A DNA stretch of 64,000 nt. Origin: Chloroflexota bacterium. Its GTDB lineage: Bacteria > Chloroflexota > Anaerolineae > Anaerolineales > Villigracilaceae. The stretch covers positions 62,001 to 126,000 of the forward strand of contig JAIOOU010000016.1 in NCBI GenBank assembly GCA_021414245.1, written 5' to 3'. Position numbers and translations under genes: made by a program. Below, one piece after another: positions 1 through 64,000 of this stretch. The notes under the pieces are model-generated. The model was not told the DNA's origin and did not search any database. It was given only the letters and a program-made list of their open reading frames with translations. The stretch's first letter is position 1. The number at the start of each line of letters is the position of its first letter.

Positions 1-558
1 GTCATGCTTTCCGCGGAGACCGCCTCGGGTGAATATCCAAGCGAGGCGGTTGCCATGATGTCCCGCATTGTGCTCGAGGCGGAGTCTCATTTCCTGGAGT
101 GGGGCAGTCGTCAGGATGGAAAAGCAGGGCTGGGTGAAAGTGATGCGGCTTCCATGGCACGGGCAGCGAATGCCCTGGCGAAGGATCCGGAAGTCCGCGC
201 AGTATCCGTCTTTACCATGCAGGGCCGGTCCGCCTGGTTAATGTCCAAGGCAAGACCTTCCAAACGGATCCTTGCATTTACCCCGGATTCCGAGACCTTT
301 AACCAACTTGCGTTCCTGTGGGGTGTGCAGCCATATCTTTCAAAATTTGCGGTGAGCATGGACGAAATGCTCGCGGATGTGGATGCCGTGCTGTTGAACT
401 CCGGAATAAAGTCGGGTCAACAGGTTGTGCTCATCTGCGGATACCCGGTTGGGGCTCAGCGCCCGCCAAACATGGCCTTGCTGCATACGGTCGGCAGTGA
501 CGCGACGGTTAATCTGGCCCGCAAGCTGGCCGAAGAGAATGTAAAGAAGTCCAAATAG
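1..558 (+). CDS. pyk: Pyruvate kinase, C-terminal part (gene runs off the window start)
   Basis: The frame is open from base 1, so the true start lies upstream. The first residues (VMLSAETASGEYPSEAV) match the end of the pyruvate kinase barrel, where the conserved MLSxETAxGxYP segment helps form the active site. The remaining 150 or so residues fit the C-terminal alpha/beta domain that carries the allosteric site in many pyruvate kinases. The enzyme converts phosphoenolpyruvate and ADP to pyruvate and ATP in glycolysis. A strong hairpin follows the stop codon directly. Confidence 0.93.
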   Translation, partial: VMLSAETASGEYPSEAVAMMSRIVLEAESHFLEWGSRQDGKAGLGESDAASMARAANALAKDPEVRAVSVFTMQGRSAWLMSKARPSKRILAFTPDSETFNQLAFLWGVQPYLSKFAVSMDEMLADVDAVLLNSGIKSGQQVVLICGYPVGAQRPPNMALLHTVGSDATVNLARKLAEENVKKSK

Positions 559-598
559 ACATAAAACAGCACCGGGTAATCCCGGTGCTGTTTTATGT
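559..598. terminator. Bidirectional terminator after pyk
   Basis: A perfect 18-base inverted repeat with a TAAT loop begins right after the pyk stop. The stem ends are A/T-rich on both sides (ACATAAAA and TTTTATGT), so it can end transcription from pyk on the plus strand and from the convergent DMT exporter on the minus strand. Confidence 0.88.
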
Positions 599-664
599 GG
601 AGCGCATCCTTCCTGACGGTTGCCTGATCCAGCTTCGAAGAGGCACGCACACTGCATTCATCCG

Positions 665-1543
665 CTACTCACGTGCAGCGATCAAGATTCCCGCGCTGAT
701 CAAAGCCCCGCCTGCCAGGAAAAGCGGCGTGATTTTTTCAGAAAGAAAGAACCAGCCGAGCAGGGTGCCAACAATTGGCTGGGCGAAGAAGGTTAAAGAA
801 GCCACCGCGGCGGGAAGTTCTGCAAATGCGTAGTTCCAGAGGAACATGGCTATGGCTGTCGATATAATTCCGAGAAACAACAATCCGCCAATAATTCCCG
901 GCGTAATCACTCCGACTCCCTGGGTTTGGATTTCCCAAAATCCCAGCAGCAGGCTGGACGGCAACCCACCCATTAACATGATCGTACTTGATGAAAGTAA
1001 ATCCCCTGTTTTTGAAACCTTGCGTACCAATACCGAATACAAGGCCCAGGTAAGGGCCGCGGACAACAGACTCATATTACCCCAGAACAAATTCGGCGAT
1101 AGTTCGGCGGTGCGGGGGTCAATGACGGCCACCACGCCAAGCGTCGATATGACCAGTGCAACCATCCGGCGAAGGGTGGCACGCTCACCCAGCAGAAATG
1201 GGGCGAAAATCAATACGAAGGCGGGTGTGGCCGAGGTCACCAGTGAGCCGTTTGAGGCGGTCGATAATTTCGTTCCAACGAATTGAAAACCGAGCGAGAT
1301 GCCATATCCCACAAATCCAACCAGGGCGCTTTTCCAGAATATTTCCTTTGTGATCGAAGGTTTGTTCTTGCGAAAGACGATCACCACCCCCAAAGTGAGG
1401 ATGCCCAAAGCATAACGGATCGCAAGCAGCGTAAAGGGTGGAATAACCTCGAGTACAATCTTGCTGACGACATACATGCCGCCCCAAATGGATGCGGCTG
1501 CCAGACCTGCGAATAGCCCTGCCAGTGAATTATGTTTTTGCAT
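665..1543 (-). CDS. DMT-family (EamA) transporter
   Basis: The 292-residue protein has about ten hydrophobic segments arranged as two similar halves, as in EamA/RhaT drug-metabolite exporters. The N-terminal SLAGLFAGLAAASIWGGMYV and the second-half GALISAGILI segment are typical. It sits in the cytoplasmic membrane; the substrate cannot be read from sequence. A TATAAT box lies 8 bases before the ATG, so the mRNA may be leaderless. It converges with pyk and is divergent from nothing: the next gene upstream (VOC protein) is on the same strand but 29 bases away. Confidence 0.85.
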   Translation of the reverse strand: MQKHNSLAGLFAGLAAASIWGGMYVVSKIVLEVIPPFTLLAIRYALGILTLGVVIVFRKNKPSITKEIFWKSALVGFVGYGISLGFQFVGTKLSTASNGSLVTSATPAFVLIFAPFLLGERATLRRMVALVISTLGVVAVIDPRTAELSPNLFWGNMSLLSAALTWALYSVLVRKVSKTGDLLSSSTIMLMGGLPSSLLLGFWEIQTQGVGVITPGIIGGLLFLGIISTAIAMFLWNYAFAELPAAVASLTFFAQPIVGTLLGWFFLSEKITPLFLAGGALISAGILIAARE

Positions 1544-1551
1544 AGCTGGTG

Positions 1552-1557
1552 ATTATA
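1552..1557 (-). promoter_or_regulatory. -10 box of the DMT exporter gene
   Basis: TATAAT on the minus strand ends 8 bases before the ATG at 1543. Transcription would begin at or next to the start codon. No convincing Shine-Dalgarno sequence lies between them. Confidence 0.55.
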
Positions 1558-1572
1558 TCGAAGTTGCCGGTA

Positions 1573-1965
1573 TTATTCCTTCGGCTGGAGCAAATCCCAC
1601 TTGTTTCCGTATAGATCCGAGAATACCACGACCGTGCCATAGGATTCCTCGCGGGGTTGTTCGTGGAACTGTATTCCCTGCGATTTCATTTCCTGGTAGT
1701 CGCGCCAAAAATCATCCGTGTGCAGGAACAGAAACACCCTCCCGCCGGTCTGGTCCCCAATGCGTGACTCCTGTTGGGGGCCTTCGGCTCTGGCAAGCAG
1801 GAGTCTGGTTCCATCGGTGCCGCGGGGTGAGATGAGCACCCATCGTTTTTTATCACCCCGCGGACTGTCCTCGATCAGGTCAAATTTCAACTTTTGCGTA
1901 TAAAAATGGATCGCTTCGTCGTAGTCCTTCACGATCAGGGCGATATTTGCGATGGATTGCTGCAT
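1573..1965 (-). CDS. VOC (glyoxalase/bleomycin-resistance) family protein
   Basis: A 130-residue single-domain protein that begins IANIALIVKDYDEAIHFYTQ, the usual first beta-alpha unit of the vicinal oxygen chelate fold. It contains the typical FLFLHTDDFWRDYQEMKSQG repeat unit and ends with DLYGNKWDLLQP, which is common in glyoxalase-like proteins. Two VOC modules pair to form a metal site; the substrate is not predictable. It is 26 bases upstream of arfB on the opposite reading order, in a minus-strand group with it. Confidence 0.85.
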   Translation of the reverse strand: MQQSIANIALIVKDYDEAIHFYTQKLKFDLIEDSPRGDKKRWVLISPRGTDGTRLLLARAEGPQQESRIGDQTGGRVFLFLHTDDFWRDYQEMKSQGIQFHEQPREESYGTVVVFSDLYGNKWDLLQPKE

Positions 1966-1991
1966 GTATATTTTCTCCGAACGAGTTGGAT

Positions 1992-2387
1992 TTATTCAAA
2001 AACACTGGCGCGATTCTTTTTGATTTCGCCGCGTTTCTTTTTGCCTTGTAATCTTTCCTCTTTTGAGGATCTGGTTGGTTTTGTTTTGCGGCGGGGCTTT
2101 GGTTTTTCACCGGCTTTTCTCACCAGTTCATTCAGGCGCAGCAGGGCGTCTTCGCGGTTTTTTTCCTGGGTTCGGAATTTACTGGCCTCAATGATGAGCA
2201 CCCCTGCTTCGGTCATGCGCCTGCCCGCAAGTTTTATCAGTCGTGTTTTTGTATCTGCGGGAATGGAAGAGGAATTGGCCACGTCAAAACGCAATTGTAC
2301 CGCCGTGGAGACCTTGTTTACGTTCTGCCCCCCGGGGCCGCCTGCACGAATATATTCAAGCTGGATTTCCTTTTCAAAATTTTTCAT
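1992..2387 (-). CDS. arfB: Peptidyl-tRNA hydrolase ArfB (class-I release factor-like)
   Basis: The 131-residue protein carries the release-factor GGQ motif within GGPGGQNVNKVSTAVQ, near residue 20, followed by a basic, Lys/Arg-rich C-terminal tail (KPKPRRKTKPTRSSKEE...). This layout is that of ArfB/YaeJ, which hydrolyses peptidyl-tRNA on ribosomes stalled without a stop codon; the tail enters the empty mRNA channel. The family is usually about 140 residues, so it is full length. A CATAAT box lies 9 bases before the start. Confidence 0.92.
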   Translation of the reverse strand: MKNFEKEIQLEYIRAGGPGGQNVNKVSTAVQLRFDVANSSSIPADTKTRLIKLAGRRMTEAGVLIIEASKFRTQEKNREDALLRLNELVRKAGEKPKPRRKTKPTRSSKEERLQGKKKRGEIKKNRASVFE

Positions 2388-2480
2388 TTGCCCCCCATTA
2401 TGTCACAAAACATGCATGGAGACCACCGGTTTTTCGAAGGCATACTTCGGTAATTCCGGTGGTCTTCCAGGGTGTTCGTT

Positions 2481-3806
2481 TTACACTTTTACAACCCTGG
2501 GCGCATAGAACCAAAGGATGGCGAGGATTAATCCGCCTGCCAGGAATGGGACGGGTCCACCAAACCATTGAAACAGGGTGCCATAAAATAAAGGCGCGAT
2601 CGCATTGGCCAAACTGTATACAGAGGTGGAAACCCCCAACATTCCCCCGACTTCGTTTTTATTAGCGGATTTCGTGATCAAACTGTTCACTGCCGGATGC
2701 AATACGCCTCCGCCCAGGGCAGCCGGAAAGCTGGCAATCAGCAGCCAAATAATCCCCAGCCAGCCCCGCGCATCCTGATCAGGCAGGTTGATGTTGATGC
2801 TTGAAATCGCCACCCGAAATTGACCTTGTCCCGCCATGCTTTCGAGGACCTTGGCCTTGTCATACCAGGGGATTGGTACGGCGGGAGTCAAAGCAGTACC
2901 GATTAACCCGATTGCCAGAGTGAAGAGCCCCATTAGCACAAGCCAGCGATCTCCTTTTTCCCTTGACCATCTTCCGATCAATCCCCCCTGCACCACGATG
3001 ATGAACAAGCCGGCAAGCACAAACAGGCCGGAGGTGTCACGCGCATCCATGCCCAGACGGGTCAATGTGAACAATGAAAAAAGCTGTTCGTACCCGCCGA
3101 ATGCGATTTGGTAAAAAAACATGATGATCAGCAGGAAGCCGATGGTAGGCTGGCCCAGGGCCTGTTTGATCGCACCGAAGGAAAAGGGTCTTTTGCGGGC
3201 CGCGGAAGGATCTGCACCTTCGACCAAGGTCTCGCGGAACCAGAAGGCGGTCAGTAGAAGGGAGGTCAGCGAGAAAATTGCTGCAGTGAATGCAACCGCT
3301 TGATAATTTTGCCCCGTGGCTGCCAGGACAATAAAGGCGATGATCGGGCCGAGAACAAATCCAACCCCAAATGCAGCGCCAACCAGGCCAAGGCCCTGGG
3401 TGCGGGTTTTTTCATTCGTGCTGTCTGATATTGCGGCTTGAGCCGTGGAGATGTTTGCCCCTGACAGACCGTCAATGACTCGGGAAAGAAACAGGAGCCA
3501 GAGCGAGTTTGCGAATCCAAGCAGGATAAATCCCGCCAGCGTGCCCAACTGGCTGGCGATCAGGACAGGCTTGCGTCCAAAACGGTCGGACAACCGCCCC
3601 AAAATTGGGGCGCCCAGGAATTGCATCATGGGATAGGTGGCTTGCAAAATTCCAATCACGAGTGGAGGGGACCCGAAACGGGCCGCATATAAGGGCAGCA
3701 GGGGGATGATGATGGACAGGCCCATCAAATCCACCAGCACAATCACCAGAACCGGCAGGATGCGTTTGAAATCAAGTTTTTCGGTGGTTATATTTTCGGC
3801 TGTCAT
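2481..3806 (-). CDS. MFS transporter, TetA-like
   Basis: A 441-residue membrane protein with about 12 hydrophobic segments. The loop GRLSDRFGRKPVL after the second segment is the signature of major facilitator drug/proton antiporters such as TetA. A long, less hydrophobic insert near residues 300-345 (VPIPWYDKAKVLESMAGQGQ region) lies in the second half and is unusual for a plain 12-TM drug exporter. It follows the kor operon on the same strand but is separated from it by a strong terminator, so it is probably transcribed on its own. Confidence 0.85.
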   Translation of the reverse strand: MTAENITTEKLDFKRILPVLVIVLVDLMGLSIIIPLLPLYAARFGSPPLVIGILQATYPMMQFLGAPILGRLSDRFGRKPVLIASQLGTLAGFILLGFANSLWLLFLSRVIDGLSGANISTAQAAISDSTNEKTRTQGLGLVGAAFGVGFVLGPIIAFIVLAATGQNYQAVAFTAAIFSLTSLLLTAFWFRETLVEGADPSAARKRPFSFGAIKQALGQPTIGFLLIIMFFYQIAFGGYEQLFSLFTLTRLGMDARDTSGLFVLAGLFIIVVQGGLIGRWSREKGDRWLVLMGLFTLAIGLIGTALTPAVPIPWYDKAKVLESMAGQGQFRVAISSININLPDQDARGWLGIIWLLIASFPAALGGGVLHPAVNSLITKSANKNEVGGMLGVSTSVYSLANAIAPLFYGTLFQWFGGPVPFLAGGLILAILWFYAPRVVKV

Positions 3807-3822
3807 TTTTCCTCAACAAAAA

Positions 3823-3857
3823 ACCTCCCCCAATTGAGGTTTTCAATTGGGGGAGGT
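3823..3857 (-). terminator. Terminator of the gntR-korA-korB operon
   Basis: A perfect 15-base inverted repeat with a 5-base loop lies just after korB. On the minus strand it is followed by TTTTTTG, the form of a Rho-independent terminator. Confidence 0.88.
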
Positions 3858-3867
3858 AAAGTAGGAG

Positions 3868-4923
3868 CTAGAACATCAAGGCGTTGACTTTGTCGATCGA
3901 GGCACGGGCAGGTCGCAGGTCCGCTTCCGTGAGGCGGTTGAGGGGGGTGTCGACAAGATTGTAGCGGGAGGTCAGGCTGGGCTTTGTGGTATCCAGGTAC
4001 AGCAGACCGGTCACGAGCCAGTTATTGCGCTGTGATTCTTCCATCACACGCAATGCTTCAAAACGGCTGGAGGTGTCATATCCCTTTTCAAGATTCTTCA
4101 GGATCACGATCGAGCCGTCATGCATGGTCACTTCACGAATCTCGCCTTCCTCCATTTCGCGCTCGAGCATGATTTCGCTGCGTGGTGCAATGTAGGAGAT
4201 TTCCTGAAGGGGTTCTTCATGGTCCTTGCCCCAGGCATAGGAATGGAAGGCATTTTCCTGGTTGTTGAAAGTGACGCACGGGCTGATGATATCCAGCACT
4301 GCAATTCCGTTGTGGGAGATGGCGGCTTTGAGTAGTTCCTTGACCTGCTTGGGGTTGCCTGCAAAGGAGCGCGCGACGAATGTTGCGTTGCTTACCAGGG
4401 CCTCCATGCAAATGTCCACAGGCATGTAGGGATTTTCACCCTGCTTCTTCAGGTTCAAGCCCTTTTCCGCAGTTGCGGAGAACTGGCCTTTCGTCAACCC
4501 GTACACACCGTTGTTTTCCACGATGTACACCATGTTGACATTGCGGCGCATGACGTGCTTGAATTGTCCCATGCCGATGCTGGCCGAGTCACCGTCACCT
4601 GAAACGCTGATGCCTTTGAGATGATGATCGCCAAACAAGCCGCCGGTGGCGATGGACGGCATGCGCCCGTGCAGGCTGTTGAAGCCAAAAGTGCGGTTGA
4701 GGAAGTATGTGGGCGACTTTGAGGAACAGCCGATGCCGCTGAATTTTAGGACATTTTCAGGGACCACATTCATTTCATAGCACGCGCTGATGATCTGATT
4801 GGAGATCGAATTATGTCCGCAGCCCTGGCATAAGGTGCTGGGGTTGCCGCGGTAATCATTTTTGGTAAGACCGGCGAGATTGGTGTTAGCCGCTGCGCCA
4901 GCCATGGGGAGTGCTTCAGTCAT
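3868..4923 (-). CDS. korB: 2-oxoacid:ferredoxin oxidoreductase, beta subunit
   Basis: The 351-residue protein has the N-terminal CQGCGHN segment (near residue 34) and the thiamine diphosphate/Mg signature GDGDSASIGMGQ followed by NNGVYGLTKGQFSAT. These mark the TPP-binding beta subunit of 2-oxoglutarate or pyruvate:ferredoxin oxidoreductases. With KorA it decarboxylates a 2-oxoacid to an acyl-CoA and reduces ferredoxin in the cytoplasm. AAGGAG precedes the ATG, 24 bases after korA. Which oxoacid is used cannot be decided from these motifs; 2-oxoglutarate is the usual assignment for this two-subunit form. Confidence 0.93.
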   Translation of the reverse strand: MTEALPMAGAAANTNLAGLTKNDYRGNPSTLCQGCGHNSISNQIISACYEMNVVPENVLKFSGIGCSSKSPTYFLNRTFGFNSLHGRMPSIATGGLFGDHHLKGISVSGDGDSASIGMGQFKHVMRRNVNMVYIVENNGVYGLTKGQFSATAEKGLNLKKQGENPYMPVDICMEALVSNATFVARSFAGNPKQVKELLKAAISHNGIAVLDIISPCVTFNNQENAFHSYAWGKDHEEPLQEISYIAPRSEIMLEREMEEGEIREVTMHDGSIVILKNLEKGYDTSSRFEALRVMEESQRNNWLVTGLLYLDTTKPSLTSRYNLVDTPLNRLTEADLRPARASIDKVNALMF

Positions 4924-4947
4924 TTTTAGTTACTCCTTTTCTCTTCT

Positions 4948-6888
4948 CTATTTTCGCTTCGCTTTGGACTTGGGGCCGGCCACGGTTTTCTTCGTGGTTT
5001 TCTTCGCGATCGGTGTGGACTTTGCTGAGGCCCTTTTTGCCGGGGCCGATTTCTTTACGCCGGATTTCCCGGCACCCTTCGTGCTGGGAAGCGTTCCGCT
5101 TTCATAACGGTCCAGTATTCCTTCGCGAACCCATTTCGCGGATGCAGGCATGCCGTCTCCGAACGCCACTGACCGTAATCGTGAGGCGTATTGAGGATAT
5201 TCAGTCAGGAGGATCTGGTACATCTGGCCGTCGCGATTCATTTCCACAACGAAGATCTGTTCAAATTTCGCGAGGAAAGCGTCCACTTCCCTGGTAAAAG
5301 GAATGGCGCGAATCCGGAGGAAGTCAGTTTTGATTCCGTGGTCATTTTCAAGCTGGTTTTGAGCTTCAAGAATTGCGGCTTCTGTGGAGCCAAAGGCGAT
5401 GATGCCTGCAGTAGAGCCTTTGGTGCTGCGCAGGATCGGAGCGGGGACATATTTCTTGGCGGTTTCATTTTTCCGCTTTAATCGATCCATGTTCTTTAGG
5501 AACATGTCCGCTTCCTCGGTGTATTTGGCATATTCATCATGACCGGTGCCGCGGGTGAAATAGGAACTCATGGGGTGCTTGTTTCCTGGTATGGTTCGAT
5601 AGGGGATGGCGTCGCCATCCTTGTCGAGATAGCGGCCCCAATTGCCCTTGATCTCTTCAAGGTCTTTTTCCCACAATACCTTGCCGCGATCCATGGGTAC
5701 GTTGGGGTATTGAAAGGGTTTGCTCATCCATTGATTCATGCCCATGTCCAGGTCGCTTAGCACGAACACGGGGGTTTGGACACGCTCTGCAAGGTCAAAC
5801 GACTGCCAGCCAAAATCAAAACATTCGCCTACATCTCCCGGGAGCATGATCACTGAATGGGAGTCGCCGTGGCCAATGAAATAAGCAAAGGTCAAGTCGC
5901 CCTGGGATGTTCGAGTGGGGAGGCCTGTGCTTGGGCCGATCCGTTGAACGTCCCAGATGACCACGGGAATTTCGGCATAATAAGCGAGTCCGGCGAATTC
6001 AGTCATCAGAGAGAGCCCGGGGCCGGAGGTGGATGTCATCGAACGAAGACCGGCCCAGCCGGCTCCGACCGCCATTCCCAGGGCGGCGAGTTCATCTTCA
6101 GCTTGTACAACAGCGTAGGTGTGCTTTCCATCCTCCCGTTTGCGCAGCTGGGGCAAATAATCATTCAATGCCTCCGCGAGCGAGGAAGCGGGAGTGATGG
6201 GGTACCAGCCGGCAAATTGGACGCCGCCAAAAATGGAACCGATCGCGGCGGCTGTGTTCCCATCGGCCATGATCAGACCATCCGTCTTGTTCATTGCCTC
6301 AAGCTGGTAAGGGTCATTTTTTACAAGATTCGCTTTTGCCCATTCAGCTCCGGCTTTAACGGCGTTGAAGTTCATGTCAATCGGCTTTTGTTTGCCTTTG
6401 AAGTGAAAAGTCAGGGCGGCGAGGACCTTTTCGAGGTCCATGTTGATCATGTGAGCCAGGACGCCCACATATACCATGTTGCCGACCAGATCACGAAAAT
6501 CTGTGGGGACATTAGGATCATTTTTCACGATGGTCTTTACCGGCATGGCGTAGATGGCGATGTCGGTCCGGGTGACAGGTTGTTTTATGTCATCGGAATA
6601 GTAAAAGGCCCCGCCGGGTGCGACTGAGGCAAGATCCCTGGCAAAGGAATTGGGGTTGAGGGTGATTACAATATTCCGTTCTTCGTGCTGCGCGATGAAT
6701 CCATCCTTGTTGACACGGATGGTGTACCATGTCGGAAGCCCCTGTATGTTGGACGGAAAAAGATTCTTTCCCGAAACAGGAATGCCCATCTTGAAGATGG
6801 AGCGCAGGATGGTGTTGTTGGCAGTTGAACTGCCTGAGCCATTTACCGTGCCGACTGTGATGGTGAAATCATTGATGACCTTGTTCAT
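4948..6888 (-). CDS. korA: 2-oxoacid:acceptor oxidoreductase, alpha subunit with fused gamma domain
   Basis: The 646-residue protein begins with a gamma-type domain (about residues 1-190, opening FTITVGTVNGSGS) and continues with the pyrimidine-binding alpha domain, marked by WYPITPASSLAEAL near residue 230 and STSGPGLSLMTEFAGLA. This gamma-alpha fusion is the known form of two-subunit Kor enzymes. The final 45 or so residues are an extra Lys/Ala/Ser/Thr tail (KKSAPAKRASAKS, KKTTKK, KSKAKRK) that the catalytic family does not need. AAAGGAG lies 5 bases before the ATG. It lies 14 bases after gntR. Confidence 0.93.
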   Translation of the reverse strand: MNKVINDFTITVGTVNGSGSSTANNTILRSIFKMGIPVSGKNLFPSNIQGLPTWYTIRVNKDGFIAQHEERNIVITLNPNSFARDLASVAPGGAFYYSDDIKQPVTRTDIAIYAMPVKTIVKNDPNVPTDFRDLVGNMVYVGVLAHMINMDLEKVLAALTFHFKGKQKPIDMNFNAVKAGAEWAKANLVKNDPYQLEAMNKTDGLIMADGNTAAAIGSIFGGVQFAGWYPITPASSLAEALNDYLPQLRKREDGKHTYAVVQAEDELAALGMAVGAGWAGLRSMTSTSGPGLSLMTEFAGLAYYAEIPVVIWDVQRIGPSTGLPTRTSQGDLTFAYFIGHGDSHSVIMLPGDVGECFDFGWQSFDLAERVQTPVFVLSDLDMGMNQWMSKPFQYPNVPMDRGKVLWEKDLEEIKGNWGRYLDKDGDAIPYRTIPGNKHPMSSYFTRGTGHDEYAKYTEEADMFLKNMDRLKRKNETAKKYVPAPILRSTKGSTAGIIAFGSTEAAILEAQNQLENDHGIKTDFLRIRAIPFTREVDAFLAKFEQIFVVEMNRDGQMYQILLTEYPQYASRLRSVAFGDGMPASAKWVREGILDRYESGTLPSTKGAGKSGVKKSAPAKRASAKSTPIAKKTTKKTVAGPKSKAKRK

Positions 6889-6902
6889 GTGACTCCTTTA
6901 GT

Positions 6903-7583
6903 TTATGACCGGCGGTGAGCCAGCAGGTCGATGTGAGTGACCAGTGCTTCATGCCCCGCCGAGTAATTTCCATTGCAAATACTCTGGACCATTATCTTGT
7001 GATATTCCCAGACTTCCTGCAGGTAATCCTTGCTGCCGGCATACAAATTCAGCCCGACAGCTTCGTATGCATCCCAATAAGCCTCAAGCAGGCCCGTTAC
7101 GAAGGGGTTGTTAAGACGCCTGTAAATTAATAAGTGAAGTTTGCGATGTTCTTCATGAGGAACCTGGATTATGTCTCCGCCGAGTTTTTCCAGGGCGCGG
7201 GCAAGAATATTCTGAAGTTCGAGTTTGTCTTCCCCGGTCAGTAACTTCACCGCCTCGTCCCAATACGCAGCTTCAATATGATTGCGCAATTCGGAATATT
7301 TTTCAAAATGCCCCTCGTCCAATGCCAGTGCGTAGGCAAGACTTTGTTTGGCAGCGGGCGCAAAAGAATAGGGCAGCCTTCTCGTCCCGGTGCGTGGCCG
7401 GACTTCGACCAAACCCAAAGCACGAGCCACTTCAAGCTGTTCGCGCAGACCCGCTACACTTATGCCAAGTTCGCGACTTAGCTCACTTAATGAAGGTAAA
7501 TTGCCCTCGGCTTCAGTTTGTGATGCAAGGTATCGTAGAAATTCAGAGATCTCTGGAGAAACACGTTCGCGTAGTGTCATCAT
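6903..7583 (-). CDS. GntR-type transcriptional regulator with FCD ligand domain
   Basis: The 226-residue protein has an N-terminal winged helix (about residues 20-75; LPSLSELSRELGISVAGLREQLEVARALGLVEVRPRTGTR is the recognisable core, seen here as the pattern SxxELSRELGIS...RALGLVEVRPRTG) and an alpha-helical FCD-like C-terminal domain containing H-x3-H and late His residues that usually bind a metal or acid ligand. It is the first gene of the korAB operon. The palindrome at 7591-7606 in front of it is a natural autoregulatory operator. The ligand is probably an organic acid, by analogy with the family. Confidence 0.87.
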   Translation of the reverse strand: MMTLRERVSPEISEFLRYLASQTEAEGNLPSLSELSRELGISVAGLREQLEVARALGLVEVRPRTGTRRLPYSFAPAAKQSLAYALALDEGHFEKYSELRNHIEAAYWDEAVKLLTGEDKLELQNILARALEKLGGDIIQVPHEEHRKLHLLIYRRLNNPFVTGLLEAYWDAYEAVGLNLYAGSKDYLQEVWEYHKIMVQSICNGNYSAGHEALVTHIDLLAHRRS

Positions 7584-7590
7584 GGCAGTT

Positions 7591-7606
7591 ATCTGATTAA
7601 TCAGAT
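7591..7606. promoter_or_regulatory. Palindromic operator before gntR-korA-korB
   Basis: ATCTGATTAATCAGAT is a perfect 16-base palindrome 8 bases upstream of the gntR start. It overlaps the position expected for the -10 region (TATTAAT on the minus strand just upstream). Binding of the GntR dimer here would block transcription of its own operon. Confidence 0.7.
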
Positions 7607-7680
7607 TAATATGATTTTACGAGCACAAAGGCTTAAAGTCAATAGGATAAAAGTTACTATTATGGAATGTTAATGTGATA

Positions 7681-7715
7681 AAAGAGAGCGGCGCCTTAGT
7701 GGCGCCGCTCTCTTT
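7681..7715 (-). terminator. Terminator of the cytochrome lipoprotein gene
   Basis: A perfect 15-base inverted repeat (AAAGAGAGCGGCGCC and its complement) with a 5-base loop; on the minus strand the stem ends in TCTCTTTTATC. It lies 17 bases after the stop of the gene at 7733-8209. Confidence 0.85.
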
Positions 7716-7732
7716 TATCGGGATCAAACATT

Positions 7733-8209
7733 TTAATTGTTAAGAGCGCCCGCGTTTACCCAATCGCTGATTATCTGAATTTGCTCCGTGGACAATTTTT
7801 GTCCGCGCTTCGGCATTTTCCCATTCAAAAGTTGTTGGATTAATAAACTGTCGGCAGCATTGCCTGGGGTAAGCACGGACCCATTAAATGACCCGGCCAT
7901 AAGGCTGTCATACGCTCTCAGATCCAGCCCCTTTTTAATTTCTTCAGTGCCGTGGCATTTTACACAACTGTTATTAAAAATGGGGAGAACGTCATTGGAG
8001 AAGCTTACACTTGAGGGTGTCTCAGGTGAAAGTGTAGCTTCCGGTGTTTCTGTAGAAGACACGGTGGGGACAACTACGGTTTGTGTGGGTGGCTCGATGA
8101 CTGGCGTTGTTGTGGCAGGTACCGCTGCGGGTTGAGTCGCCTGGGGTCCGCAGGCGGTAAGCAGGATAACGAAGATTGTTGTTGAAAGAGCCTGATACGT
8201 GAAATTCAT
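7733..8209 (-). CDS. Lipoprotein with a single haem c-type domain
   Basis: The 158-residue protein starts with a signal peptide ending in the lipobox LTAC (Cys20), so it is lipid-anchored outside the membrane. A Thr/Pro/Val-rich linker (residues 22-65) follows. The folded part has one haem-binding motif CVKCH and a downstream GKMPKRGQKLSTEQIQIISDW segment in which a Met can serve as the second haem ligand, like planctomycete-type cytochrome domains. It could carry electrons at the cell surface. It has its own terminator and no close partner. Confidence 0.8.
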   Translation of the reverse strand: MNFTYQALSTTIFVILLTACGPQATQPAAVPATTTPVIEPPTQTVVVPTVSSTETPEATLSPETPSSVSFSNDVLPIFNNSCVKCHGTEEIKKGLDLRAYDSLMAGSFNGSVLTPGNAADSLLIQQLLNGKMPKRGQKLSTEQIQIISDWVNAGALNN

Positions 8210-8333
8210 GTTTTCTCCATGGATTGATATGGCCGCAGTTTACATCGGAAAGATGAAATGCGGATGAAGAAAATATGTGATTTCTTACATGTGCATTTTT
8301 GCTCAAAGGATGGGAAGTCTGACCAAGGTAAGG

Positions 8334-8339
8334 TATAAT
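8334..8339 (+). promoter_or_regulatory. -10 box before the 8383 gene
   Basis: AGGTATAATCC contains TATAAT, 43 bases before the ATG at 8383. No clear -35 box was seen. Confidence 0.5.
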
Positions 8340-8382
8340 CCCTTGGTAACGCGTAAAGCGTAATTTCATTTCAAGGCTGAGT

Positions 8383-9954
8383 ATGGCAGGCGCATTTTCA
8401 CTTCCCAACGAATACTGGTTATCCCTTCAGATCACCCCGCAAGACGTTGAAAATTTACACACTTTTCTTTTTGAACGTGAGATGCCCCTCACTGTCAGCG
8501 ACCTTGCATCTGAATTTGTCTCTGCGCGCGTTAAATCCGAGCGTGTCGCATCAGAAATCAAACAAAAAGCCGGCGGCAAAAGCTTTCTCCCCAGGGAAAA
8601 ATATCAAGTTGGGGACGAACTTGTTTTTCCGGCCATGAACTGGAAGCGCGGCCGGGTGGTTTCGGTGCGGGCGGGCGCAAATCCCGTTCTGCCTGATTTT
8701 GATGTGCTTACAGTTGAGATGGAAGATCTTTCACGGCACATGTTTGCCGCCAATTTGGAAACGCATATTCTGAATGAGGCGCCGCTTGTCTCCCCTGAAG
8801 AGGACGAAATGTCACCCGAATTTATTTTGCGGGAGCATGGCCTTCTGATTGAACGAAAGCTTGAGGAAGTATTCAGCAGAAACGACGACCTGGTTAAGAT
8901 TGCCGGCCGTTGGTTCCCGCGTGCGTTGTTGATCGATATTAATCAGGGCCAGTTGAATCTTGCCGAGGCTGTCCTGGATATGTCTGGCGGGGAGCCGCTT
9001 GCCCCGGATGCGCTCATTAAGGAAATAGAATTGCCGTCCGGAGTCAATCCCCGGCTGGCGGAATTCTCGTTAAATTATGCCTTGCAGGATGACGACCGCT
9101 TTGATGAAGTTGGTCCGGCCGGTCAGGTGTTGTGGTGCTTAAGACGGCTTGAGCCGGACTTTGTAAGGGAGGTCCCTCCGCCGCTGAGATATATTGAAAT
9201 TGAACATGACCGGGAAAACCTGGATGAAGCCATGAAGAACCTTGAGGCTCAGTTGGATGATGAGCTGACGCCATCCCAGGAGAATGACCCCAAGGACGAT
9301 GTTTCCTCCGTCACAATTTCCCTGATCTATCCGCACCTGCGTGCCGGGACTCTGCCCATGTCTGCGCGTGCCCGAAAATTATTTCCGACTGCTTATGAAT
9401 CACCGCGGGTTAGGTTTACACTTGTGGATGGGAAGACCAGGCAGCGCATCCCCGCCTGGGTGGTTCTCGAACATGGTTATGTATTTGGTCTAAGGGAATG
9501 GTACAAGTCACATCAATTGATCCCGGGGTCGCTTGTCCAGGTTCGTCGTGGTGAAAAACCGGGCGAGGTGATTGTTGAGGTCAAGAATCAACGGTCCTCA
9601 AAGGACTGGGTCCGTACCGTGATGGTCGGCACGGATGGCGGGTTTGTTTTTGCGATGCTCAAGCAATCCATTACAGCGGAATTCAATGACCGTATGGCCA
9701 TTCATGTGCCCGATTTCAAATCCCTGGATCCGATTTGGGAGAAGAAGCGGACATTCGACGAACTGGTTTTGTCGGTAATGCGGGAGTTGACCAAGTCCAA
9801 TCCGCAGGGCCATGTTCATGCCCAGGAATTATACGCAGCCGTTAATCTTGTTCGCCGGGTCCCGCCCGCACCGCTTTTTGCCCTGCTGGCAACCAATCCG
9901 AGGTTCAAGCATGTTGGCGATTTGCACTTCCGTTTGAATGAGGATGCTTCATGA
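8383..9954 (+). CDS. Unassigned 523-residue protein
   Basis: No family was recognised. The protein is soluble and acidic with no signal peptide or membrane segment. Residues 70-130 (YQVGDELVFPAMNWKRGRVVSVRAG) look like a small beta-barrel of KOW or SH3 type. Residues 360-430 contain another possible beta-rich domain (LIPGSLVQVRRGEKPGEVIVEV). The C-terminal 90 residues (DELVLSVMRELTKSNPQGHVHAQELYAAVNLVRRVPPAPLFALLATNP) resemble a winged-helix repeat, as in the HARE-HTH or RNA polymerase delta type. It overlaps the next gene by 4 bases, so the two are translated together. A role in nucleic-acid binding is a guess. Confidence 0.75.
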   Translation: MAGAFSLPNEYWLSLQITPQDVENLHTFLFEREMPLTVSDLASEFVSARVKSERVASEIKQKAGGKSFLPREKYQVGDELVFPAMNWKRGRVVSVRAGANPVLPDFDVLTVEMEDLSRHMFAANLETHILNEAPLVSPEEDEMSPEFILREHGLLIERKLEEVFSRNDDLVKIAGRWFPRALLIDINQGQLNLAEAVLDMSGGEPLAPDALIKEIELPSGVNPRLAEFSLNYALQDDDRFDEVGPAGQVLWCLRRLEPDFVREVPPPLRYIEIEHDRENLDEAMKNLEAQLDDELTPSQENDPKDDVSSVTISLIYPHLRAGTLPMSARARKLFPTAYESPRVRFTLVDGKTRQRIPAWVVLEHGYVFGLREWYKSHQLIPGSLVQVRRGEKPGEVIVEVKNQRSSKDWVRTVMVGTDGGFVFAMLKQSITAEFNDRMAIHVPDFKSLDPIWEKKRTFDELVLSVMRELTKSNPQGHVHAQELYAAVNLVRRVPPAPLFALLATNPRFKHVGDLHFRLNEDAS

Positions 9955-10394
9955 GTCTTTTAAAACCGACTGCAAAAACCCCCTTCCATATCGACTTTGA
10001 ATGGTGGAAGCAAAACGAAAGAGACTGGCATGTGTTTTTGCGGTCCCTGCTTTGTGCGGAGCATCAGGAAATGTTTGCCAATGTCGAAGAGGGGGGCACG
10101 GTTGACTGGGTGGATGCCCAAACCGCTGAAGTGAAACCGGTGGACGGCATCCAGCATACCCTGATGAGTCATTGTGCCCTGCTTCCCGAATTTACCGATG
10201 TTCACACTGCCATGGTGGAGGCGATATTTCGGGTATTTCTTGTGAACGGCAACATTCCCATGTCTGCCGAAGACCTTGGAAAGAAACTGGGCAGGCCAAC
10301 AGATACGATCTTGAAGACCATTTCGGGCCCTCGTGTGTATCGGGGTTTAAGACCCTACCAGCCTAATATTCCAATTCCGGAAACTGGCGGGTAA
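9951..10394 (+). CDS. Unassigned 147-residue protein, partner of the upstream gene
   Basis: The start codon overlaps the previous stop (ATGA), which indicates translational coupling. No family was recognised. The C-terminal part (SAEDLGKKLGRPTDTILKTISGPRVYRGLRPY) reads as a helix-turn-helix: a helix, a tight turn at Gly-Arg-Pro, then a possible recognition helix. The first half is rich in Trp and acidic residues. Together the pair may act on DNA or RNA, but nothing in the sequence shows the target. Confidence 0.72.
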   Translation: MSLLKPTAKTPFHIDFEWWKQNERDWHVFLRSLLCAEHQEMFANVEEGGTVDWVDAQTAEVKPVDGIQHTLMSHCALLPEFTDVHTAMVEAIFRVFLVNGNIPMSAEDLGKKLGRPTDTILKTISGPRVYRGLRPYQPNIPIPETGG

Positions 10395-10405
10395 AATTAT
10401 AAACT

Positions 10406-10478
10406 GCCTCCGTAGCTCAATGGACAGAGCACCTGCCTTCTAAGCAGTAGGTTGTGGGTTCGAATCCCGCCGGAGGCG
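10406..10478 (+). tRNA. tRNA-Arg (anticodon TCT)
   Basis: The acceptor stem GCCTCCG pairs with CGGAGGC at 10471-10477. The D-stem GCTC/GAGC, anticodon loop CTTCTAA (anticodon TCT at 10439-10441) and T-loop TTCGAAT are all present. The first anticodon-stem pair is a C-T mismatch. CCA is not encoded. It reads AGA/AGG arginine codons. Confidence 0.95.
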
Positions 10479-10517
10479 CTGTAAAAAGGAATATTGTGCA
10501 TAGGAAGGAGAAATTCC

Positions 10518-10913
10518 ATGCCAACGGTCATCCGAAAATCGGCCAAGGCCGCTATTCTTGAATCTCATCGTGAGATTTTGCATGCGGTCAGCTGGCAGAT
10601 TCGCTCCACCACCTGGAGCCCTCCCACGGATCAATATGAAACGGAGGAAACCTACGTGGTACGCATGGAAATAGCGGGGATGCAGGAAGATGATTTCGAA
10701 GTTTCCCTTGAAAATAATATCCTGCATATATCAGGCGAGCGCCTCGACCCTCCCGAGCGCCGTGCGTATCAACAAATGGAAATTCGTTTCGGAAAGTTCG
10801 CATCTGCCGTCCGTCTGCCCGGACCGGTGAGTATTGACCAGACATATGCGGAGTATAAGAATGGGTTTTTGATCGTCGTTCTTCCAAAAGATAATTCAGA
10901 CAAGGTTGAGTAG
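10518..10913 (+). CDS. Hsp20 / alpha-crystallin small heat shock protein
   Basis: The 131-residue protein contains the alpha-crystallin domain (about residues 38-131): [30 protein letters not shown] is its start in outline, and [14 protein letters not shown] is the conserved A-x-x-x-N-G-x-L end. It forms oligomers that hold unfolded proteins. The ATG at 10518 was chosen because AGGAAGGAG lies 7 bases before it. It lies 40 bases after the tRNA and directly before lon, so chaperone and protease are probably made together. Confidence 0.92.
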
Positions 10914-10917
10914 AAAC

Positions 10918-13554
10918 ATGCCCGCAGAAAGATGGCAATCCGGTATTCAAGAGTTCTTTCAAAAAGTTGGGGAAAATGATGATGAATTGATTCGAAAGTT
11001 CATATCATCATCAATCTTAAATTCCCCCAAGGATGGCAGCGGGGAGGACCCGTCTGCCGCCCAGGAGGGCGACAAAAGTGATGCCCAGAAATTCCCGGAT
11101 ATCCTCCCGATTCTTCCCCTGCGTGGAGTTGTTGTTTATCCGAATACCGCGGTTCCGCTGACGGTTGGGCAGGCGCGTTCCATCAAACTTGTCGATGATG
11201 TGGTTGGCGGTGACAAGCTCGTAGGATTGGTCGCGGCTCTTAATCCCGAGCAGGAGACTCCCGGGCCGGGTGAACTTTATCAAGTGGGGACGATCGCCAC
11301 GGTTCATCGGCTTTTGCGTGCTCCCGATGGTACGGTTCGGCTTTTGGTTCAGGGCATGGAACGTTTTCGCCTGGGCGAATTTGTCGCCGAGGAGCCGTAT
11401 TTGAAGGCGCATATTCATCTTATTCCAGAGTCGGCGGAAACAGACCTGGAGACCAGCGCCCTGGCGCGAAATGCCCGGGACCAATTCCAGCAAATCACCG
11501 AGATGATACCCTCCTTCCCGGATGAGCTGGTTGGTTCAATTACCTCACTCGAAGATCCCTTGCAGACAGCCTATACAATCGCCAATTTCCAGCGCATTGC
11601 CTTGAAGGATGCCCAGGAAATTCTGGAAATGGATTCTGTGTACGAAAAATTGAAGAAGTTGATAGGCCTGCTCGTGCGGGAGTCTGAAGTTTTGCAGATC
11701 GGGCAAAAGATTCAAAATGAGGCCCGCGGCGAAATAGAGAAAGTACAACGTGAATATTTTCTGCGCGAGCAGATGAAGGCCATTCAGCGGGAATTGGGCG
11801 AGAAGGATGAACAATCCGAGGAAGTGGATGAATTTCGCAGGAAAATCGAAGATGCGAAAATGCCCGAAGAAGCGCTTAAGCAGGCCAGGCGGGAGCTGGA
11901 CCGCTTGTCCCGTCTGCCAACCGCTGCTGCCGAATATGGCGTGATCCGCACCTATCTCGACTGGCTGGTCACACTTCCCTGGTCCAAGTCCACACAGGAT
12001 AATCTGGATATTAAACATGCGCGCGAAATCCTGAACAAGGATCATTTCGGGCTCGATGATGTCAAGGATCGCATCCTTGAATTTCTGGCGATCCGGAAGC
12101 TGCGGCTCGACCGAAAAGATGAGGCCAGAGCTCCCTCGGATGATGTAATTCGCCGTGAGCGCGAGGGCGTGATCCTTTGTTTTGTGGGTCCGCCAGGCGT
12201 GGGAAAGACTTCGCTGGGTCAATCCATAGCCCGTGCGATGGAACGGAAATTCATCCGCGCCTCCCTGGGCGGCGTGCGCGATGAAGCGGAGATTCGCGGT
12301 CATCGCCGCACGTATATCGGATCCATGCCGGGAAGAATTCTGCAATCTTTAAGGCGGATTGACACGAAAAATCCGGTTTTCATGCTGGATGAAGTTGACA
12401 AATTAACCTTTGACTTTCATGGAGATCCGGCTTCGGCTCTCCTGGAGGTGCTGGACCCCGAGCAAAACAGCGAATTCCGGGACAATTACCTTGAGGTCTC
12501 ATACGACCTTTCGCAGGTGTTTTTTATCGCCACCGCCAACACGCTTGAGACGATTCCCGGACCTTTGCGTGATCGCATGGAAATAATCTATCTTTCGGGA
12601 TATACCGAGAACGAAAAACTTGCCATCGCCCGGGGATATTTGATTCCGAGACAGATTCGCGAGAACAGCCTGCGTGAGAGCGAGATTGCATTCACGGATG
12701 ACGCCTTGAAAATGATCATTCGCCAGTATACGCGGGAGGCGGGAGTCCGCAACCTGGAACGCAAGATCGGCGCTGTATGCCGAAAGGTCGGCACAAGAAT
12801 TGCTGAAAACCATGCTGATAAATTTGAGATCACGCCGGAATTGGTTGAGGACTATCTTGATCATCCGATCTATTTCGGCCCCGAGGAGCTGAATAAGCGT
12901 ACGTCCATTCCCGGTGTGGTCCCGGGTCTGGCGTGGACTTCTTTTGGCGGCGACATCCTGTTTATCGAGTCGACTGCCATGCCCGGCGGCCGGGGTTTCC
13001 AGGTTACCGGCTCGGTGGGAAATGTGATGCAGGAATCGGCACGCGCTGCCATGTCCTACGTCCGCTCGCGCGCCGCTTCGCTGAAAATCCCCTATGAATT
13101 CTTTGATAAATTCGATGTGCACATGCACATTCCCGCCGGCGCGCAGCCGAAGGATGGGCCATCCGCCGGGGTTGCGATGGCCACCTCTCTCGTGTCCCTG
13201 ATCTCAGGCCGCAAAGTCAAGCCCCAGATCGGCATGACTGGCGAGATCTCCCTGCGGGGTCAGGTCCTCGCCATTGGCGGCGTCAAGGAAAAAGTATTGG
13301 CTGCCCATCGCAGCGGACTGACCACGGTGATCCTTCCCAAACGAAACGAACAGGATATCGATGATGTGCCGGATGAAATTCGGCAATCCATGAACTTCAT
13401 ATTTGCAGAATCGGTGGACGAAGTCATCAATGCGGCTTTGGAAAAGGCAAAACCGCATAAGAAAGAGCAGGCCAGGGCTGCAGTCGGAAAAAAATCCAAG
13501 CAAATAAAGGTAAGGAAGAATGTCAAAACCAAAGGTATTGCTCGCAGAGGATGA
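10918..13554 (+). CDS. lon: ATP-dependent protease Lon
   Basis: An 878-residue protein with the full Lon layout: an acidic N-terminal extension of about 55 residues, the substrate-binding LON domain (about 60-260), a coiled coil, the AAA+ module with Walker A GPPGVGKT (residues 424-431) and the serine protease domain with Ser749 in DGPSAGVAM and Lys792 in [12 protein letters not shown]. The Ser-Lys spacing of 43 equals that of E. coli Lon. It degrades misfolded and regulatory proteins in the cytoplasm. The C-terminus is a Lys-rich tail. The ATG at 10918 is preferred to the in-frame TTG at 10906, which lies inside the end of hsp20. Confidence 0.97.
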
Positions 13555-13885
13555 TTTGACCATGATCTCACTATTAAAGACCCTTTTGAAAATGGAAGGG
13601 TTTGAAGTGGTGCTTCTGCATGCGAACAAGGACGTGCTGTCAGTCATTCGGGAGGAATCCCCGGATGTCCTTTTATTGGATGTTCATTTGGGAGACCAAA
13701 ACGGGTTGGATATTCTGAAGAATATCCGGTCCACGCCGGATATTAAAGGGACGCGGGTTGTCATGTCGTCCGGCGCAAATGTGAAGGAGGAGTGCATGAG
13801 TGAGGGGGCGTTCGGTTTTTTAATGAAACCGTATATGCCGGATGATCTGATCTCGCTTTTGAAACAGGCCATTAAATCCGCTTAA
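13520..13885 (+). CDS. Single-domain response regulator (CheY-like receiver)
   Basis: The 121-residue protein is a receiver domain alone: acidic pair EDD near residues 10-12, phospho-acceptor Asp in [12 protein letters not shown] near residue 53, Ser in VVMSSGAN and the conserved Lys in FLMKPY. There is no output domain. It overlaps the end of lon by 35 bases in another frame, with AAGGAAG as its ribosome site, so it belongs to the hsp20-lon unit. It probably relays a signal through protein contact. Confidence 0.93.
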
Positions 13886-13904
13886 GCGGGAAAGCGGACG
13901 CATC

Positions 13905-14402
13905 ATGACCGGAATTCGATTTGGGATTTTGACCCTTTCAGACCGTTCTGCCAGGGGGGAGCGGCCCGATGCTTCCGGACCTGCTCTCGCGGATCTGATC
14001 CGCTCCCAAAGCTGGTCCGTGGCCCGACAATTGATTCTTCCCGATGAAGGGCCGGCCATTCGGGCGGCATTAATCGAATGGGCGGACAGTGGACAATTTG
14101 ACGTGATCTTAACAACCGGTGGAACGGGTTTTGCGCCCAGGGATGTGACGCCGGAGGCAACCTCCGCCGTGGTCGAAAGGTCTGCTCCAGGCCTTGTAGA
14201 AGCCATGCGGGCCGAAAGCTTGAAGACAACACCGCACGCCATGCTTTCCCGGGCAATTGCGGGCATTCGGGGTCGAACCCTGATCATTAACCTCCCTGGC
14301 AGCCCAAAAGCCGCTGTGGAGAACCTGCAATCGGTTTTGCCGGTACTTTCCCATGCAGTCCAATTGTTGAAGGACGACCCCGGGTCGGAATCTTCACATT
14401 AA
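13905..14402 (+). CDS. Molybdenum cofactor biosynthesis protein MogA/MoaB
   Basis: The 165-residue protein shows the MoCF/MogA fold signatures LTLSDRSARGERPDASGP, ILTTGGTGFAPRDVTPEAT and LIINLPGSPKAAVENL. These proteins adenylate molybdopterin before molybdate insertion. It follows the response regulator by 19 bases. The other Mo-cofactor genes of the window (moaC, moaD, moaE) are 16 kb away. MogA and MoaB cannot be separated by sequence alone. Confidence 0.92.
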   Translation: MTGIRFGILTLSDRSARGERPDASGPALADLIRSQSWSVARQLILPDEGPAIRAALIEWADSGQFDVILTTGGTGFAPRDVTPEATSAVVERSAPGLVEAMRAESLKTTPHAMLSRAIAGIRGRTLIINLPGSPKAAVENLQSVLPVLSHAVQLLKDDPGSESSH

Positions 14403-14454
14403 TGATTTGTTTGAAAAAGACGATCCGGCCTAGCCACTAATCACAAGTCGTTGG

Positions 14455-14460
14455 TATAAT
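14455..14460 (+). promoter_or_regulatory. -10 box before efp
   Basis: GTTGGTATAATCC contains TATAAT, which leaves a 5' leader of about 120 bases before the efp start. The leader includes a GC-rich palindromic stretch (ACGCCGGCGGGTGTTTTTGTG, cited in part) around 14525-14545 that may fold. Confidence 0.55.
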
Positions 14461-14589
14461 CCGCCCGCCTCCAAAACATGCCGTAAAATTTCCGACCGGA
14501 TAAACAGCATCTGGTGCCATCAAACGCCGGCGGGTGTTTTTGTGCAAGGACGAAGCGGTACATAATTCTAAAGAACAAGGAAAGCCAGC

Positions 14590-15147
14590 ATGATCGATGT
14601 AAATGAACTTCGTAAAGGTGTCACATTTGAATTGGACGGGAACCTGTTAAAGGTCCTGGATTACAGCCACAATAAGACCGGCCGCGGAAACGCAAATATC
14701 AAGGTCAAGGCGCGTAACCTGCTTACCGGCGCGACCATTGAGCGCACTTTTAGTTCCGGCCAATCGGTCCAGGATGTCAGTCTGGATTTTGCAAATGTTT
14801 CCTATCTGTATAATGACGGCGACATGTATTATTTTATGGACAATGCCACGTTTGAACAGCCGGCCATCAAAAAGGAATCCCTGGGGGAAAGCGCGAATTT
14901 CCTCAAAGAGGGCATGGAAGTAAAACTGACCTTTTATAAAGGCGAAGCGATTGATATTGAACTGCCCACCTCGGTGGATTTGAAGGTGGTGGAAGCGGAG
15001 ATGGCCATTCGCGGGGATACGGCCACGGGCGTGACCAAAAAAGTCACCACCGAATCCGGTGTGACGGTTCAGTGCCCGAATTTTGTCGTGGTCGGCGACA
15101 CGATCAGGGTTGACACACGAACCGGCGAGTACGTAACACGGGTCTAG
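14590..15147 (+). CDS. efp: Translation elongation factor P
   Basis: The 185-residue protein has the three beta domains of EF-P, with the C-terminal signature GDTATGVTKKVTTESG and DTIRVDTRTGEYVTRV. EF-P enters the ribosomal E site and relieves stalling at proline runs. The loop that reaches the peptidyl transferase centre reads HNKTGRGNAN and places Arg at position 32, where many EF-Ps have Lys. Arg at this position is rhamnosylated by EarP in some proteobacteria; no earP gene is in this window. An AAGGAAAG site precedes the ATG. Confidence 0.96.
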   Translation: MIDVNELRKGVTFELDGNLLKVLDYSHNKTGRGNANIKVKARNLLTGATIERTFSSGQSVQDVSLDFANVSYLYNDGDMYYFMDNATFEQPAIKKESLGESANFLKEGMEVKLTFYKGEAIDIELPTSVDLKVVEAEMAIRGDTATGVTKKVTTESGVTVQCPNFVVVGDTIRVDTRTGEYVTRV

Positions 15148-15155
15148 TGGATTTC

Positions 15156-15195
15156 GGGGATGGGCGGGCATGGAGCCGGTTCATCCCCTTTCTTT
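15156..15195 (+). terminator. Possible terminator after efp
   Basis: GGGGATG at 15156 pairs with CATCCCC at 15182, and TTTCTTTATT follows. The loop is long (19 bases, with some internal pairing), so this is only a moderate candidate. Confidence 0.45.
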
Positions 15196-15212
15196 ATTAA
15201 TGGCGATACGGA

Positions 15213-15542
15213 ATGAAAACACCAGCCGGGCGTGAATGCCCTTATTTTTACGGAAATTATTATCGCGGGCGAAATGTTGAAGAATGCCGCCTGCTGCAGG
15301 CGAATGGGCAGGTTTGGTCACGCGATTTGTGCAAAACCTGCCCGGTGCCTGATATTGCCCGGGCAAACTCGTGCAAGTTTATGAAACTGAAGGCGTCCGT
15401 GGACCGGCCTTTGACCGCCATATTCCAGAAAAGGGTTCATGTAAGCACCTTTTGTGAGAAGACCGGCCGTGATGTATCCGAACCCCAAATCGGTTGCGGT
15501 GAATGCCATGTCCTGCCCTTTAAATTCGAAGTAAAAGAATAG
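15213..15542 (+). CDS. Cys-rich 109-residue protein of unknown function
   Basis: No family was recognised. Eight cysteines occur, including CKTCP (near residue 40) and CGECH (near residue 94), which suggest one or two zinc or iron-sulfur sites. There is no signal peptide or membrane segment, so the protein is probably cytoplasmic. The start has no strong ribosome site. It lies 28 bases before the HAD-DinB gene on the same strand and may be co-transcribed with it. Confidence 0.7.
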   Translation: MKTPAGRECPYFYGNYYRGRNVEECRLLQANGQVWSRDLCKTCPVPDIARANSCKFMKLKASVDRPLTAIFQKRVHVSTFCEKTGRDVSEPQIGCGECHVLPFKFEVKE

Positions 15543-15570
15543 TGAGAGACTCCGGGGGAGTCCATACAAC

Positions 15571-16791
15571 ATGACGCTGACACTCCTGCTCGACCTTGAC
15601 GACACCCTGCTTAATACGAATCTGGAATCCTTTGTACCCGCTTATTTTCAGTCCCTGGCAAAGGAGCTCGCCAGCCAGGTACCCCCTGAAAAGATGCTTC
15701 CCGCCCTCGTGTCCGGTACAAATTTGATGAATCAAAGCGAGGATTTTACACAGACTCTTGAAGAGATATTTAATCACGAGTTTTTCCTCCGCCTTGGCAT
15801 TTCCCGCGATGCCCTGACGCCGGTCATTGAGCATTATTACGATGTTATTTTCCCCACCCTTTCCGGGCTGACCTCCCCCAAACCAGCGGCAAAGCCATTT
15901 GTAGAATGGGCGTTTTCCCGGGGGTATCGGATCGCAATTGCCACCGATCCATTATTGCCGCGCAAAGCCACGTACGAGCGCCTGCGCTGGGCGGGATTTG
16001 CACCGGAACAATTTGAACTTGTTTCGACTTTTGATCATTTTCATTTTTCTAAGACCCATCCGGCTTATTATGCCGAAATCCTGGGGCGGTTGGGCTGGCC
16101 GGAAACTCCGATCTTGATGGTCGGTAATGACATTGACCGGGATATTTTGCCGGCACAAAAACTCGGGCTGGCCACATTTCACATCTCGGAGCAGCCGGAA
16201 TTGGCTTCCGCGCAAGTGAGCGCCGGATCCGGCAGCCTGTCTGACGTGAAAGGCTGGCTTGATTCAGTGGGTGAGTCTGCATTACTTCCCTCATTTAAAT
16301 CAGTCGACTCTGTCCTGGCCATCCTTGCGGCTACGCCCGCCTCATTAAACGGCCTTTTGAATAAAATTGACGCCTTGACATGGTCACATTCAGCCACTGC
16401 CGGCGATTGGTCTCTTACGGAATTGCTCTGTCACTTGCGGGACACGGAACGTGAGGTCCATCAAATGCAGATCAGGCTTTTTTCTGAACAGGATGAACCT
16501 TTTATCCCGAGGCCGGATACGAGCGTATGGGCCAGCCGCAGGGATTACAGACATGAAAACGGGGAAAAAGTCCTACAGGAGTTTAATACGGCCAGGCTGG
16601 AAACCCTGAACATCCTCAAAAACATATCGGTGGAAGATTGGGGAAAAAAGGCAAGGCACGCCATCTTTGGGCCAACCAATTTCCTCGAGGTGGCCGGATT
16701 TATTGCGGATCATGACCGTATGCATGTTCAACAGACCTGGGGAATCTTGAAGAAAATGCAGAATTTTGCCGTGTCTTCCAGTCGCAACTAG
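15571..16791 (+). CDS. HAD-family hydrolase fused to a DinB-like domain
   Basis: The 406-residue protein has two parts. Residues 1-230 are a haloacid dehalogenase-type phosphatase: motif I LLLDLDDTLL, motif III Lys/Arg region in LPRKATYERL and motif IV MVGNDIDRDI. Residues 245-400 are a DinB/DfsB-like four-helix bundle with candidate metal-binding His in ELLCHLRDTE and in DHDRMHVQQTW. DinB-like proteins are often metal-dependent thiol transferases or damage-inducible proteins. The fusion suggests a linked reaction, but substrates are unknown. GGGGGAG lies about 10 bases upstream of the ATG. Confidence 0.85.
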   Translation: MTLTLLLDLDDTLLNTNLESFVPAYFQSLAKELASQVPPEKMLPALVSGTNLMNQSEDFTQTLEEIFNHEFFLRLGISRDALTPVIEHYYDVIFPTLSGLTSPKPAAKPFVEWAFSRGYRIAIATDPLLPRKATYERLRWAGFAPEQFELVSTFDHFHFSKTHPAYYAEILGRLGWPETPILMVGNDIDRDILPAQKLGLATFHISEQPELASAQVSAGSGSLSDVKGWLDSVGESALLPSFKSVDSVLAILAATPASLNGLLNKIDALTWSHSATAGDWSLTELLCHLRDTEREVHQMQIRLFSEQDEPFIPRPDTSVWASRRDYRHENGEKVLQEFNTARLETLNILKNISVEDWGKKARHAIFGPTNFLEVAGFIADHDRMHVQQTWGILKKMQNFAVSSSRN

Positions 16792-16872
16792 TGTTGTTAA
16801 GGAAAATAAAGGCGATTCTTACTCCCCCCTTTTATTTGGCTATTATCACTGCGATCATTAAGGAGAACACGA

Positions 16873-18114
16873 ATGAGAAAACGTGTAGTTATTACGGGGC
16901 TTGGCTGTGTGAGCCCCGTGGGTAATAATGTAAACGATACCTGGCAGGCGCTTCTGGCTGGAAAATCCGGCGCAGCCCCCATCACGGCTTTTGATGCGAG
17001 CGCGCACAAGACCAAATTCGCGGCGGAAGTCAAGGGATTTGATGCAGCGGCGTTGTTTGGCACCCGGGACGCCCGCAAAATGGATCGATTCGCCCAGCTT
17101 GCCACGGCGGCAACGCTTGAGGCAATTGCGCAATCCGGATTGATCATTGACGATTCAAACAGGGATCGCGTTGGGATATTGATAGGCTCTGGAATCGGCG
17201 GGATTCTCACACTGATCGAGCAGTACGAAGTCATGCGGCAGCGGGGCCCCGATCGGGTCAGCCCTTTTCTGATTCCGATGATGATCTCGGATAGCGCGGC
17301 GGGTAATCTGGCAATTCGTGTCGGAGCACGCGGACCCAATATGTCGCTGGCCACGGCCTGCGCCTCCGGGACCAATGCGTTGGGTGAAGCGGCCGAGATG
17401 ATCCGGCGCGGGGCCGCGGACGTAATGATCGCAGGCGCCTCCGAGGCCGGCATCAGCGCAATTGCCATGGCTGGCATGAATGTCATGACTGCCTTGTCCA
17501 CCCGCAACGAAGATCCCCGGAAGGCATCCCGGCCCTTTGACAAAAACCGGGATGGATTTGTGATGGGGGAGGGCGCGGGGATTTTGATCCTCGAGTCACT
17601 GGAATATGCCCAGGCACGCGGGGCCAAAATTCTTTGTGAGTTTACCGGTTATGGAACGACGGACGATGCCCACCACATTTCCGCGCCTGCGGAGGATGGA
17701 GCCGGCGCCGCGAACTCCATGCGGCTGGCTTTGAAGGATTCCGGCCTCAGGCTTGAGGAGATCGGATACATCAATGCGCATGGCACGTCGACCCCCATGA
17801 ATGACAAGAGCGAGACCAGCGCGATCAAAACGGTATTCGGCGGACAGGCATATAAGATCCCGGTTTCCTCCACAAAATCCATGACCGGCCATTTGCTGGG
17901 GGCCTCTGGCGCGCTTGAAGCCGTGGTCGGCTGCATGGTCCTGATCGATCATGTCCTGCCTCCCACGATCAATTATGAAACGCCGGATCCAAATTGTGAC
18001 CTCGACTATGTTCCCAACCAGTCCCGCAAGGCGAATCCATTGCACATCATGTCCAATTCATTCGGGTTTGGCGGACACAATGCGACTTTGATCCTCAGCC
18101 GCTTTAATCAATAA
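16873..18114 (+). CDS. fabF: 3-oxoacyl-[acyl-carrier-protein] synthase II
   Basis: The 413-residue condensing enzyme has all active-site residues at the E. coli FabF positions: Cys163 in ATACASG, His303 in NAHGTST, Lys335 and His340 in STKSMTGHLLG, and the glycine-rich FGFGGHNA end. It extends acyl-ACP by two carbons using malonyl-ACP. AAGGAG precedes the ATG and fabH follows 10 bases after the stop, so both belong to one operon. A second FabF lies at 32044. Confidence 0.96.
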   Translation: MRKRVVITGLGCVSPVGNNVNDTWQALLAGKSGAAPITAFDASAHKTKFAAEVKGFDAAALFGTRDARKMDRFAQLATAATLEAIAQSGLIIDDSNRDRVGILIGSGIGGILTLIEQYEVMRQRGPDRVSPFLIPMMISDSAAGNLAIRVGARGPNMSLATACASGTNALGEAAEMIRRGAADVMIAGASEAGISAIAMAGMNVMTALSTRNEDPRKASRPFDKNRDGFVMGEGAGILILESLEYAQARGAKILCEFTGYGTTDDAHHISAPAEDGAGAANSMRLALKDSGLRLEEIGYINAHGTSTPMNDKSETSAIKTVFGGQAYKIPVSSTKSMTGHLLGASGALEAVVGCMVLIDHVLPPTINYETPDPNCDLDYVPNQSRKANPLHIMSNSFGFGGHNATLILSRFNQ

Positions 18115-18124
18115 AGGAGCAAGA

Positions 18125-19228
18125 ATGCCATTTGCGCATGTTACCGGTTGGGGCATGTATGTGCCTGAACCGGTTCTAACCAATGATGATATTGCCAAGA
18201 TGGTGGAAACGAGCGACGAATGGATCCGGGATCGCACGGGCATTCGCGAGCGCCATATTGCGCGTGAGCATGAATTTCCATCCACCCTTGGCGTGGAAGC
18301 CGCCATCAAGGCCCTGCAGGTGGCAAACCTAGCTCCCACCGACCTGGACCTGATCATTTGCACATCCTCCTCGCCCGAGTATATTTTTCCCGCCACTGCC
18401 TGCATTATTCAGGATCAGATCGGCGCCACCAAGGCGGGGGCGTTTGACCTGCAGGCTGCCTGCACGGGTTTTATTTTTGCAACCAACATGGCCGCCCAGG
18501 CCATTCGAAGCGGCTCGATCAAGAATGCCCTGGTGATCGGCACTGAGGTGCTTTCGCGTTTTGTGAACTGGAAGGACAGGAATACCTGCATTCTGTTCGG
18601 CGATGGCGCCGGGGCCTTTGTCCTGCAGGCCAGTGACAAACCCGGGGGCGTGTTATCTGCTGTAATGCACTCGGACGGTTCCGGGGCGGACTCGTTAACC
18701 CTGCTGGGCGGCGGGACCCATTACCCGGCATCTGAAGCGACCATTCACGAAGGCAAACATTTCGTTCAAATGGATGGGAAGGAAGTATTTCGCTTTGCGA
18801 CCCGCGTGATGGGGCGTGCCGTGATCGAGACGCTCGAGCAGGTCCATATGACCACCAACGATATTCAGTGGATCATCCCGCACCAGGCGAATTATCGGAT
18901 TATTGAAACCGCCGCAAAGTATCTCAAAATGCCCCTGGACAAGTTCGTCATCAATGTGGATCGATACGGCAACACTTCCACGGCGTCCATTCCAATCGCC
19001 ACGGTCGAGTCCATTCAAAAGGGCCAGCTTAAGACCGGTGACAAGGCCGTATTCGTGGGGTTCGGCGGCGGCCTGACCTGGGGCGCCATGGTAATCGAAT
19101 GGACCGGTCCGATCGCTGCGAAGAAGAACGTTCACCCCGAACAGTACCGGCAGTTTGCGCGACTGCGTTCGTTGATCCGCCGCGCGATCCGATTTATTGA
19201 AGGCCTGTTCTCCCGCCGCACACTCTAA
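18125..19228 (+). CDS. fabH: 3-oxoacyl-[acyl-carrier-protein] synthase III
   Basis: The 367-residue protein carries the FabH triad: Cys113 in QAACTGF, His253 in IPHQAN and Asn283 in YGNTSTASI. It starts fatty-acid synthesis by condensing an acyl-CoA with malonyl-ACP. It is about 35-40 residues longer than usual; the added C-terminus (HPEQYRQFARLRSLIRRAI...) is basic and helical and may bind a membrane or partner. AAAGGAG precedes the ATG. fabD, fabG and acpP are not next to it. Confidence 0.95.
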   Translation: MPFAHVTGWGMYVPEPVLTNDDIAKMVETSDEWIRDRTGIRERHIAREHEFPSTLGVEAAIKALQVANLAPTDLDLIICTSSSPEYIFPATACIIQDQIGATKAGAFDLQAACTGFIFATNMAAQAIRSGSIKNALVIGTEVLSRFVNWKDRNTCILFGDGAGAFVLQASDKPGGVLSAVMHSDGSGADSLTLLGGGTHYPASEATIHEGKHFVQMDGKEVFRFATRVMGRAVIETLEQVHMTTNDIQWIIPHQANYRIIETAAKYLKMPLDKFVINVDRYGNTSTASIPIATVESIQKGQLKTGDKAVFVGFGGGLTWGAMVIEWTGPIAAKKNVHPEQYRQFARLRSLIRRAIRFIEGLFSRRTL

Positions 19229-19284
19229 TCGCTTTTTAACCGATTCGTGGTACGATACGATCAATATCATAAAAGGAGTTTGAA

Positions 19285-19470
19285 ATGTTCAAATTAGGCG
19301 GTATGGAATGGGTCATCATTCTGGTGATCGTGCTTCTTTTGTTTGGCCCGGGGCGGATCGGCAAGATCGCCGGTGAGCTGGGGCGCGGCATCAAATCCTT
19401 CCGCGAAGGATTGAGTTCAAATGAAAATCAGGCCGAGCAGCCTGATAAAAAAGAGGAAGAAACCAAATAA
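19285..19470 (+). CDS. tatA: Twin-arginine translocase subunit TatA/TatE
   Basis: The 61-residue protein has one N-terminal membrane segment (WVIILVIVLLLFGPGRI), the FGPxRI hinge, an amphipathic helix (KIAGELGRGIKSFREGL) and a charged tail. This is the TatA design; it forms the translocation pore for folded proteins at the cytoplasmic membrane. AAAGGAG lies upstream. No tatC is adjacent. Confidence 0.93.
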   Translation: MFKLGGMEWVIILVIVLLLFGPGRIGKIAGELGRGIKSFREGLSSNENQAEQPDKKEEETK

Positions 19471-19503
19471 AAAGAGACCGCCGGTCACCGGCGGTCTCTT
19501 TTT
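19470..19503. terminator. Bidirectional terminator between tatA and the yyaL-like gene
   Basis: AAAAGAGACCGCCGGT and its complement form a long stem, with TCTCTTTTTATT on one side and A-rich DNA on the other, so it works in both directions. It begins on the tatA stop and touches the stop of the convergent gene. Confidence 0.85.
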
Positions 19504-21547
19504 ATTCCTTAAGCAGGTCCCTGATGATCTCGAGGTCTGTGCTGGGCTGCCTGCACACAAAACCCTCGCAGACGTACACCGCAGGCCTTCCATTCAGGAG
19601 GGGACGGTCCCGCAGCAAAGGCGGCGCTGTGTTTGGAGGGGGGGAAATGGAGGAAGCCACCACCAGCCCCGGCCGATATTCGGAGCGGATCAGTTTGAGA
19701 ATCTCCCGAAGATTTACGTGCCCCGCATCGCTGACCACCGCAACCTGTTTTGTGTTTCGAAGGGCCAGCTCCAAGACGGACAGCCAGCGGGTGAAGCCAA
19801 GCGGATATCTCAAGGCTGAATCGCCGACCAGCAACAAGGCTTTTTCGGCGAGATCGCGATAATGGCCCTCGTCGGTAAAGGATGCGAGTTTCAATAAAGC
19901 TTCACACGCGAGCGCATTGCCGGATGGGACGGCGTTATCTGAAATTTCCTTGGGCCGGATCAACAGGTTTTCGCCATCCAGCGGCGTATCGAAGAATCCG
20001 CCGGCGGGGTCGTTAAATTTTGCGATCATTTCATTGGCAAGCTCTACGGCCGGGGAGAACCAGCGATCCTCGAAATCCGTTTGATAGAGCTCCAGCAGCC
20101 CCAGAATCAGAGAAGCATAATCCTCCAGAAAGACCGCGTTCGTTGTTGTGCCGTTCCGCGAGGAGCGGCGTAATTGGCCGTTGGGACGCAAGGCAGTCAA
20201 CAGAAAAGCGGCGCTTCGCGTAGCCACGTGAAGGTATTCTTCGTTATCAAAGACTCGTGCGGCTTCTGCAAAGGCCGCCAGCATTAATCCATTCCACCCG
20301 GCAAGGATCTTGTCGTCGGTGCCGGGTCGAATTCGTCCGTGGCGGACCGCAACCAGCCTGGCATGAGACTCCCCCAATAGGGCAGGGACAGCTTCAGGGT
20401 CAAGATTGAAGCGGGCGGCGAGGGAGGAGTCATCCAGTGCGCGATGCAGAACCGTCTTGCCCTCCCAGTTGCCCTGGGCGGTAATCCCATACGCCGCCTC
20501 AAAAAGCTCCGATTCCGTTTGCAGGATCGCGCGGATCTCCTCAAGGGTCCAGACGTAGAATTTGCCCTCCTCGCCTTCGGAATCTGCGTCCAGAGAGGAA
20601 TAAAAGCCGCCTTGAGCGTGGGTCATTTCGCGCATGATGAAGCGGAGGGTTTCCTCGACGATGCGCTTGAACGCAGGTTCGCCGGTGACCTGCCATGCAT
20701 GCAGGTAGGTCCGGCTCAGCAGGGCGTTGTCGTACAGCATTTTTTCAAAATGAGGCACGCGCCAGAATTTGTCGGTGCTGTAACGCGAGAATCCGCCGCC
20801 TGCCACGTCGTACATCCCGCCGCGGGCCATGCTGTGCAGACAGTGGCTGACCAATTTCGAAATTTTTTCCGTTTGCGGGGAGGGGTCCCGGGTGAGTGTG
20901 TTGTGCTGGAGCAGGAAATCCAGGGCCATGGCCTGGGGAAATTTTGGGGCGTCCCCCCAGCCGCCATAACCCCAGTCATAGGAGTTGGTCATCGAGTCGG
21001 CCATGGCTTCCAGATGATCCAGCGATAACATTTCGCTGATGTTGTTTTTGGTTTGATGCTGCAGGTGACCGATGACCTGCGCGCCGACTTTCTCGATCTC
21101 GTGCCGGTCATTCTGCCAGGCGTTCGCCAGGCCGGCCAGGATGTCCTTGAAGGCGGGCATGTTGTAACGCCGCACAGGCGGGAAATAGGTGCCTGTGTAA
21201 AACGGTTTCAGGTCCGGGGCCAAAAAGACGGACATGGGCCAGCCGCCTGAGCCGGTCATTGCGATCGTGGCCTGCATGTACATGCTGTCGAGATCCGGGC
21301 GTTCCTCGCGGTCCACCTTGATGTTGATGAAATGCTCGTTCATGTAGGCGGCGGTTTCGTCGTCTTCGAAGGATTCATGGGCCATGACGTGACACCAGTG
21401 GCAGGCGGCATACCCGATGCTTAAAAAGATCGGTTTATCCTCCTGCCTGGCTTTGTTCAGGGCTTCCTCGCCCCAAGGGAACCAATCCACGGGATTGTGG
21501 GCGTGCTGGAGCAAATACGGGGATGTTGACTGGGATAAACGGTTCAT
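19502..21547 (-). CDS. YyaL/DUF255 thioredoxin-domain protein
   Basis: The 681-residue protein begins [24 protein letters not shown], the hallmark of the DUF255 (spermatogenesis-associated 20) family, and has a CHWCH redox-like motif in [16 protein letters not shown] near residue 50. A six-hairpin (alpha/alpha) barrel fills the C-terminal two thirds ([34 protein letters not shown]). The precise reaction is unknown in the family. The ATG at 21547 fits the family start; a TTG 9 bases upstream is less likely. Its -10 box lies 10 bases away, at the edge of truncated RHS DNA. Confidence 0.9.
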
Positions 21548-21557
21548 GGGTATCAAA

Positions 21558-21563
21558 ATTATA
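21558..21563 (-). promoter_or_regulatory. -10 box of the yyaL-like gene
   Basis: TATAAT on the minus strand ends 10 bases before the ATG at 21547. The matching -35 region would fall at the border of the RHS remnant. Confidence 0.5.
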
Positions 21564-21583
21564 CTGTATGGGGATTAACTCTA

Positions 21584-21631
21584 CTCGCCGGCGTGGACGG
21601 CGTGCCATATACCTGAGATGATAATGGCAAC
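21584..21631 (+). pseudogene. Broken 5' end of the RHS gene
   Basis: In the frame of the downstream RHS gene this DNA reads LAGVDGVPYT, then a TGA stop (21614-21616), then DDNGN. The usual RHS/YD-repeat text here is VDGVxYTWDxNGNLLNDG, so TGA most likely replaces TGG (Trp). Upstream of about 21584 the RHS likeness ends, and the yyaL-like promoter begins. Confidence 0.7.
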
Positions 21632-23119
21632 TTGCTAAACGATGGGCAGCACACCTATATTTACGACTCTGCCAATCGCCTGACATCCGTGGACGGTGCC
21701 AGCTCGTATTCCTACAATGGTTTGGGCGACCGTCTCGCCCAGGATGGAACACAATACACGCTCGATCTAAACTCGGACCTGACCCAGGTCCTGGATGATG
21801 GAACAAACTCCTACACCTACGGACTTGGCCGCATCTCCCAGAAGCAGGGCGCAGCATCAGAGTACTTCCTCGGCGATGCGTTGGGCAGCGTAAGGCAGTT
21901 GACGAATAATGCCGGCGAGATCACTTATGCCAAATCGTATGACCCCTATGGCATGGTGACTCAAACCAGCGGAGCGGGCAAGTCAGCGTATGGATATACG
22001 GGGGAGCAGCAAGACCCCAGCGGCATGACCTATCTGCGGGCGAGGTATTACAATCCCAATTATGGGAGTTTCCTGTCAAGGGATACCTGGGGTGGTGATG
22101 TTCAAGCTCCCCTCTCGCTTAATAGTTGGATTTACACTTATTCAGATCCCATCAACTATGCCGACCCGTCAGGGCATTGTGCGGGATTCAAAGGACTCAA
22201 CGTACCAATCAAATCGGTAATGTTGTTAGCAGCCCCCAATATCCTAAAAGGCAGTGAGTGGAAAGCTACTGGAAATGCCTGGAAAGATGCCTGGACCACC
22301 TGCAAGGACAGCTTCCAAAAGGCGGGAGCTGCTTGGAGCAGGGGCGATTACGGACGCGCATTCACCTACGCTTCTGGAACAACTGCCGCATTCCTGCAAG
22401 CCTCTGACCGGCTCGCAAAGCTTAATCACGAAACTGATGTCATTTTCTGCAAGGACGCTTCTTTAGGAGACAGAGTACTCGCTGCCCTTGACTGGGCTTC
22501 TGTAGGTATGTCGGTGTCAATGCTCGTTACCCCTGTTATCATGGGAGCGCTTAATGCAGCCAGTATTGGTGAGATTGGATACTATGATGAGATGCTGTCC
22601 CCAACTATGGGACATGGAGGGTATTATAGTGAATACCGGCCAATTTCCGTTAATGTTAATAGAACATCGACCAATCTAGCGCTTTACGATCCTGAATTTG
22701 CATCACTACAAGTCAAAAGTGAAGCTGCTTATTATGTGCGACCTAATGGAGATGTGATACCCGCGACGGGATATCGATACATTTCGAACAAAGCCTCTTA
22801 TTTAGAGGAGCTGACTAACACTAAATTGATACCTACTAACTCTGATCCATTAGGGACTTATATTTCCTTTAATAAATTTGAGACTCCTGCAGCTGGTAGT
22901 TTGCAGACTCCTTTTGGAAATAACAGTTCTATTAGAATGTCATTTGACACCTTGCAGATAATTGATGATGTAAGAATTCCTTACGGAAACAACGGAGGAG
23001 CGCCTTGGCTAGAACCGCTAACAGTAGATTATCCAGAATTTGGTCCTGGTGGTGCAACACAAGCAATAACAAATCGGCAAATCCTTATTAATCAAGTTAT
23101 CAGCCTGCTGATAAAATAA
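21632..23119 (+). CDS. 5'-truncated RHS-core protein with an unassigned toxin-like C-terminus
   Basis: Residues 1-180 are the last YD repeats and the RHS core end: YEYD-type repeats (YIYDSANRLTSV), LGSVRQLTN, YDPYGMV, GYTGEQQDPSGMTYLRARYYNP and the closing DPSGH. In complete RHS toxins the core forms a shell around a C-terminal toxin. The rest (residues 182-495) is such a tip: an Ala-rich helical linker, then a beta-rich end (residues about 370-495; GYRYISNK, SFDTLQIIDDVRIPYG, EPLTVDYPEFGPGGATQA). The end resembles ADP-ribosyltransferase-like toxin folds in outline only; I do not assign it. AT content rises sharply after about 22,600, a sign of transfer. The start at 21632 (TTG) is nominal, as the gene has lost thousands of bases. 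Confidence 0.8.
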   Translation: MLNDGQHTYIYDSANRLTSVDGASSYSYNGLGDRLAQDGTQYTLDLNSDLTQVLDDGTNSYTYGLGRISQKQGAASEYFLGDALGSVRQLTNNAGEITYAKSYDPYGMVTQTSGAGKSAYGYTGEQQDPSGMTYLRARYYNPNYGSFLSRDTWGGDVQAPLSLNSWIYTYSDPINYADPSGHCAGFKGLNVPIKSVMLLAAPNILKGSEWKATGNAWKDAWTTCKDSFQKAGAAWSRGDYGRAFTYASGTTAAFLQASDRLAKLNHETDVIFCKDASLGDRVLAALDWASVGMSVSMLVTPVIMGALNAASIGEIGYYDEMLSPTMGHGGYYSEYRPISVNVNRTSTNLALYDPEFASLQVKSEAAYYVRPNGDVIPATGYRYISNKASYLEELTNTKLIPTNSDPLGTYISFNKFETPAAGSLQTPFGNNSSIRMSFDTLQIIDDVRIPYGNNGGAPWLEPLTVDYPEFGPGGATQAITNRQILINQVISLLIK

Positions 23120-23132
23120 AATTGGAGGTTTC

Positions 23133-23336
23133 ATGTTTGCCACAAATGACGATATAGATAGGTGTAAACTCCTTCTTCAATATATCTTAAGAGATAAAGG
23201 AATTAGCCTTGAGGATGATTCGATCAATGAAATTGTTAAAAGGGTTCTTGCGCTTACATATGCAAAAGGTGGAGATTATACAGAAGGAAGTCTAGATGCA
23301 TATATTAGAATCTATCTAAGAGACAATCCAGTATGA
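23133..23336 (+). CDS. Small protein, candidate immunity protein of the RHS tip
   Basis: The 67-residue, acidic and helical protein starts 13 bases after the RHS stop with a TTGGAGG ribosome site. No family was recognised. Its position matches immunity genes, which always follow the toxin tip directly. It has no signal peptide, so it would act in the cytoplasm. Confidence 0.6.
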   Translation: MFATNDDIDRCKLLLQYILRDKGISLEDDSINEIVKRVLALTYAKGGDYTEGSLDAYIRIYLRDNPV

Positions 23337-23345
23337 TATTTTGAG

Positions 23346-24065
23346 GTGGGGAACTTGTTTGCCCAAGTTTGGCGTGGGACTTGCTCTTGCTCGGCGTGGG
23401 ACTCTGTCCCCGCCGAGTTCTGTTTAACTACCAAAGGCCTGCAACTTGGTGATGACGTCCGCAGCGCGGACGGCGGTACTGGCGAAGTGGAGCAGGTCAC
23501 CACCGAGCAGACCACGGCGGAGATGTATAATCTCACCGTTGACGAGGCGCACACGTTCACCGTGGGCCACGGTCAATGGTTGGTGCATAATACGTGCGAT
23601 TTTCGGCGGATTGCGTATGGGAGTGATGAATTGAGCCGAGCCGCACAGCAATTTAGAATAGATTTCGGTTTGCATGGTTCAGGAACCAACATAGCAGTTT
23701 TCCAATTAGATGGACACTTGCCCTCAAGCCTTATTGATGAAATTACCGCCAACCCAAAGTGGCTCAGGGCAGATGACAATCTAATTATTGCGAAAAATGC
23801 AGGCAAAGGTGGAGATCATGCAGAAGTAGTATTAAATAACCTTTTAAAAAATAATGGAATCGACAGAACACAGGTGGCAGCTGTATATTCCGAATTTAGC
23901 TCATGCACTGGCAACAATAGTTGTTTTGATTTACTCAATTTTGGTGGATATAGAAACAACTTACCAGTCCGATTTAGTTTTCAATATCCAAACGAACGTA
24001 TTATAAGAAATAGTGCCATTCAAAATCTAATTACAAATGGAAATCCAGGAATAATTGTGCCATGA
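23346..24065 (+). CDS. Orphan toxin cassette: Hint fragment plus deaminase-like toxin
   Basis: Residues 30-82 are the end of a pretoxin Hint domain (KGLQLGDD, EMYNLTVDEAHTFTVGHG, ending LVHN). Residues 83-239 form a new domain with HAE at 158-160 and a Cys pair at 187 and 193 (YSEFSSCTGNNSC). HxE followed by Cys-x(2-6)-Cys is the zinc site of nucleic-acid deaminases found at the tips of polymorphic toxins. The start (GTG) lies in unrelated DNA and includes a hairpin repeat, so the cassette is probably not secreted by itself. It would gain a delivery domain by recombination. The gene overlaps its neighbour by 4 bases. Confidence 0.7.
   Translation: MGNLFAQVWRGTCSCSAWDSVPAEFCLTTKGLQLGDDVRSADGGTGEVEQVTTEQTTAEMYNLTVDEAHTFTVGHGQWLVHNTCDFRRIAYGSDELSRAAQQFRIDFGLHGSGTNIAVFQLDGHLPSSLIDEITANPKWLRADDNLIIAKNAGKGGDHAEVVLNNLLKNNGIDRTQVAAVYSEFSSCTGNNSCFDLLNFGGYRNNLPVRFSFQYPNERIIRNSAIQNLITNGNPGIIVP
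23388..23428 (+). repeat. Cassette-boundary hairpin repeat, copy 1
   Basis: TGCTCGGCGTGGGACTCTGT is followed by CCCCGCCGAG and a GTTTAAC end. The stem CTCGGCG...CGCCGAG folds over a short centre. It lies right before the Hint fragment of the deaminase cassette and is read through in the open frame. Nearly the same sequence occurs at 24765 and 25812. Confidence 0.8.
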
Positions 24066-24751
24066 TAACAATCAGAGACTATAAGGATTTTTGGCAAAAT
24101 GATTTGGCAAGGATTACGCTTTCTAAACAGATCAAGGAAGTGCTCGCCCCTTCAGCAATCTCATTTTTGATTCAATATGGACTTCCGACCATCGACAGAA
24201 TTTACAAGGAGAGAAGAACTTTTTTAGAAAAGACAACGCCTCTTCCTCAAATCATGTTACATGAAAAATCTATTGAGGAAAATATAAGAAGGCAGTCCCC
24301 ATATTTTGAATTTGCATCTTCTATGTTTTCTAAGCTCGTATTTCAAGGGCAAGAATACATTAGAATTGGGGTTGAGGGTGGTTGTGATATTGCAGTTGCA
24401 GTGAATTCAGGGAGCATTCATCACATTGATTCAGCCCCTCCTTTTGAACCATGGCCAGTCGATCTCCCGCCACCTCCTGCGCAGAACCTGTTCGTGAATA
24501 GCAGTGTAGAGAAGCTAGCCTTGTCCCTTACAGCGGAATTTATGGCCAAACAAAAATCAATAGTTCCCAGAAAAAAATATGTTGACTCTATTGAATCCGA
24601 TTCAATGGACATGCAGAATGAAGCAGAAGAAGAAATAGATAGGATTGTCAACCAGCTTGAAAACGAATTAAGAGAAATTGACAGTCTTGCTTTTGAAATA
24701 AAGAATAGCTATTGGGGGAATTATATGCTGTATGCCAGATACCCGGGGTAA
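24062..24751 (+). CDS. SUKH-like immunity protein for the deaminase-like toxin
   Basis: The 229-residue protein overlaps the toxin stop by 4 bases (ATGA). The layout agrees with the SUKH superfamily (SUKH-4 type): LAPSAISFLIQYGLPTI at the front, a central IRIGVEGGCDIAVAVNSGSIHHID beta segment in outline, and FVNSSVEKLALSL near residue 140. SUKH proteins bind and block many nuclease and deaminase tips. The last 60 residues are a charged helical extension. Family placement is by pattern, not alignment. Confidence 0.65.
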   Translation: MITIRDYKDFWQNDLARITLSKQIKEVLAPSAISFLIQYGLPTIDRIYKERRTFLEKTTPLPQIMLHEKSIEENIRRQSPYFEFASSMFSKLVFQGQEYIRIGVEGGCDIAVAVNSGSIHHIDSAPPFEPWPVDLPPPPAQNLFVNSSVEKLALSLTAEFMAKQKSIVPRKKYVDSIESDSMDMQNEAEEEIDRIVNQLENELREIDSLAFEIKNSYWGNYMLYARYPG

Positions 24752-24764
24752 CCTTCTGCGCACT

Positions 24765-24807
24765 TGCTCGGCGTGGGACTCCTGTCCCCGCCGAGTTTTT
24801 ATTTAAC
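24765..24807 (+). repeat. Cassette-boundary hairpin repeat, copy 2
   Basis: TGCTCGGCGTGGGACTCCTG, then TCCCCGCCGAG and TTTTTATTTAAC. It differs from copy 1 by a single inserted C and the T-run. The stem plus T-run gives it the form of a Rho-independent terminator after the SUKH-like gene. Confidence 0.82.
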
Positions 24808-24847
24808 ACCGCAATCCCATTCACTACACCCGGGGACATGTTTAGAG

Positions 24848-24898
24848 GGTGGGACTGGCGAAGTGGAGCGGGTCACCGGCGGGCAGACCACTTAGGAG
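24848..24898 (+). pseudogene. Decayed Hint fragment before the AHH cassette
   Basis: In frame with the next gene this reads GGTGEVERVTGGQTT, a TAG stop (24893-24895), then E. The same text in the previous cassette is GGTGEVEQVTTEQTTAE, so TAG has replaced a GCG-type codon region. The stop separates this piece from the Hint end at 24899. Confidence 0.75.
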
Positions 24899-25351
24899 AT
24901 GTATAATCTCACCGTTGACGAGGCGCACACGTTCTTCGTGGGCCACGGTCAATGGTGGGTGCATAATGCATGTGACAGGGCAGCCCTTGCTCGAGCACTT
25001 GAAAGCATAGTTGGAGATCAAAAACAAGCACATCACTTAATACCTTGCGAGCTTTGCTCAGAGCCAGTAGTTAAATTGGCCATTGAAGGTGGTTTCCCGT
25101 TCAATGGAAAACCAAATGGTGTTCTTTTGCCGGATAACATAGATTTGAGCCGCAAGATTAATCTGCCTGTTCATCGTGGGCCGCATGATCTTTACACCGA
25201 TAGAGTTTTGGAAGATATTAAACTTCTAAATAAACAAGCGCAAGCAAATAACTGGTTACCTGCTGACGCGAGAGCAGCCTTGGAGAATTTAACTAGTGGA
25301 GAGTTAATGAATAGGCTTAGAGAAATGGGCGGCGGTGTTTATTTGAAATAG
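24899..25351 (+). CDS. Orphan toxin cassette: Hint end plus AHH nuclease
   Basis: The first 23 residues (MYNLTVDEAHTFFVGHGQWW, then VHN) are the Hint C-terminus. Residues 24-150 are an AHH-type HNH/endonuclease VII toxin: QAHHLIPCEL (AHH at residues 44-46), GFPFNGKPNGVLLP and LPVHRGPHDLYTDRVL with further catalytic His. AHH nucleases cut DNA or RNA in target cells. The start codon falls inside the Hint sequence after an in-frame stop, so the piece looks like an orphan tip. The immunity gene follows 16 bases after. Confidence 0.8.
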   Translation: MYNLTVDEAHTFFVGHGQWWVHNACDRAALARALESIVGDQKQAHHLIPCELCSEPVVKLAIEGGFPFNGKPNGVLLPDNIDLSRKINLPVHRGPHDLYTDRVLEDIKLLNKQAQANNWLPADARAALENLTSGELMNRLREMGGGVYLK

Positions 25352-25367
25352 AGAAAGGAGAAGATTT

Positions 25368-25802
25368 ATGCCAAAACAGCTAAATTACCTTGAAACAAAT
25401 ATTGAAATATTAAACAAAGCCATTAAAACGTCTCGACAGTTGCATGAATATATGAGTAAGTACAATTGGGATTTCGGCACGGAAATACCTTATTGGGCTA
25501 TAAGAAATCCTTTATGCGATCGTGGCACTGCTTTAATGATTTACTGGATGGCTGGTGCAGGATATTTCTGCCGATATAAAAGCCGCGATGACATTCCTTC
25601 ATATAAAACAGAAAGATATGATTTAATTCTTGAAATTGAAGGAAATTATCTATCAAACTTCTACACAAAAAATGACATAAAATTTGATCCTGTTTCTGAT
25701 CTTGAAAAGGACAGCAAGGGACGTAACTGGGTCGATGAATACTCGGACATGCCTCAACTTCGCCAAATTCCTGCTCAAATGTTAGAGTCAAACCGAAAAT
25801 AA
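25368..25802 (+). CDS. DUF4274-type immunity protein for the AHH nuclease
   Basis: The 144-residue protein has the text YNWDFGTEIPYWAIRNP and CDRGTALMIYW, which is the mark of DUF4274 proteins. These are common beside polymorphic toxins and are taken as immunity proteins. GAAAGGAG lies about 9 bases before the ATG. No signal peptide is present, consistent with action in the cytoplasm of the producer. Confidence 0.75.
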   Translation: MPKQLNYLETNIEILNKAIKTSRQLHEYMSKYNWDFGTEIPYWAIRNPLCDRGTALMIYWMAGAGYFCRYKSRDDIPSYKTERYDLILEIEGNYLSNFYTKNDIKFDPVSDLEKDSKGRNWVDEYSDMPQLRQIPAQMLESNRK

Positions 25803-25811
25803 ATAACCCTT

Positions 25812-25855
25812 TGCTCGGCGGGGGACTCTGTCCCCGCCGAGTTTTTTTATTTAAC
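25812..25855 (+). repeat. Cassette-boundary hairpin repeat, copy 3
   Basis: TGCTCGGCGGGGGACTCTGT, then CCCCGCCGAG and TTTTTTTATTTAAC. This copy has the best stem (11-12 pairs) and the longest T-run, so it is a strong terminator after the DUF4274 gene. The next Hint remnant begins 11 bases further on. Confidence 0.85.
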
Positions 25856-25866
25856 TCATCTTGCAT

Positions 25867-25944
25867 CCCGTCACAGACACTATCCATCACACGGACAAGA
25901 CCATTGTCCACTTGACCATTGACGGTGAAGAGATCGTTACGATG
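25867..25944 (+). pseudogene. Hint remnant, central part
   Basis: The plus strand reads PVTDTIHHTDKTIVHLTIDG, then EEIVTM, which matches the middle of pretoxin Hint domains (VTxTxxH...VHLTIDGExIxTTPEHPF). The text breaks exactly where TTPEHP should follow. The continuation is at 26545, beyond a two-gene insert. Confidence 0.72.
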
Positions 25945-25950
25945 CTCCGG

Positions 25951-26166
25951 TTATGTCGCCAGCGGCGAGAGCGCATACACGCGGGCGAGTTTTTGGGCGG
26001 TTTTGAAATCTTTATGCTGTAATGCTTCGCGTATATCATCCAATTTGTTCGCGTCCTCCAGTGAAAGATACGGCGACCATTCGTCATCTGTGTAAATTAA
26101 TTCCACGCTAACTTCGGCGGCATATTCGCCGACATGGATTAGTTTTGTAATTTTACGTTTGGTCAT
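25951..26166 (-). CDS. Antitoxin-like partner of the DUF4258 protein
   Basis: The 71-residue protein has an N-terminal beta region ([18 protein letters not shown]) and C-terminal helices ([19 protein letters not shown]). It overlaps the DUF4258 gene by 4 bases. Such small proteins typically accompany DUF4258 genes in toxin-antitoxin-like pairs. No specific antitoxin family was recognised. Confidence 0.65.
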
Positions 26167-26486
26167 TTTAATCTCCTTGTAAAGCCATCAACCCAGCGCG
26201 CAGGGTCAGGGCGATAAGCAGTCACCAATACCGCAGGGGCCCGAGCTCCCTTGGGAAGGCCCCAAACAACATGAATAAGATTGCCCTGCCTGTCCTTTTG
26301 CAAAACCAGTACGCAAGGTCCCTTCGGATATTCAGGATAATCTTCGACAACCTGTGCCTCGGAAACGCCTTCGATGATTTCGCGGACCAGCAGGTCGTCA
26401 TTGGCAAGCTCATCATAACCATGCGCAGATATTTGAATTTGTCCCTGTTCAATCAATTTGCGAATTTGCTCAAGGGTTGGGCTCAT
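26163..26486 (-). CDS. DUF4258 protein, probable toxin of a toxin-antitoxin pair
   Basis: The 107-residue protein reads [26 protein letters not shown], seen as the pattern xSxHgxxrlxxR/Dxixxxdvxxal, and ends [26 protein letters not shown]. This is the DUF4258 design, a RelE/BECR-like fold with a conserved His near the N-terminus. Members are RNase-type toxins or their relatives. The pair sits inside the broken Hint sequence. Confidence 0.75.
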
Positions 26487-26544
26487 CGAAAATGATTATA
26501 CCTGAATCGCATTGAGCAAAATCTCCTTGGTGATGAGCAGAATA

Positions 26545-26583
26545 CTGGATGCCAAGGACCTTCAACTTGGTGATGACGTCCAA
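26545..26583 (+). pseudogene. Hint remnant, downstream part
   Basis: The plus strand reads LDAKDLQLGDDVQ, equal to the Hint text (V)DAKDLQLGDDVRS and closely like TKGLQLGDDVRS of the deaminase cassette; the DNA CAACTTGGTGATGACGTCC is identical in both. It stops after GDDVQ, and no toxin follows. Confidence 0.72.
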
Positions 26584-26699
26584 ATTCCCACTGCCTATGC
26601 TGAATGTGCAGGGGAAATCGGGGGGAGGCAGGCTGGAACCACCGGTATTGGGTCTCGACCCTGTGCGGAATGGGGGATTAACTTCCCGTTTGGGGTGGA

Positions 26700-26705
26700 T
26701 ATAAT
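26700..26705 (+). promoter_or_regulatory. -10 box before the lipoprotein gene
   Basis: GTGGATATAATCTT contains TATAAT, 30 bases before the ATG at 26736. The -35 region is weak. Confidence 0.5.
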
Positions 26706-26735
26706 CTTTTGCATCTTACCCAAAGGAGAAGAGAA

Positions 26736-27176
26736 ATGAAGAAGAAAAGTATATTGCTCGCCCTGGTTGCACTGCTTCTAGCGTCGCTTGCCTGTCAGAC
26801 AATTATGGGCGGCGGAAACGGACCGGCCTTCCCCGGCAGCGGTTCGGATGCCCCGACAGCCCCGCCCTCCACGGGAGATGGCGGCAGCATCACGGTCGGC
26901 GGGGAGGCGCCCTTTCCGGTGACGGGCGATGCCTTTAATGTGGCCAGCACCTCCGAGTCGGTCAGCTACCAGACCCAGCTGAGCAGTGACGATGTGGTCA
27001 AGTTCTATCAGGATGAGTTTGGAAAATTGGGATATACCGAAGACAAGTCCATGGCGGTCAATTTTGGCGGCGCATTCACCATGGGGTTTGACGGCCATGA
27101 GAGCGGCCGGAAGATCGTGATCGGCGGCGCGGCCGTGGGGGAGGGCTCCACCTCGGTCACCATCGTCTTGCAATAG
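26736..27176 (+). CDS. Lipoprotein of unknown function
   Basis: The 146-residue protein has a short signal peptide with lipobox LASLAC (Cys near residue 19), then a Gly/Pro/Ser-rich linker to about residue 60 and a folded part (DDVVKFYQDEFGKLGYTED...). The folded part resembles small alpha/beta domains in which a helix with FYxxxLxxxGY follows a strand, as in many surface lipoproteins. AAAGGAGAAG precedes the ATG. No partner gene is close. Confidence 0.75.
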   Translation: MKKKSILLALVALLLASLACQTIMGGGNGPAFPGSGSDAPTAPPSTGDGGSITVGGEAPFPVTGDAFNVASTSESVSYQTQLSSDDVVKFYQDEFGKLGYTEDKSMAVNFGGAFTMGFDGHESGRKIVIGGAAVGEGSTSVTIVLQ

Positions 27177-27190
27177 ATCGACCAGCACGG

Positions 27191-27226
27191 AAGGGTCCGG
27201 CAGCATGGAATATTGCCGGACCCTTT
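27191..27226. terminator. Bidirectional terminator
   Basis: AAGGGTCCGGCA (27191-27202) pairs with TGCCGGACCCTT (27214-27225), with an 11-base loop. It serves the lipoprotein gene and the convergent pabB gene, whose stop it touches. Confidence 0.8.
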
Positions 27227-28928
27227 ATATTTTAACGTCCACCCATTTCCGAAGGGAATTAACCAGGTAGATGTGTGTACAATTCGCTACTTCTTCCTTG
27301 CGAATGACCTGTTCCGCGATCTTCCCGGTTTCCAGCAGGTGAGCCCGAAAGGTGCCTGCCAGCAGTCCGCAGGAGATGGGCGGGGTGAGCAGCCTTCCGC
27401 CCATCTCAACCACAAGATTTCCAATCGTGAATTCGGTCAACTCGCCCTGCTCGTTATGCAGCAGGACATCGTCATACCCGTCCAGGGCGGGGTAGATCTC
27501 CCTGCGCGAGGTCTTGTGAAAATAAAACATGTTGCGGGATTGGACGGGGTGGTCGGCCAGTTTTACCCTCATGGGTTTTGAGGGAGGAATGAATTCCGCA
27601 GATTCGACGGTGATTTCCCCCGAAGACCTTAATATGACTTTTACCCGCATGGGTATCGGGGAAACTGGCGTGTGGTCTTCGAGCGCCTTGAGAAAATCCT
27701 GCCCTGAAAAGTGGAAATCAAAATATTCGGCAGAATCCGCAAGCCGTGCCATGTGTTTATCCGGCAAAAAATATCCCCCGGCCGGGTCCCAAAGCAGGGT
27801 TTCGAATAAGTGGAATTCCTGGGGCGCTTCGGTCAACACCCTGGCTTTAAGTAGGGCTTCCTGATATTCATCCGCGCTGGTGGAGTCCCACACGATTCCG
27901 CCCCCAACCCCATATTCGGCCTTGCCTGCCTCCCGGTCAACCAGGACCGTGCGAATGGCCACGTTGAATTGGGCATCGCGCTCCGGCGACAGATAGCCAA
28001 TACTTCCGGTGTAGATCTTGCGGGCGGTGATCTCCAGCCCGGAGATCAACTTCATGGTGCTGATCTTGGGGGCGCCCGTGATCGATGCGCACGGAAAGAG
28101 CGCCGCAAATATGTCCGTAATGGAGGCGGTGGTGCGTGCCTGCACGGTGGATGTCATTTGCAGGAGGGTGGGATATTTTTCCACGTGAAATAATTCGGGC
28201 ACGCGCACACTGCCGGTTTCGGCGATTCGCCCGAGATCGTTGCGGACCATGTCCACGATCATCACATTTTCAGCCCGGTTCTTTGGCGAATTGTGCAGCC
28301 AGTCCGCCTGGGTTTGGTCCTCACCGGTGGTGCGTCCGCGTTTGACCGTGCCCTTCATCGGGCGGCTGTAAATTTTGTCCCCGTCCAGCCGGAAAAACAA
28401 TTCCGGCGATGCGGAGCAGATCTCATACCGCCCGGTGTTGATGTAGGCCGCGTATTGATTTTGTGTCCGGGCCAGGGCCAGAAAAAGGTCCCAGCCGCCT
28501 CCGGTCATTTCAGAAACCAGGCGCATGGTGTAATTGACCTGATAGGTGTTGCCCCGCGCGATATGGTCCTTTATTTTTTCAATGGACGCGCGATATTCCG
28601 CCTCAGACGTGGTCGGCTGCCAGGTTAAGGAATCCAGTCCGCGCCCGGGGGCAGGTAATTCGACCATTCGGCTTTCCGAGTACAGTCCGAACCAAAGCAG
28701 TGGAAATTCCCCGGCTGGATGGGTTTGAAAGGCGGGATCAAAGGCGCAGGCCGCTTCGTAACTGACAAACCCGGCTGCGTGCCAGCGATTTGACGCAACC
28801 AGTCCTTCGACCTCCCGCAAAGCTCCGCGCACCTCCCCCGGCTTGCTTGCGCTTATAATGCAGTGCGGATTCGAGAAATGCCGCCACTCATTTTTTATTT
28901 TCAATAAAACTTCATTCTCTTCGATCAA
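27225..28928 (-). CDS. pabB: Aminodeoxychorismate synthase component I fused to aminodeoxychorismate lyase
   Basis: The 567-residue protein joins a chorismate-binding domain (about residues 1-370; RPMKGTVKRGRT, NVMIVDMVRNDLGRIA, FPCASITGAPKIS) with a class-IV aminotransferase-like domain (about 375-567; FETLLWDP, LTEFTIGNLVVE). This PabB-PabC fusion makes 4-aminobenzoate for folate: chorismate to aminodeoxychorismate, then loss of pyruvate. The glutaminase PabA is not adjacent. The start is TTG with GAGG 7 bases before it; no in-frame ATG is close. Confidence 0.92.
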   Translation of the reverse strand: MIEENEVLLKIKNEWRHFSNPHCIISASKPGEVRGALREVEGLVASNRWHAAGFVSYEAACAFDPAFQTHPAGEFPLLWFGLYSESRMVELPAPGRGLDSLTWQPTTSEAEYRASIEKIKDHIARGNTYQVNYTMRLVSEMTGGGWDLFLALARTQNQYAAYINTGRYEICSASPELFFRLDGDKIYSRPMKGTVKRGRTTGEDQTQADWLHNSPKNRAENVMIVDMVRNDLGRIAETGSVRVPELFHVEKYPTLLQMTSTVQARTTASITDIFAALFPCASITGAPKISTMKLISGLEITARKIYTGSIGYLSPERDAQFNVAIRTVLVDREAGKAEYGVGGGIVWDSTSADEYQEALLKARVLTEAPQEFHLFETLLWDPAGGYFLPDKHMARLADSAEYFDFHFSGQDFLKALEDHTPVSPIPMRVKVILRSSGEITVESAEFIPPSKPMRVKLADHPVQSRNMFYFHKTSRREIYPALDGYDDVLLHNEQGELTEFTIGNLVVEMGGRLLTPPISCGLLAGTFRAHLLETGKIAEQVIRKEEVANCTHIYLVNSLRKWVDVKI

Positions 28929-28940
28929 GGCAGCCTCAAT

Positions 28941-29315
28941 ATGAAAACATTCCCCCCAATTGTACCCCGCTGGATTCCGGCTTTCGGAATGATGGCGCTG
29001 ATATTTTTAATCTCGTCCCGGGCCGGGGACGATCTCCCCAACTTCCTCAGCTGGGATTTCGTGATCAAAAAATCCGGCCATGCCATTGGGTACGGCCTGC
29101 TGGCGCTTTCCTATTTATATCTGATGGAAAAAAATCAAAGGCGGTATTGGCTGGCCTGGCTGATGGCCCTGGCTTTCTCGGCAACCGATGAGTTTCATCA
29201 ATCGTTTGTGCCCGGCCGGCACGCGTCCGTTTACGACGTGATCGTTTTTGATAACATTGGTGCGGCGATTGCGCTTCTACTGCATTCCCGCTTCAAGTCA
29301 CGCTCTTCCGAATAA
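28941..29315 (+). CDS. VanZ-like membrane protein
   Basis: The 124-residue protein has about four membrane segments and the VanZ pattern KSGHAIGYGLLALSYLY and ATDEFHQSFVPGRHASVYDV. VanZ relatives occur widely; some raise teicoplanin tolerance, but most have unknown function. It is divergent from pabB with only 12 bases between start codons. Confidence 0.85.
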   Translation: MKTFPPIVPRWIPAFGMMALIFLISSRAGDDLPNFLSWDFVIKKSGHAIGYGLLALSYLYLMEKNQRRYWLAWLMALAFSATDEFHQSFVPGRHASVYDVIVFDNIGAAIALLLHSRFKSRSSE

Positions 29316-29318
29316 AAA

Positions 29319-29346
29319 AGAACGGGTCCCACATGGGACCCGTTCT
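29319..29346 (-). terminator. Terminator of scpA
   Basis: AGAACGGGTCCC and its complement surround an ACAT loop. On the minus strand the stem is followed by TTTTTTATT. It lies between the convergent vanZ-like and scpA genes. Confidence 0.85.
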
Positions 29347-29351
29347 GCAAC

Positions 29352-30125
29352 CTACTCGAATTCAATTTCCAATTCCTCGTCGTCCTTCCATTCCCCCATT
29401 TTTTCAAATTCGATCTCTCCAAACAACTCGTGCTGCACTGCGGTAATATGATAGCGTTTGATCAACTCCAGCATCGCCAGGAAGGTCACCACGATCTCGA
29501 CCCGCGTCGCTTTGTCGGTGATCAGGCCGCTGAAGGTCATGCGTTGAATGTTCTTCATGGTTTTGGTGATGAATTCGATCTTTTCGCGGATCGTAATTCT
29601 GGGGGCCGAGATGACCGTGCTCAGCGCCTGTTTATCCTTGCCTTTTGAAAAGGCGTTTTCAGCCGCCCGCAAGAGCCCTTCCAGCGTCAAATTGGACAGG
29701 TCCAGCTTGGCTTCCACCTTCGGGGGCGGAGCCACGCGCAAATAGGTGCGCAGATTATTTTCCTGGCGTTCGATCAGCCAACCCGCGATTTCCTTGTAGC
29801 GTTTGTACAGGATCAGAAGCTCAACCAGTTCAACCCCGGGGTCTTCCTCTCCGGGTTCGCGCTCGATCGGCCTGGGCAGCAGGGCCTCGGATTTGATCTG
29901 GACCAGCTTGGCGGCGATCACCAAAAAGGAGGAAATTTCATCCGGCTTCATTTGTTCGAGTCCGTGCAAATAGGAAAGATATTGATCGGTCACGGAGGCA
30001 AGCGAAATGGCCGTAATGCTTAATTCGGATCGTTCGATCAGACTCAGTAAAAGGTCAAGCGGACCCTCGTAAACAGGCGTCTGCACTTTGTAGCCGGTGA
30101 TTTGTTGTCCCAACAGGTTGTCCAT
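29352..30125 (-). CDS. scpA: Segregation and condensation protein A
   Basis: The 257-residue protein begins [21 protein letters not shown], the mark of ScpA, the kleisin that links SMC heads. The C-terminal winged helix ([20 protein letters not shown]) is also typical. It helps condense and separate chromosomes. The ATG at 30125 fits the family start; an in-frame extension upstream is unlikely. A TATAAT box lies 9 bases before the start. scpB is not adjacent. Confidence 0.93.
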
Positions 30126-30134
30126 CGCGCGCAA

Positions 30135-30152
30135 ATTATACCAGTGTATAAT
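30135..30152. promoter_or_regulatory. Back-to-back -10 boxes of scpA and moaC
   Basis: ATTATACCAGTGTATAAT is a near-perfect palindrome. Read leftwards it gives TATAAT 9 bases before scpA; read rightwards it gives TATAAT 7 bases before moaC. Both mRNAs would be leaderless or almost so, and the two polymerases would compete for the same DNA. Confidence 0.7.
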
Positions 30153-30159
30153 CCTGAGC

Positions 30160-30636
30160 ATGTCAAAACTTACACATCTGGATGAACACGGGCGGGCCAG
30201 CATGGTGGATGTCAGCGCCAAGCCCGATACGGATCGGGTTGCGGTTGCCCGCGGCGAAGTACATATGCAGCGCGAGACCTTTAACCTGATCCGGGCCGGC
30301 CAAATCAAAAAAGGCGACGTTCTCACAGTTGCGCAGATCGCAGGGATCAGCGCTTCAAAACGGACCTCGGACCTGATCCCGTTATGTCATCCGCTCTTCC
30401 TTTCGAAGGTGGATGTCGACCTCGTGCTGGACGAATCCATCCCCGGCGTTGTCATTACCGCTACGGCCAGGGTCACCGGCAAGACCGGCGTGGAAATGGA
30501 GGCTCTCACAGCGGTTTCGGTGGCAGCCCTGACAGTCTACGACATGGCCAAGGCCGTTGAAAAGACCATGCGGATTCAAAATATCCGTCTGATCGAAAAG
30601 CACGGCGGGCGCAGCGGGGACGTGGTCAATGAATAA
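30160..30636 (+). CDS. moaC: Cyclic pyranopterin monophosphate synthase
   Basis: The 158-residue protein shows [33 protein letters not shown], and [22 protein letters not shown] with conserved Lys, His, Glu and Asp of the MoaC site. It turns the MoaA product into cyclic pyranopterin monophosphate, the first stable step of molybdenum cofactor synthesis. The ATG at 30160 was chosen because it matches the family and the upstream extension overlaps scpA. moaA is not in the window. Confidence 0.96.
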
Positions 30637-30877
30637 AATAAAACTGTTGTTTTTCGCCACCATCCGTGACCGGGCCGGGACGAAATCTCTCGAACTGGAT
30701 ATTCCCTCCGACCTGACCATCCTGGGTTTGAAGGAAAAACTCGCGACGGATTTTCCCAACCTGAGGGAATCGATGAAATCCGTTCTGATCACGATCAACC
30801 GCGAATACGCCTTTGACGAGGCGGTCGTGCCGCCAAACGCCGAGATCGGCATGTTCCCGCCCGTTTCCGGAGGATAG
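30629..30877 (+). CDS. moaD: Molybdopterin synthase small subunit
   Basis: The 82-residue ubiquitin-like protein ends in PPVSGG; the C-terminal Gly-Gly becomes a thiocarboxylate that gives sulfur to the pterin. It overlaps moaC by 8 bases. Confidence 0.94.
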
Positions 30878-30883
30878 CCGCAA

Positions 30884-31351
30884 ATGGAATCTGCTGCACA
30901 TCCGACCATTTATTCGATCACCGAATCCGAGATCGATCTCGATGACCTGCTTGCGAAGGTCACATTGACTAGTACGGGGGCTGCGGCGATCTTTGCCGGC
31001 ATGGTGCGCGGGGTCACCTCCCGTAATGATGCGCATCAAACGGAATACCTCGAGTATGAAGCTTATGTCCCGATGGCAGAGGAAAAAATGAAACAGGTCG
31101 CCGAGGAGATCCGCGAACGCTGGCCTGTCATCGAGGGGATCGCCATCGTGCAAAGAATTGGAAAGTTATATCCGAAGACGCCGACCATCCTGATCGCCTG
31201 CACGGCCGCCCACCGTGACACGGGTGTGTTTGATGCGGCGCGTTACGGCATTGACCGTCTCAAGGAGATCGTTCCGGTCTGGAAAAAGGAGATCGGGCCG
31301 GATGGAGCGGAATGGGTCGAGGGAGATTACATACCCAAGCCCGGCGAATGA
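30884..31351 (+). CDS. moaE: Molybdopterin synthase large subunit
   Basis: The 155-residue protein has the MoaE text AAIFAGMVRG, LEYEAYVPMAEEKMKQVAEE, QRIGKLYP, and the active-site end VPVWKKE. With MoaD it adds two sulfurs to make molybdopterin. It follows moaD by 6 bases. Confidence 0.95.
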   Translation: MESAAHPTIYSITESEIDLDDLLAKVTLTSTGAAAIFAGMVRGVTSRNDAHQTEYLEYEAYVPMAEEKMKQVAEEIRERWPVIEGIAIVQRIGKLYPKTPTILIACTAAHRDTGVFDAARYGIDRLKEIVPVWKKEIGPDGAEWVEGDYIPKPGE

Positions 31352-31352
31352 C

Positions 31353-31907
31353 ATGTATTTACAAACCCCGCGATTGATCCTGCGAAATTTCCTGGATGAG
31401 GACCTGGAATCTTTTTTTCGCTATCGCAATGACCCGTATGTCGCCAGATATCAAGGGTGGGAGCTGCCGTATCCGCACGAGAAAGCCGAACAATTTATCT
31501 CCATCATGAAGGATAAGTTTGCGCCGAAACAGGGGGATTGGATCCAGTTTGCGGTGGCATTGAAGGAGACCGGCGGCCTGATCGGGGATCTGGCCTGTTA
31601 TGTCAAGAATGATGACATTCGCCAAAGCGTGATCGGGTTTACGATCGCTTCGCAATATTGGCGGAAGGGATTTGCTGTTGAGATCATTCCATGCCTGCTG
31701 GATTATCTTTTTGAAGACCTGGATATGCATCGCGTCAGCGCAGATTGTGATGTGGAGAATGTCGCTTCCTACCGCACCCTGGAAAGGCTGGGGTTTCGAC
31801 GGGAGGCGCATTTTGTGGAAAGCTTCCTCATCCATGGGAAATATACCAGCGAATATCATTATGGCATGCTCCAAAGGGAGTGGCGCACAAAAGCCAATGG
31901 GGGATAA
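31353..31907 (+). CDS. GNAT N-acetyltransferase, RimJ/RimL type
   Basis: The 184-residue protein starts LQTPRLILRNFLDEDLESFF and contains YWRKGFAVEIIPCLLDYLF and SYRTLERLGFRREAH, the usual acetyl-CoA-binding motif A and motif B of RimJ/RimL-like enzymes. It would acetylate an N-terminus or small amine; the target is unknown. It begins 1 base after the moaE stop codon, so it is co-transcribed. Confidence 0.88.
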   Translation: MYLQTPRLILRNFLDEDLESFFRYRNDPYVARYQGWELPYPHEKAEQFISIMKDKFAPKQGDWIQFAVALKETGGLIGDLACYVKNDDIRQSVIGFTIASQYWRKGFAVEIIPCLLDYLFEDLDMHRVSADCDVENVASYRTLERLGFRREAHFVESFLIHGKYTSEYHYGMLQREWRTKANGG

Positions 31908-32043
31908 TTTTCAGGCACAACGGGGCATTTCACAGGTCCGCATGAAGCGCCGGGGAATCCGCGCTCAAAAATCCGGCGTCACGTTTCGGAATTATCGGTG
32001 TTTTATATGGGACGATTAAATATTACTTAATGTTGGAGGATGA

Positions 32044-33282
32044 ATGCAGGACCGAATTGTGATTACTGGAATGGGGACAGTCAACCCGCTTGGTTTAAAT
32101 GTAAAAGATACCTGGGAGAACCTGGTTTCAGGTGTTTCCGGAGTTGCACCGATCACGTTGTTCGATTCGACCCCTTTGCAGGTTCATATTGCGGCAGAGG
32201 TGAAGGGTTTTAAACCCGAAAATTACATGGATGCGAAGGAAGCCCGCCGGCGTGACCGGTTTGAGCAGTTTGCAGTTGCGGCCTCCAGGGAAGCTTTAAA
32301 CAATTCCGGCCTCGAAATTACGGAGGCAAATGCCGGGCGGATCGGTGTGATCATTTCATCGGCCATTGGAGGGTTGCAGTCGCTGCAGGAAGCCACGATC
32401 ACAAACCATACAGAAGGCCCGCGCAGGGTCAGTCCCTTTCTGATCCCGATGTTGATGGCCAACGGCGGCGCTGGAATGACCGCCATCGAATTTGGGATCA
32501 AAGGCCCGTGCTTTTCGGTCGCTTCTGCGTGTGCCTCCGGTTCGGATGGAATTGGCACCGCGCTCATGATGCTGCGAACCGGCATGATCGACGCCGCGCT
32601 TACGGGCGCATCCGAAGCCACCATTACCTCCACCGGCGTGGCGGCTTTTGACCGGGTCGGCGCCATGTCGCGTCACAACGATAACTATTCCATGACCCCC
32701 CAGCCTTTTGACAGGAATCGCGACGGGCTGGTGATGGGTGAGGGTTCGGCGGTGCTGGTTCTTGAACGGGAATCGGATGCGAAGGCCCGCGGGGCGCATA
32801 TCTTTGCGGAACTTGCGGGTTATGGGGCAACAGCGGATGCCTTCCATGTGACCGCGCCCCACGACCACGGCGCAGGTGGTGCGGCCGCCATGAAAATGGC
32901 CTTATCCTCGGCGCATGCGAACATCCAGGATGTGGGGTATATCAATGCGCACGGCACCGGCACGCTGTTGAACGATCAGGCTGAAACGCGGGCAATTCGG
33001 GCCGCCTTTGGCGAGCTGGCCTACAAGACCCCGATTTCCTCCACAAAGTCCATGACAGGGCATATGATGGGTGCCACGGGCGCGCTGGAGGCGATCTTCT
33101 GCGTGCAGGCCATCAATAATGGGGTCCTGCCTCCGACCATTCATTACGAAACACCGGATCCCGAATGTGACCTGGATTACATCCCCAACAAGGCCCGCGA
33201 GGTCAAGATCGACCTGGCGATCAGCAATGCCTTCGGGTTTGGCGGTCACAATGCCGTGCTGGCCGTCCGGAAATATTCGTAA
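32044..33282 (+). CDS. fabF: 3-oxoacyl-[acyl-carrier-protein] synthase II, second copy
   Basis: The 412-residue enzyme keeps Cys163, His303 and His340 at FabF positions (SVASACASG, NAHGTGT, STKSMTGHMMG), as does the copy at 16873, but differs elsewhere. TTGGAGG precedes the ATG. It stands alone, without fabH. It may serve a different chain length or pathway. Confidence 0.95.
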   Translation: MQDRIVITGMGTVNPLGLNVKDTWENLVSGVSGVAPITLFDSTPLQVHIAAEVKGFKPENYMDAKEARRRDRFEQFAVAASREALNNSGLEITEANAGRIGVIISSAIGGLQSLQEATITNHTEGPRRVSPFLIPMLMANGGAGMTAIEFGIKGPCFSVASACASGSDGIGTALMMLRTGMIDAALTGASEATITSTGVAAFDRVGAMSRHNDNYSMTPQPFDRNRDGLVMGEGSAVLVLERESDAKARGAHIFAELAGYGATADAFHVTAPHDHGAGGAAAMKMALSSAHANIQDVGYINAHGTGTLLNDQAETRAIRAAFGELAYKTPISSTKSMTGHMMGATGALEAIFCVQAINNGVLPPTIHYETPDPECDLDYIPNKAREVKIDLAISNAFGFGGHNAVLAVRKYS

Positions 33283-33290
33283 AACGGGTA

Positions 33291-33319
33291 TTGTAATATC
33301 AGAAAATGCGTGCTATACT
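33291..33319 (+). promoter_or_regulatory. Promoter of rplS
   Basis: TTGTAA (33291-33296) and TATACT (33314-33319) are 17 bases apart. The leader is about 45 bases long. Confidence 0.75.
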
Positions 33320-33371
33320 TCGCAGTCGCATTTCAAAAGACTAACCATAATAAAAGTAAGGAACAGCGAAA

Positions 33372-33719
33372 ATGACAGACTTCATCAAGGCCGTCGAAGC
33401 CAAAGTTAATGAGAATATCCCGCAGTTGAACGCCGGGGATACGGTAAGCGTGCATGTCAAGATCAAGGAAGGCGATCGCGAACGTATTCAGGAATTCAAG
33501 GGGATCGTGATCCGCTTGCGCAAAGGTGGCAATGATGCATCTGTCACAGTCCGCCGTATGGCAAGTAATGGTGTCGGCGTGGAGCGCACCTTCCTGCTTC
33601 GCTCCCCGCGCATCGACAAGATCGTTCTGGAACGCCATGGCAAGGTCCGCCGGGCGCAGTTGTACTTTATGCGTGACCGCACCGGCAAGGGCGCGCGCCT
33701 CAAGCAGAAGTTCGACTAA
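33372..33719 (+). CDS. rplS: 50S ribosomal protein L19
   Basis: The 115-residue protein has the L19 text GDTVSVHVKIKEGDRERIQEF in outline, FKGIVIRLRKGGND and KVRRAQLYFMRDRTGKGARLK. L19 sits at the subunit interface. It has its own promoter and terminator; trmD and rimM, its usual neighbours, are absent. Confidence 0.97.
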   Translation: MTDFIKAVEAKVNENIPQLNAGDTVSVHVKIKEGDRERIQEFKGIVIRLRKGGNDASVTVRRMASNGVGVERTFLLRSPRIDKIVLERHGKVRRAQLYFMRDRTGKGARLKQKFD

Positions 33720-33733
33720 TCAGGATCCAAAGG

Positions 33734-33759
33734 AAGGGCGCCCGCAAAGCGCCCTTTTT
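33734..33759 (+). terminator. Terminator of rplS
   Basis: AAGGGCGC pairs with GCGCCCTT across a 7-base loop and is followed by TTTTTG. Confidence 0.85.
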
Positions 33760-33776
33760 GTTTTCAAGGAGCAGCC

Positions 33777-34493
33777 ATGTCAAAACCATTGATTGGAATT
33801 ACCACCCGCAATGGCACGGATTCTGACGGCCATCCCACGGTCACGATCCAGCATTCCTATGTGAAGGCGGTGATGAACGCCGGCGGCCTGGCGATCCCGG
33901 TCCCGTCCATTTTACCGGAGGAGGACCTGCGGCAGTTATATGTGCAGCTTAATGGGATTCTCTTTACCGGCGGCGGGGATGTCTCTTTGGACTATTTTCC
34001 CGGGTCACCCCACCCGAGAGTTGATGGCGTGGACGATGCGCGCGATTCAACCGAGATCAGTTTAATGCGCTCTTCCGTAAAAGACGGAAAACCCTTGTTG
34101 GGCATCTGCCGCGGTGCACAGGTGATGAATGTGGCCCTGGGCGGCACGTTGTATACGCATGTGATCGACCAGCTCAAAGGCGCGATCGACCATGATTATC
34201 CGGGCAGCCTGCGCCGGACGATCGTGCATCCCGTGAATGTGGATGAGAACTCCCGTGCCGCTGAGATCTTCGGTGAAACTTTATTGAATGTAAACAGCCT
34301 GCACCATCAAGGTTTGAAGGATATCGCCCCCGGCTTGCGGGTGGCCGGCCATGCCCCGGATGGGTTGGTGGAAGTGGTGGAACTTCCCGATCATCCCTAT
34401 GCGGTAGCCGTGCAGTGGCATCCGGAGTGGTTAACCGACCAGCCCGCCATGCAGAGATTGTTCCGGTCCTTCGTGGATGCGGCAGGCAAATAA
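33777..34493 (+). CDS. Gamma-glutamyl-gamma-aminobutyrate hydrolase-like (peptidase C26)
   Basis: The 238-residue protein has the class-I glutamine amidotransferase triad: Cys in LLGICRGAQVMNVALGG, His and Glu in VQWHPEW. The start IGITTRNGTDSDGHPT and GILFTGGGDV match PuuD-like hydrolases, which split gamma-glutamyl bonds in polyamine breakdown. A polyamine-type ABC transporter lies at 47.9-52 kb. AGGAG lies 6 bases before the ATG. Confidence 0.9.
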   Translation: MSKPLIGITTRNGTDSDGHPTVTIQHSYVKAVMNAGGLAIPVPSILPEEDLRQLYVQLNGILFTGGGDVSLDYFPGSPHPRVDGVDDARDSTEISLMRSSVKDGKPLLGICRGAQVMNVALGGTLYTHVIDQLKGAIDHDYPGSLRRTIVHPVNVDENSRAAEIFGETLLNVNSLHHQGLKDIAPGLRVAGHAPDGLVEVVELPDHPYAVAVQWHPEWLTDQPAMQRLFRSFVDAAGK

Positions 34494-34524
34494 CGCCTGT
34501 TGCATGAAGTTTTCCGGTTTGTAG

Positions 34525-34530
34525 TATGAT
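34525..34530 (+). promoter_or_regulatory. -10 box of murI
   Basis: TATGAT ends exactly 7 bases before the ATG at 34538, so transcription would begin on the start codon. TTGCAT lies 19 bases further upstream as a possible -35 box. Confidence 0.6.
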
Positions 34531-34537
34531 TTTCCGC

Positions 34538-35356
34538 ATGTCAAAAGTTGAAAATCCCATCGGTGTATTTGACTCTGGCGTGGGCGGACTCTCCGTCCTG
34601 CGTGCGATGCGCGCGCTGATGCCCAATGAGAACATGATCTACCTCGGCGATCAGGGACATGTCCCTTATGGTCCGCGGCCGATGGAGGAGATCCAGAAAT
34701 TTTCAGAGAGGATCACGCGTTTTCTGCTAAAGCAGAATTCCAAATTGATCGTGGTGGCCTGCAATACGGCTTCAGCGGCCGCTTTGACATATTTGCGTAA
34801 ACAATTTCCGGAAGTCACTTTTGTGGGCATGGAACCTGCCGTCAAGCCGGCTGCCGAAACAACCAGGACCGGCAGGGTCGGCGTGCTGGCCACCCCGGCT
34901 ACCTTCCAGGGCGCCTTGTATGCATCTGTGGTGGAAAGATTTGGTACCGCTGTCGAATTGTTCCAAAATACCTGCCCCGGGCTGGTGGGGCAGATTGAAA
35001 AAGGCGAGTTGACTTCAACGGCCACCCGGTCCATTTTGGAGGATGCGCTTGGCCCCATGCTGGAAAAGAACATTGATACGGTCGTTTTGGGATGCACCCA
35101 CTATCCGTTTGTGATCCCCCTGATTGAACAGATCGTGGGAAAAAATGTGCGGGTGATCGACCCAGCCCCCTCGGTGGCGAGACAGGCCAAACGTCTGCTT
35201 GAAGCGGCCGGGATGCTTAATCAGTCAGGGGAACGTGGGGCAGTCCGCTTTCTCACTTCCGGAGATCCTGCTTCGATGAAATCCCTGTTGCCTTTATTGT
35301 TGGGCTCGCAGGGCGAAGTTCAGCCGTTTGTCTGGAAGGGTGATCGTGAGATCTGA
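34538..35356 (+). CDS. murI: Glutamate racemase
   Basis: The protein (272 residues) begins IGVFDSGVGGLSVLRAM and has the two catalytic cysteines Cys75 (VACNTASA) and Cys186 (LGCTHYPF). It makes D-glutamate for peptidoglycan, which implies the host has a peptidoglycan wall. The ATG at 34538 is preferred over that at 34526, which overlaps the -10 box and adds a non-conserved MIFR. Confidence 0.95.
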   Translation: MSKVENPIGVFDSGVGGLSVLRAMRALMPNENMIYLGDQGHVPYGPRPMEEIQKFSERITRFLLKQNSKLIVVACNTASAAALTYLRKQFPEVTFVGMEPAVKPAAETTRTGRVGVLATPATFQGALYASVVERFGTAVELFQNTCPGLVGQIEKGELTSTATRSILEDALGPMLEKNIDTVVLGCTHYPFVIPLIEQIVGKNVRVIDPAPSVARQAKRLLEAAGMLNQSGERGAVRFLTSGDPASMKSLLPLLLGSQGEVQPFVWKGDREI

Positions 35357-35359
35357 TTC

Positions 35360-35842
35360 CTAGGCATTTTTCGGTTGGACCGCCAACAGCAGCAGATTCT
35401 TTCCCAGAGCGCGCAGTTCATCTTCATTTGAGAATTTCATTCCGGCGAACGCCATGACGGATCGGGTATAGGCGGGCTTCTGACGGTAGAAACGAACAAG
35501 CATTTCACCGGCATTTTCGGCAGCAAAAATGTTTGCACGCGCCCTGAATTTTCTGCGGCCCACGCTTGCTTCAATAACCGGTTGAGACTGAATGTTCCTG
35601 TACCAGTCGGCATGCACGCCGTAAGCGGCTTCAATGTAATAGGTGTCGGTGACTCGATCGTACGCCATAATATCCACCATCACATGGCGGGGCCTGCCTG
35701 TTTTACGGCCCGCGGTGGTGATCAGCATCCATTGCGCGCCAATTAAACGCTCCCAGCCGCCCAATCCAATTTTTTCAAGCCAGACCGGAATCCGAAAGAA
35801 TAGCCTGAGCAAAGGACCGGGTTTTTTATGCAGGGCTGCCAC
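35360..35842 (-). CDS. F420-type nitroreductase family protein (DUF385)
   Basis: The 160-residue protein has the split beta-barrel pattern of deazaflavin-dependent nitroreductases: LITTAGRKTGRPRHVMVDIMAYD and ADWYRNIQSQPVIEASVG (Ddn-like). F420 is likely as the cofactor. The position at the end of the minus-strand run, 3 bases after its neighbour and 3 bases from murI on the other strand, makes it the last gene of that run. Confidence 0.88.
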   Translation of the reverse strand: MAALHKKPGPLLRLFFRIPVWLEKIGLGGWERLIGAQWMLITTAGRKTGRPRHVMVDIMAYDRVTDTYYIEAAYGVHADWYRNIQSQPVIEASVGRRKFRARANIFAAENAGEMLVRFYRQKPAYTRSVMAFAGMKFSNEDELRALGKNLLLLAVQPKNA

Positions 35843-35845
35843 GGA

Positions 35846-36613
35846 TTATTTTCCCGAAATTACGAACTTTAAAAAAGTTCCCAGATCCCGAATATGAGGC
35901 CAAAAAGCGGGCGTGCGTTTGCGATAGTCAAGATAGGAACTGCCCAGGCGCTCGGCCAATTCCCTCTCTTCGACCAGGTATATCCAACCCGTCAACCCCA
36001 GCGGCATCAGGATGGCGAAGGCGATGGCGTTGGCATTGCCATTCAGCAGAGCCAGTCCAATACCCACACGCATAACTCCGGCATAGACCGGGTGCCGTAA
36101 AATTCCATAAATGCCCGAGTTAACGATCCGGCCTTCCCCGGGATGATAGACATATAACAAGGCAAGATGATCCGCCCCGAGGGCAAACACACTGCGGATC
36201 CACAAAAGGGCGCCGATGCAGAGCATAAACCAGCCCAATGCGAGAAAGACAATCGTCCACCATCCTCGCGGCACAAAAGGCCCATTCATGTAGCCTGCAT
36301 GCGCAACGGCCGCCATGATCAATGCCAGCCCCGGCATGGCGTAATGGGCAAAGGCCTTGCGATAGGCAAGTTCCTTGTATTTTTCCCTGTAGGTTTGCCT
36401 GCGGGAGAAGAACAGGCTTGCCACGGTAAATCCGAGGGCGATGATGATGATCTGGCTGTCAATGCTCCAGGTGGGAATCTGGTCTGTGGTGATGAAGTAG
36501 GCAGTCACCACGCCGAGCAATACCAGTGCATACAGAAAGATGCGTAGTTTGCCGCCGGAGGTATTTAACTCAGGAATATGCTTTGCCAGAATATCCATGC
36601 CTTTGAATTTCAT
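35846..36613 (-). CDS. Isoprenylcysteine/phospholipid methyltransferase-like membrane protein
   Basis: The 255-residue protein has about six membrane segments and the motif GIYGILRHPVYAGV followed by a Glu-rich EERELAERLGSSYLDYRKRTP end. This is the catalytic region of ICMT/PEMT-type methyltransferases, where S-adenosylmethionine binds. The acceptor is unknown. It overlaps nothing and lies 3 bases before the nitroreductase gene. Confidence 0.85.
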   Translation of the reverse strand: MKFKGMDILAKHIPELNTSGGKLRIFLYALVLLGVVTAYFITTDQIPTWSIDSQIIIIALGFTVASLFFSRRQTYREKYKELAYRKAFAHYAMPGLALIMAAVAHAGYMNGPFVPRGWWTIVFLALGWFMLCIGALLWIRSVFALGADHLALLYVYHPGEGRIVNSGIYGILRHPVYAGVMRVGIGLALLNGNANAIAFAILMPLGLTGWIYLVEERELAERLGSSYLDYRKRTPAFWPHIRDLGTFLKFVISGK

Positions 36614-36645
36614 GTTTATCTCCTCTTGCTGTAATGTTGAAGGGA

Positions 36646-37251
36646 TTAATCCGCAGGGCGGATATTTAATTGGCCGGCAGTCGGCTTTTTCCCGCTGAGA
36701 GCTTCAAAGGTCAGGTCGCCCTGGGCAAGCCCATATTTCATATTGTAGTTTTCAAAAATCCTGGCATATCCGGCGCCTACGGCATATTCCATGTTCAGGT
36801 TTAATTGGGCGGCCAGCAGGCGGATTGCGGCGGTGTCAGGGCCTTCTATTTCCACAAATTCCCCAAACGGCAGTTCATCCAGCATGATGTGACAATCCTG
36901 CAGGTCGTAGATGGCCCGTTTTTTTTCATAGATGAAAATCCGTACATAGCCAAGAGCTTCCAGAAATTTTTGAGCCGTATCGAAATCCCCGACGGTGAAT
37001 TCCAACTCCTCCCGTGAAAAGATCCCATCCTGGAGCGCGCTTGGACCCTTGTAGGTCAGGCAGGCTTCGGCGTCTTTTCTCAATCGCAAAACGCGGCCGT
37101 TCGCCCGGAGACTTCCATCCGGAAGGTCGTAGCGGTAGTTCAGCTCGTGGATACGGGGCTGAATTAAAAGCGCCTTCATTTCCAGAAGGCGCTTTTCGAC
37201 CGCTTTCAAGTCCTGCACATAGAACTTAACTTCTATTTCCTGTCCGTTCAT
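36646..37251 (-). CDS. CYTH-domain protein (class IV adenylate cyclase-like)
   Basis: The 201-residue protein begins GQEIEVKFYV with the ExExK signature and continues RVLRLRKDAEACLTYKGP, KKRAIYDL, MLDELPFGEFVEIEGP. The CYTH tunnel binds triphosphates. Members act as thiamine triphosphatase, adenylate cyclase or inorganic triphosphatase; the sequence does not separate these. It lies 6 bases after the BCCP gene. Confidence 0.9.
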   Translation of the reverse strand: MNGQEIEVKFYVQDLKAVEKRLLEMKALLIQPRIHELNYRYDLPDGSLRANGRVLRLRKDAEACLTYKGPSALQDGIFSREELEFTVGDFDTAQKFLEALGYVRIFIYEKKRAIYDLQDCHIMLDELPFGEFVEIEGPDTAAIRLLAAQLNLNMEYAVGAGYARIFENYNMKYGLAQGDLTFEALSGKKPTAGQLNIRPAD

Positions 37252-37257
37252 GGTGGA

Positions 37258-37755
37258 TTAATGCATGCTGAGCAGGGATTGTTTTTGTTCAACACTTTCG
37301 CCTGCCTTTACCCGGATGCGGCTCATGACCCCATCCCGCGGCGCCTTGAGTTCGTTTTGCATTTTCATGGATTCAAGGATCAGCATTACCTGTCCCTTCT
37401 TGATTGCCTGACCTTCCTCAACCAGCACTGCAACGACCAGGCCCGGCATGGGCGCCTTCAGGTGGAATTCGCCACCCTCCGCGATTCCGCCGCCAGCGGC
37501 CGCTTTCAAACGCTTCTCGCGTTCATCCTCGACCTTTACCTGATACTGTCTTCCGCGCAGCAGCACATCCCAATCCTCCTCGCCCTGATAGACGAAGGCT
37601 TCATAGGATTTCCCGTCGAGGATCAGGGAGAATACCGGCTGGCCGCTGACCGTTTCAAAATCGACCTGCAACAGGCGGTCCCCGATACGAATGTGGTGTT
37701 CATCCACCACTTCGATTTCAAATTGCTGATTGTCTATCGTGGTAACGTATTTCAT
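37258..37755 (-). CDS. Biotin carboxyl carrier protein of acyl-CoA carboxylase
   Basis: The 165-residue protein ends with a biotinyl domain: APMPGLVVAVLVEEGQ and ESMKMQNEL, where Lys131 carries biotin. The N-terminal 80 residues form a beta domain seen in fused carboxylase subunits. It passes carboxyl groups from AccC to the carboxyltransferase. It follows accC by 22 bases. Confidence 0.93.
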   Translation of the reverse strand: MKYVTTIDNQQFEIEVVDEHHIRIGDRLLQVDFETVSGQPVFSLILDGKSYEAFVYQGEEDWDVLLRGRQYQVKVEDEREKRLKAAAGGGIAEGGEFHLKAPMPGLVVAVLVEEGQAIKKGQVMLILESMKMQNELKAPRDGVMSRIRVKAGESVEQKQSLLSMH

Positions 37756-37777
37756 CGTTGATCATCCTTGTTCGCGA

Positions 37778-39286
37778 TTAGCGGTGCATGCGTTCCCAGC
37801 GGCCGACCCATTTCCAGTTGCTTGTGTCGCGTTCATTCCGGCGGACCACCTGTGCGGACCGTTCAGTTTGCTGATGTTCCACCAGTGTGGCAAGAATGGC
37901 TGCAATTTCCGCGTTCGCCGTCCGGGACTCGATCGCATCGTCCATGGAAAATCTTTCCTCCACAAAACGGGTGTCAAATTGCCCGGCCATGAACCGGTGT
38001 GAATCCATCAGGGTTTGATGGAATGGAATATTGGTTCGCACACCCACAATGCGATATTCTTCCAGTGCGCGGCGCATGCGCAGAATGGCCTGTGCGCGGG
38101 TTTCCCCCCACACGATCAATTTGGCGATCATCGGGTCATAGAAGGGAGTGATCTCAAAGCCCGGGTAAACCCCCGTGTCCACCCGGACGCCGGGACCGGT
38201 GGGAATCAAGCTGTGGGTGATGCGGCCCGTGGAGGGCATGAAGCCGTTGAAGGGGTCCTCCGCGTTGACGCGGCATTCGATGGCGTGCCCGTTGATCTGG
38301 ATCTGTTCCTGGGTGTAACTCAACTGGCGGCCGCGGGCGATGCGGATCTGCTCGGCGACGATATCCACCCCGGTGACCATTTCCGTGATGGGATGCTCCA
38401 CCTGCAGGCGGGTGTTCATTTCGAGAAAATAGAAGTTGCGATCCTTGTCCACCAGGAATTCAATGGTGCCTGCGTTGACATAGTCAACGGCCTGCGCGGA
38501 TTTCACGGCGATGCTTCCCATTTTTTCCCGTAATTCGGCATCCAGGAAGGAGGAAGGCGATTCTTCCAGTAGTTTTTGGTGACGGCGCTGAATGGAACAT
38601 TCGCGTTCGCCCAGGTGGATGACGTTCCCGAAGGTGTCAGCGATGATCTGGAATTCGATGTGGCGCGCACCTTCGATCAATTTTTCGAGATAAACATTCC
38701 CGTCGCCGAAAGAGGATTCTGCCTCGCGTCTTGCGGATGCAAGCAGGGTCGGCATTTCCTCGATACTTTTGACTTCTCTCATGCCTTTTCCGCCGCCGCC
38801 GGCAGTGGCTTTGATCAACAATGGAAATCCAATGCTTGGCGCAACCGCCAGCAGATCGTCATTGGTCATATTACCGACGTCTTCCGTGCCGGGTACAACC
38901 GGCACACCGGCTTTGATCACGGTTGCCCGGGCTTTTCCTTTATCACCCATTGCGGCAATCGAGGAGGGCTTGGGGCCGATAAATTTGATTCCGAGATCGG
39001 CGCATTTTGCGGCAAAGTCTTCCCGCTCAGCCAGAAATCCATAACCCGGGTGGATCGCATCCGCGCCGGATTTTTTGGCAACCTCAAAAATTTTATCTGC
39101 TCTTAAATAAGATTCCCGGGATGGGGCCGGCCCAACCAGATAAGCTTCATCTGCATAGCGCACATGCAGTGCATTTCGATCAGCCTCCGAGAAAACCGCC
39201 ACGGTTTCAATGCCAAGCTCCCGGCAGGCGCGGATGATACGGACCGCGATCTCGCCCCGATTCGCAACCAGGACTTTTTTGAACAT
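37778..39286 (-). CDS. accC: Biotin carboxylase subunit
   Basis: The 502-residue protein starts MFKKVLVANRGEIAVRIIRA and has the ATP-grasp pattern GGGGKGMREV, HIEFQIIADTFGNVIHLGERECSIQRRHQK in outline and FLEMNTRLQVEHPITEMVTG. It carboxylates biotin with ATP and bicarbonate. The C-terminus is about 50 residues longer than plain AccC. An ATG 9 codons upstream (39313) overlaps the previous stop (ATGA) and is a possible alternative start. Confidence 0.95.
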   Translation of the reverse strand: MFKKVLVANRGEIAVRIIRACRELGIETVAVFSEADRNALHVRYADEAYLVGPAPSRESYLRADKIFEVAKKSGADAIHPGYGFLAEREDFAAKCADLGIKFIGPKPSSIAAMGDKGKARATVIKAGVPVVPGTEDVGNMTNDDLLAVAPSIGFPLLIKATAGGGGKGMREVKSIEEMPTLLASARREAESSFGDGNVYLEKLIEGARHIEFQIIADTFGNVIHLGERECSIQRRHQKLLEESPSSFLDAELREKMGSIAVKSAQAVDYVNAGTIEFLVDKDRNFYFLEMNTRLQVEHPITEMVTGVDIVAEQIRIARGRQLSYTQEQIQINGHAIECRVNAEDPFNGFMPSTGRITHSLIPTGPGVRVDTGVYPGFEITPFYDPMIAKLIVWGETRAQAILRMRRALEEYRIVGVRTNIPFHQTLMDSHRFMAGQFDTRFVEERFSMDDAIESRTANAEIAAILATLVEHQQTERSAQVVRRNERDTSNWKWVGRWERMHR

Positions 39287-39309
39287 AAGGGATCCTTTGG
39301 CTTTCGGGC

Positions 39310-40857
39310 TCATAGTGGAATATTTCCGTGTTTCTTGGCGGGATTGGAATCACGTTTGTTGCTTAGCATTTCCAGTGCATTGATCAGGCGCGGGCGGGTT
39401 TCCTTTGGCTCGATGACATCGTCAATATAGCCGCGTTGGGCTGCCACGTATGGATTCGCAAATTTTTCCTTGTACTCAGCCACCAGCTCCGCCTTCTTCT
39501 TGACCGGGTCCTTGGCCTTCTCAAGCTCCTTGCGGAAAATAATGTTTACCGCCCCATCGGGTCCCATGACGGCGATCTCGGCGGTTGGCCAGGCGAGGTT
39601 TACATCACTGCGGATGTGTTTCGATGACATGACGCAATACGCGCCGCCGTAGGCCTTGCGGGTAATGACAGTGAGCTTGGGAACAGTGGCCTCGCAATAT
39701 GCGTACAGCAGTTTTGCCCCCGAGCGAATGATTCCGTGATGCTCCTGGAAAGTGCCGGGCAGGAAGCCCGGCACATCCTCAAAGGTGATAATGGGAAAAT
39801 TGAAGGAATCGCAAAACCGCACGAAACGGGCGGCTTTTTCGCTCGCGTCAATATCCAAAACACCGGCCAGAACAGCGGGTTGATTGGCAACGATCCCGAC
39901 GGAGTGACCGCCCAATCGTGCAAAACCGACCACGACGTTCTGGGCATAATTTTCATGGATTTCGTAGAACTGCCCGCTGTCCACGATCATGTTGATGACT
40001 TCTTTTATGTCGTATGGTTTATTCGCATCGTCAGGAACGATGGTGTTCAATCCATCCTCCATCCGCAGCGGATCATCTGCGGGTACAAAAGGCGCGTCTT
40101 CCATGTTGTTTTGAGGCAGGTAGCTTAGCAGCTTGCGGATCAGATATAAGGTATCCGCCTCACTGTCTGCGGCTACATGGCATACGCCTGATTTTTCGGA
40201 ATGTACGCTTGCCCCGCCCAGATCTTCCTGGGTGACTTCCTCGTGAGTAACGGCTTTGACCACATCCGGCCCGGTGACGAACATATAGGAGGTGTTGCGG
40301 GCCATAAAAATGAAATCCGTCAAAGCGGGAGAGTATACCGCCCCGCCTGCGCATGGTCCCATAATGGCTGAGATCTGCGGGATGACTCCGGAAGCCATGG
40401 TGTTTCGCAAAAAGATATCCGAGTAACCGGCCAGGGCGACGACGCCCTCCTGAATTCTGGCACCTCCGGAATCATTCAATCCGATCATGGGGGCGCCGTT
40501 CTTCATGGCCATGTCCATGACTTTGCAGATTTTTTCGGCGTGGACCTCGCCCAGACTTCCGCCGAATACGGTGAAATCCTGAGAGTAGACATAAACCAGC
40601 CGGCCTTCCACAGTGCCCCATCCGGTCACGACTGAATCGCTCATGATCTTCTGTTCATCCAGGCCGAAATCATGGGTTCGGTGAACGACAAATGCATCCA
40701 CCTCGTGGAAGGAGCCCTTGTCCAACAATAAATCAAGTCGTTCACGCGCGGTTAATCGCCCCTTTTTATGCTGGGCGTCGATTCGATCCTGGCCGCCGCC
40801 GAGCCGTGATTCCGCCCTTTTTTCACTTAGTTTTTGGATTTTCGATTTTTCGCTCAT
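39310..40857 (-). CDS. Acyl-CoA carboxylase carboxyltransferase subunit (propionyl-CoA type)
   Basis: The 515-residue protein has both carboxyltransferase halves: the N-terminal [19 protein letters not shown] and GGARIQEGV parts, and the C-terminal [34 protein letters not shown] region in outline, with [11 protein letters not shown]. This matches PccB/MmdA. It takes the carboxyl group to propionyl-CoA or a similar acyl-CoA. Conserved residues alone do not exclude methylcrotonyl-CoA. Confidence 0.93.
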
Positions 40858-41248
40858 ATGCCTCTCTCACCAGTGATTTCTTGGAAAATAGGATAAATAA
40901 GATTAGTGCCAAGTTTACTATAACAGCGAACTGCCAGTTTGGATGTGGATTTTGCCAGACCAGCCTTTCGATCCAATACCAGACCGAATAGCCTGCCGTT
41001 GTCCCCAGAAGAAAATGCGGCGCCCAGGCCTTGCCTTTCTGAATACTCCAAAATAATAAAAGACCCAGGATCAGCCACGATAAACTTATCAAAATTACCG
41101 TTCCCGGCCCGGGTCGGGATCCAAATTCGCTCAGGATGGGCTGCCAGGCAAAAGCCGTCCAGGCACGCAGGGCGTTCCATGCCGTTAGAATTAACACCAG
41201 TGCAAGTAGAAGGGTTACTCGGAAGGGTTGCTTTCTCATGGTTGGGCT
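40823..41248 (-). CDS. Small membrane protein of unknown function
   Basis: The 141-residue protein has about four membrane segments ([68 protein letters not shown]). No family was recognised. Its end overlaps the carboxyltransferase start by 35 bases. The start could also be the ATG at 41236 or 41263; the choice is uncertain. Confidence 0.65.
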
Positions 41249-41282
41249 CATTGCATAGGGCATTATGCGTTGAATGCGAACT

Positions 41283-43355
41283 CTAATATTTAGGCACATC
41301 CAACAGGTAGTACAAGCCTTTACCGCCATAGGAACCGAAATTTGAAAGGTATGCTTCAAATTGACCGTAATATGGAGGGGTCAAAAGCAATTGACTGTTT
41401 GCAAAAATGATTTCCAGACCATGTCCGCGGAGATAGGCAGGCGCCTCCCGATTTTGCAGAGCTTTGAAATATTCATAGCTGTTGATCAGGCCGTCCATGT
41501 TGACGATCGTTCTATCCTTGATGAAATAGCCGACATTTCCGCCGCCCGTCATTCCAATCACACTCCCGGGAGGGGTGTTTGATTCAAGGAAGGGAAGCAC
41601 CTCCATGTAAGGCTGGTCTTTTGGATAGGCATTGTACGGCATGGTGACTCGAATGTCGTGAGCGAAGGAACGGGCTGACAGGACTGCGAGAGTTAATGCG
41701 GTGAATTCAAGCAGCGGTCTAAAATATTTGAATTTCAGGATGGGGCGAATTGCCAGGTGAATCAGGAGACTGCCGGTCAGGACGACCAGGATCATCTCGC
41801 TGATCCAATACCACTCTTTTGCCCCGCCATAGGAGGTATTTGTATACGAAAGTATCTGCAAAGCGCATCCACTGGCAAGCGGAATAAGAATTAAGTTTGA
41901 AGCCTTGTGCATCGCCCGGCGTGAATTGACAGCCAGGATGATGGTTGCAAGGAATGCGACCATTGCCAGTGCAATGTAGTAGCGCTCATCTACATAATCG
42001 GCTCCCGGAAAATAGGGCTGCAATCTCTTTGAAAAATGAAACAGGGTCTCTGAGGCCGGCTTCCAGGCATTAAAAGGTCCCTGGGAGGCAATGCCAAAAA
42101 AAGAATACCAATCACCGGCTGGACGCTCGTAGGCGGTGCTGATAATTGAACCCCACCACCGTTTAATTTGGCCGCTGACCGGCATGGCTGTGCCAAATGC
42201 GATCCTATTAAAAGCCATATACAATAGTAACGCACCGCCAACTATGCCAAAATAAACGAGGCCATCGTTAAGCCATTTTTTCCAGTTTATTTTCAGTTCT
42301 TCAAGAGGAGTATCTGGAATACCGGCTCTTCCTCTTGCGAACCAAAATGCAGCTGTCCTGAGCGCAAGAAGAAAAACCAGGCATATGATCCAATCGGTGA
42401 GAAATGAGCTTCGGGGGAAGCTTTTTCCCAGGCCAGCCCTTTCAAGGACCAGATAAATTACAGTGAGTATGACTGTGCCTGTGCTGAGGCCCAGCACGGC
42501 TGATCTGACTGTTTTCCAAAAAGGACGGTTTCCCGGATTTTGAAATCCGCCAAAGAAGTATAGACAGGTAATTTTAATGACAAGGGAAATGATGGCCGCC
42601 CCGACTGCCGGTCCAGAATAGTAACTGTTGTAGGCTTCAATTCCCGACCGGAGCACCACGGCTGATGTCATGGATGCGAAGATCACGATGATATCCAGGG
42701 GTAGGAGAAACCGGATCGAGGACCTTCGAAAGACCAGCCACAGACCGATCATAACCACCAGGAATACCAGGTCGAGTCGGCTGAACATTACCAGTACACC
42801 CATAAGCGCCAGTGCGGCAATCTGCCGGTTTGAAACCGTGGTTTTGCGCCATTCCTTTTCAAACTGGGAAAGTTTCCAAATTGCCAGCATGATCGTGAAT
42901 CCAGCCAGAGGGGTTTCCAGGCCGAATTCGTACACCACTGAGTGGATATACAGATTAAATGCCCAGTAGGCAGCTGCCAAAATTGCCACTTCCTTCGAAA
43001 GGTTGTTCTTTATCAGCCGGTAGATGATGATGGCGGTGGCGGCATTGAGTCCGGCCATGACCATGAGCATAATTCGCAGGGGAAGGATCAGGTCGAAGCG
43101 GGCGAGAAAGAAAACCGGAATGCAGACGATCATCCACAAGGGGTGATAGCCGTTGGTGGCATTGATGCCGTCAAAAGTGCTGCCCATCCCCTGCGTGATG
43201 TTCTGGGCGACCTTGAAGTAATAATAAGCGTCATCCCGGGAAAACCACGAATTCGGGAAATTGTGTGCGTCTGAAAAGGCCGCATACAGGTGAATGCCAA
43301 GGATGGCCGAGATCAATGCGATCTCAAACAGGGAAAAGCGTTTTAATAATTTCAT
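41283..43355 (-). CDS. GT-C-like membrane glycosyltransferase
   Basis: The 690-residue protein has about 12-13 membrane segments and an early outer loop with FSRDDAYYYFKVAQNITQGMG and NGYHPLWM. An acidic Asp-Asp in the first loop is the usual catalytic mark of GT-C enzymes that use lipid-linked sugars. The C-terminal soluble part (NMDGLINSYEYFKALQNREAP) lies outside. It follows the alcohol dehydrogenase gene directly (TAGATG). Sugar and acceptor are unknown. Confidence 0.75.
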   Translation of the reverse strand: MKLLKRFSLFEIALISAILGIHLYAAFSDAHNFPNSWFSRDDAYYYFKVAQNITQGMGSTFDGINATNGYHPLWMIVCIPVFFLARFDLILPLRIMLMVMAGLNAATAIIIYRLIKNNLSKEVAILAAAYWAFNLYIHSVVYEFGLETPLAGFTIMLAIWKLSQFEKEWRKTTVSNRQIAALALMGVLVMFSRLDLVFLVVMIGLWLVFRRSSIRFLLPLDIIVIFASMTSAVVLRSGIEAYNSYYSGPAVGAAIISLVIKITCLYFFGGFQNPGNRPFWKTVRSAVLGLSTGTVILTVIYLVLERAGLGKSFPRSSFLTDWIICLVFLLALRTAAFWFARGRAGIPDTPLEELKINWKKWLNDGLVYFGIVGGALLLYMAFNRIAFGTAMPVSGQIKRWWGSIISTAYERPAGDWYSFFGIASQGPFNAWKPASETLFHFSKRLQPYFPGADYVDERYYIALAMVAFLATIILAVNSRRAMHKASNLILIPLASGCALQILSYTNTSYGGAKEWYWISEMILVVLTGSLLIHLAIRPILKFKYFRPLLEFTALTLAVLSARSFAHDIRVTMPYNAYPKDQPYMEVLPFLESNTPPGSVIGMTGGGNVGYFIKDRTIVNMDGLINSYEYFKALQNREAPAYLRGHGLEIIFANSQLLLTPPYYGQFEAYLSNFGSYGGKGLYYLLDVPKY

Positions 43356-44387
43356 CTAAGAAATATCGAGTGTTATCTTTCCAAAATTCTCGCCTTTCCA
43401 TAATCGATCCTGGGCTGAGGCGGCTTCTTTGAGGGGGAATGTCTTGTCTATGATTGGCTTTAAGGCTCCTGCAACCACCAGAGCCATCACTTCGGTGAAG
43501 TCGGCAAGCGTGCTCATGGTCGAGCCGATGATCGAAAGATGCTTTGCGAATATATAGCGATTGTCTATTTCAAATCGGGGTGCACCGCTGTTGCCGACAG
43601 TCAGCAGACGGCCGCCTTTGCGGAGAGCGCGCAGGCTGAGCGGAAATGTCGTGCCTACATTATCCACGATCACGTCGGCTCCTCGCTTGTTGGTTGTATT
43701 GTAGATCGCCCTGGCCCAATCGGGTTCTATAGACCTGTCAATGAGGATGTCCGCGCCCAAAGCTTCAGCCAATTGTAGTTTTTTTGCACCTGACCCGACA
43801 ACTATAACATGCAAGCCAATATATTTTGCCACCTGGATGCAGGCTGTGTTTACTCCTCCGCCCGCGCCGACAATGGCGATGGTCTCGCCGGCCTTGACTT
43901 CCCCGCGCTTGACCATTGAATGCCAGGCGGTCTGATAAACCAGAGCTGCTGCAGCCGATTGATGAGGGTCAAAGCCGGGCGGTAATTTATAAAGCTGCGG
44001 AACAGGCAGGCTTATAAATTCGGCATAGGTCCCGCGGATTGTTTCACCGAGTAGATGCCAGTTTCGGCAGAGATTGTCCCGTCCATTTACGCATTCTTCG
44101 CAGTTTCCACAGCCAAGGTTTGCATTGATTGCCACATGATCACCCACGGCCAGCGTTGAAACCCCCGCACCGAGGGCAGTCACCTCTCCCGCGCCATCCG
44201 CCCCATTAATGTGGGGCATTGCGAGATTTAATCCCGGCCAGCCATTCCGGACCATGACGTCCATTCGATTCAATGCCGCTGCGCGAAGCCGTATCAGGAC
44301 TTCGCCGGCTTTTGGTTCTGGCGTTGGGAATTCCGAGTACTCCAGAACCTCAGGCCCCCCGTGTTTGTAAAATAAAACTGATTTCAT
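43356..44387 (-). CDS. Zinc-type alcohol dehydrogenase / quinone reductase (MDR) family
   Basis: The 343-residue protein starts MKSVLFYKHGGPEVLEY and has GEVLIRLRAAALNRMDVMVRNG, four zinc-type Cys in NLGCGNCEECVNGRDNLC, and the nucleotide-binding IVGAGGGVNTACIQVAK. Medium-chain dehydrogenases of this kind reduce enoyl or carbonyl groups with NAD(P)H. The ATG at 44387 was chosen because upstream codons are not family-like. It overlaps the next upstream gene by 4 bases. Confidence 0.9.
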   Translation of the reverse strand: MKSVLFYKHGGPEVLEYSEFPTPEPKAGEVLIRLRAAALNRMDVMVRNGWPGLNLAMPHINGADGAGEVTALGAGVSTLAVGDHVAINANLGCGNCEECVNGRDNLCRNWHLLGETIRGTYAEFISLPVPQLYKLPPGFDPHQSAAAALVYQTAWHSMVKRGEVKAGETIAIVGAGGGVNTACIQVAKYIGLHVIVVGSGAKKLQLAEALGADILIDRSIEPDWARAIYNTTNKRGADVIVDNVGTTFPLSLRALRKGGRLLTVGNSGAPRFEIDNRYIFAKHLSIIGSTMSTLADFTEVMALVVAGALKPIIDKTFPLKEAASAQDRLWKGENFGKITLDIS

Positions 44388-46471
44388 GGATTTATCCCTT
44401 TTTGCACTGGAAGGCGCAGAATGGCGATACTTACGAAACAACCAACGACAAATAAACCCACGCCCATTGGAGCATCCCACGGATTGTACCGAAAAGTAAA
44501 GTGATGAAGGCCTGAAGGTGCATGGACCTCCAGTCTCTGCTTCCCGAAGAGTGGGGTGCGTATTCCGTCCAGCCTGGCCTGCCAGCCGCTCCAATAATTT
44601 TCCTGAACGATTAAAGTCCCTGTTCTTGAGGAATTACAAGTCACATCAATGTGTCCGCCTGAGCCCGTGGCTGTACACGGTTCCATGCCTTTGGAAGTGA
44701 GGATCCCGGCATAGGGATGGTTTCCAAGTGAAAAAAAAGAAAATCCAAATGCATTTCCGGTTTTCCTGACATCACCGGGAGGGGATCCGGACCGGGTGGC
44801 ATACCGCACCGCTGACGGGATTTCGTGTCCCCTCCAGTTCCAGGTCAGAATGCCCGGGGATATTTTCATGCCCATGGATATCGCCGGCGCAATAAAAGCA
44901 TGCTCTCCAAAGGGGGGCTCCACCCATTGCAGATCGTTTGTTCTTAGTATTTCCAGCGTTTTGTAAATATAGGTTGGGATGTGCGTGGTGCCGATCCATC
45001 CCTGTGAGAACTGATAGCAGTTCTGAATATTTTGGATTAATGGAATCAAGAAAAGGATAGGGATCAGAGGTTTCCATCGAGACCGGAGAAAGGGAAAAGA
45101 ATCACGAGCTTGCAGAGTTTCTGCGAGGAGTTTTTCCAGCCCATAGGCGGATAATCCGAGGATCATGGGAATTGCCAGGCCTGCGATCTGCGGCGAATGT
45201 CTCACTCCGGAGACTTGTGGAAGAATGGGATAAATAAATTTTAATAGGATCGCACTTCCGACAAGAAATTCCGTCACTGCTCCCCAAAAAAGGAAGTTGA
45301 TAAATGCTCGGTCTTTTTGCACGAACTTGTTCAACGCAAAAATTGCGAGCACGACCGGCACCCATCCAATGTAGAGCGAATACAAATATGGATAGGGTAA
45401 TTTGCCAAGCAAATTGCTTCGGAAGAATACGGGGTCATCAATGACCAGGTTAAGGATGAAATATTGAATGGGTTGTGCAGAGAGGAATTTGGGGTCTGTT
45501 TCCTTGACGATATTTGGGCCAAAGTGGATCAGGGGAATTAGAAGAGGGGCGGCTAGCAGAAGTGCAATTACGAGGGCAAGAAGGTAATTTTTCCAGATGA
45601 CGGCTGCATGGGTTTGCTTGAAGATCAGAAAATACGCCGCCATTGGGATGATGGCGATCAGTCCGACTTGAATATACCCCTGGCCGGACACGATTGCGGA
45701 TGCTGTAATGATCCCCAGTAGCACAGCATCCCGGCGTTCATTTGTGCGCCCAAGGCGAAGGAAGGCCGCAAAAACAAGACTGGTCATTGCCGTGGCGAGA
45801 ACCACACCATAAACACCCAGCTCCATTCTGCTGGCGAGATGCCCACCCGCGATTGCAATAAATGAACTCCACATTCTGGGAATCCAGCTCAAACTTAATT
45901 CCCGCGCGATCCACCATTGGGCGATCCCTGCAAACCAGAAGGAAAGAAGCAGACTGACTTTTGCTCCGTTGATGACTCCCCAGATCAAAGTGGTAATGAT
46001 GACGATTGGATGAAGCATGCTGCCTTGAATATCCGCAAATGCAGGATATCCGCCGCGTTGGAATCCATTCCACAAGGCACAGGACCCGCACTTGGCCGCC
46101 TGGGTCCATAAAAAATTAGCCTGGATCGTGGAGCCGAATTCCCTGCCGGTTGGAATGACGAGAGGATTCATGTTCAGGTAATCCCTGCCCAGCCAGAGGG
46201 CCCACAAAGCCAGAACGGCAAGCTCAATTGTGGTTTGCAGCCCTGTTTGGAATTTCCGGTTTGTGAACGCACTGATCAACAACCGGGTCAGCGGGTTGGC
46301 TTCATCACTCAGGAAAGCTTGTTTAAGGATGTGTAATTTTCCCGACTCGCCATTTGAGGTTTTCCGGTCGCGGGTCAGTGCCCGGTATTTTTTCCAGCCT
46401 GATATTAATGTGAAATCCAGGGCAAGCGCGATGAGGAGCAGGATAATCAGGAGGACGACTGCGGCAGTCAT
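44384..46471 (-). CDS. YfhO-like membrane protein
   Basis: The 695-residue protein has many membrane segments and a C-terminal outer beta domain (GWQARLDGIRTPLFGKQRLEV, HHFTFRYNPW), as in YfhO-like proteins. An early loop (LWNGFQRGGYPAFADIQG) resembles the GT-C first loop. YfhO-like proteins help glycosylate lipoteichoic acid or other surface polymers in some bacteria. It starts 4 bases after the acyl-CoA dehydrogenase stop. Confidence 0.75.
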   Translation of the reverse strand: MTAAVVLLIILLLIALALDFTLISGWKKYRALTRDRKTSNGESGKLHILKQAFLSDEANPLTRLLISAFTNRKFQTGLQTTIELAVLALWALWLGRDYLNMNPLVIPTGREFGSTIQANFLWTQAAKCGSCALWNGFQRGGYPAFADIQGSMLHPIVIITTLIWGVINGAKVSLLLSFWFAGIAQWWIARELSLSWIPRMWSSFIAIAGGHLASRMELGVYGVVLATAMTSLVFAAFLRLGRTNERRDAVLLGIITASAIVSGQGYIQVGLIAIIPMAAYFLIFKQTHAAVIWKNYLLALVIALLLAAPLLIPLIHFGPNIVKETDPKFLSAQPIQYFILNLVIDDPVFFRSNLLGKLPYPYLYSLYIGWVPVVLAIFALNKFVQKDRAFINFLFWGAVTEFLVGSAILLKFIYPILPQVSGVRHSPQIAGLAIPMILGLSAYGLEKLLAETLQARDSFPFLRSRWKPLIPILFLIPLIQNIQNCYQFSQGWIGTTHIPTYIYKTLEILRTNDLQWVEPPFGEHAFIAPAISMGMKISPGILTWNWRGHEIPSAVRYATRSGSPPGDVRKTGNAFGFSFFSLGNHPYAGILTSKGMEPCTATGSGGHIDVTCNSSRTGTLIVQENYWSGWQARLDGIRTPLFGKQRLEVHAPSGLHHFTFRYNPWDAPMGVGLFVVGCFVSIAILRLPVQKGINP

Positions 46472-46474
46472 CGG

Positions 46475-47644
46475 TTAGCGAAGACCGAGTTCCGAACGGC
46501 TGATCACAAGTCTTTGGATCTCACTGGTCCCTTCGTAGATTTCGGTGATCTTTGCATCCCGAAAATAGCGCTCTACAGGCAGTTCCTTGCTATAGCCCAT
46601 TCCGCCGTGGATTTGTACAGCCTGGTGGGTCACATACATGGCTGTCTCGGAGGCGAACAACTTTGCCATCGAGGCTTCAAGCGAATACCGGTCACCAGTG
46701 AGTTTGGATTTCTCCTTTGCGATGGCCGCATTGTAGATCAGCAGACGGGAGGCCTCGATCCGGGTTTTCATGTCAGCGATCTTAAATCCTGTTCCCTGGA
46801 AGGCCCCGATGGGCTGACCAAATGATTCACGCTGGGCGGCGTACTGGCGTGCCGCTTCGTAGGCGGCTTCGGCAATTCCGAGAGCCTGTGTCGCGATTCC
46901 GATTCGACCTGCATCCAGGACGGTCATGGCGATTTTAAAGCCTTCCCCCTCGGCGCCCAATCTGTTTTCTGCAGGAATCCGGCAATTTTCAAATATCAAT
47001 TCGCTTGTGGCAGAGGCACGGATGCCCAGCTTTGGTTCCTTTTTCCCTCGTGTTAATCCGGGAGTATTGCCCTCCACCAAAAAGGCACTGACACCTTTTT
47101 GTTTCTTTTCCGGATTTGTCATCATGAAAACGACGAAATAACTTGCCACCGGGCCGCTCGTGACCCATGATTTGCGTCCGTTTAAGACGTAGAAATCCCC
47201 GTCGCGCGTTGCCAGGCTTCGAATCGCGCCGGCATCGGAGCCGCTTTGGGGTTCCGTGAGGGAGTAGGCTCCGATGGCCTGGCCGCTTGCTATTGGCGTG
47301 ACGAATTTCCTTCTCTGTTCTTCCGTCCCGAATTTCAGAATCCCATGGCAGTACAGTGAATTATTCACAGACATGATCACGCCATGCGATGCATCGACTT
47401 TGCAGATCTCCTCAAGTGCAAGTACGTATGCGAGCGCATCCATGCCGGCGCCGCCGTATTCTTCCGGTATTTCTATTCCCATAAAACCCAATTCGCCCAT
47501 CTTTTTCATGGTTTTGTGGGGAAATTCTCCGCTTTCGTCGAGTTCGGCCGCAATTGGGGCGATCTCCTTTTGGGCGAAATCCCTTGCAGCATCGCGCAGC
47601 ATTTTGTGTTCACTCGAAAGAGGGTGGATCGGAAGATCTGTCAT
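46475..47644 (-). CDS. Acyl-CoA dehydrogenase
   Basis: The 389-residue flavoprotein has IGAYSLTEPQSGSDAGAI, VLNGRKSWVTSGPVA, and the catalytic region [14 protein letters not shown], where Glu acts as base. It oxidises an acyl-CoA to the enoyl-CoA in the cytoplasm and passes electrons to ETF. It heads the long minus-strand run; GGAG lies about 8 bases before the ATG. Chain-length preference cannot be read from these motifs. Confidence 0.94.
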   Translation of the reverse strand: MTDLPIHPLSSEHKMLRDAARDFAQKEIAPIAAELDESGEFPHKTMKKMGELGFMGIEIPEEYGGAGMDALAYVLALEEICKVDASHGVIMSVNNSLYCHGILKFGTEEQRRKFVTPIASGQAIGAYSLTEPQSGSDAGAIRSLATRDGDFYVLNGRKSWVTSGPVASYFVVFMMTNPEKKQKGVSAFLVEGNTPGLTRGKKEPKLGIRASATSELIFENCRIPAENRLGAEGEGFKIAMTVLDAGRIGIATQALGIAEAAYEAARQYAAQRESFGQPIGAFQGTGFKIADMKTRIEASRLLIYNAAIAKEKSKLTGDRYSLEASMAKLFASETAMYVTHQAVQIHGGMGYSKELPVERYFRDAKITEIYEGTSEIQRLVISRSELGLR

Positions 47645-47675
47645 GAAATCAGCTCCAGAAAGGAATTTTTTCCGT

Positions 47676-47681
47676 ATTATA
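47676..47681 (-). promoter_or_regulatory. -10 box of the acyl-CoA dehydrogenase run
   Basis: TATAAT on the minus strand (GCGGTATAATACGG) lies 31 bases before the ATG at 47644. It is the natural start of the minus-strand gene run. Confidence 0.6.
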
Positions 47682-47731
47682 CCGCCAGGTCCCTTCGGGA
47701 GCGGTGAATTGTCCTAATCGGAAAATGGCAA

Positions 47732-47759
47732 TTGACTTCCTGTTGTCGTTCAATATAAT
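47732..47759 (+). promoter_or_regulatory. Promoter of the polyamine-type ABC operon
   Basis: TTGACT (47732-47737) and TATAAT (47754-47759) stand 16 bases apart, close to the consensus. The leader is about 125 bases. Confidence 0.85.
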
Positions 47760-47891
47760 TAAAAATCGAGATAGCCTGCCCGTTTTAAGGGAAAATGGCT
47801 TATTATGTTTCCTGGAAGGAGGTTGGCGGGAATATATTTGATTTTGTCCAAGAAGTTTGAGAAAATTAAAAACCAACAAGGAGAGAGAGTA

Positions 47892-49115
47892 ATGAAAAAA
47901 ATCGCTTTGAATTTGCTGGTGCTGCTCGTTTTGGCAAGCTTTGTCCTGTCAGCTTGCGGGGGAGCGGCGGCTACAGAAGCTCCTGCCGCAACAGATGCCC
48001 CGGCTGCCACGGAAGCTCCTGCGGCCACCGGGGCACCCTCTGCAGGGGGCGGCGAAGGTGAAGTTGCGATCGTTGCCTGGCCAGGCTATATTGAGCGCGG
48101 CGCGAACGACCCTGCCTATGACTGGGTCACTGCCTTTGAGACCGAGACCGGTTGTAAGGTGACCGTAAAGGATGCCGCTACTTCTGATGAAATGGTACAG
48201 TTGATCAACAGCGGCGGCTTTGATCTGGTAACAGCCTCCGGTGACGCCAGCCTGCGCCTCATTTACGGTGAATCTGTCCAGGAAATCGACACCAGCAAGA
48301 TCCCTTCGTACAACACCATCGATGAGCGCCTCCAAAACGCCCCTTGGCACACTGTCGATGGCAAGCATTATGGTGTTTCCTACCAATGGGGTCCCAACGT
48401 TTTGATGTATAACACCGATGTCTTCCCTGAGGCCCCGACCTCATGGAATGTGGTTTTTGAAGAACAGACTTTATCAGATGGCAAATCAAATAAGGATCGT
48501 GTTCAGGCATACTCCGGCCCCATTTACATTGCCGACGCGGCTCTGTATCTGATGGCACACAATCCTGAATTGGGTATTACCGACCCTTATGAATTGAATG
48601 AAGCCCAGTTTGCCGCCGCCTTGGAACTCCTTTCTGCCCAGCGTCAAATTGCCTCCAAATATTGGGGTGATTATCTTGTTCAGGTTGAGGATTTTAAGAC
48701 GGAAGGTTTTGTTGCGGCTCCCTCATGGCCTCTTCAGGTTAACTTATTGCAGGCAGATGGCGCACCCATTGCCAGCGTAATCCCCTCGGAAGGCGCAACA
48801 GGCTGGGCCGATACGACCATGATGGCTGCGAATGCTCCTCATCCGGAGTGCGCATATCTCTGGTTGGAACACTCCCTGAATCCGAAAGTGCAGGGTGACG
48901 TGGCTGCCTGGTTCGGATCGAATCCATCCGTACCTTCCGCCTGCGACGGCGCCAGCGAATTGTTTACCGCGGACGGTTGCAAGATCAATGGATACGACTC
49001 TTTTGACAAGATTTATTTCTGGAAGACTCCCATTGCCGCCTGCGGAAATGGACAGAGCGATTGTGTGACGTATGATCGCTGGACGGAAGAGTTCACAAAG
49101 ATCGTCGGACAGTAG
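47892..49115 (+). CDS. potD: Polyamine-type ABC transporter substrate-binding lipoprotein
   Basis: The 407-residue protein has a signal peptide with lipobox LSAC (Cys near residue 20), an Ala/Thr/Glu-Ala-Pro repeat linker to about residue 50, then a periplasmic-binding fold of the PotD/YdcS kind (EVAIVAWPGYIERGA, FDLVTASGDASLRLI, YGVSYQWGPNVLMYNTDVF). Being lipid-anchored, it would sit on the outer face of the membrane. GGAGAGAGAG precedes the ATG at 47892. The substrate, probably spermidine or putrescine, is inferred from the family. Confidence 0.87.
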   Translation: MKKIALNLLVLLVLASFVLSACGGAAATEAPAATDAPAATEAPAATGAPSAGGGEGEVAIVAWPGYIERGANDPAYDWVTAFETETGCKVTVKDAATSDEMVQLINSGGFDLVTASGDASLRLIYGESVQEIDTSKIPSYNTIDERLQNAPWHTVDGKHYGVSYQWGPNVLMYNTDVFPEAPTSWNVVFEEQTLSDGKSNKDRVQAYSGPIYIADAALYLMAHNPELGITDPYELNEAQFAAALELLSAQRQIASKYWGDYLVQVEDFKTEGFVAAPSWPLQVNLLQADGAPIASVIPSEGATGWADTTMMAANAPHPECAYLWLEHSLNPKVQGDVAAWFGSNPSVPSACDGASELFTADGCKINGYDSFDKIYFWKTPIAACGNGQSDCVTYDRWTEEFTKIVGQ

Positions 49116-49132
49116 TTCGTGAAATTTCAATT

Positions 49133-49160
49133 CCCGCCGCGCCTGAAAAGGCGCGGCGGG
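49133..49160 (+). other. Hairpin between binding-protein and ATPase genes
   Basis: CCCGCCGCGCC and its complement enclose TGAAAA. There is no T-run, so it is more likely an mRNA-stabilising or partial stop element that raises the level of the binding protein over the other subunits. Confidence 0.65.
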
Positions 49161-49181
49161 TACGAATCGTGAAGGTGCAGG

Positions 49182-50237
49182 ATGAGTGACGATAAGGCTA
49201 TCGAGTTTAGAAATGTCAGCCGGACATTTCCCGTCAAACAGGATAATTTGATTGGGGAAGTCAAGGCGGTGGACAATGTCTCCCTTGAAATTCACAATGG
49301 GGAGTTTTTTTCCCTTCTTGGGCCTTCCGGTTCCGGCAAGACCACCAGTCTGCGGATGATCGCGGGTTTTGACCGGCCCACTTCTGGTCAGATCCTGCTG
49401 TATGGGCAGGACGTATCCAACCTTCCACCTTATGAAAGGGATGTAAATACGGTATTTCAGGATTACGCCCTGTTCCCGCATATGACTGTGGGTGAAAATG
49501 TCGGTTACGGTTTAATGATTAAAAAGATCGCCAGGAGTGAGCGGGAAAAGCGGGTGGACGAAATGCTTGATCTTGTTCAGCTCCTGGGGTTTTCCGGACG
49601 CAAGCCGGCCCAGCTTTCCGGTGGACAGCGCCAGCGCGTCGCACTTGCCCGTGCCCTGATCAATCATCCCAAGGTTCTGCTGCTGGACGAACCGCTCGGC
49701 GCGCTCGATCTGAAATTGCGCCAGCAGATGCAGATCGAACTCAAAGCCATTCAAAAAAGAGTTGGAATTACTTTTATTTTTGTCACACACGATCAGGAGG
49801 AAGCCCTGACCATGAGCGACCGGATCGCAGTTTTTAATCAGGGCAGGATTGAACAGATCGGTTCGCCGGCCGAAATTTATGAACATCCCCTTACACAATT
49901 CGTAGCCGGTTTCGTCGGGGTTTCCAACTTGATTTCCGGGGATACAGCCAGACGGATCACCGGATCGGATGTGCAGTTTTCGATTCGACCCGAGAAGATT
50001 CATCTTGACGCAATGGATGGCAGGCCTGACCCCGAAACCTTCAGCGCCGAGGGTAAAGTCCGGGATGTGATCTACCTTGGATTGTATACACGTTATTTGG
50101 TGGATTTGAACGGCGGCGGCGACCTTGTGGTTGTCGAGCAAAACCTGAAAACGACTTCCATGGATGTCATGAAGGCAAAGGGGCAGAATGTCCGCCTCTC
50201 CTGGAAAAAAGAGCACGCAAGTTACCTGGGAGGCTAG
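49182..50237 (+). CDS. potA: Polyamine-type ABC transporter ATPase
   Basis: The 351-residue protein has Walker [10 protein letters not shown], signature [15 protein letters not shown], Walker [12 protein letters not shown] and H-loop [19 protein letters not shown]-like domain fills the C-terminus ([14 protein letters not shown]). It powers import through the two permeases that follow. It is the PotA/YdcT type. Confidence 0.93.
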
Positions 50238-50238
50238 G

Positions 50239-51144
50239 ATGTTAAATCGTCTCTCCACATATTTTTATTTGCGCCCAAGGGTTGTTCTTGCCCTTTTATT
50301 ACTGCCACCCCTTTTGTGGTTTTTGGTCGTGTATATCGGTTCGTTGATCACCATGCTGATCAACAGTTTTTTCTATCTGGATGGATTTACAGGCAAGGTC
50401 ATTCACGAATTTACCCTGGCAACATACGCAAAACTTCTGGATCCAACAAATCTGCAGATATTCAGGCGGACAACTTTGATGGCTGCCTGTGTGACAGTTG
50501 CCTGCGTGGTCATTGCTTTTCCCTTGGCTTATTTTATGGCCAGGTTTGCCTCTCCGCGCATGAGAACCTTGTTGTATCTTGCGGTGACCCTGCCGCTTTG
50601 GTCGAGTTACGTGGTGCGGGTGTATTCATGGAAATTGATTCTCGCCCAGGAAGGCATTATTTCCTGGTTTTCCAGGCTGATTCACATTGACTGGCTGCTT
50701 GACCTGTACCTGAAACTGCCCGGAATTGGGGGACCGTCCCTTTCCGTATCTGCGACCGGCATTTTTCTTGTTTTTGTTTACATCTGGCTTCCCTATATGA
50801 TCATTCCGATTCAGACCGCCCTTGAGCGGGTGCCAAAATCTCTGCTCGAGGCATCCAGTGACCTTGGCGCAAGCCCCTCCCAGACCTTTCGGACAGTCTT
50901 GCTGCCTTTGGCGTTCCCGGGTGTGATTGCTGGCTCCATTTTCACCTTTTCCCTGACCTTGGGTGATTTCATTGTTCCGCAGCTCTTCGGAAATTCAAGT
51001 TATTACATTGGAAAGGCCGTACTTGTGTATCAAGGCACCGCGGGAAACATCCCTCTCGCCGCCGCATTTACAATGGGGCCGATTGTCATTATGGTTGTTT
51101 ATTTGTTGATTGCTCGAAGATTGGGAGCTTTCGATGCCCTCTAA
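50239..51144 (+). CDS. potB: Polyamine-type ABC permease 1
   Basis: The 301-residue protein has six membrane segments and the EAA loop EASSDLGASPSQTFRTVLLPLAFPG (in outline). The ATG at 50239 follows the potA stop by 1 base and is preceded by GGGAGG. Confidence 0.9.
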   Translation: MLNRLSTYFYLRPRVVLALLLLPPLLWFLVVYIGSLITMLINSFFYLDGFTGKVIHEFTLATYAKLLDPTNLQIFRRTTLMAACVTVACVVIAFPLAYFMARFASPRMRTLLYLAVTLPLWSSYVVRVYSWKLILAQEGIISWFSRLIHIDWLLDLYLKLPGIGGPSLSVSATGIFLVFVYIWLPYMIIPIQTALERVPKSLLEASSDLGASPSQTFRTVLLPLAFPGVIAGSIFTFSLTLGDFIVPQLFGNSSYYIGKAVLVYQGTAGNIPLAAAFTMGPIVIMVVYLLIARRLGAFDAL

Positions 51145-51964
51145 AATTCCCGCCCAACCATCCGGAGAACGTGCCTCATGGGGTTTGAAATTGGGAGCTT
51201 TTGGCGCGATTCTATTCCTTCACATTCCCATGTGGCTGATCTTTTTATATGCTTTTACGACGGACGAATCGGCCTATACATTTCCCCCGCCGGGATTAAC
51301 CCTCAAGTGGATCCCACAGGCGATCGCCAACACTGCCATGCAGGATGCCTTGTTCCTTACCATACGGGTTGCGGCACTTGCCACGGCCGCCGCTTTGGTC
51401 CTGGGAACGCTCGCGGCGGCTGCAGTTTATCGTCATGATTTCTTTGGCAAAGAAGCGATCTCCTTTATGCTGATCCTGCCCCTTGCATTGCCGGGCATTG
51501 TGACCGGTATCGCCATGCGCTCGGCCATCAGCCTCATGCACATCCCCTTCACATTCTGGACCATTGTGATCGGTCACGCCACTTTTTGTGTGGTGGTGGT
51601 CTACAACAATGTCCTTGCCCGCTTCCGGCGCTCAAGCAATTCCATGATCGAGGCTTCCATGGACCTGGGTGCGAATTCATTTCAAACCTTTTGGAATATC
51701 GTACTGCCCAATATTGGCACAGCGTTGCTGGCCGGAGCCATTCTGGCATTCTCCCTTTCCTTTGATGAGGTCATCGTCACCACCTTCACCGCTGGAAACC
51801 AGCAAACCCTGCCGATCTGGATCTTCAGTCAGATGTTGAAGCCTCGCAACCGCCCAATCACGAATGTAACAGCCATGTTGGTTGTGTTGATCACGGCCCT
51901 GCCTATTCTGTTTGCCCAGCGCATTACGGCCGGTCATTCTGATTCCGAGGGTGGCAGCAAGTAA
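51134..51964 (+). CDS. potC: Polyamine-type ABC permease 2
   Basis: The 276-residue protein has six membrane segments and the EAA loop EASMDLGANSFQTFWNIVLPNIG. It overlaps permease 1 by 11 bases. The start at 51134 (MPSKIPAQ) is preferred to an in-frame TTG 24 bases earlier. Confidence 0.9.
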   Translation: MPSKIPAQPSGERASWGLKLGAFGAILFLHIPMWLIFLYAFTTDESAYTFPPPGLTLKWIPQAIANTAMQDALFLTIRVAALATAAALVLGTLAAAAVYRHDFFGKEAISFMLILPLALPGIVTGIAMRSAISLMHIPFTFWTIVIGHATFCVVVVYNNVLARFRRSSNSMIEASMDLGANSFQTFWNIVLPNIGTALLAGAILAFSLSFDEVIVTTFTAGNQQTLPIWIFSQMLKPRNRPITNVTAMLVVLITALPILFAQRITAGHSDSEGGSK

Positions 51965-51976
51965 GGCAAATTCCAT

Positions 51977-52012
51977 AAAAACAGGCGGCGGGTTTTCCCG
52001 CCGCCTGTTTTT
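51977..52012 (+). terminator. Terminator of the ABC operon
   Basis: AAAAACAGGCGGCGGG and its complement enclose TTTT, with TGTTTTTAATT after the stem. Confidence 0.9.
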
Positions 52013-52022
52013 AATTCTCCCG

Positions 52023-52028
52023 TATAAT
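52023..52028 (+). promoter_or_regulatory. -10 box before the SET gene
   Basis: TATAAT lies 7 bases before an ATG at 52036, in frame with the SET gene, and about 150 bases before the ATG at 52180. Confidence 0.5.
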
Positions 52029-52179
52029 TCGGCCCATGCTGTGGAAGATTCAGCCATGCAAATCCCAAATCCAGGCTGACGTTGTGAAAAAGACCGGCGG
52101 TCTTGCCGGACCGTCGATCTGGGTTGCCATTCTTGAATCTGTTTCACACTTTCGGCGCGCTCAATCAAATCGAGGTGTA

Positions 52180-52683
52180 ATGATCTATTCCTATCTCAAT
52201 TCCAAATGTGAATCCCGTGACCATGTCGAAGGCGGTTGCGGCGTGTTTGCAAAATCACCGATCGAAAAAGGGGAATTGGTTTCGTTGTGGGGCGGCCGGA
52301 TCGTCCGCAGGGACGAACTTGACCCGTCCATGCCGCGTTTTACCCAGCGGGTACTTCAGGTTGACGAGGATTTGTTTTTATTGACAGCTGAAGAGCCTGA
52401 ACCGAATGATTGCTTCAATCATTCCTGCGAGCCCAACCTGGGATTCTTCGGCCAGATCGGTTTGGTGGCTTTGAGGAGGATCGAGGCAGGTGAGGAATTA
52501 AGTTTCGATTATGCCATGTCGGATGGCGGGCCTTACGATGAATTCGATTGTTACTGCGGGACTTCGGGCTGCCGAAAAAAGATCTTGGGTAATGATTGGA
52601 GACTTCCCGAATTGTGGGCCCGCTACGACGGGTATTTTTCGCCTTACCTCGCCCGGCGGATACGTTCAGTGCGCAGCAGGTAG
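52180..52683 (+). CDS. SET-domain protein
   Basis: The protein has the SET pattern: GGCGVFAKSPIEKGELVSLWGG at the front (in outline), NDCFNHSCEPNLGF, GEELSFDYAM and a post-SET zinc knuckle CYCGTSGCRKKI. SET enzymes methylate lysine in proteins; in bacteria targets are mostly unknown. The ATG at 52180 was chosen because GAGGTG lies 5 bases before it and the family begins close to this point. An in-frame ATG at 52036 would add 48 residues without family likeness and would be leaderless. Confidence 0.8.
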   Translation: MIYSYLNSKCESRDHVEGGCGVFAKSPIEKGELVSLWGGRIVRRDELDPSMPRFTQRVLQVDEDLFLLTAEEPEPNDCFNHSCEPNLGFFGQIGLVALRRIEAGEELSFDYAMSDGGPYDEFDCYCGTSGCRKKILGNDWRLPELWARYDGYFSPYLARRIRSVRSR

Positions 52684-52688
52684 GTTTT

Positions 52689-54149
52689 ATGAAAATGTCT
52701 TTCCCTGCCAGGATCTATTTCATTGCAGTATTTTTGAGAATGGTTCCTATCCTCCTGACCCGCGGGCTGGGAATTGGCCTGGACGATATGTTCCAGTACG
52801 ATATGCTGGCAAGAAGCCTGGCCTCCGGGCATGGATACCGCTGGTATGCCCGGGTAGACCTGGATCGACTGAAGTCCTATGTGAATTTTGATCTTTCCTC
52901 TGCTCAAGGCTATGATCCTAAATATGGGCTTTACACGTCCTTTCGGGCCCCCTTGTATCCGGTTTTTCTTGCTTTTGTATATCTGTTGAGCGGGATGGGT
53001 TTCACGCGTTTTCTTGCGGCCCGCCTGGTTCAAGCTGTATTTCTTGGTGCCCCACTGGCTCCGCTGACTTATTTTACAGCCCTGCATTTCTTTTCATCCT
53101 CAGGGCTGTCTGAACAGGGATATGGCGAAAAGACGGCAGTCATCGCTGCCTGGCTGGTCGCTTGCTATCCCACATTGCTTGTCTATCCGTTGGGATTGGG
53201 CACGGAGAATCTTTTTTTCGTCCTCCTGCTTGCCTCAATTCTCCTCCTGTTGATCAATATCCGGAAACCTGCATTCATGCTGTTGCCGGTTTCCGGAGCC
53301 CTTCTGGGACTGACGACGCTTACACGTTCCGTGATCCTGCCCTTTGCAGGCGCAGCCATCCTTTTTCTGTTTTACCTGCACGGCAAGAAGGCGGTTTGGG
53401 CCGGGATTGCCCTGATTCTGGTCATCACACCGTGGGTGATCCGGAATTCCCTGCTGCATGACAGGTTAACCGGTGTTGAAACCTCGCTCGGATATAACTT
53501 GTACCTTGGTTATCATCCCAATGGAAATGGCTCGTTTGTTTTTGGTCCGTCCCTTGACCTGCTCACGATCATGGATGATGCCAGGCGGGATGAGATCGGA
53601 ACCCAAAAGGCGATCGGATTCATCAAACAGCAGCCGGGCAGATTTATTCCCCTGGCCATTGAGCGTCTGCGATTTTTCTTTGGATTGGAAAAACGGGTCT
53701 TGATGTATTTTTATTCGAACAATTTGATCGGATATCTGCCGAAGCCCGCCCTGTTGACCCTTGCGGCGATCCTGTTGCTGCCGTTTGTGGTCATTTCGGT
53801 TTCAGCTGTGCTCGGCCTGCCTCTTTTGAAGTGGGATGCTCAAACGATTTTATTTTTGCTGCTGTTCGTTTTTTATCTGTTGCCGCACGTATTTATTTTA
53901 TCCGAAGACCGTTTTCATCTGGCCCTGGTGCCTTTTCTGGCTATTCTGGCTGCCCGGTCATGGATCGGGGGATTTCAGGAATTACGGACGCGTTGGTACG
54001 CGTCCAATTCGAGAAAATGGCTGGTTGCCCTGTCTCTTCTGTGTGTTTGCCTGTTACTCCTGAATTGGGGCACTGAACTCGCGCGGGATGCAGATAAAAT
54101 AAAAATTCTGCTTGGTCCCTTCGGAAACCGTTCCTTCTTCCCTTATTGA
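52689..54149 (+). CDS. GT-C-like membrane glycosyltransferase
   Basis: The 486-residue protein has about 11 membrane segments and an early loop with GLGIGLDDMFQYDMLARSLASGHGY and FRAPLYPVFLAFVYLLSG, as in ArnT/PMT-type enzymes. The Asp-Asp pair of the first loop is the likely catalytic site. Later loops (RFIPLAIERLRFFFGLEKR) also match this group. The ATG at 52689 has AGGT upstream. The next gene overlaps its stop by 4 bases. Confidence 0.78.
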   Translation: MKMSFPARIYFIAVFLRMVPILLTRGLGIGLDDMFQYDMLARSLASGHGYRWYARVDLDRLKSYVNFDLSSAQGYDPKYGLYTSFRAPLYPVFLAFVYLLSGMGFTRFLAARLVQAVFLGAPLAPLTYFTALHFFSSSGLSEQGYGEKTAVIAAWLVACYPTLLVYPLGLGTENLFFVLLLASILLLLINIRKPAFMLLPVSGALLGLTTLTRSVILPFAGAAILFLFYLHGKKAVWAGIALILVITPWVIRNSLLHDRLTGVETSLGYNLYLGYHPNGNGSFVFGPSLDLLTIMDDARRDEIGTQKAIGFIKQQPGRFIPLAIERLRFFFGLEKRVLMYFYSNNLIGYLPKPALLTLAAILLLPFVVISVSAVLGLPLLKWDAQTILFLLLFVFYLLPHVFILSEDRFHLALVPFLAILAARSWIGGFQELRTRWYASNSRKWLVALSLLCVCLLLLNWGTELARDADKIKILLGPFGNRSFFPY

Positions 54150-54772
54150 GAGACATGATGAAATATTTACTTGGTGAAAAACTTCAATATGACTGGAAGG
54201 TTGTGACAGTCACGATTATCAGCACCCTGCTCTTGATCATTGACCATTACTACCAGATCACCTCCCTGAAGTATTGGGACCGCGTGATTCTCTATCTCCT
54301 GGTCCCTCTTCTTTTGATCCTGCTGGTCTTCCGTGAGCATCCCGGGAATTTCGGTTTTTCATTTGGCGATTGGAAATTGGGGCTCACATATACCGCCATC
54401 GGCATTCTGGTTATGGCGCCCGTCATCTATTATCTTGGAAGCGGGAACGAATCCATGCGGAATTATTACGAGAGATTCCTGCCCGGCCTGCCGTGGACAA
54501 CCTTCCTCGATTTGATCGGATGGGAATTTCTGTTCCGGGGTCTGATCTTGTTTGCGTACGCCCGCAAATTTGGACATGAAGCCTTGTGGCTGCAAGCTGT
54601 GCCTTTTGCGATTGCCCACATCAGCAAACCTGCCATCGAGACTCTTTCCACCGTTTTTGGCGGTTTTTTATTTGGCTGGGTAGCGTACCGAACCCGTTCC
54701 TTCCTGTGGCCCTTCCTGATCCACTGGTTCATTGCCACATTTGTGATCATTGTGGCGGCAGGCGCACTATGA
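54146..54772 (+). CDS. CPBP-family intramembrane protease-like protein
   Basis: The 208-residue protein has about six membrane segments, the motif WEFLFRGLILFAYARKFG and AIAHISKPAIETLSTVFGGFLFGWVAY. These are CPBP (CAAX protease and bacteriocin-processing) motifs 1 and 2, with Glu-x-x-x-Arg. The family usually has Glu-Glu in motif 1; here it is Trp-Glu, so activity should be tested. It overlaps the glycosyltransferase and the GNAT gene by 4 bases each. Confidence 0.82.
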   Translation: MRDMMKYLLGEKLQYDWKVVTVTIISTLLLIIDHYYQITSLKYWDRVILYLLVPLLLILLVFREHPGNFGFSFGDWKLGLTYTAIGILVMAPVIYYLGSGNESMRNYYERFLPGLPWTTFLDLIGWEFLFRGLILFAYARKFGHEALWLQAVPFAIAHISKPAIETLSTVFGGFLFGWVAYRTRSFLWPFLIHWFIATFVIIVAAGAL

Positions 54773-55212
54773 CGGAATATGTTCTTCGCGCGGCATTGGA
54801 GACGGAGTCGGCCCAAATTAAAGCATTAATTCATTTGACGGGCATCAATCCCACCGGTCTGGACTGGAAGCGTTTTCTTGTTGCGGTTGATGAAAAGGGG
54901 AGAGTCATTGGTTGCGGACAGATCAAACCTCACGGGGGGGACATCCGGGAATTGGCCTCCATTGCCGTTCATCCTGATCATCAAGGCCGGGGTATTGCCC
55001 GTGCGGTGATCGAAAGATTGCTGAAGGGTTCGCCGCGCCCGCTCTATTTGACCTGTCTGTCCGTGAACGAGGGTCTGTATCAAAAATTTGGTTTTCATAC
55101 GCTTTCTTATGAATCCATGCCGCGCTATTTTCAAAAATTGGCCAGGTTCTTCCAAATGGCCGACGTCATCCGCCGTTCAGGGAACGAATTAAGGGTCATG
55201 ATGTTGGAGTAA
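54769..55212 (+). CDS. GNAT N-acetyltransferase
   Basis: The 147-residue protein contains ELASIAVHPDHQGRGIARAVIERLL, the acetyl-CoA-binding motif A, and NEGLYQKFGFHTL, motif B. It resembles ArgA/YhbS-type acetyltransferases. The start overlaps the CPBP stop (ATGA). The acceptor is unknown. Confidence 0.87.
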   Translation: MTEYVLRAALETESAQIKALIHLTGINPTGLDWKRFLVAVDEKGRVIGCGQIKPHGGDIRELASIAVHPDHQGRGIARAVIERLLKGSPRPLYLTCLSVNEGLYQKFGFHTLSYESMPRYFQKLARFFQMADVIRRSGNELRVMMLE

Positions 55213-55222
55213 AATCAATATT

Positions 55223-55804
55223 ATGAAAAATGCTTTATATGTTTTGCTTGGGGTCATGGCGGGGTTTGTGCTGGCGGGGGTGCTGGTTTTTGTTTCCCGA
55301 GCTCCAGCTGGGGAACCGATCATCCTGCAGCCAGCACCGACTGCGGCCCCGATAGCAGTACATGTCATCGGCGCTGTGCCGCGTCCGGGATTGTATGAAT
55401 TTCCGTCAGGGGCCCGCGTGCAAAATGCGGTCGATGCCGCTGGCGGGCTTCTGGCGGATGCAAACCCGGACGCCTTAAACCTGGCGGCTCTGCTTGAAGA
55501 TGGGCAGCAATTGGATATTCCTTACAGGGATGGAAGCGCTCCGGCAAATGACACCTCCACTTTTGACCTGCCTTCTGATGCAACCGAAACGCCTGCCGGC
55601 ACCGCCAACGAAGACCTGGTGAATATCAACACTGCCTCCCTGGAGGAGTTGGATGCGCTGCCCGGGATCGGTCCCACCACTGCACAGAAAATCCTGGATT
55701 ACCGCGAAGAAAATGGTCCGTTTACAAGCATCGATGATATTTTGAATGTTTCCGGCATCGGTCCTGCCACCTTTGATGAGATCAAGGACCTGATTACAAC
55801 CTGA
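55223..55804 (+). CDS. ComEA-like DNA-binding protein with SLBB and helix-hairpin-helix domains
   Basis: The 193-residue protein has one N-terminal membrane segment, an SLBB domain (IAVHVIGAVPRPGLYEFPSG, RVQNAVDAAGG) and a C-terminal double helix-hairpin-helix (LVNINTASLEELDALPGIGP in outline, FTSIDDILNVSGIGPATFDEI). ComEA binds double-stranded DNA at the outer membrane face for uptake in transformation. No comEC is adjacent, so competence is possible, not shown. Confidence 0.9.
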   Translation: MKNALYVLLGVMAGFVLAGVLVFVSRAPAGEPIILQPAPTAAPIAVHVIGAVPRPGLYEFPSGARVQNAVDAAGGLLADANPDALNLAALLEDGQQLDIPYRDGSAPANDTSTFDLPSDATETPAGTANEDLVNINTASLEELDALPGIGPTTAQKILDYREENGPFTSIDDILNVSGIGPATFDEIKDLITT

Positions 55805-56379
55805 TGCCTCCCTTCGATCATTTTTCTGCAATCGCCCCGCTTTACGCCCGCGCAACCTATTCAAAATTAATTTATTTGAAGGAATATGCCTCGCTGCCCG
55901 TGGACGGGCTCCTGCTGGATGTGGGTGGCGGGACGGGAAGAGTCTCTTCAACGGTCATGGGCCTGGTCAACGGGGTGGTCATTGCCGATGTGTCTTTTGG
56001 AATGCTAAAAGAGACGCAGCACGCATCGCGCGCGCTCAGGCCTGTGTGCGGCGGTTCTGAATCACTTCCCTTTGCCGACAATTCCTTCGAACGCGTCATC
56101 ATGGTGGACGCGCTGCATCATGTATTGGACCAAAAGAAAAGCGCCCGGGAAATGTTCCGGGTGCTGAAGCCGGGCGGAGTGCTGGTGATCGAAGAACCGG
56201 ATATCCGTACCTTTGGGGTGAAGCTGATCGCCATCGCGGAAAAGTTGCTGGTGATGCGCAGCCATTTTTTCCCGCCGGATAAGATCGCGGAGATGTTTCC
56301 CGGGGAGGAAACATCCATCCGGGTCGGGGAAGGGACAGCCTGGGTGATCATAAAAAAAGCAGGTCATGCACTAGCATAG
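55804..56379 (+). CDS. Class I SAM-dependent methyltransferase
   Basis: The 191-residue protein has LLDVGGGTGRVSS (SAM motif I), VIADVSFGMLKE, FADNSFERVIMVDALHHV and VLKPGGVLVIEEPD, a UbiE/MenG-like layout. The substrate is unknown. It overlaps ComEA by 1 base (TGATG). The C-terminus overlaps a terminator. Confidence 0.88.
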   Translation: MPPFDHFSAIAPLYARATYSKLIYLKEYASLPVDGLLLDVGGGTGRVSSTVMGLVNGVVIADVSFGMLKETQHASRALRPVCGGSESLPFADNSFERVIMVDALHHVLDQKKSAREMFRVLKPGGVLVIEEPDIRTFGVKLIAIAEKLLVMRSHFFPPDKIAEMFPGEETSIRVGEGTAWVIIKKAGHALA

Positions 56380-56396
56380 CATGACCTGCTTTTTTT
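56352..56396. terminator. Bidirectional terminator
   Basis: AAAAAAAGCAGGTCATGC and its complement lie around a 9-base loop. The stem has A-run and T-run at the two ends. It includes the methyltransferase stop and faces the convergent acyl-CoA dehydrogenase. Confidence 0.85.
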
Positions 56397-56425
56397 ATCT
56401 CTAATTGGGAATCAGCGGGTGCCAA

Positions 56426-57577
56426 TTACTCGCTTGCCAAAACATGGCGTGCAATAACCAATCTTTGGATCTCACTCGTCCCTTCCCCGATGGTCATCAG
56501 GCGGGCATCCCGATACATTCGCTCGACTTGATACTCGCGGCTGTATCCGTTCCCTCCATGGATCTGAATGGCTTCATAACACACACGTTCCGCCATTTCC
56601 GTGGCGTATAGCTTGGCCATGGCGGCTTCCTTGTTGAATGGACGGCCCTGATCCTTGACCCAGGCGGCTTTGTGGAGCATGGTCCGCGCCAGCTCGATCT
56701 CGGTGGCCATGTTTGCAAGTTTGAATTGGATGGCCTGGAATTCGGAAATGGACTGGCCGAAAGCTTTGCGTTCGCGCGCATAATCCACGGCGGCTTCAAA
56801 GGCAGCCTGCGCCAGTCCGACGGAAATGCCGCCGATGCTGATGCGTCCGGCGTCCAATGTTGCCAGCGTTTGCTGGAGTCCGCGCCCTTCCACGCCGACC
56901 AGATTGCCAAGCGGCACACGGACATTGTCATAGGTCACGCCATGAGCCGGGGAGCCCCTCAATCCCATTTTCTTCTCGGCCGGGCCGATCGTGAGTCCCT
57001 TCGAATCGGTCGGGACCAGGATCATGCTCAGCGATTTTGAGGCACCCTTTGGGTCGGTGCGGACCAGGGTGATGATGTACTCTGCGATGCCGGCGTTGGT
57101 GCACCACATCTTTGCGCCGTTGATGACCCATTCATTGCCTTGTTTTTCGGCTTTGGTGATCACCCCGCCTTGGATGTCCGATCCCGCGCCGGGTTCGGTC
57201 AGAGCCAGCGCCCCGAGTTTGTTTTTACCTTCCGCCACAAGGGTCAACCACTTCTTTTTAAGTTCCTCTGACCCGTACAGGGTGATCGGCGCGGTGCCCA
57301 ACCCATTGTGGGCAGTGAAGGCCAGTGCGGTGGAACCGCAGCCCCAGCCTAGCTCTTCCATCGCGATGGTCGAGGAGATCATGTCCACATTTGATCCGCC
57401 GTAGGCTTCCGGGATGCTCATGCCCAGCAGACCGATCGGCCCTCCCTTGCGGACCGCGTCCCAGTTAAACGCCTCGTTTTCATCCACTTCCCGCGCTTTG
57501 GGTTTGACCACCTTGCCCACGAAATCGTGGACAGACTTTTTCCAGGCTTTTTGTTCATCACTTAGATCGAAATCCAT
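56426..57577 (-). CDS. Acyl-CoA dehydrogenase, second copy
   Basis: The 383-residue protein has [55 protein letters not shown] and the catalytic end [13 protein letters not shown]. It is distinct from the copy at 46475. It fits medium or branched-chain acyl-CoA dehydrogenases. The DsrE-like gene lies upstream (22 bases). Confidence 0.94.
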
Positions 57578-57598
57578 TTCACGCTCCTGCGTTTTTCC

Positions 57599-57937
57599 TT
57601 ATATTGTAATCACTTTGGCGGCTTTTGTTTGCGCCTCGATAATGTCCGTCATTCCACCCACGATCCCGATTTGCGTTTGATGGTTCAGACCATAGTATTC
57701 CAGGCAGGTCGAGCAGATGATCAGCCGCACCCCTTTTGCCTCCAGGGCCTTCAGTGGCTCAAGAACCGTTGAGCCTGCAATAGTCAACTTTACCCCTTCG
57801 GTATAAAAACAGATCGCAGAGGGCAGCGAGTTATTCTGCAGAAGCAATTCGAAATATTTGGCAGCCAGCTTAAGTTGCAGATCGAGATCTGCTTTGCCCA
57901 TGCCTGCACTGGCAACGAGAATTACAGTGTCTTTCAT
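57599..57937 (-). CDS. DsrE/YedF-like protein
   Basis: The 112-residue protein has KDTVILVASAGMGKADLDLQ, FELLLQNNSLPSAICFYTEGV and LIICSTCLEYYGL, with a Cys pair in CSTC. This is the DsrE/YedF (sulfur relay) fold; the cysteine might carry sulfur. The ATG at 57937 has AAGGAG 5 bases upstream. It may be joined with the YwiC-like gene that ends 8 bases upstream. Confidence 0.83.
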   Translation of the reverse strand: MKDTVILVASAGMGKADLDLQLKLAAKYFELLLQNNSLPSAICFYTEGVKLTIAGSTVLEPLKALEAKGVRLIICSTCLEYYGLNHQTQIGIVGGMTDIIEAQTKAAKVITI

Positions 57938-57945
57938 GTCGCTCC

Positions 57946-58767
57946 TTAAAGCTTCCAGAAAATGAGGAATAATATTGTCCATAGCGAACTGATGATCAGC
58001 TGGCGGATGCCGATCCGGGTTGGTTTTGCGCCGACAGCCGGATGGTCAATGCCCCACAGCGTTTCCAGCCATTGCAGCAGGAAGGGCATGAAGATCAGCC
58101 GCGGCAGCAAGCCCGTGCCAGGTCCAAGTGTAAGAGTGGCGGCCAGATTGAAAGAGGTGTACAAAAGCGCTCTTCCACCGGCTTTGAATCGGACAGGACG
58201 ATCCGGAACCGATTTCCACTCACGTTGTTCAAGTCGCAAATAGGCATGGATGATACTGGCCGAAATTTGCAGCCAGGAAAGGGCCCATAACCACCATCCA
58301 GGCGGGGAGTACGCGTGGTTGCCAACCCAGTATGCAGCCGGCGCAGCCAGAGACAGCACGCCCGTGGCGAGAATCTCGATGCCCGCCTGTTTTCTTTCTT
58401 CACGCTTGCTGACCAGCCAGAGATGCCGGCAAAAGACCGGAATGCCCGGAATTGCGAGATAGAGAACATATCCATACCCGTTGAGGATCAATTCTGACAG
58501 GGCCAGGGCTGCGACCATGCCGTAGATCAGCACCCAGAAACGGGCGGGATTCAGATCCGTTTTCGGTCGTCTGCCTGAATACACTTTGACGAGAACTGTC
58601 ATCGGCTGGCGGAGCATAAATGCGGACATGACCGCAATGATCAATGCGATTGTGCCTTGATGGATTTGCTCACCTGCAAAAATTCCAACCAGAAGTGGAC
58701 TTAGAATAAAAACCCATGAACCATGGTCCTGCGGGACCGCGATCTGTTTTTTGAAATAATCATGCAT
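57946..58767 (-). CDS. YwiC-like membrane protein
   Basis: The 273-residue protein has about eight membrane segments and begins AVPQDHGSWVFILSPLLVGI, the YwiC-like family opening (xxPxEHGAWxxLxxPxxxG). The function is unknown; relatives occur near respiratory genes. The ATG at 58767 was preferred to one 18 bases earlier because it fits the family. Confidence 0.83.
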   Translation of the reverse strand: MHDYFKKQIAVPQDHGSWVFILSPLLVGIFAGEQIHQGTIALIIAVMSAFMLRQPMTVLVKVYSGRRPKTDLNPARFWVLIYGMVAALALSELILNGYGYVLYLAIPGIPVFCRHLWLVSKREERKQAGIEILATGVLSLAAPAAYWVGNHAYSPPGWWLWALSWLQISASIIHAYLRLEQREWKSVPDRPVRFKAGGRALLYTSFNLAATLTLGPGTGLLPRLIFMPFLLQWLETLWGIDHPAVGAKPTRIGIRQLIISSLWTILFLIFWKL

Positions 58768-58811
58768 GCGCGGGCAAGCATACAAGAAAACCTGCCCGAA
58801 GGCAAGGTTGA

Positions 58812-58817
58812 TATAAT
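58812..58817 (+). promoter_or_regulatory. -10 box of the cyclophilin gene
   Basis: TTGATATAATATG contains TATAAT, 31 bases before the ATG at 58849. The -35 box is weak. Confidence 0.5.
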
Positions 58818-58848
58818 ATGACTTAAATCACCAAAGGAGAAATCTCGA

Positions 58849-59562
58849 ATGGCAAAGAAAAAGAGCGTCAAAAAACCTGAAACAAACAAGACGGACAAGA
58901 CGATCCAATATATTGGCATTGCTGTGATCCTGATCGTGGTTGGATTCATTGCCTGGCCGTATATTCCCAAACCGGAAACCAAAACGCCGGCCGCCAGCTC
59001 CGGAAGCGCAGCGGCCTCACCGGCGTGTGCAATGTTCGATTCCATCCCTGCTTCAGGGCAGTATACAGAAGCCCCGCCTTTAAAGGTGGACACAGCCAGA
59101 CAATATTTCGCGACGGTCACGATGCAAAATGGCGGCGAGTTCGTCATGCAGTTGTATCCTGACAAGGCGCCGGTCACCGTCAACAGCTTTGTTTTCCTGG
59201 CTTGCAAGAACTACTTTAACGGTGTCACTTTCCATCGTGTGCTGGATGGATTTATGGCGCAGGGCGGCGACCCGACCGGGACGGGAATGGGCGGCCCCGG
59301 ATATGAGTTCGCAAACGAGGACAGCGACCTAACCTTTGACAAGGATGGCGTGGTGGCAATGGCCAATGCCGGCCGGGATACGAACGGCAGCCAGTTCTTC
59401 ATCACTTATGGTCCCCAGGAATTCCTGAATGGCGGTTACACCATCTTTGGGCAGGTGGTCGAGGGGATGGATGTGGTCAATGGGCTGACGCGCCGTGATC
59501 CGGATCAGGGCCCCGATTTTACCGGTGATGCGATCGCCACGATTGTGATCGCCGAAAAATAA
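58849..59562 (+). CDS. Membrane-anchored cyclophilin-type peptidyl-prolyl isomerase
   Basis: The 237-residue protein has a Lys-rich start, one membrane segment (about residues 20-40) and a cyclophilin domain: FHRVLDGFMAQGGDPTGTG, SQFFITYGPQEFLNGGYTIFGQVVEGMDVV. Arg and Phe of the FHR and FFI sites are present. It speeds proline isomerisation of exported proteins on the outer side. AAAGGAG precedes the ATG. Confidence 0.93.
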   Translation: MAKKKSVKKPETNKTDKTIQYIGIAVILIVVGFIAWPYIPKPETKTPAASSGSAAASPACAMFDSIPASGQYTEAPPLKVDTARQYFATVTMQNGGEFVMQLYPDKAPVTVNSFVFLACKNYFNGVTFHRVLDGFMAQGGDPTGTGMGGPGYEFANEDSDLTFDKDGVVAMANAGRDTNGSQFFITYGPQEFLNGGYTIFGQVVEGMDVVNGLTRRDPDQGPDFTGDAIATIVIAEK

Positions 59563-59575
59563 GCGTTGATCAATT

Positions 59576-59620
59576 AAACAAAAGAAGGATGAAGCACCCT
59601 GCTTCATCCTTCTTTTGTTT
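59576..59620. terminator. Bidirectional terminator
   Basis: A 21-base perfect inverted repeat with a CCC loop (AAACAAAAGAAGG...CCTTCTTTTGTTT). It serves the cyclophilin gene and the convergent Nmad2 gene. Confidence 0.9.
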
Positions 59621-59638
59621 TCCGGATTCGGGTTGGGG

Positions 59639-60292
59639 CTATTCGTCCTCTTCAAGATCCCGCAAAGAGCAAATGGCCTGCAGCTCCTTCTCACGGGAAT
59701 ATTGTTTCTTAAGCTGCGGGTCGCCAAAGGCCTTGTTTGGGACAATATCCATGTTTTCAACCCAGTGAATAAAGGTTTCAAGCAGGATCTGATTTTCGCT
59801 GGTTTGATGGCCCTTGCCGGTATCCTTTAAATCCTTCAGGTCTTCAGGCAGTTTAACCGGCTGGTCACCGAAATAATAAAACTGTTTTGAAACCAGTGCA
59901 AAGCGGCCGCCCAGGTCTTTTTCCATATTGTTCTCACGGTGTATCCCTGTCCGTATTTTTATATTTTCAGATGAGAGGTAGTTATAAATGCAATCTCCCA
60001 TGCGCATACGATAATCCCGGCTGCGCCAATCCGGTTTCTTTTTGGGAACGAAGGTCTTGCAGAATTGGTCGTATTCCTCCAGGGTCATTTTGCCTGTGAC
60101 TTTCATGGCGTACACAATGGAGTCTGAGATATCACCGATGGGAGATTGGGCCGACCCGAGGCCAACGACCCAATCGTCCACTTCAGCGGCCAGGCGGATC
60201 GAAGGCTTGCGTATGGCCAGGGAGCACACGCCCCAAAATGGATTTGGGGCGGCGCCATCGTCGCAGGCCAGGGTATAGAAGATTAATTTCAT
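59639..60292 (-). CDS. Nmad2-like (nucleotide modification associated domain) protein
   Basis: The 217-residue protein starts LIFYTLACDDGAAPNPFWGVCSLAIRKPSIR, and continues DDWVVGLGS. This opening is that of the Nmad2 family, found near genes that make modified bases in phages and defence islands. No modifying enzyme is visible close by. The protein ends with Glu/Asp-rich LRDLEEDE. It is the last gene of a three-gene minus-strand unit. Confidence 0.75.
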   Translation of the reverse strand: MKLIFYTLACDDGAAPNPFWGVCSLAIRKPSIRLAAEVDDWVVGLGSAQSPIGDISDSIVYAMKVTGKMTLEEYDQFCKTFVPKKKPDWRSRDYRMRMGDCIYNYLSSENIKIRTGIHRENNMEKDLGGRFALVSKQFYYFGDQPVKLPEDLKDLKDTGKGHQTSENQILLETFIHWVENMDIVPNKAFGDPQLKKQYSREKELQAICSLRDLEEDE

Positions 60293-60333
60293 GTGTTGTT
60301 TCGGTTTCCTTATTTTCTGAAAGAAATATCAGG

Positions 60334-60600
60334 TTAATACAGGTCTGGGTCATCCACGATGGCGGGTGGCTCGGAGATCAGGGCATGGGGCCAGGCTCCG
60401 CTTTCGTGCATCATGGCCGCCAATTCATAGGGTGTTAGAAGATATTCCAATTCCTGCGTTTCGACAAATTCCAGGATCAATTTGTGCGAGGGTTTTTCGG
60501 TCTTGAAACTTTTTTGAACGCGGCCGAGGAAATATTTCGCACTCTCAGGCGAGATCTGATAGCGCGCGGAGATCGCTTCGTAGGGCTTGAGTTTATCCAT
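60334..60600 (-). CDS. Small protein of unknown function
   Basis: The 88-residue protein is helical, with a C-terminal acidic end (PAIVDDPDLY) and YQISPESAKYFLGRVQK near the start. No family was recognised. It lies 12 bases after the HAD gene and 41 bases before Nmad2, so it is part of their unit. A stretch AAATGGATAAACTC holds the ATG, with GGAAAAAATGG ribosome site. Confidence 0.6.
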   Translation of the reverse strand: MDKLKPYEAISARYQISPESAKYFLGRVQKSFKTEKPSHKLILEFVETQELEYLLTPYELAAMMHESGAWPHALISEPPAIVDDPDLY

Positions 60601-60612
60601 TTTTTCCTTATT

Positions 60613-61317
60613 TTACAGTTCGATCTGTTTCAATAATTCCGTCAGTTGTCCCATGTTTTCAAGCTGGTAAAACCCGCTCTGTTCATTTGAAGGCACCTCT
60701 GCGGCCTCATGCAGCCAGGTGGTTTCGTACGGGATGTAAACTGCGCTTCCGCCCAACTCCAGGATGGGCAGGATATCAGACCGGATCGAATTGCCGACCA
60801 TCAACAAGTTATTTGCGGAGATCGAGTGTTTTTTTAGGATATGCGCGTAGCTATCGGCTGTCTTGTGACTCACCACTTCGATGGAATGGAAATATTTGCC
60901 CAATCCGGAACGTTCGATTTTTGTTTCCTGATCCAACAGATCTCCCTTTGTAATGACCATCAAGCGGTGGTCCCGGGCAAGTTGCGGCAGGGTGGCAGCT
61001 ACGTGATCAAGCAGCTGCACATCAGCGCCCAGCATTTCGCGGGCCAGATCGATCAATGTCTGTATATCCTTGCCGTTAATGCGTCCTTCGGTCAGCTCTA
61101 CAGCCGTTTCGATCATCGAAAGCGCGAAGGCTTTAATCCCATACCCGAAATGCCGGATGTTCCGGGTTTCGGTTTGGTATAGGCGTTCATTTACCCATTC
61201 CGGATTATGATATTGAGACAACAGGCTGGCAAACCGGTTTTGAGCTTCCACGTAAAAGCGCTCGTTGTGCCAGAGGGTATCGTCCGCGTCAAATGCTATG
61301 ATCTCAAACCTGGACAT
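60613..61317 (-). CDS. HAD-family hydrolase
   Basis: The 234-residue protein has motif I IIAFDADDTLWHNE, motif II MVITKGDLLDQ, the conserved Lys in VSHKTADSY, and motif IV MVGNSIRSDI. It fits the phosphoglycolate phosphatase or pyrimidine nucleotidase group. The substrate is unknown. GAGGAATG precedes the ATG. Confidence 0.87.
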   Translation of the reverse strand: MSRFEIIAFDADDTLWHNERFYVEAQNRFASLLSQYHNPEWVNERLYQTETRNIRHFGYGIKAFALSMIETAVELTEGRINGKDIQTLIDLAREMLGADVQLLDHVAATLPQLARDHRLMVITKGDLLDQETKIERSGLGKYFHSIEVVSHKTADSYAHILKKHSISANNLLMVGNSIRSDILPILELGGSAVYIPYETTWLHEAAEVPSNEQSGFYQLENMGQLTELLKQIEL

Positions 61318-61367
61318 GAATGCATTCCTCGAAAATCATGATTAATGCTCTCTCTAAATGGATTTTG

Positions 61368-61373
61368 ATTATA
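61368..61373 (-). promoter_or_regulatory. -10 box of the HAD-Nmad2 unit
   Basis: TATAAT on the minus strand lies about 50 bases before the ATG at 61317. On the plus strand the same DNA reads GATTATACAATAGG and could act for the 61441 gene. Confidence 0.45.
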
Positions 61374-61440
61374 CAATAGGATGCCGGGCCGGATATCCTG
61401 GCCTGACTGGGTTACCATCTCTGAAAGAAGGAGGCACGCA

Positions 61441-61683
61441 ATGACGGAAAAATTTACAAAGGGGGAGGCGCATGGCTGCATTGTTTGTGGAAAATTGTAT
61501 CAGGTATATGTGGTCAATGATGCGAACGGAAAGTATATCGATTGCAAGGTGATGAGCGCCGGAGCCCGGCATGTCCCGGATTCCCGCAGGCCTTTGGTTG
61601 CCTGTGAAAAACACACTGCGGAGCAGGTGGAGGCAGCTGTTGTTCGTGTCTATGGTGCTCAACCGGATGATGGTGATGCGTAG
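61441..61683 (+). CDS. Small Cys-containing protein of unknown function
   Basis: The 80-residue protein has CIVCGK near residue 14 and single Cys at about residues 35 and 55 (VACEKH), so it may bind zinc. No family was recognised. GAAGGAGG lies about 6 bases before the ATG. Confidence 0.65.
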   Translation: MTEKFTKGEAHGCIVCGKLYQVYVVNDANGKYIDCKVMSAGARHVPDSRRPLVACEKHTAEQVEAAVVRVYGAQPDDGDA

Positions 61684-61777
61684 CAGCCTTGCGTGAACAG
61701 GGATGATGGGCTGGTAAGAAAATAACCGGCGCTCTTGTCTCAACCACTAAATATCATTTGATGACAGGAAATCGAAA

Positions 61778-63064
61778 TTGACCGATCTGATCGAACGCCC
61801 ATCCTTGTTACAGACCTATACTCGCAGTTTCAGCCCCCTTAAGAATCGCAACCTGCGCATCTATCTCGGCGGCCAGACCATTTCCCTGTTGGGAACCTGG
61901 ATGCAGTCCGCTGCGCAAAGCTGGGTAATTTGGGAGTTGACCCATTCGGAATCAGCCCTGGGGATCGTGGTGATGCTGAACAGCCTGCCGCTTCTCCTGC
62001 TTGGACCCTGGGCTGGAGGAATCGCCGACCGCTTCAATCGCCGCTTGATCCTGATCGTTACTCAGGCAATTGCCATGTTTCTGGCATTTGCCCTTGCGAT
62101 TTTGATCCAGACAGGCCTGATCCAGATCTGGCATATCTACCTGTGCTCGCTGATTCTCGGCATTGTGGCCACACTCGACTTTCCGGCGCAGCAGGCATTT
62201 ATCGGGGATATGTCCGGCATGGGGCAGGTCCGCCAGGCAGTCACTCTGAACATCATGATTCTTCAGGTCGCCCGAATGCTTGGGCCGGCTCTGGGCGGCT
62301 TTCTCTTGAAAGCGGTGGGCAACTCGGTTTCCTTTTGGATCAATGGGTTAAGTTTCTTCTTTGTGATCCTCAGCCTCTTGTTGATTCGTTCCCAGCAGGC
62401 GCAGCACAATGGCGCAAGTTCCCGCGGCCAGTTTCGGGAGACGCTTGATTTCCTTCGAACCCAGCCGCGCATGATCGACTTAATGGTCTTCGCTTCGCTC
62501 GTGACCTTTTTCGGGTTCTCCGTCTTCAACATTCTCCCCGCCGTGGCAGACCATGTTCTGCATGGTGACTCTCAAACTTTTGGGCTTTTGTCTGCAGCTT
62601 CCGGGGCGGGTGCTTTGGCGTCCACCATCTTCCTGCTTCCTCTTTCGCAAGCCGCCAAACGGATCGGGTTGATCGTCACGGGTGCGGCGGCGTGGATGGG
62701 CGCGTTCTTCCTGATGCTTTCCAGCTCGACTTGGATGTCGCTCTCGATGACCGCCATCTTTTTTATGAGCCTGGGCGCGCCTCTGGTAATGACAACCGGA
62801 CTGGGTGTGATGCAATTGATGGCGCCCAGGGATATGCGGGCCCGCATTATCAGTTTATTTACCATGCTGACCTTTGGGCTGCAGCCTCTCTCGTCCATTG
62901 TCATTGGTTATTCAGCGGAAGTGCTGGGGGTGCAAACTGCGATTTTTGTCAACGCCTTCTGCCTGATTGCCGGGGCTGTCCTGATGTTCCTTTTCCGAAA
63001 AGGATTGCGTCAGTGGGTATTACAGCCGGATGCTCCGCCGATTCTTTCCTCATCCGGCCATTGA
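61778..63064 (+). CDS. MFS transporter, enterobactin-exporter-like
   Basis: The 428-residue protein has about 12 membrane segments and the text YLGGQTISLLGTWMQSAAQSWV and AGGIADRFNRRLILIVTQ, typical of the EntS/MFS_3 group. It probably exports a small molecule. The start is TTG at 61778, with AGGAAA 7 bases before it; no in-frame ATG is near. A terminator follows the stop. Confidence 0.87.
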   Translation: MTDLIERPSLLQTYTRSFSPLKNRNLRIYLGGQTISLLGTWMQSAAQSWVIWELTHSESALGIVVMLNSLPLLLLGPWAGGIADRFNRRLILIVTQAIAMFLAFALAILIQTGLIQIWHIYLCSLILGIVATLDFPAQQAFIGDMSGMGQVRQAVTLNIMILQVARMLGPALGGFLLKAVGNSVSFWINGLSFFFVILSLLLIRSQQAQHNGASSRGQFRETLDFLRTQPRMIDLMVFASLVTFFGFSVFNILPAVADHVLHGDSQTFGLLSAASGAGALASTIFLLPLSQAAKRIGLIVTGAAAWMGAFFLMLSSSTWMSLSMTAIFFMSLGAPLVMTTGLGVMQLMAPRDMRARIISLFTMLTFGLQPLSSIVIGYSAEVLGVQTAIFVNAFCLIAGAVLMFLFRKGLRQWVLQPDAPPILSSSGH

Positions 63065-63099
63065 GGCCTGGATTGCCGCATTGTTTTACACAGAAAGTG

Positions 63100-63128
63100 A
63101 GACTCCCGAACCGGTTCGGGAGTCTTTT
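63100..63128 (+). terminator. Terminator after the MFS gene
   Basis: AGACTCCCGAACC and its complement form a perfect palindrome, followed by TTTTCC. Confidence 0.75.
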
Positions 63129-63250
63129 CCATTGTTTCCTCAATCTTAATATGAATTAGCCTGCGTCGCAGTTGGCTATTATCTCAAGTTGGTGTATCAT
63201 CATTTTGTTTTGGCCCGGCTATCTAAAACACTCTTTAAATCGAGGGAATA

Positions 63251-64000
63251 ATGTCATCCATGGACAAATTCATTCTTGCAATCGACCTCGGGACCTCGGG
63301 ACCCAAGGTCGCGATTTTCTCAACACAAGGCGAATTGATTGGCAGTGAATTTGAAGAAACACCGGTCCTGCTTCAGCCAGGCGGCGGAGCCGAGCAGGAA
63401 CCGGAAGTCTGGTGGAAGGCTATCGAAAAAGCGGGAAAGCGGCTGCTTTCCAGGGGATTGGTTCCCAATAAAGAAATCGTTGCCATTGCCTCCACTGCTC
63501 AATGGTCTGGCACTGTTGCCGTGGATCAGGATGGCAATGCGCTTGGAAATGCGGTCATCTGGATGGATTCCCGCGGAGCTCCCTACGTCAAAAAAATGGT
63601 TGACGGACCGCTAAAAGTGGAAGGATATGGGCTTGCAAAGATACTGAAGTGGATCCGCCTGACGGGCGGCGCTCCCGGGATTTCAGGCAAGGACCCGATT
63701 GCCCACATTTTGTATCTCAAGAATATTCATCCCGAGATCTATCAACGCACATATAAATTCTTGGAGCCGGTGGATTACATTGGGTTGCGCCTGACCGGCA
63801 GTTTCGCAGCATCGTTTAATTCGATCACATTGAATTGGTTGACGGACAACCGTCACATCGAGCAGGTGACATATCACGACGGCTTGATCAAACTTTCGAC
63901 CATCGATCGCGCGAAACTCCCCGACCTGAAACCTGCCAATGCGATCCTTGGATTTCTCCGCTCCGAGATCGCCCGCGCCTGGGGTTTACGCGAAGATGTT
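63251..64000 (+). CDS. FGGY-family carbohydrate kinase, N-terminal part (runs off the window end)
   Basis: The frame opens at ATG 63251 (GAGGGA upstream) and is still open at base 64000, so 250 residues are seen. It begins FILAIDLGTSGPKVAIFS, the ATPase phosphate-1 motif of FGGY kinases, and has IASTAQWSGTVAVDQDGN and VIWMDSRG. The family includes xylulokinase and glycerol kinase. The sugar cannot be fixed from this part. Confidence 0.9.
   Translation, partial: MSSMDKFILAIDLGTSGPKVAIFSTQGELIGSEFEETPVLLQPGGGAEQEPEVWWKAIEKAGKRLLSRGLVPNKEIVAIASTAQWSGTVAVDQDGNALGNAVIWMDSRGAPYVKKMVDGPLKVEGYGLAKILKWIRLTGGAPGISGKDPIAHILYLKNIHPEIYQRTYKFLEPVDYIGLRLTGSFAASFNSITLNWLTDNRHIEQVTYHDGLIKLSTIDRAKLPDLKPANAILGFLRSEIARAWGLREDV

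Follow-up and report, generated by a model that had tools for sequence, protein, structure and literature searches.

The glutamate racemase gene murI lies in a 64,000-nucleotide stretch of DNA from a Chloroflexota bacterium (the window in what follows), and a box resembling the -10 element TATAAT stands only seven bases before its ATG. This layout raises the question of whether transcription of such genes starts at, or almost at, the start codon. The original prediction had named six genes of the window with such a box 7 to 10 bases before ATG, and all six boxes were found at the claimed spacers (7 for murI and moaC, 8 for the DMT exporter, 9 for scpA and arfB, and 10 for the yyaL-like gene; Table 1). 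A SET-domain gene and a DUF4258 gene were found as two boxed cases beyond these six. The normal AGGAG Shine-Dalgarno (SD) sites that had been reported before fabF, fabH, tatA and the korAB-like genes were confirmed in the sequence as well, the identities of these genes being assigned by Pfam. The starts of murI and moaC were picked by coding potential alone, and arfB was left out of the box tallies below because its CATAAT lacks the first T of TATAAT.

Table 1 Boxes, spacers and genes in the window (positions are those of the window).
Feature	Position	Strand	Remarks
murI -10 box TATGAT	34525-34530	+	7-nt spacer tttccgc, then ATG at 34538-34540
murI (glutamate racemase), predicted leaderless	34538-35356	+	Pfam Asp_Glu_race
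moaC -10 box TATAAT	30147-30152	+	7-nt spacer
moaC, predicted leaderless	30160-30636	+	Pfam MoaC
scpA -10 box TATAAT	30135-30140	-	9-nt spacer; preceded by TG at 30142-30143 (extended -10)
scpA, predicted leader ~3 nt	29352-30125	-	Pfam SMC_ScpA; leader length suggested by the family loci
Divergent scpA/moaC intergenic region, 34 bp	30126-30159	.	two back-to-back -10 boxes inside
DMT/EamA exporter -10 box TATAAT	1552-1557	-	spacer 8; gene 665-1543; Pfam EamA
arfB weak -10-like CATAAT	2397-2402	-	spacer 9; gene 1992-2387; Pfam RF-1 domain
yyaL-like (DUF255) -10 box TATAAT	21558-21563	-	spacer 10; gene 19502-21547; Pfam Thioredox_DsbH
SET-domain gene -10 box TATAAT	52023-52028	+	spacer 7; gene 52036-52683; Pfam
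DUF4258 gene -10 box TATAAT	26495-26500	-	spacer 8; gene 26163-26486; Pfam
fabF AGGAG Shine-Dalgarno	16861-16865	+	gene 16873-18114; example of SD mode

As a separate observation, the GC content of positions 24001-28000 of the window is 0.478, compared to ~0.50-0.55 in the other 4-kb blocks, and few genes were called between ~23.1 and 26.7 kb. This region is possibly acquired or decaying.

Boxes at start codons in the window and across its genome

Inside the window, the excess of boxes is small and not decisive: 11 ATG-initiated open reading frames of at least 80 aa carry one at spacer 5-10, versus 3, 5, 7, 9 and 3 for five ranges, likewise six spacers wide, at greater distance. Such numbers would suit the idea that AT-rich upstream DNA makes TATAAT-N7-ATG frequent by chance. 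The original prediction had proposed a count of this arrangement over the whole genome (a MAG of 3.87 Mb in 17 contigs), and there it proved far above chance, with 129 occurrences of TATAATN{6,7}ATG against 35 when the box was moved to N{16,17}, and 165 of TATAATN{6,8}ATG against 33 for the reversed pattern.

Genes were called with coding potential only, using no upstream signal, in 1.264 Mb (the window and sixty 20-kb stretches), which gave 1059 genes; a box was defined as TA..T with at least five of six matches to TATAAT. Boxed genes at spacers 4 to 12 numbered 1, 3, 34, 28, 9, 7, 7, 6 and 3, with a sharp maximum at 6 and 7, and the 9, 7 and 7 genes at spacers 8, 9 and 10 were barely above background. 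Seven genes at sequence edges were removed for the shuffle and SD tallies, leaving 1052. The 62 boxes found at spacers 6 and 7 before called starts compare to a mean of 6.3 and a maximum of 14 in 200 dinucleotide shuffles (mean 6.1 and maximum 17 in an earlier run of 50). The -10-like signal ~12 bp before the start that marks TA-led genes (see the last section) is thus present above shuffle expectation. For ATG starts only, 87 genes were boxed at spacers 5-10, versus 31, 43 and 36 at spacers 15-20, 25-30 and 35-40, a modest excess of 44-56 genes or 4-5% of the genes in the 1.264-Mb sample. In a small control with the same caller (200 kb of E. coli K-12), 0 of 154 genes had a box at spacers 6 and 7. 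As an explanation for the whole genome, chance is refuted by the shuffles, by the shifted and reversed controls and by the conservation among orthologs described below, and its probability is practically negligible; it may explain single genes such as yyaL.

Start calling by coding potential is imprecise, and just 234 of the 1059 genes have an unambiguous start, which leaves room for the reading that the ATGs are misassigned and that the boxes are ordinary promoters with the real start codons further downstream. The unambiguous set has the same maximum, however: 12 of its genes are boxed at spacer 6 and 9 at spacer 7.

The layout and the spacing, which are read directly from the DNA, very probably reflect sigma70-type -10 elements placed at start codons, yielding leaderless or near-leaderless mRNAs and compact promoters for divergent genes. 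With a spacer of 6-7, transcription would begin at the A of the start codon; with a spacer of 8-10, it would begin one to four bases ahead of it. As the genome-wide peak lies at 6-7, the mRNAs of the DMT exporter, scpA, arfB and yyaL-like genes, with spacers of 8-10, would have leaders of ~1-4 nt. We infer from these distances not only the start points but also leaderless translation, in which ribosomes would initiate on a 5′-terminal AUG of mRNAs mostly devoid of an SD site.

Two modes of start selection coexist in this genome, as had been proposed from the window: an SD site was found in 460 of the 1052 genes (about 44% in the sampled 1.264 Mb), a box at 5-10 in 88, and both in only 5. The rarity of SD sites among genes boxed at 5-10 (5/88), a trait also expected of TA-led genes, is in part a matter of geometry, since a box at this distance takes up the bases that an SD would need. 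Genes boxed at 18-23, 24-29, 30-35 and 36-41 carried an SD site in 23/36, 28/44, 25/42 and 21/31 cases (60-68%), or 97/153 when the four windows are summed and the same gene may count twice, and the contrast between boxes at 5-10 and at 18-41 has a Fisher p of 5e-20. The boxes also vary with the neighbouring gene: they precede 41 of the 214 genes whose upstream neighbour lies on the opposite strand but 9 of the 369 with a codirectional gap of at most 30 bp (Fisher p 8e-12).

The -35 element expected ~17 bp upstream of a sigma70-type -10 was not found to be enriched: TTG ending 15-19 bp before the box was hit 10 times in 83 genes, no more than the 60 hits in 464 of a fake-box control. A partial extended -10 was seen instead, with G at -14 in 46 of the 83 boxed promoters of the genes without SD in the window's own genome. 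These 83 genes start with ATG in 82 cases, and boxed genes show a moderate preference for C at -1 (60% vs 42% in SD genes). The unenriched -35 would also fit a purely translational signal, an AT-rich, unstructured or S1-binding stretch within longer leadered mRNAs that is no promoter at all, and parts of PMC5397173 consider whether AT-rich sequence at -20 to -10 might be an S1 signal. Yet a U-rich S1 site needs neither TATAAT at exactly 6-7 nor TG at -15/-14, and it would not predict the scarcity of boxes at tightly codirectional genes. The exact spacing, the TG and the neighbour bias make this translational reading very unlikely, and promoters adjoining the start codon remain the preferred explanation.

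Conservation among relatives and spread across Chloroflexota

Orthologous loci were compared using the family, order and class ranks given with the genome set, the order being presumably Anaerolineales; the counts for moaC, scpA, murI and yyaL include the window's own locus. The moaC gene was detected in 54 of 61 family genomes, and all 54 loci were read (the best 30 first, the other 24 later). TATAAT was found at spacer 6 (36 loci) or 7 (17 loci) in 53 of them, and the locus without a box, L167, has a gap of 737 bp to scpA. Across the family loci, the moaC ATG lies 0, 3 or 6 nt off the reference start while its distance to the box is kept at 6 or 7, which means that the ATG moves with the box. 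Among 20 loci hand-picked across other families of the order from 78 matches, TATAAT-N6/7 was present in 16 (once before GTG). Outside the order, TATAAT was present in 1 of 11 loci, at spacer 9, and an SD site in 5 of 11.

The scpA gene lies near moaC in 48 loci and is boxed in 47 of them, at spacer 9 in 35, 8 in 5, 10 in 5 and 7 in 2. An extended -10 precedes its box, with T at -15 in 33/47 and G at -14 in 43/47. The spacer-9 loci prefer C at position 6 after the box (26/35) and G at position 7 (25/35), which suggests a leader of ~3 nt for scpA.

The two other genes were less constant. For murI, the best 30 family loci from 59 genomes with a match were read; 16 of them are boxed, eight at spacer 6 and eight at spacer 7. 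Of the 14 unboxed loci, three have an SD site, one has no upstream sequence and one shows N in its place. A further comparison covered the 47 best-matching named murI relatives (L001-L047; 59-81% identity, Chloroflexota MAGs, mostly Anaerolineales). Twenty of the 46 with sufficient upstream sequence match the box in at least five of six positions, 16 of them at spacer 6 or 7, and 3 of the 47 have an SD site. For yyaL, a conserved box was sought in the best 30 loci from 46 genomes with a match and was not found: 8 of the 30 loci are boxed, at spacers 7-11, and 6 unboxed loci have an SD site. Box and spacer thus appear strongly kept at moaC and scpA, kept in half of the loci at murI and not kept at yyaL. 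The mixture of boxed and SD loci at genes like murI and yyaL would mean that single genes can switch between the two modes, which moaC and scpA hardly do within the family.

These alignments bear on the reading of the ATGs as wrongly assigned, since the moaC and murI loci start near homologous positions; together with the identical peak among unambiguous starts, this renders it very unlikely indeed. The original prediction of near-leaderless mRNAs is supported computationally by the peak at spacers of 6-7, the neighbour bias, the few SD sites and the distances kept at moaC and scpA. Spacers of 8-10 are weak genome-wide; among the genes with such spacers, the scpA box at 9 is strongly kept and the yyaL box at 10 is not.

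Two other features were observed at these genes. In L008, L010, L011, L016, L020, L023, L028, L031 and L032, murI is immediately preceded by an inverted-repeat element of the GTAATTCGTAAT / ATTACGAATTAC type, the 3′ arm of which provides the -10-like box in some of these relatives (e.g., L016, L020 and L023); a regular-expression search for this element in the 1.264 Mb sampled from the window's own genome found none. Partial second yyaL-like matches with one in-frame stop each were seen in G090, G242, G257, G038 and G130, as if from a decaying truncated paralog.

To follow the signal across the phylum, we compared the number of TATAATN{6,7}ATG matches (near) with that of the same box moved to N{16,17} (shifted) in 201 Chloroflexota genomes. 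The order, represented by 17 genomes, gave 1899 near and 608 shifted matches, with a ratio of at least 2 in 15 of these genomes and lower values in G178 (97/83) and G210 (84/45). Eight genomes of the same class gave 164/89, three of them at a ratio of at least 2. Outside the class, 69 of 176 genomes, selected by eye for larger counts, gave 3093/2616, with six at a ratio of at least 2. The other 107 were mostly low-count genomes, and at least seven were omitted despite 16-21 total matches (G012, G025, G043, G087, G127, G167 and G187; near/shifted 0.6-1.4). The box signal is therefore strong in the order and weak elsewhere in the phylum.

Divergent genes around one palindromic box

A control region reduced to a box and its spacer would allow divergent genes to sit back to back. 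The scpA and moaC genes are divergent in all of the best 30 family loci (of 54), with gaps of 23-259 bp in which the boxes and spacers stay, and the two -10 boxes, within a few tens of bp in the window, would each serve one gene. In the two shortest gaps among these 30 loci (L140 and L147), the boxes are fused into ATTATAAT. Doubly boxed divergent pairs as such showed hardly any excess in the 1.264 Mb (8 of 107, with 6.1 expected under independence).

The fused arrangement was searched with the pattern CATN{6,10}ATTATAATN{6,10}ATG, which returned 87 sites in 56 of 151 order genomes, including 29 sites in 14 of 17 family genomes, versus 11 sites for the reversed control. With spacers of 16-20, the pattern gave 25 sites in 19 of the 151 order genomes and 2 sites in 2 of the 17 family genomes; outside the order, it gave 18 sites in 16 of 184 phylum genomes. 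Open reading frames of at least 90 aa flank 24 of 37 examined sites on both sides, and 13 lack one on one side. This is not an unbiased rate, as 36 sites were hand-picked from the 87, the second batch partly for likeness to earlier ones, and the 37th (L113) is a one-sided site, one of the two palindromic sites of the window's own genome. This site (G000, contig C4:52746-52775) is flanked by an ORF of 161 aa and, on its opposite side, by one of 14 aa, and is therefore no promoter of two genes.

Around one ATTATAAT, mutL and a HAD hydrolase gene form a divergent pair in seven genomes: G000 (the window's own genome, contig C14), G122, G056, G130, G065, G106 and, from another family, G382. These pairs were retrieved via the palindrome pattern itself, so the seven genomes are motif-selected and do not give a conservation rate. 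In all seven, the ATGs are exactly 20 bp apart with spacers of 6 and 6, though the pattern allowed 6-10. The identity of HAD and MutL was established by Pfam for one pair (L181) and by BLAST clustering with it for the others. At the paired ATGs, MutL starts with an IAAGEV-type and the HAD protein with a DLDDTLYP-type sequence, which we take to be their usual N-termini. Motifs expected at the N-terminus and placed directly at the ATGs speak further against misassigned starts; in two of the seven pairs (L292 and L293), the HAD frame is open further upstream with other ATGs.

We regard it as somewhat more probable than not that in Anaerolineales this 8-bp palindromic -10 (ATTATAAT) and its 20-bp gap constitute the complete core promoter of mutL and the HAD hydrolase gene and give rise to two exactly leaderless mRNAs. 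RNA polymerase would bind the palindrome in either orientation, and the orientation taken would pick the gene each time the promoter fires. The gap would leave no space for a 5′ UTR or an SD site, and any -35 contacts would fall inside the coding DNA of the neighbour. We infer this two-way firing from the symmetry of the box and from predicted starts 21 bp apart, within the 7-25 bp between divergent starts that characterizes symmetric bidirectional promoters. Other arrangements fit less easily, as they would place the transcription start further up, within the adjacent gene; the same holds for a translational signal in leadered mRNAs, whose upstream start would have to lie in the neighbour's coding DNA.

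A MutL-cluster protein of G262 (L308) has the palindrome in common with a different partner, at spacers 9 and 6. A PLD-domain (phospholipase-D-like) gene and a phosphoribosyltransferase gene also surround one ATTATAAT in five genomes of one family (L183, L184, L301, L302 and L303). The gap is 21-23 bp in these pairs, and some of their starts are ambiguous because of a second ATG, in frame and 9 nt upstream.

Relation to known leaderless genes and bidirectional promoters

The leaderless transcriptome of M. tuberculosis is said to be a mix of leaderless and SD-led genes. Bacterial TA-led (leaderless) genes with a TAtaaT signal ~12 bp upstream of the start are described in the parts of Zheng et al. 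2011 (PMC3160421) compared here, whose Table 2 gives 4.0-5.7% TA-led genes for 4 of 12 Chloroflexi genomes, 35.9-46.1% for Deinococcus-Thermus and 2.3-29.8% for Actinobacteria. The genes reported here resemble these, as a spacer of 6 puts the first T 12 bp upstream and as they are likewise classed apart from SD-led genes. Our excess of 4-5% is also similar to the share listed for the four Chloroflexi genomes, so that the kind is known from the predictions in that part of PMC3160421. Mycobacterium and Deinococcus-Thermus are also mixed, with leaderless shares that are, in the sources as consulted, larger on average than here. The parts of PMC3160421 used for this comparison do not name Anaerolineales, and our analysis adds gene-specific conservation, the contrast between clades and the shared boxes of divergent genes.

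In the open-licence literature searched, no paper was found that deals with leaderless genes in Anaerolineales or with two leaderless genes served by a common palindromic -10. A 20-bp promoter for two putatively leaderless genes that recurs across genera, and such divergent pairs generally, look new. For many genes the promoter would adjoin the start codon, and some divergent neighbours appear to have one two-way promoter. Provided that both mRNAs are leaderless, one signal serves for promoter and start-codon selection alike and just ~20 bp suffice between two divergent genes, which would show how far bacterial gene control may be compressed. Such pairs would lend themselves to tests of leaderless initiation and of how polymerase orientation is chosen. 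These results also suggest that predictors of start codons, when applied to this large group of mostly uncultured bacteria, should include a -10 box 6-7 bases ahead among their start signals.

Symmetric -10 elements in bidirectional promoters were reportedly described by Warman in 2021. In the parts of PMC10268837 and PMC12825309 available for comparison, a near-symmetric -10 is read both ways, start pairs are counted when 7-25 bp apart, and the usual start spacing is 18 bp, with positions -7 and -11 coinciding. Such promoters are, according to a portion of PMC12825309, likelier than directional ones to drive mRNA, and the basal firing of five tested in E. coli is too low for polymerase competition. 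The mutL/HAD site resembles these promoters, as described in those portions, in having one near-symmetric -10 that would be read in both directions. It differs in offering a full TATAAT each way, offset by 2, with predicted starts 21 bp apart rather than 18 bp. Its products would moreover both be coding and are predicted to be leaderless, while the divergent RNA of known bidirectional promoters is, in the part of PMC10268837 considered, often antisense and non-coding.
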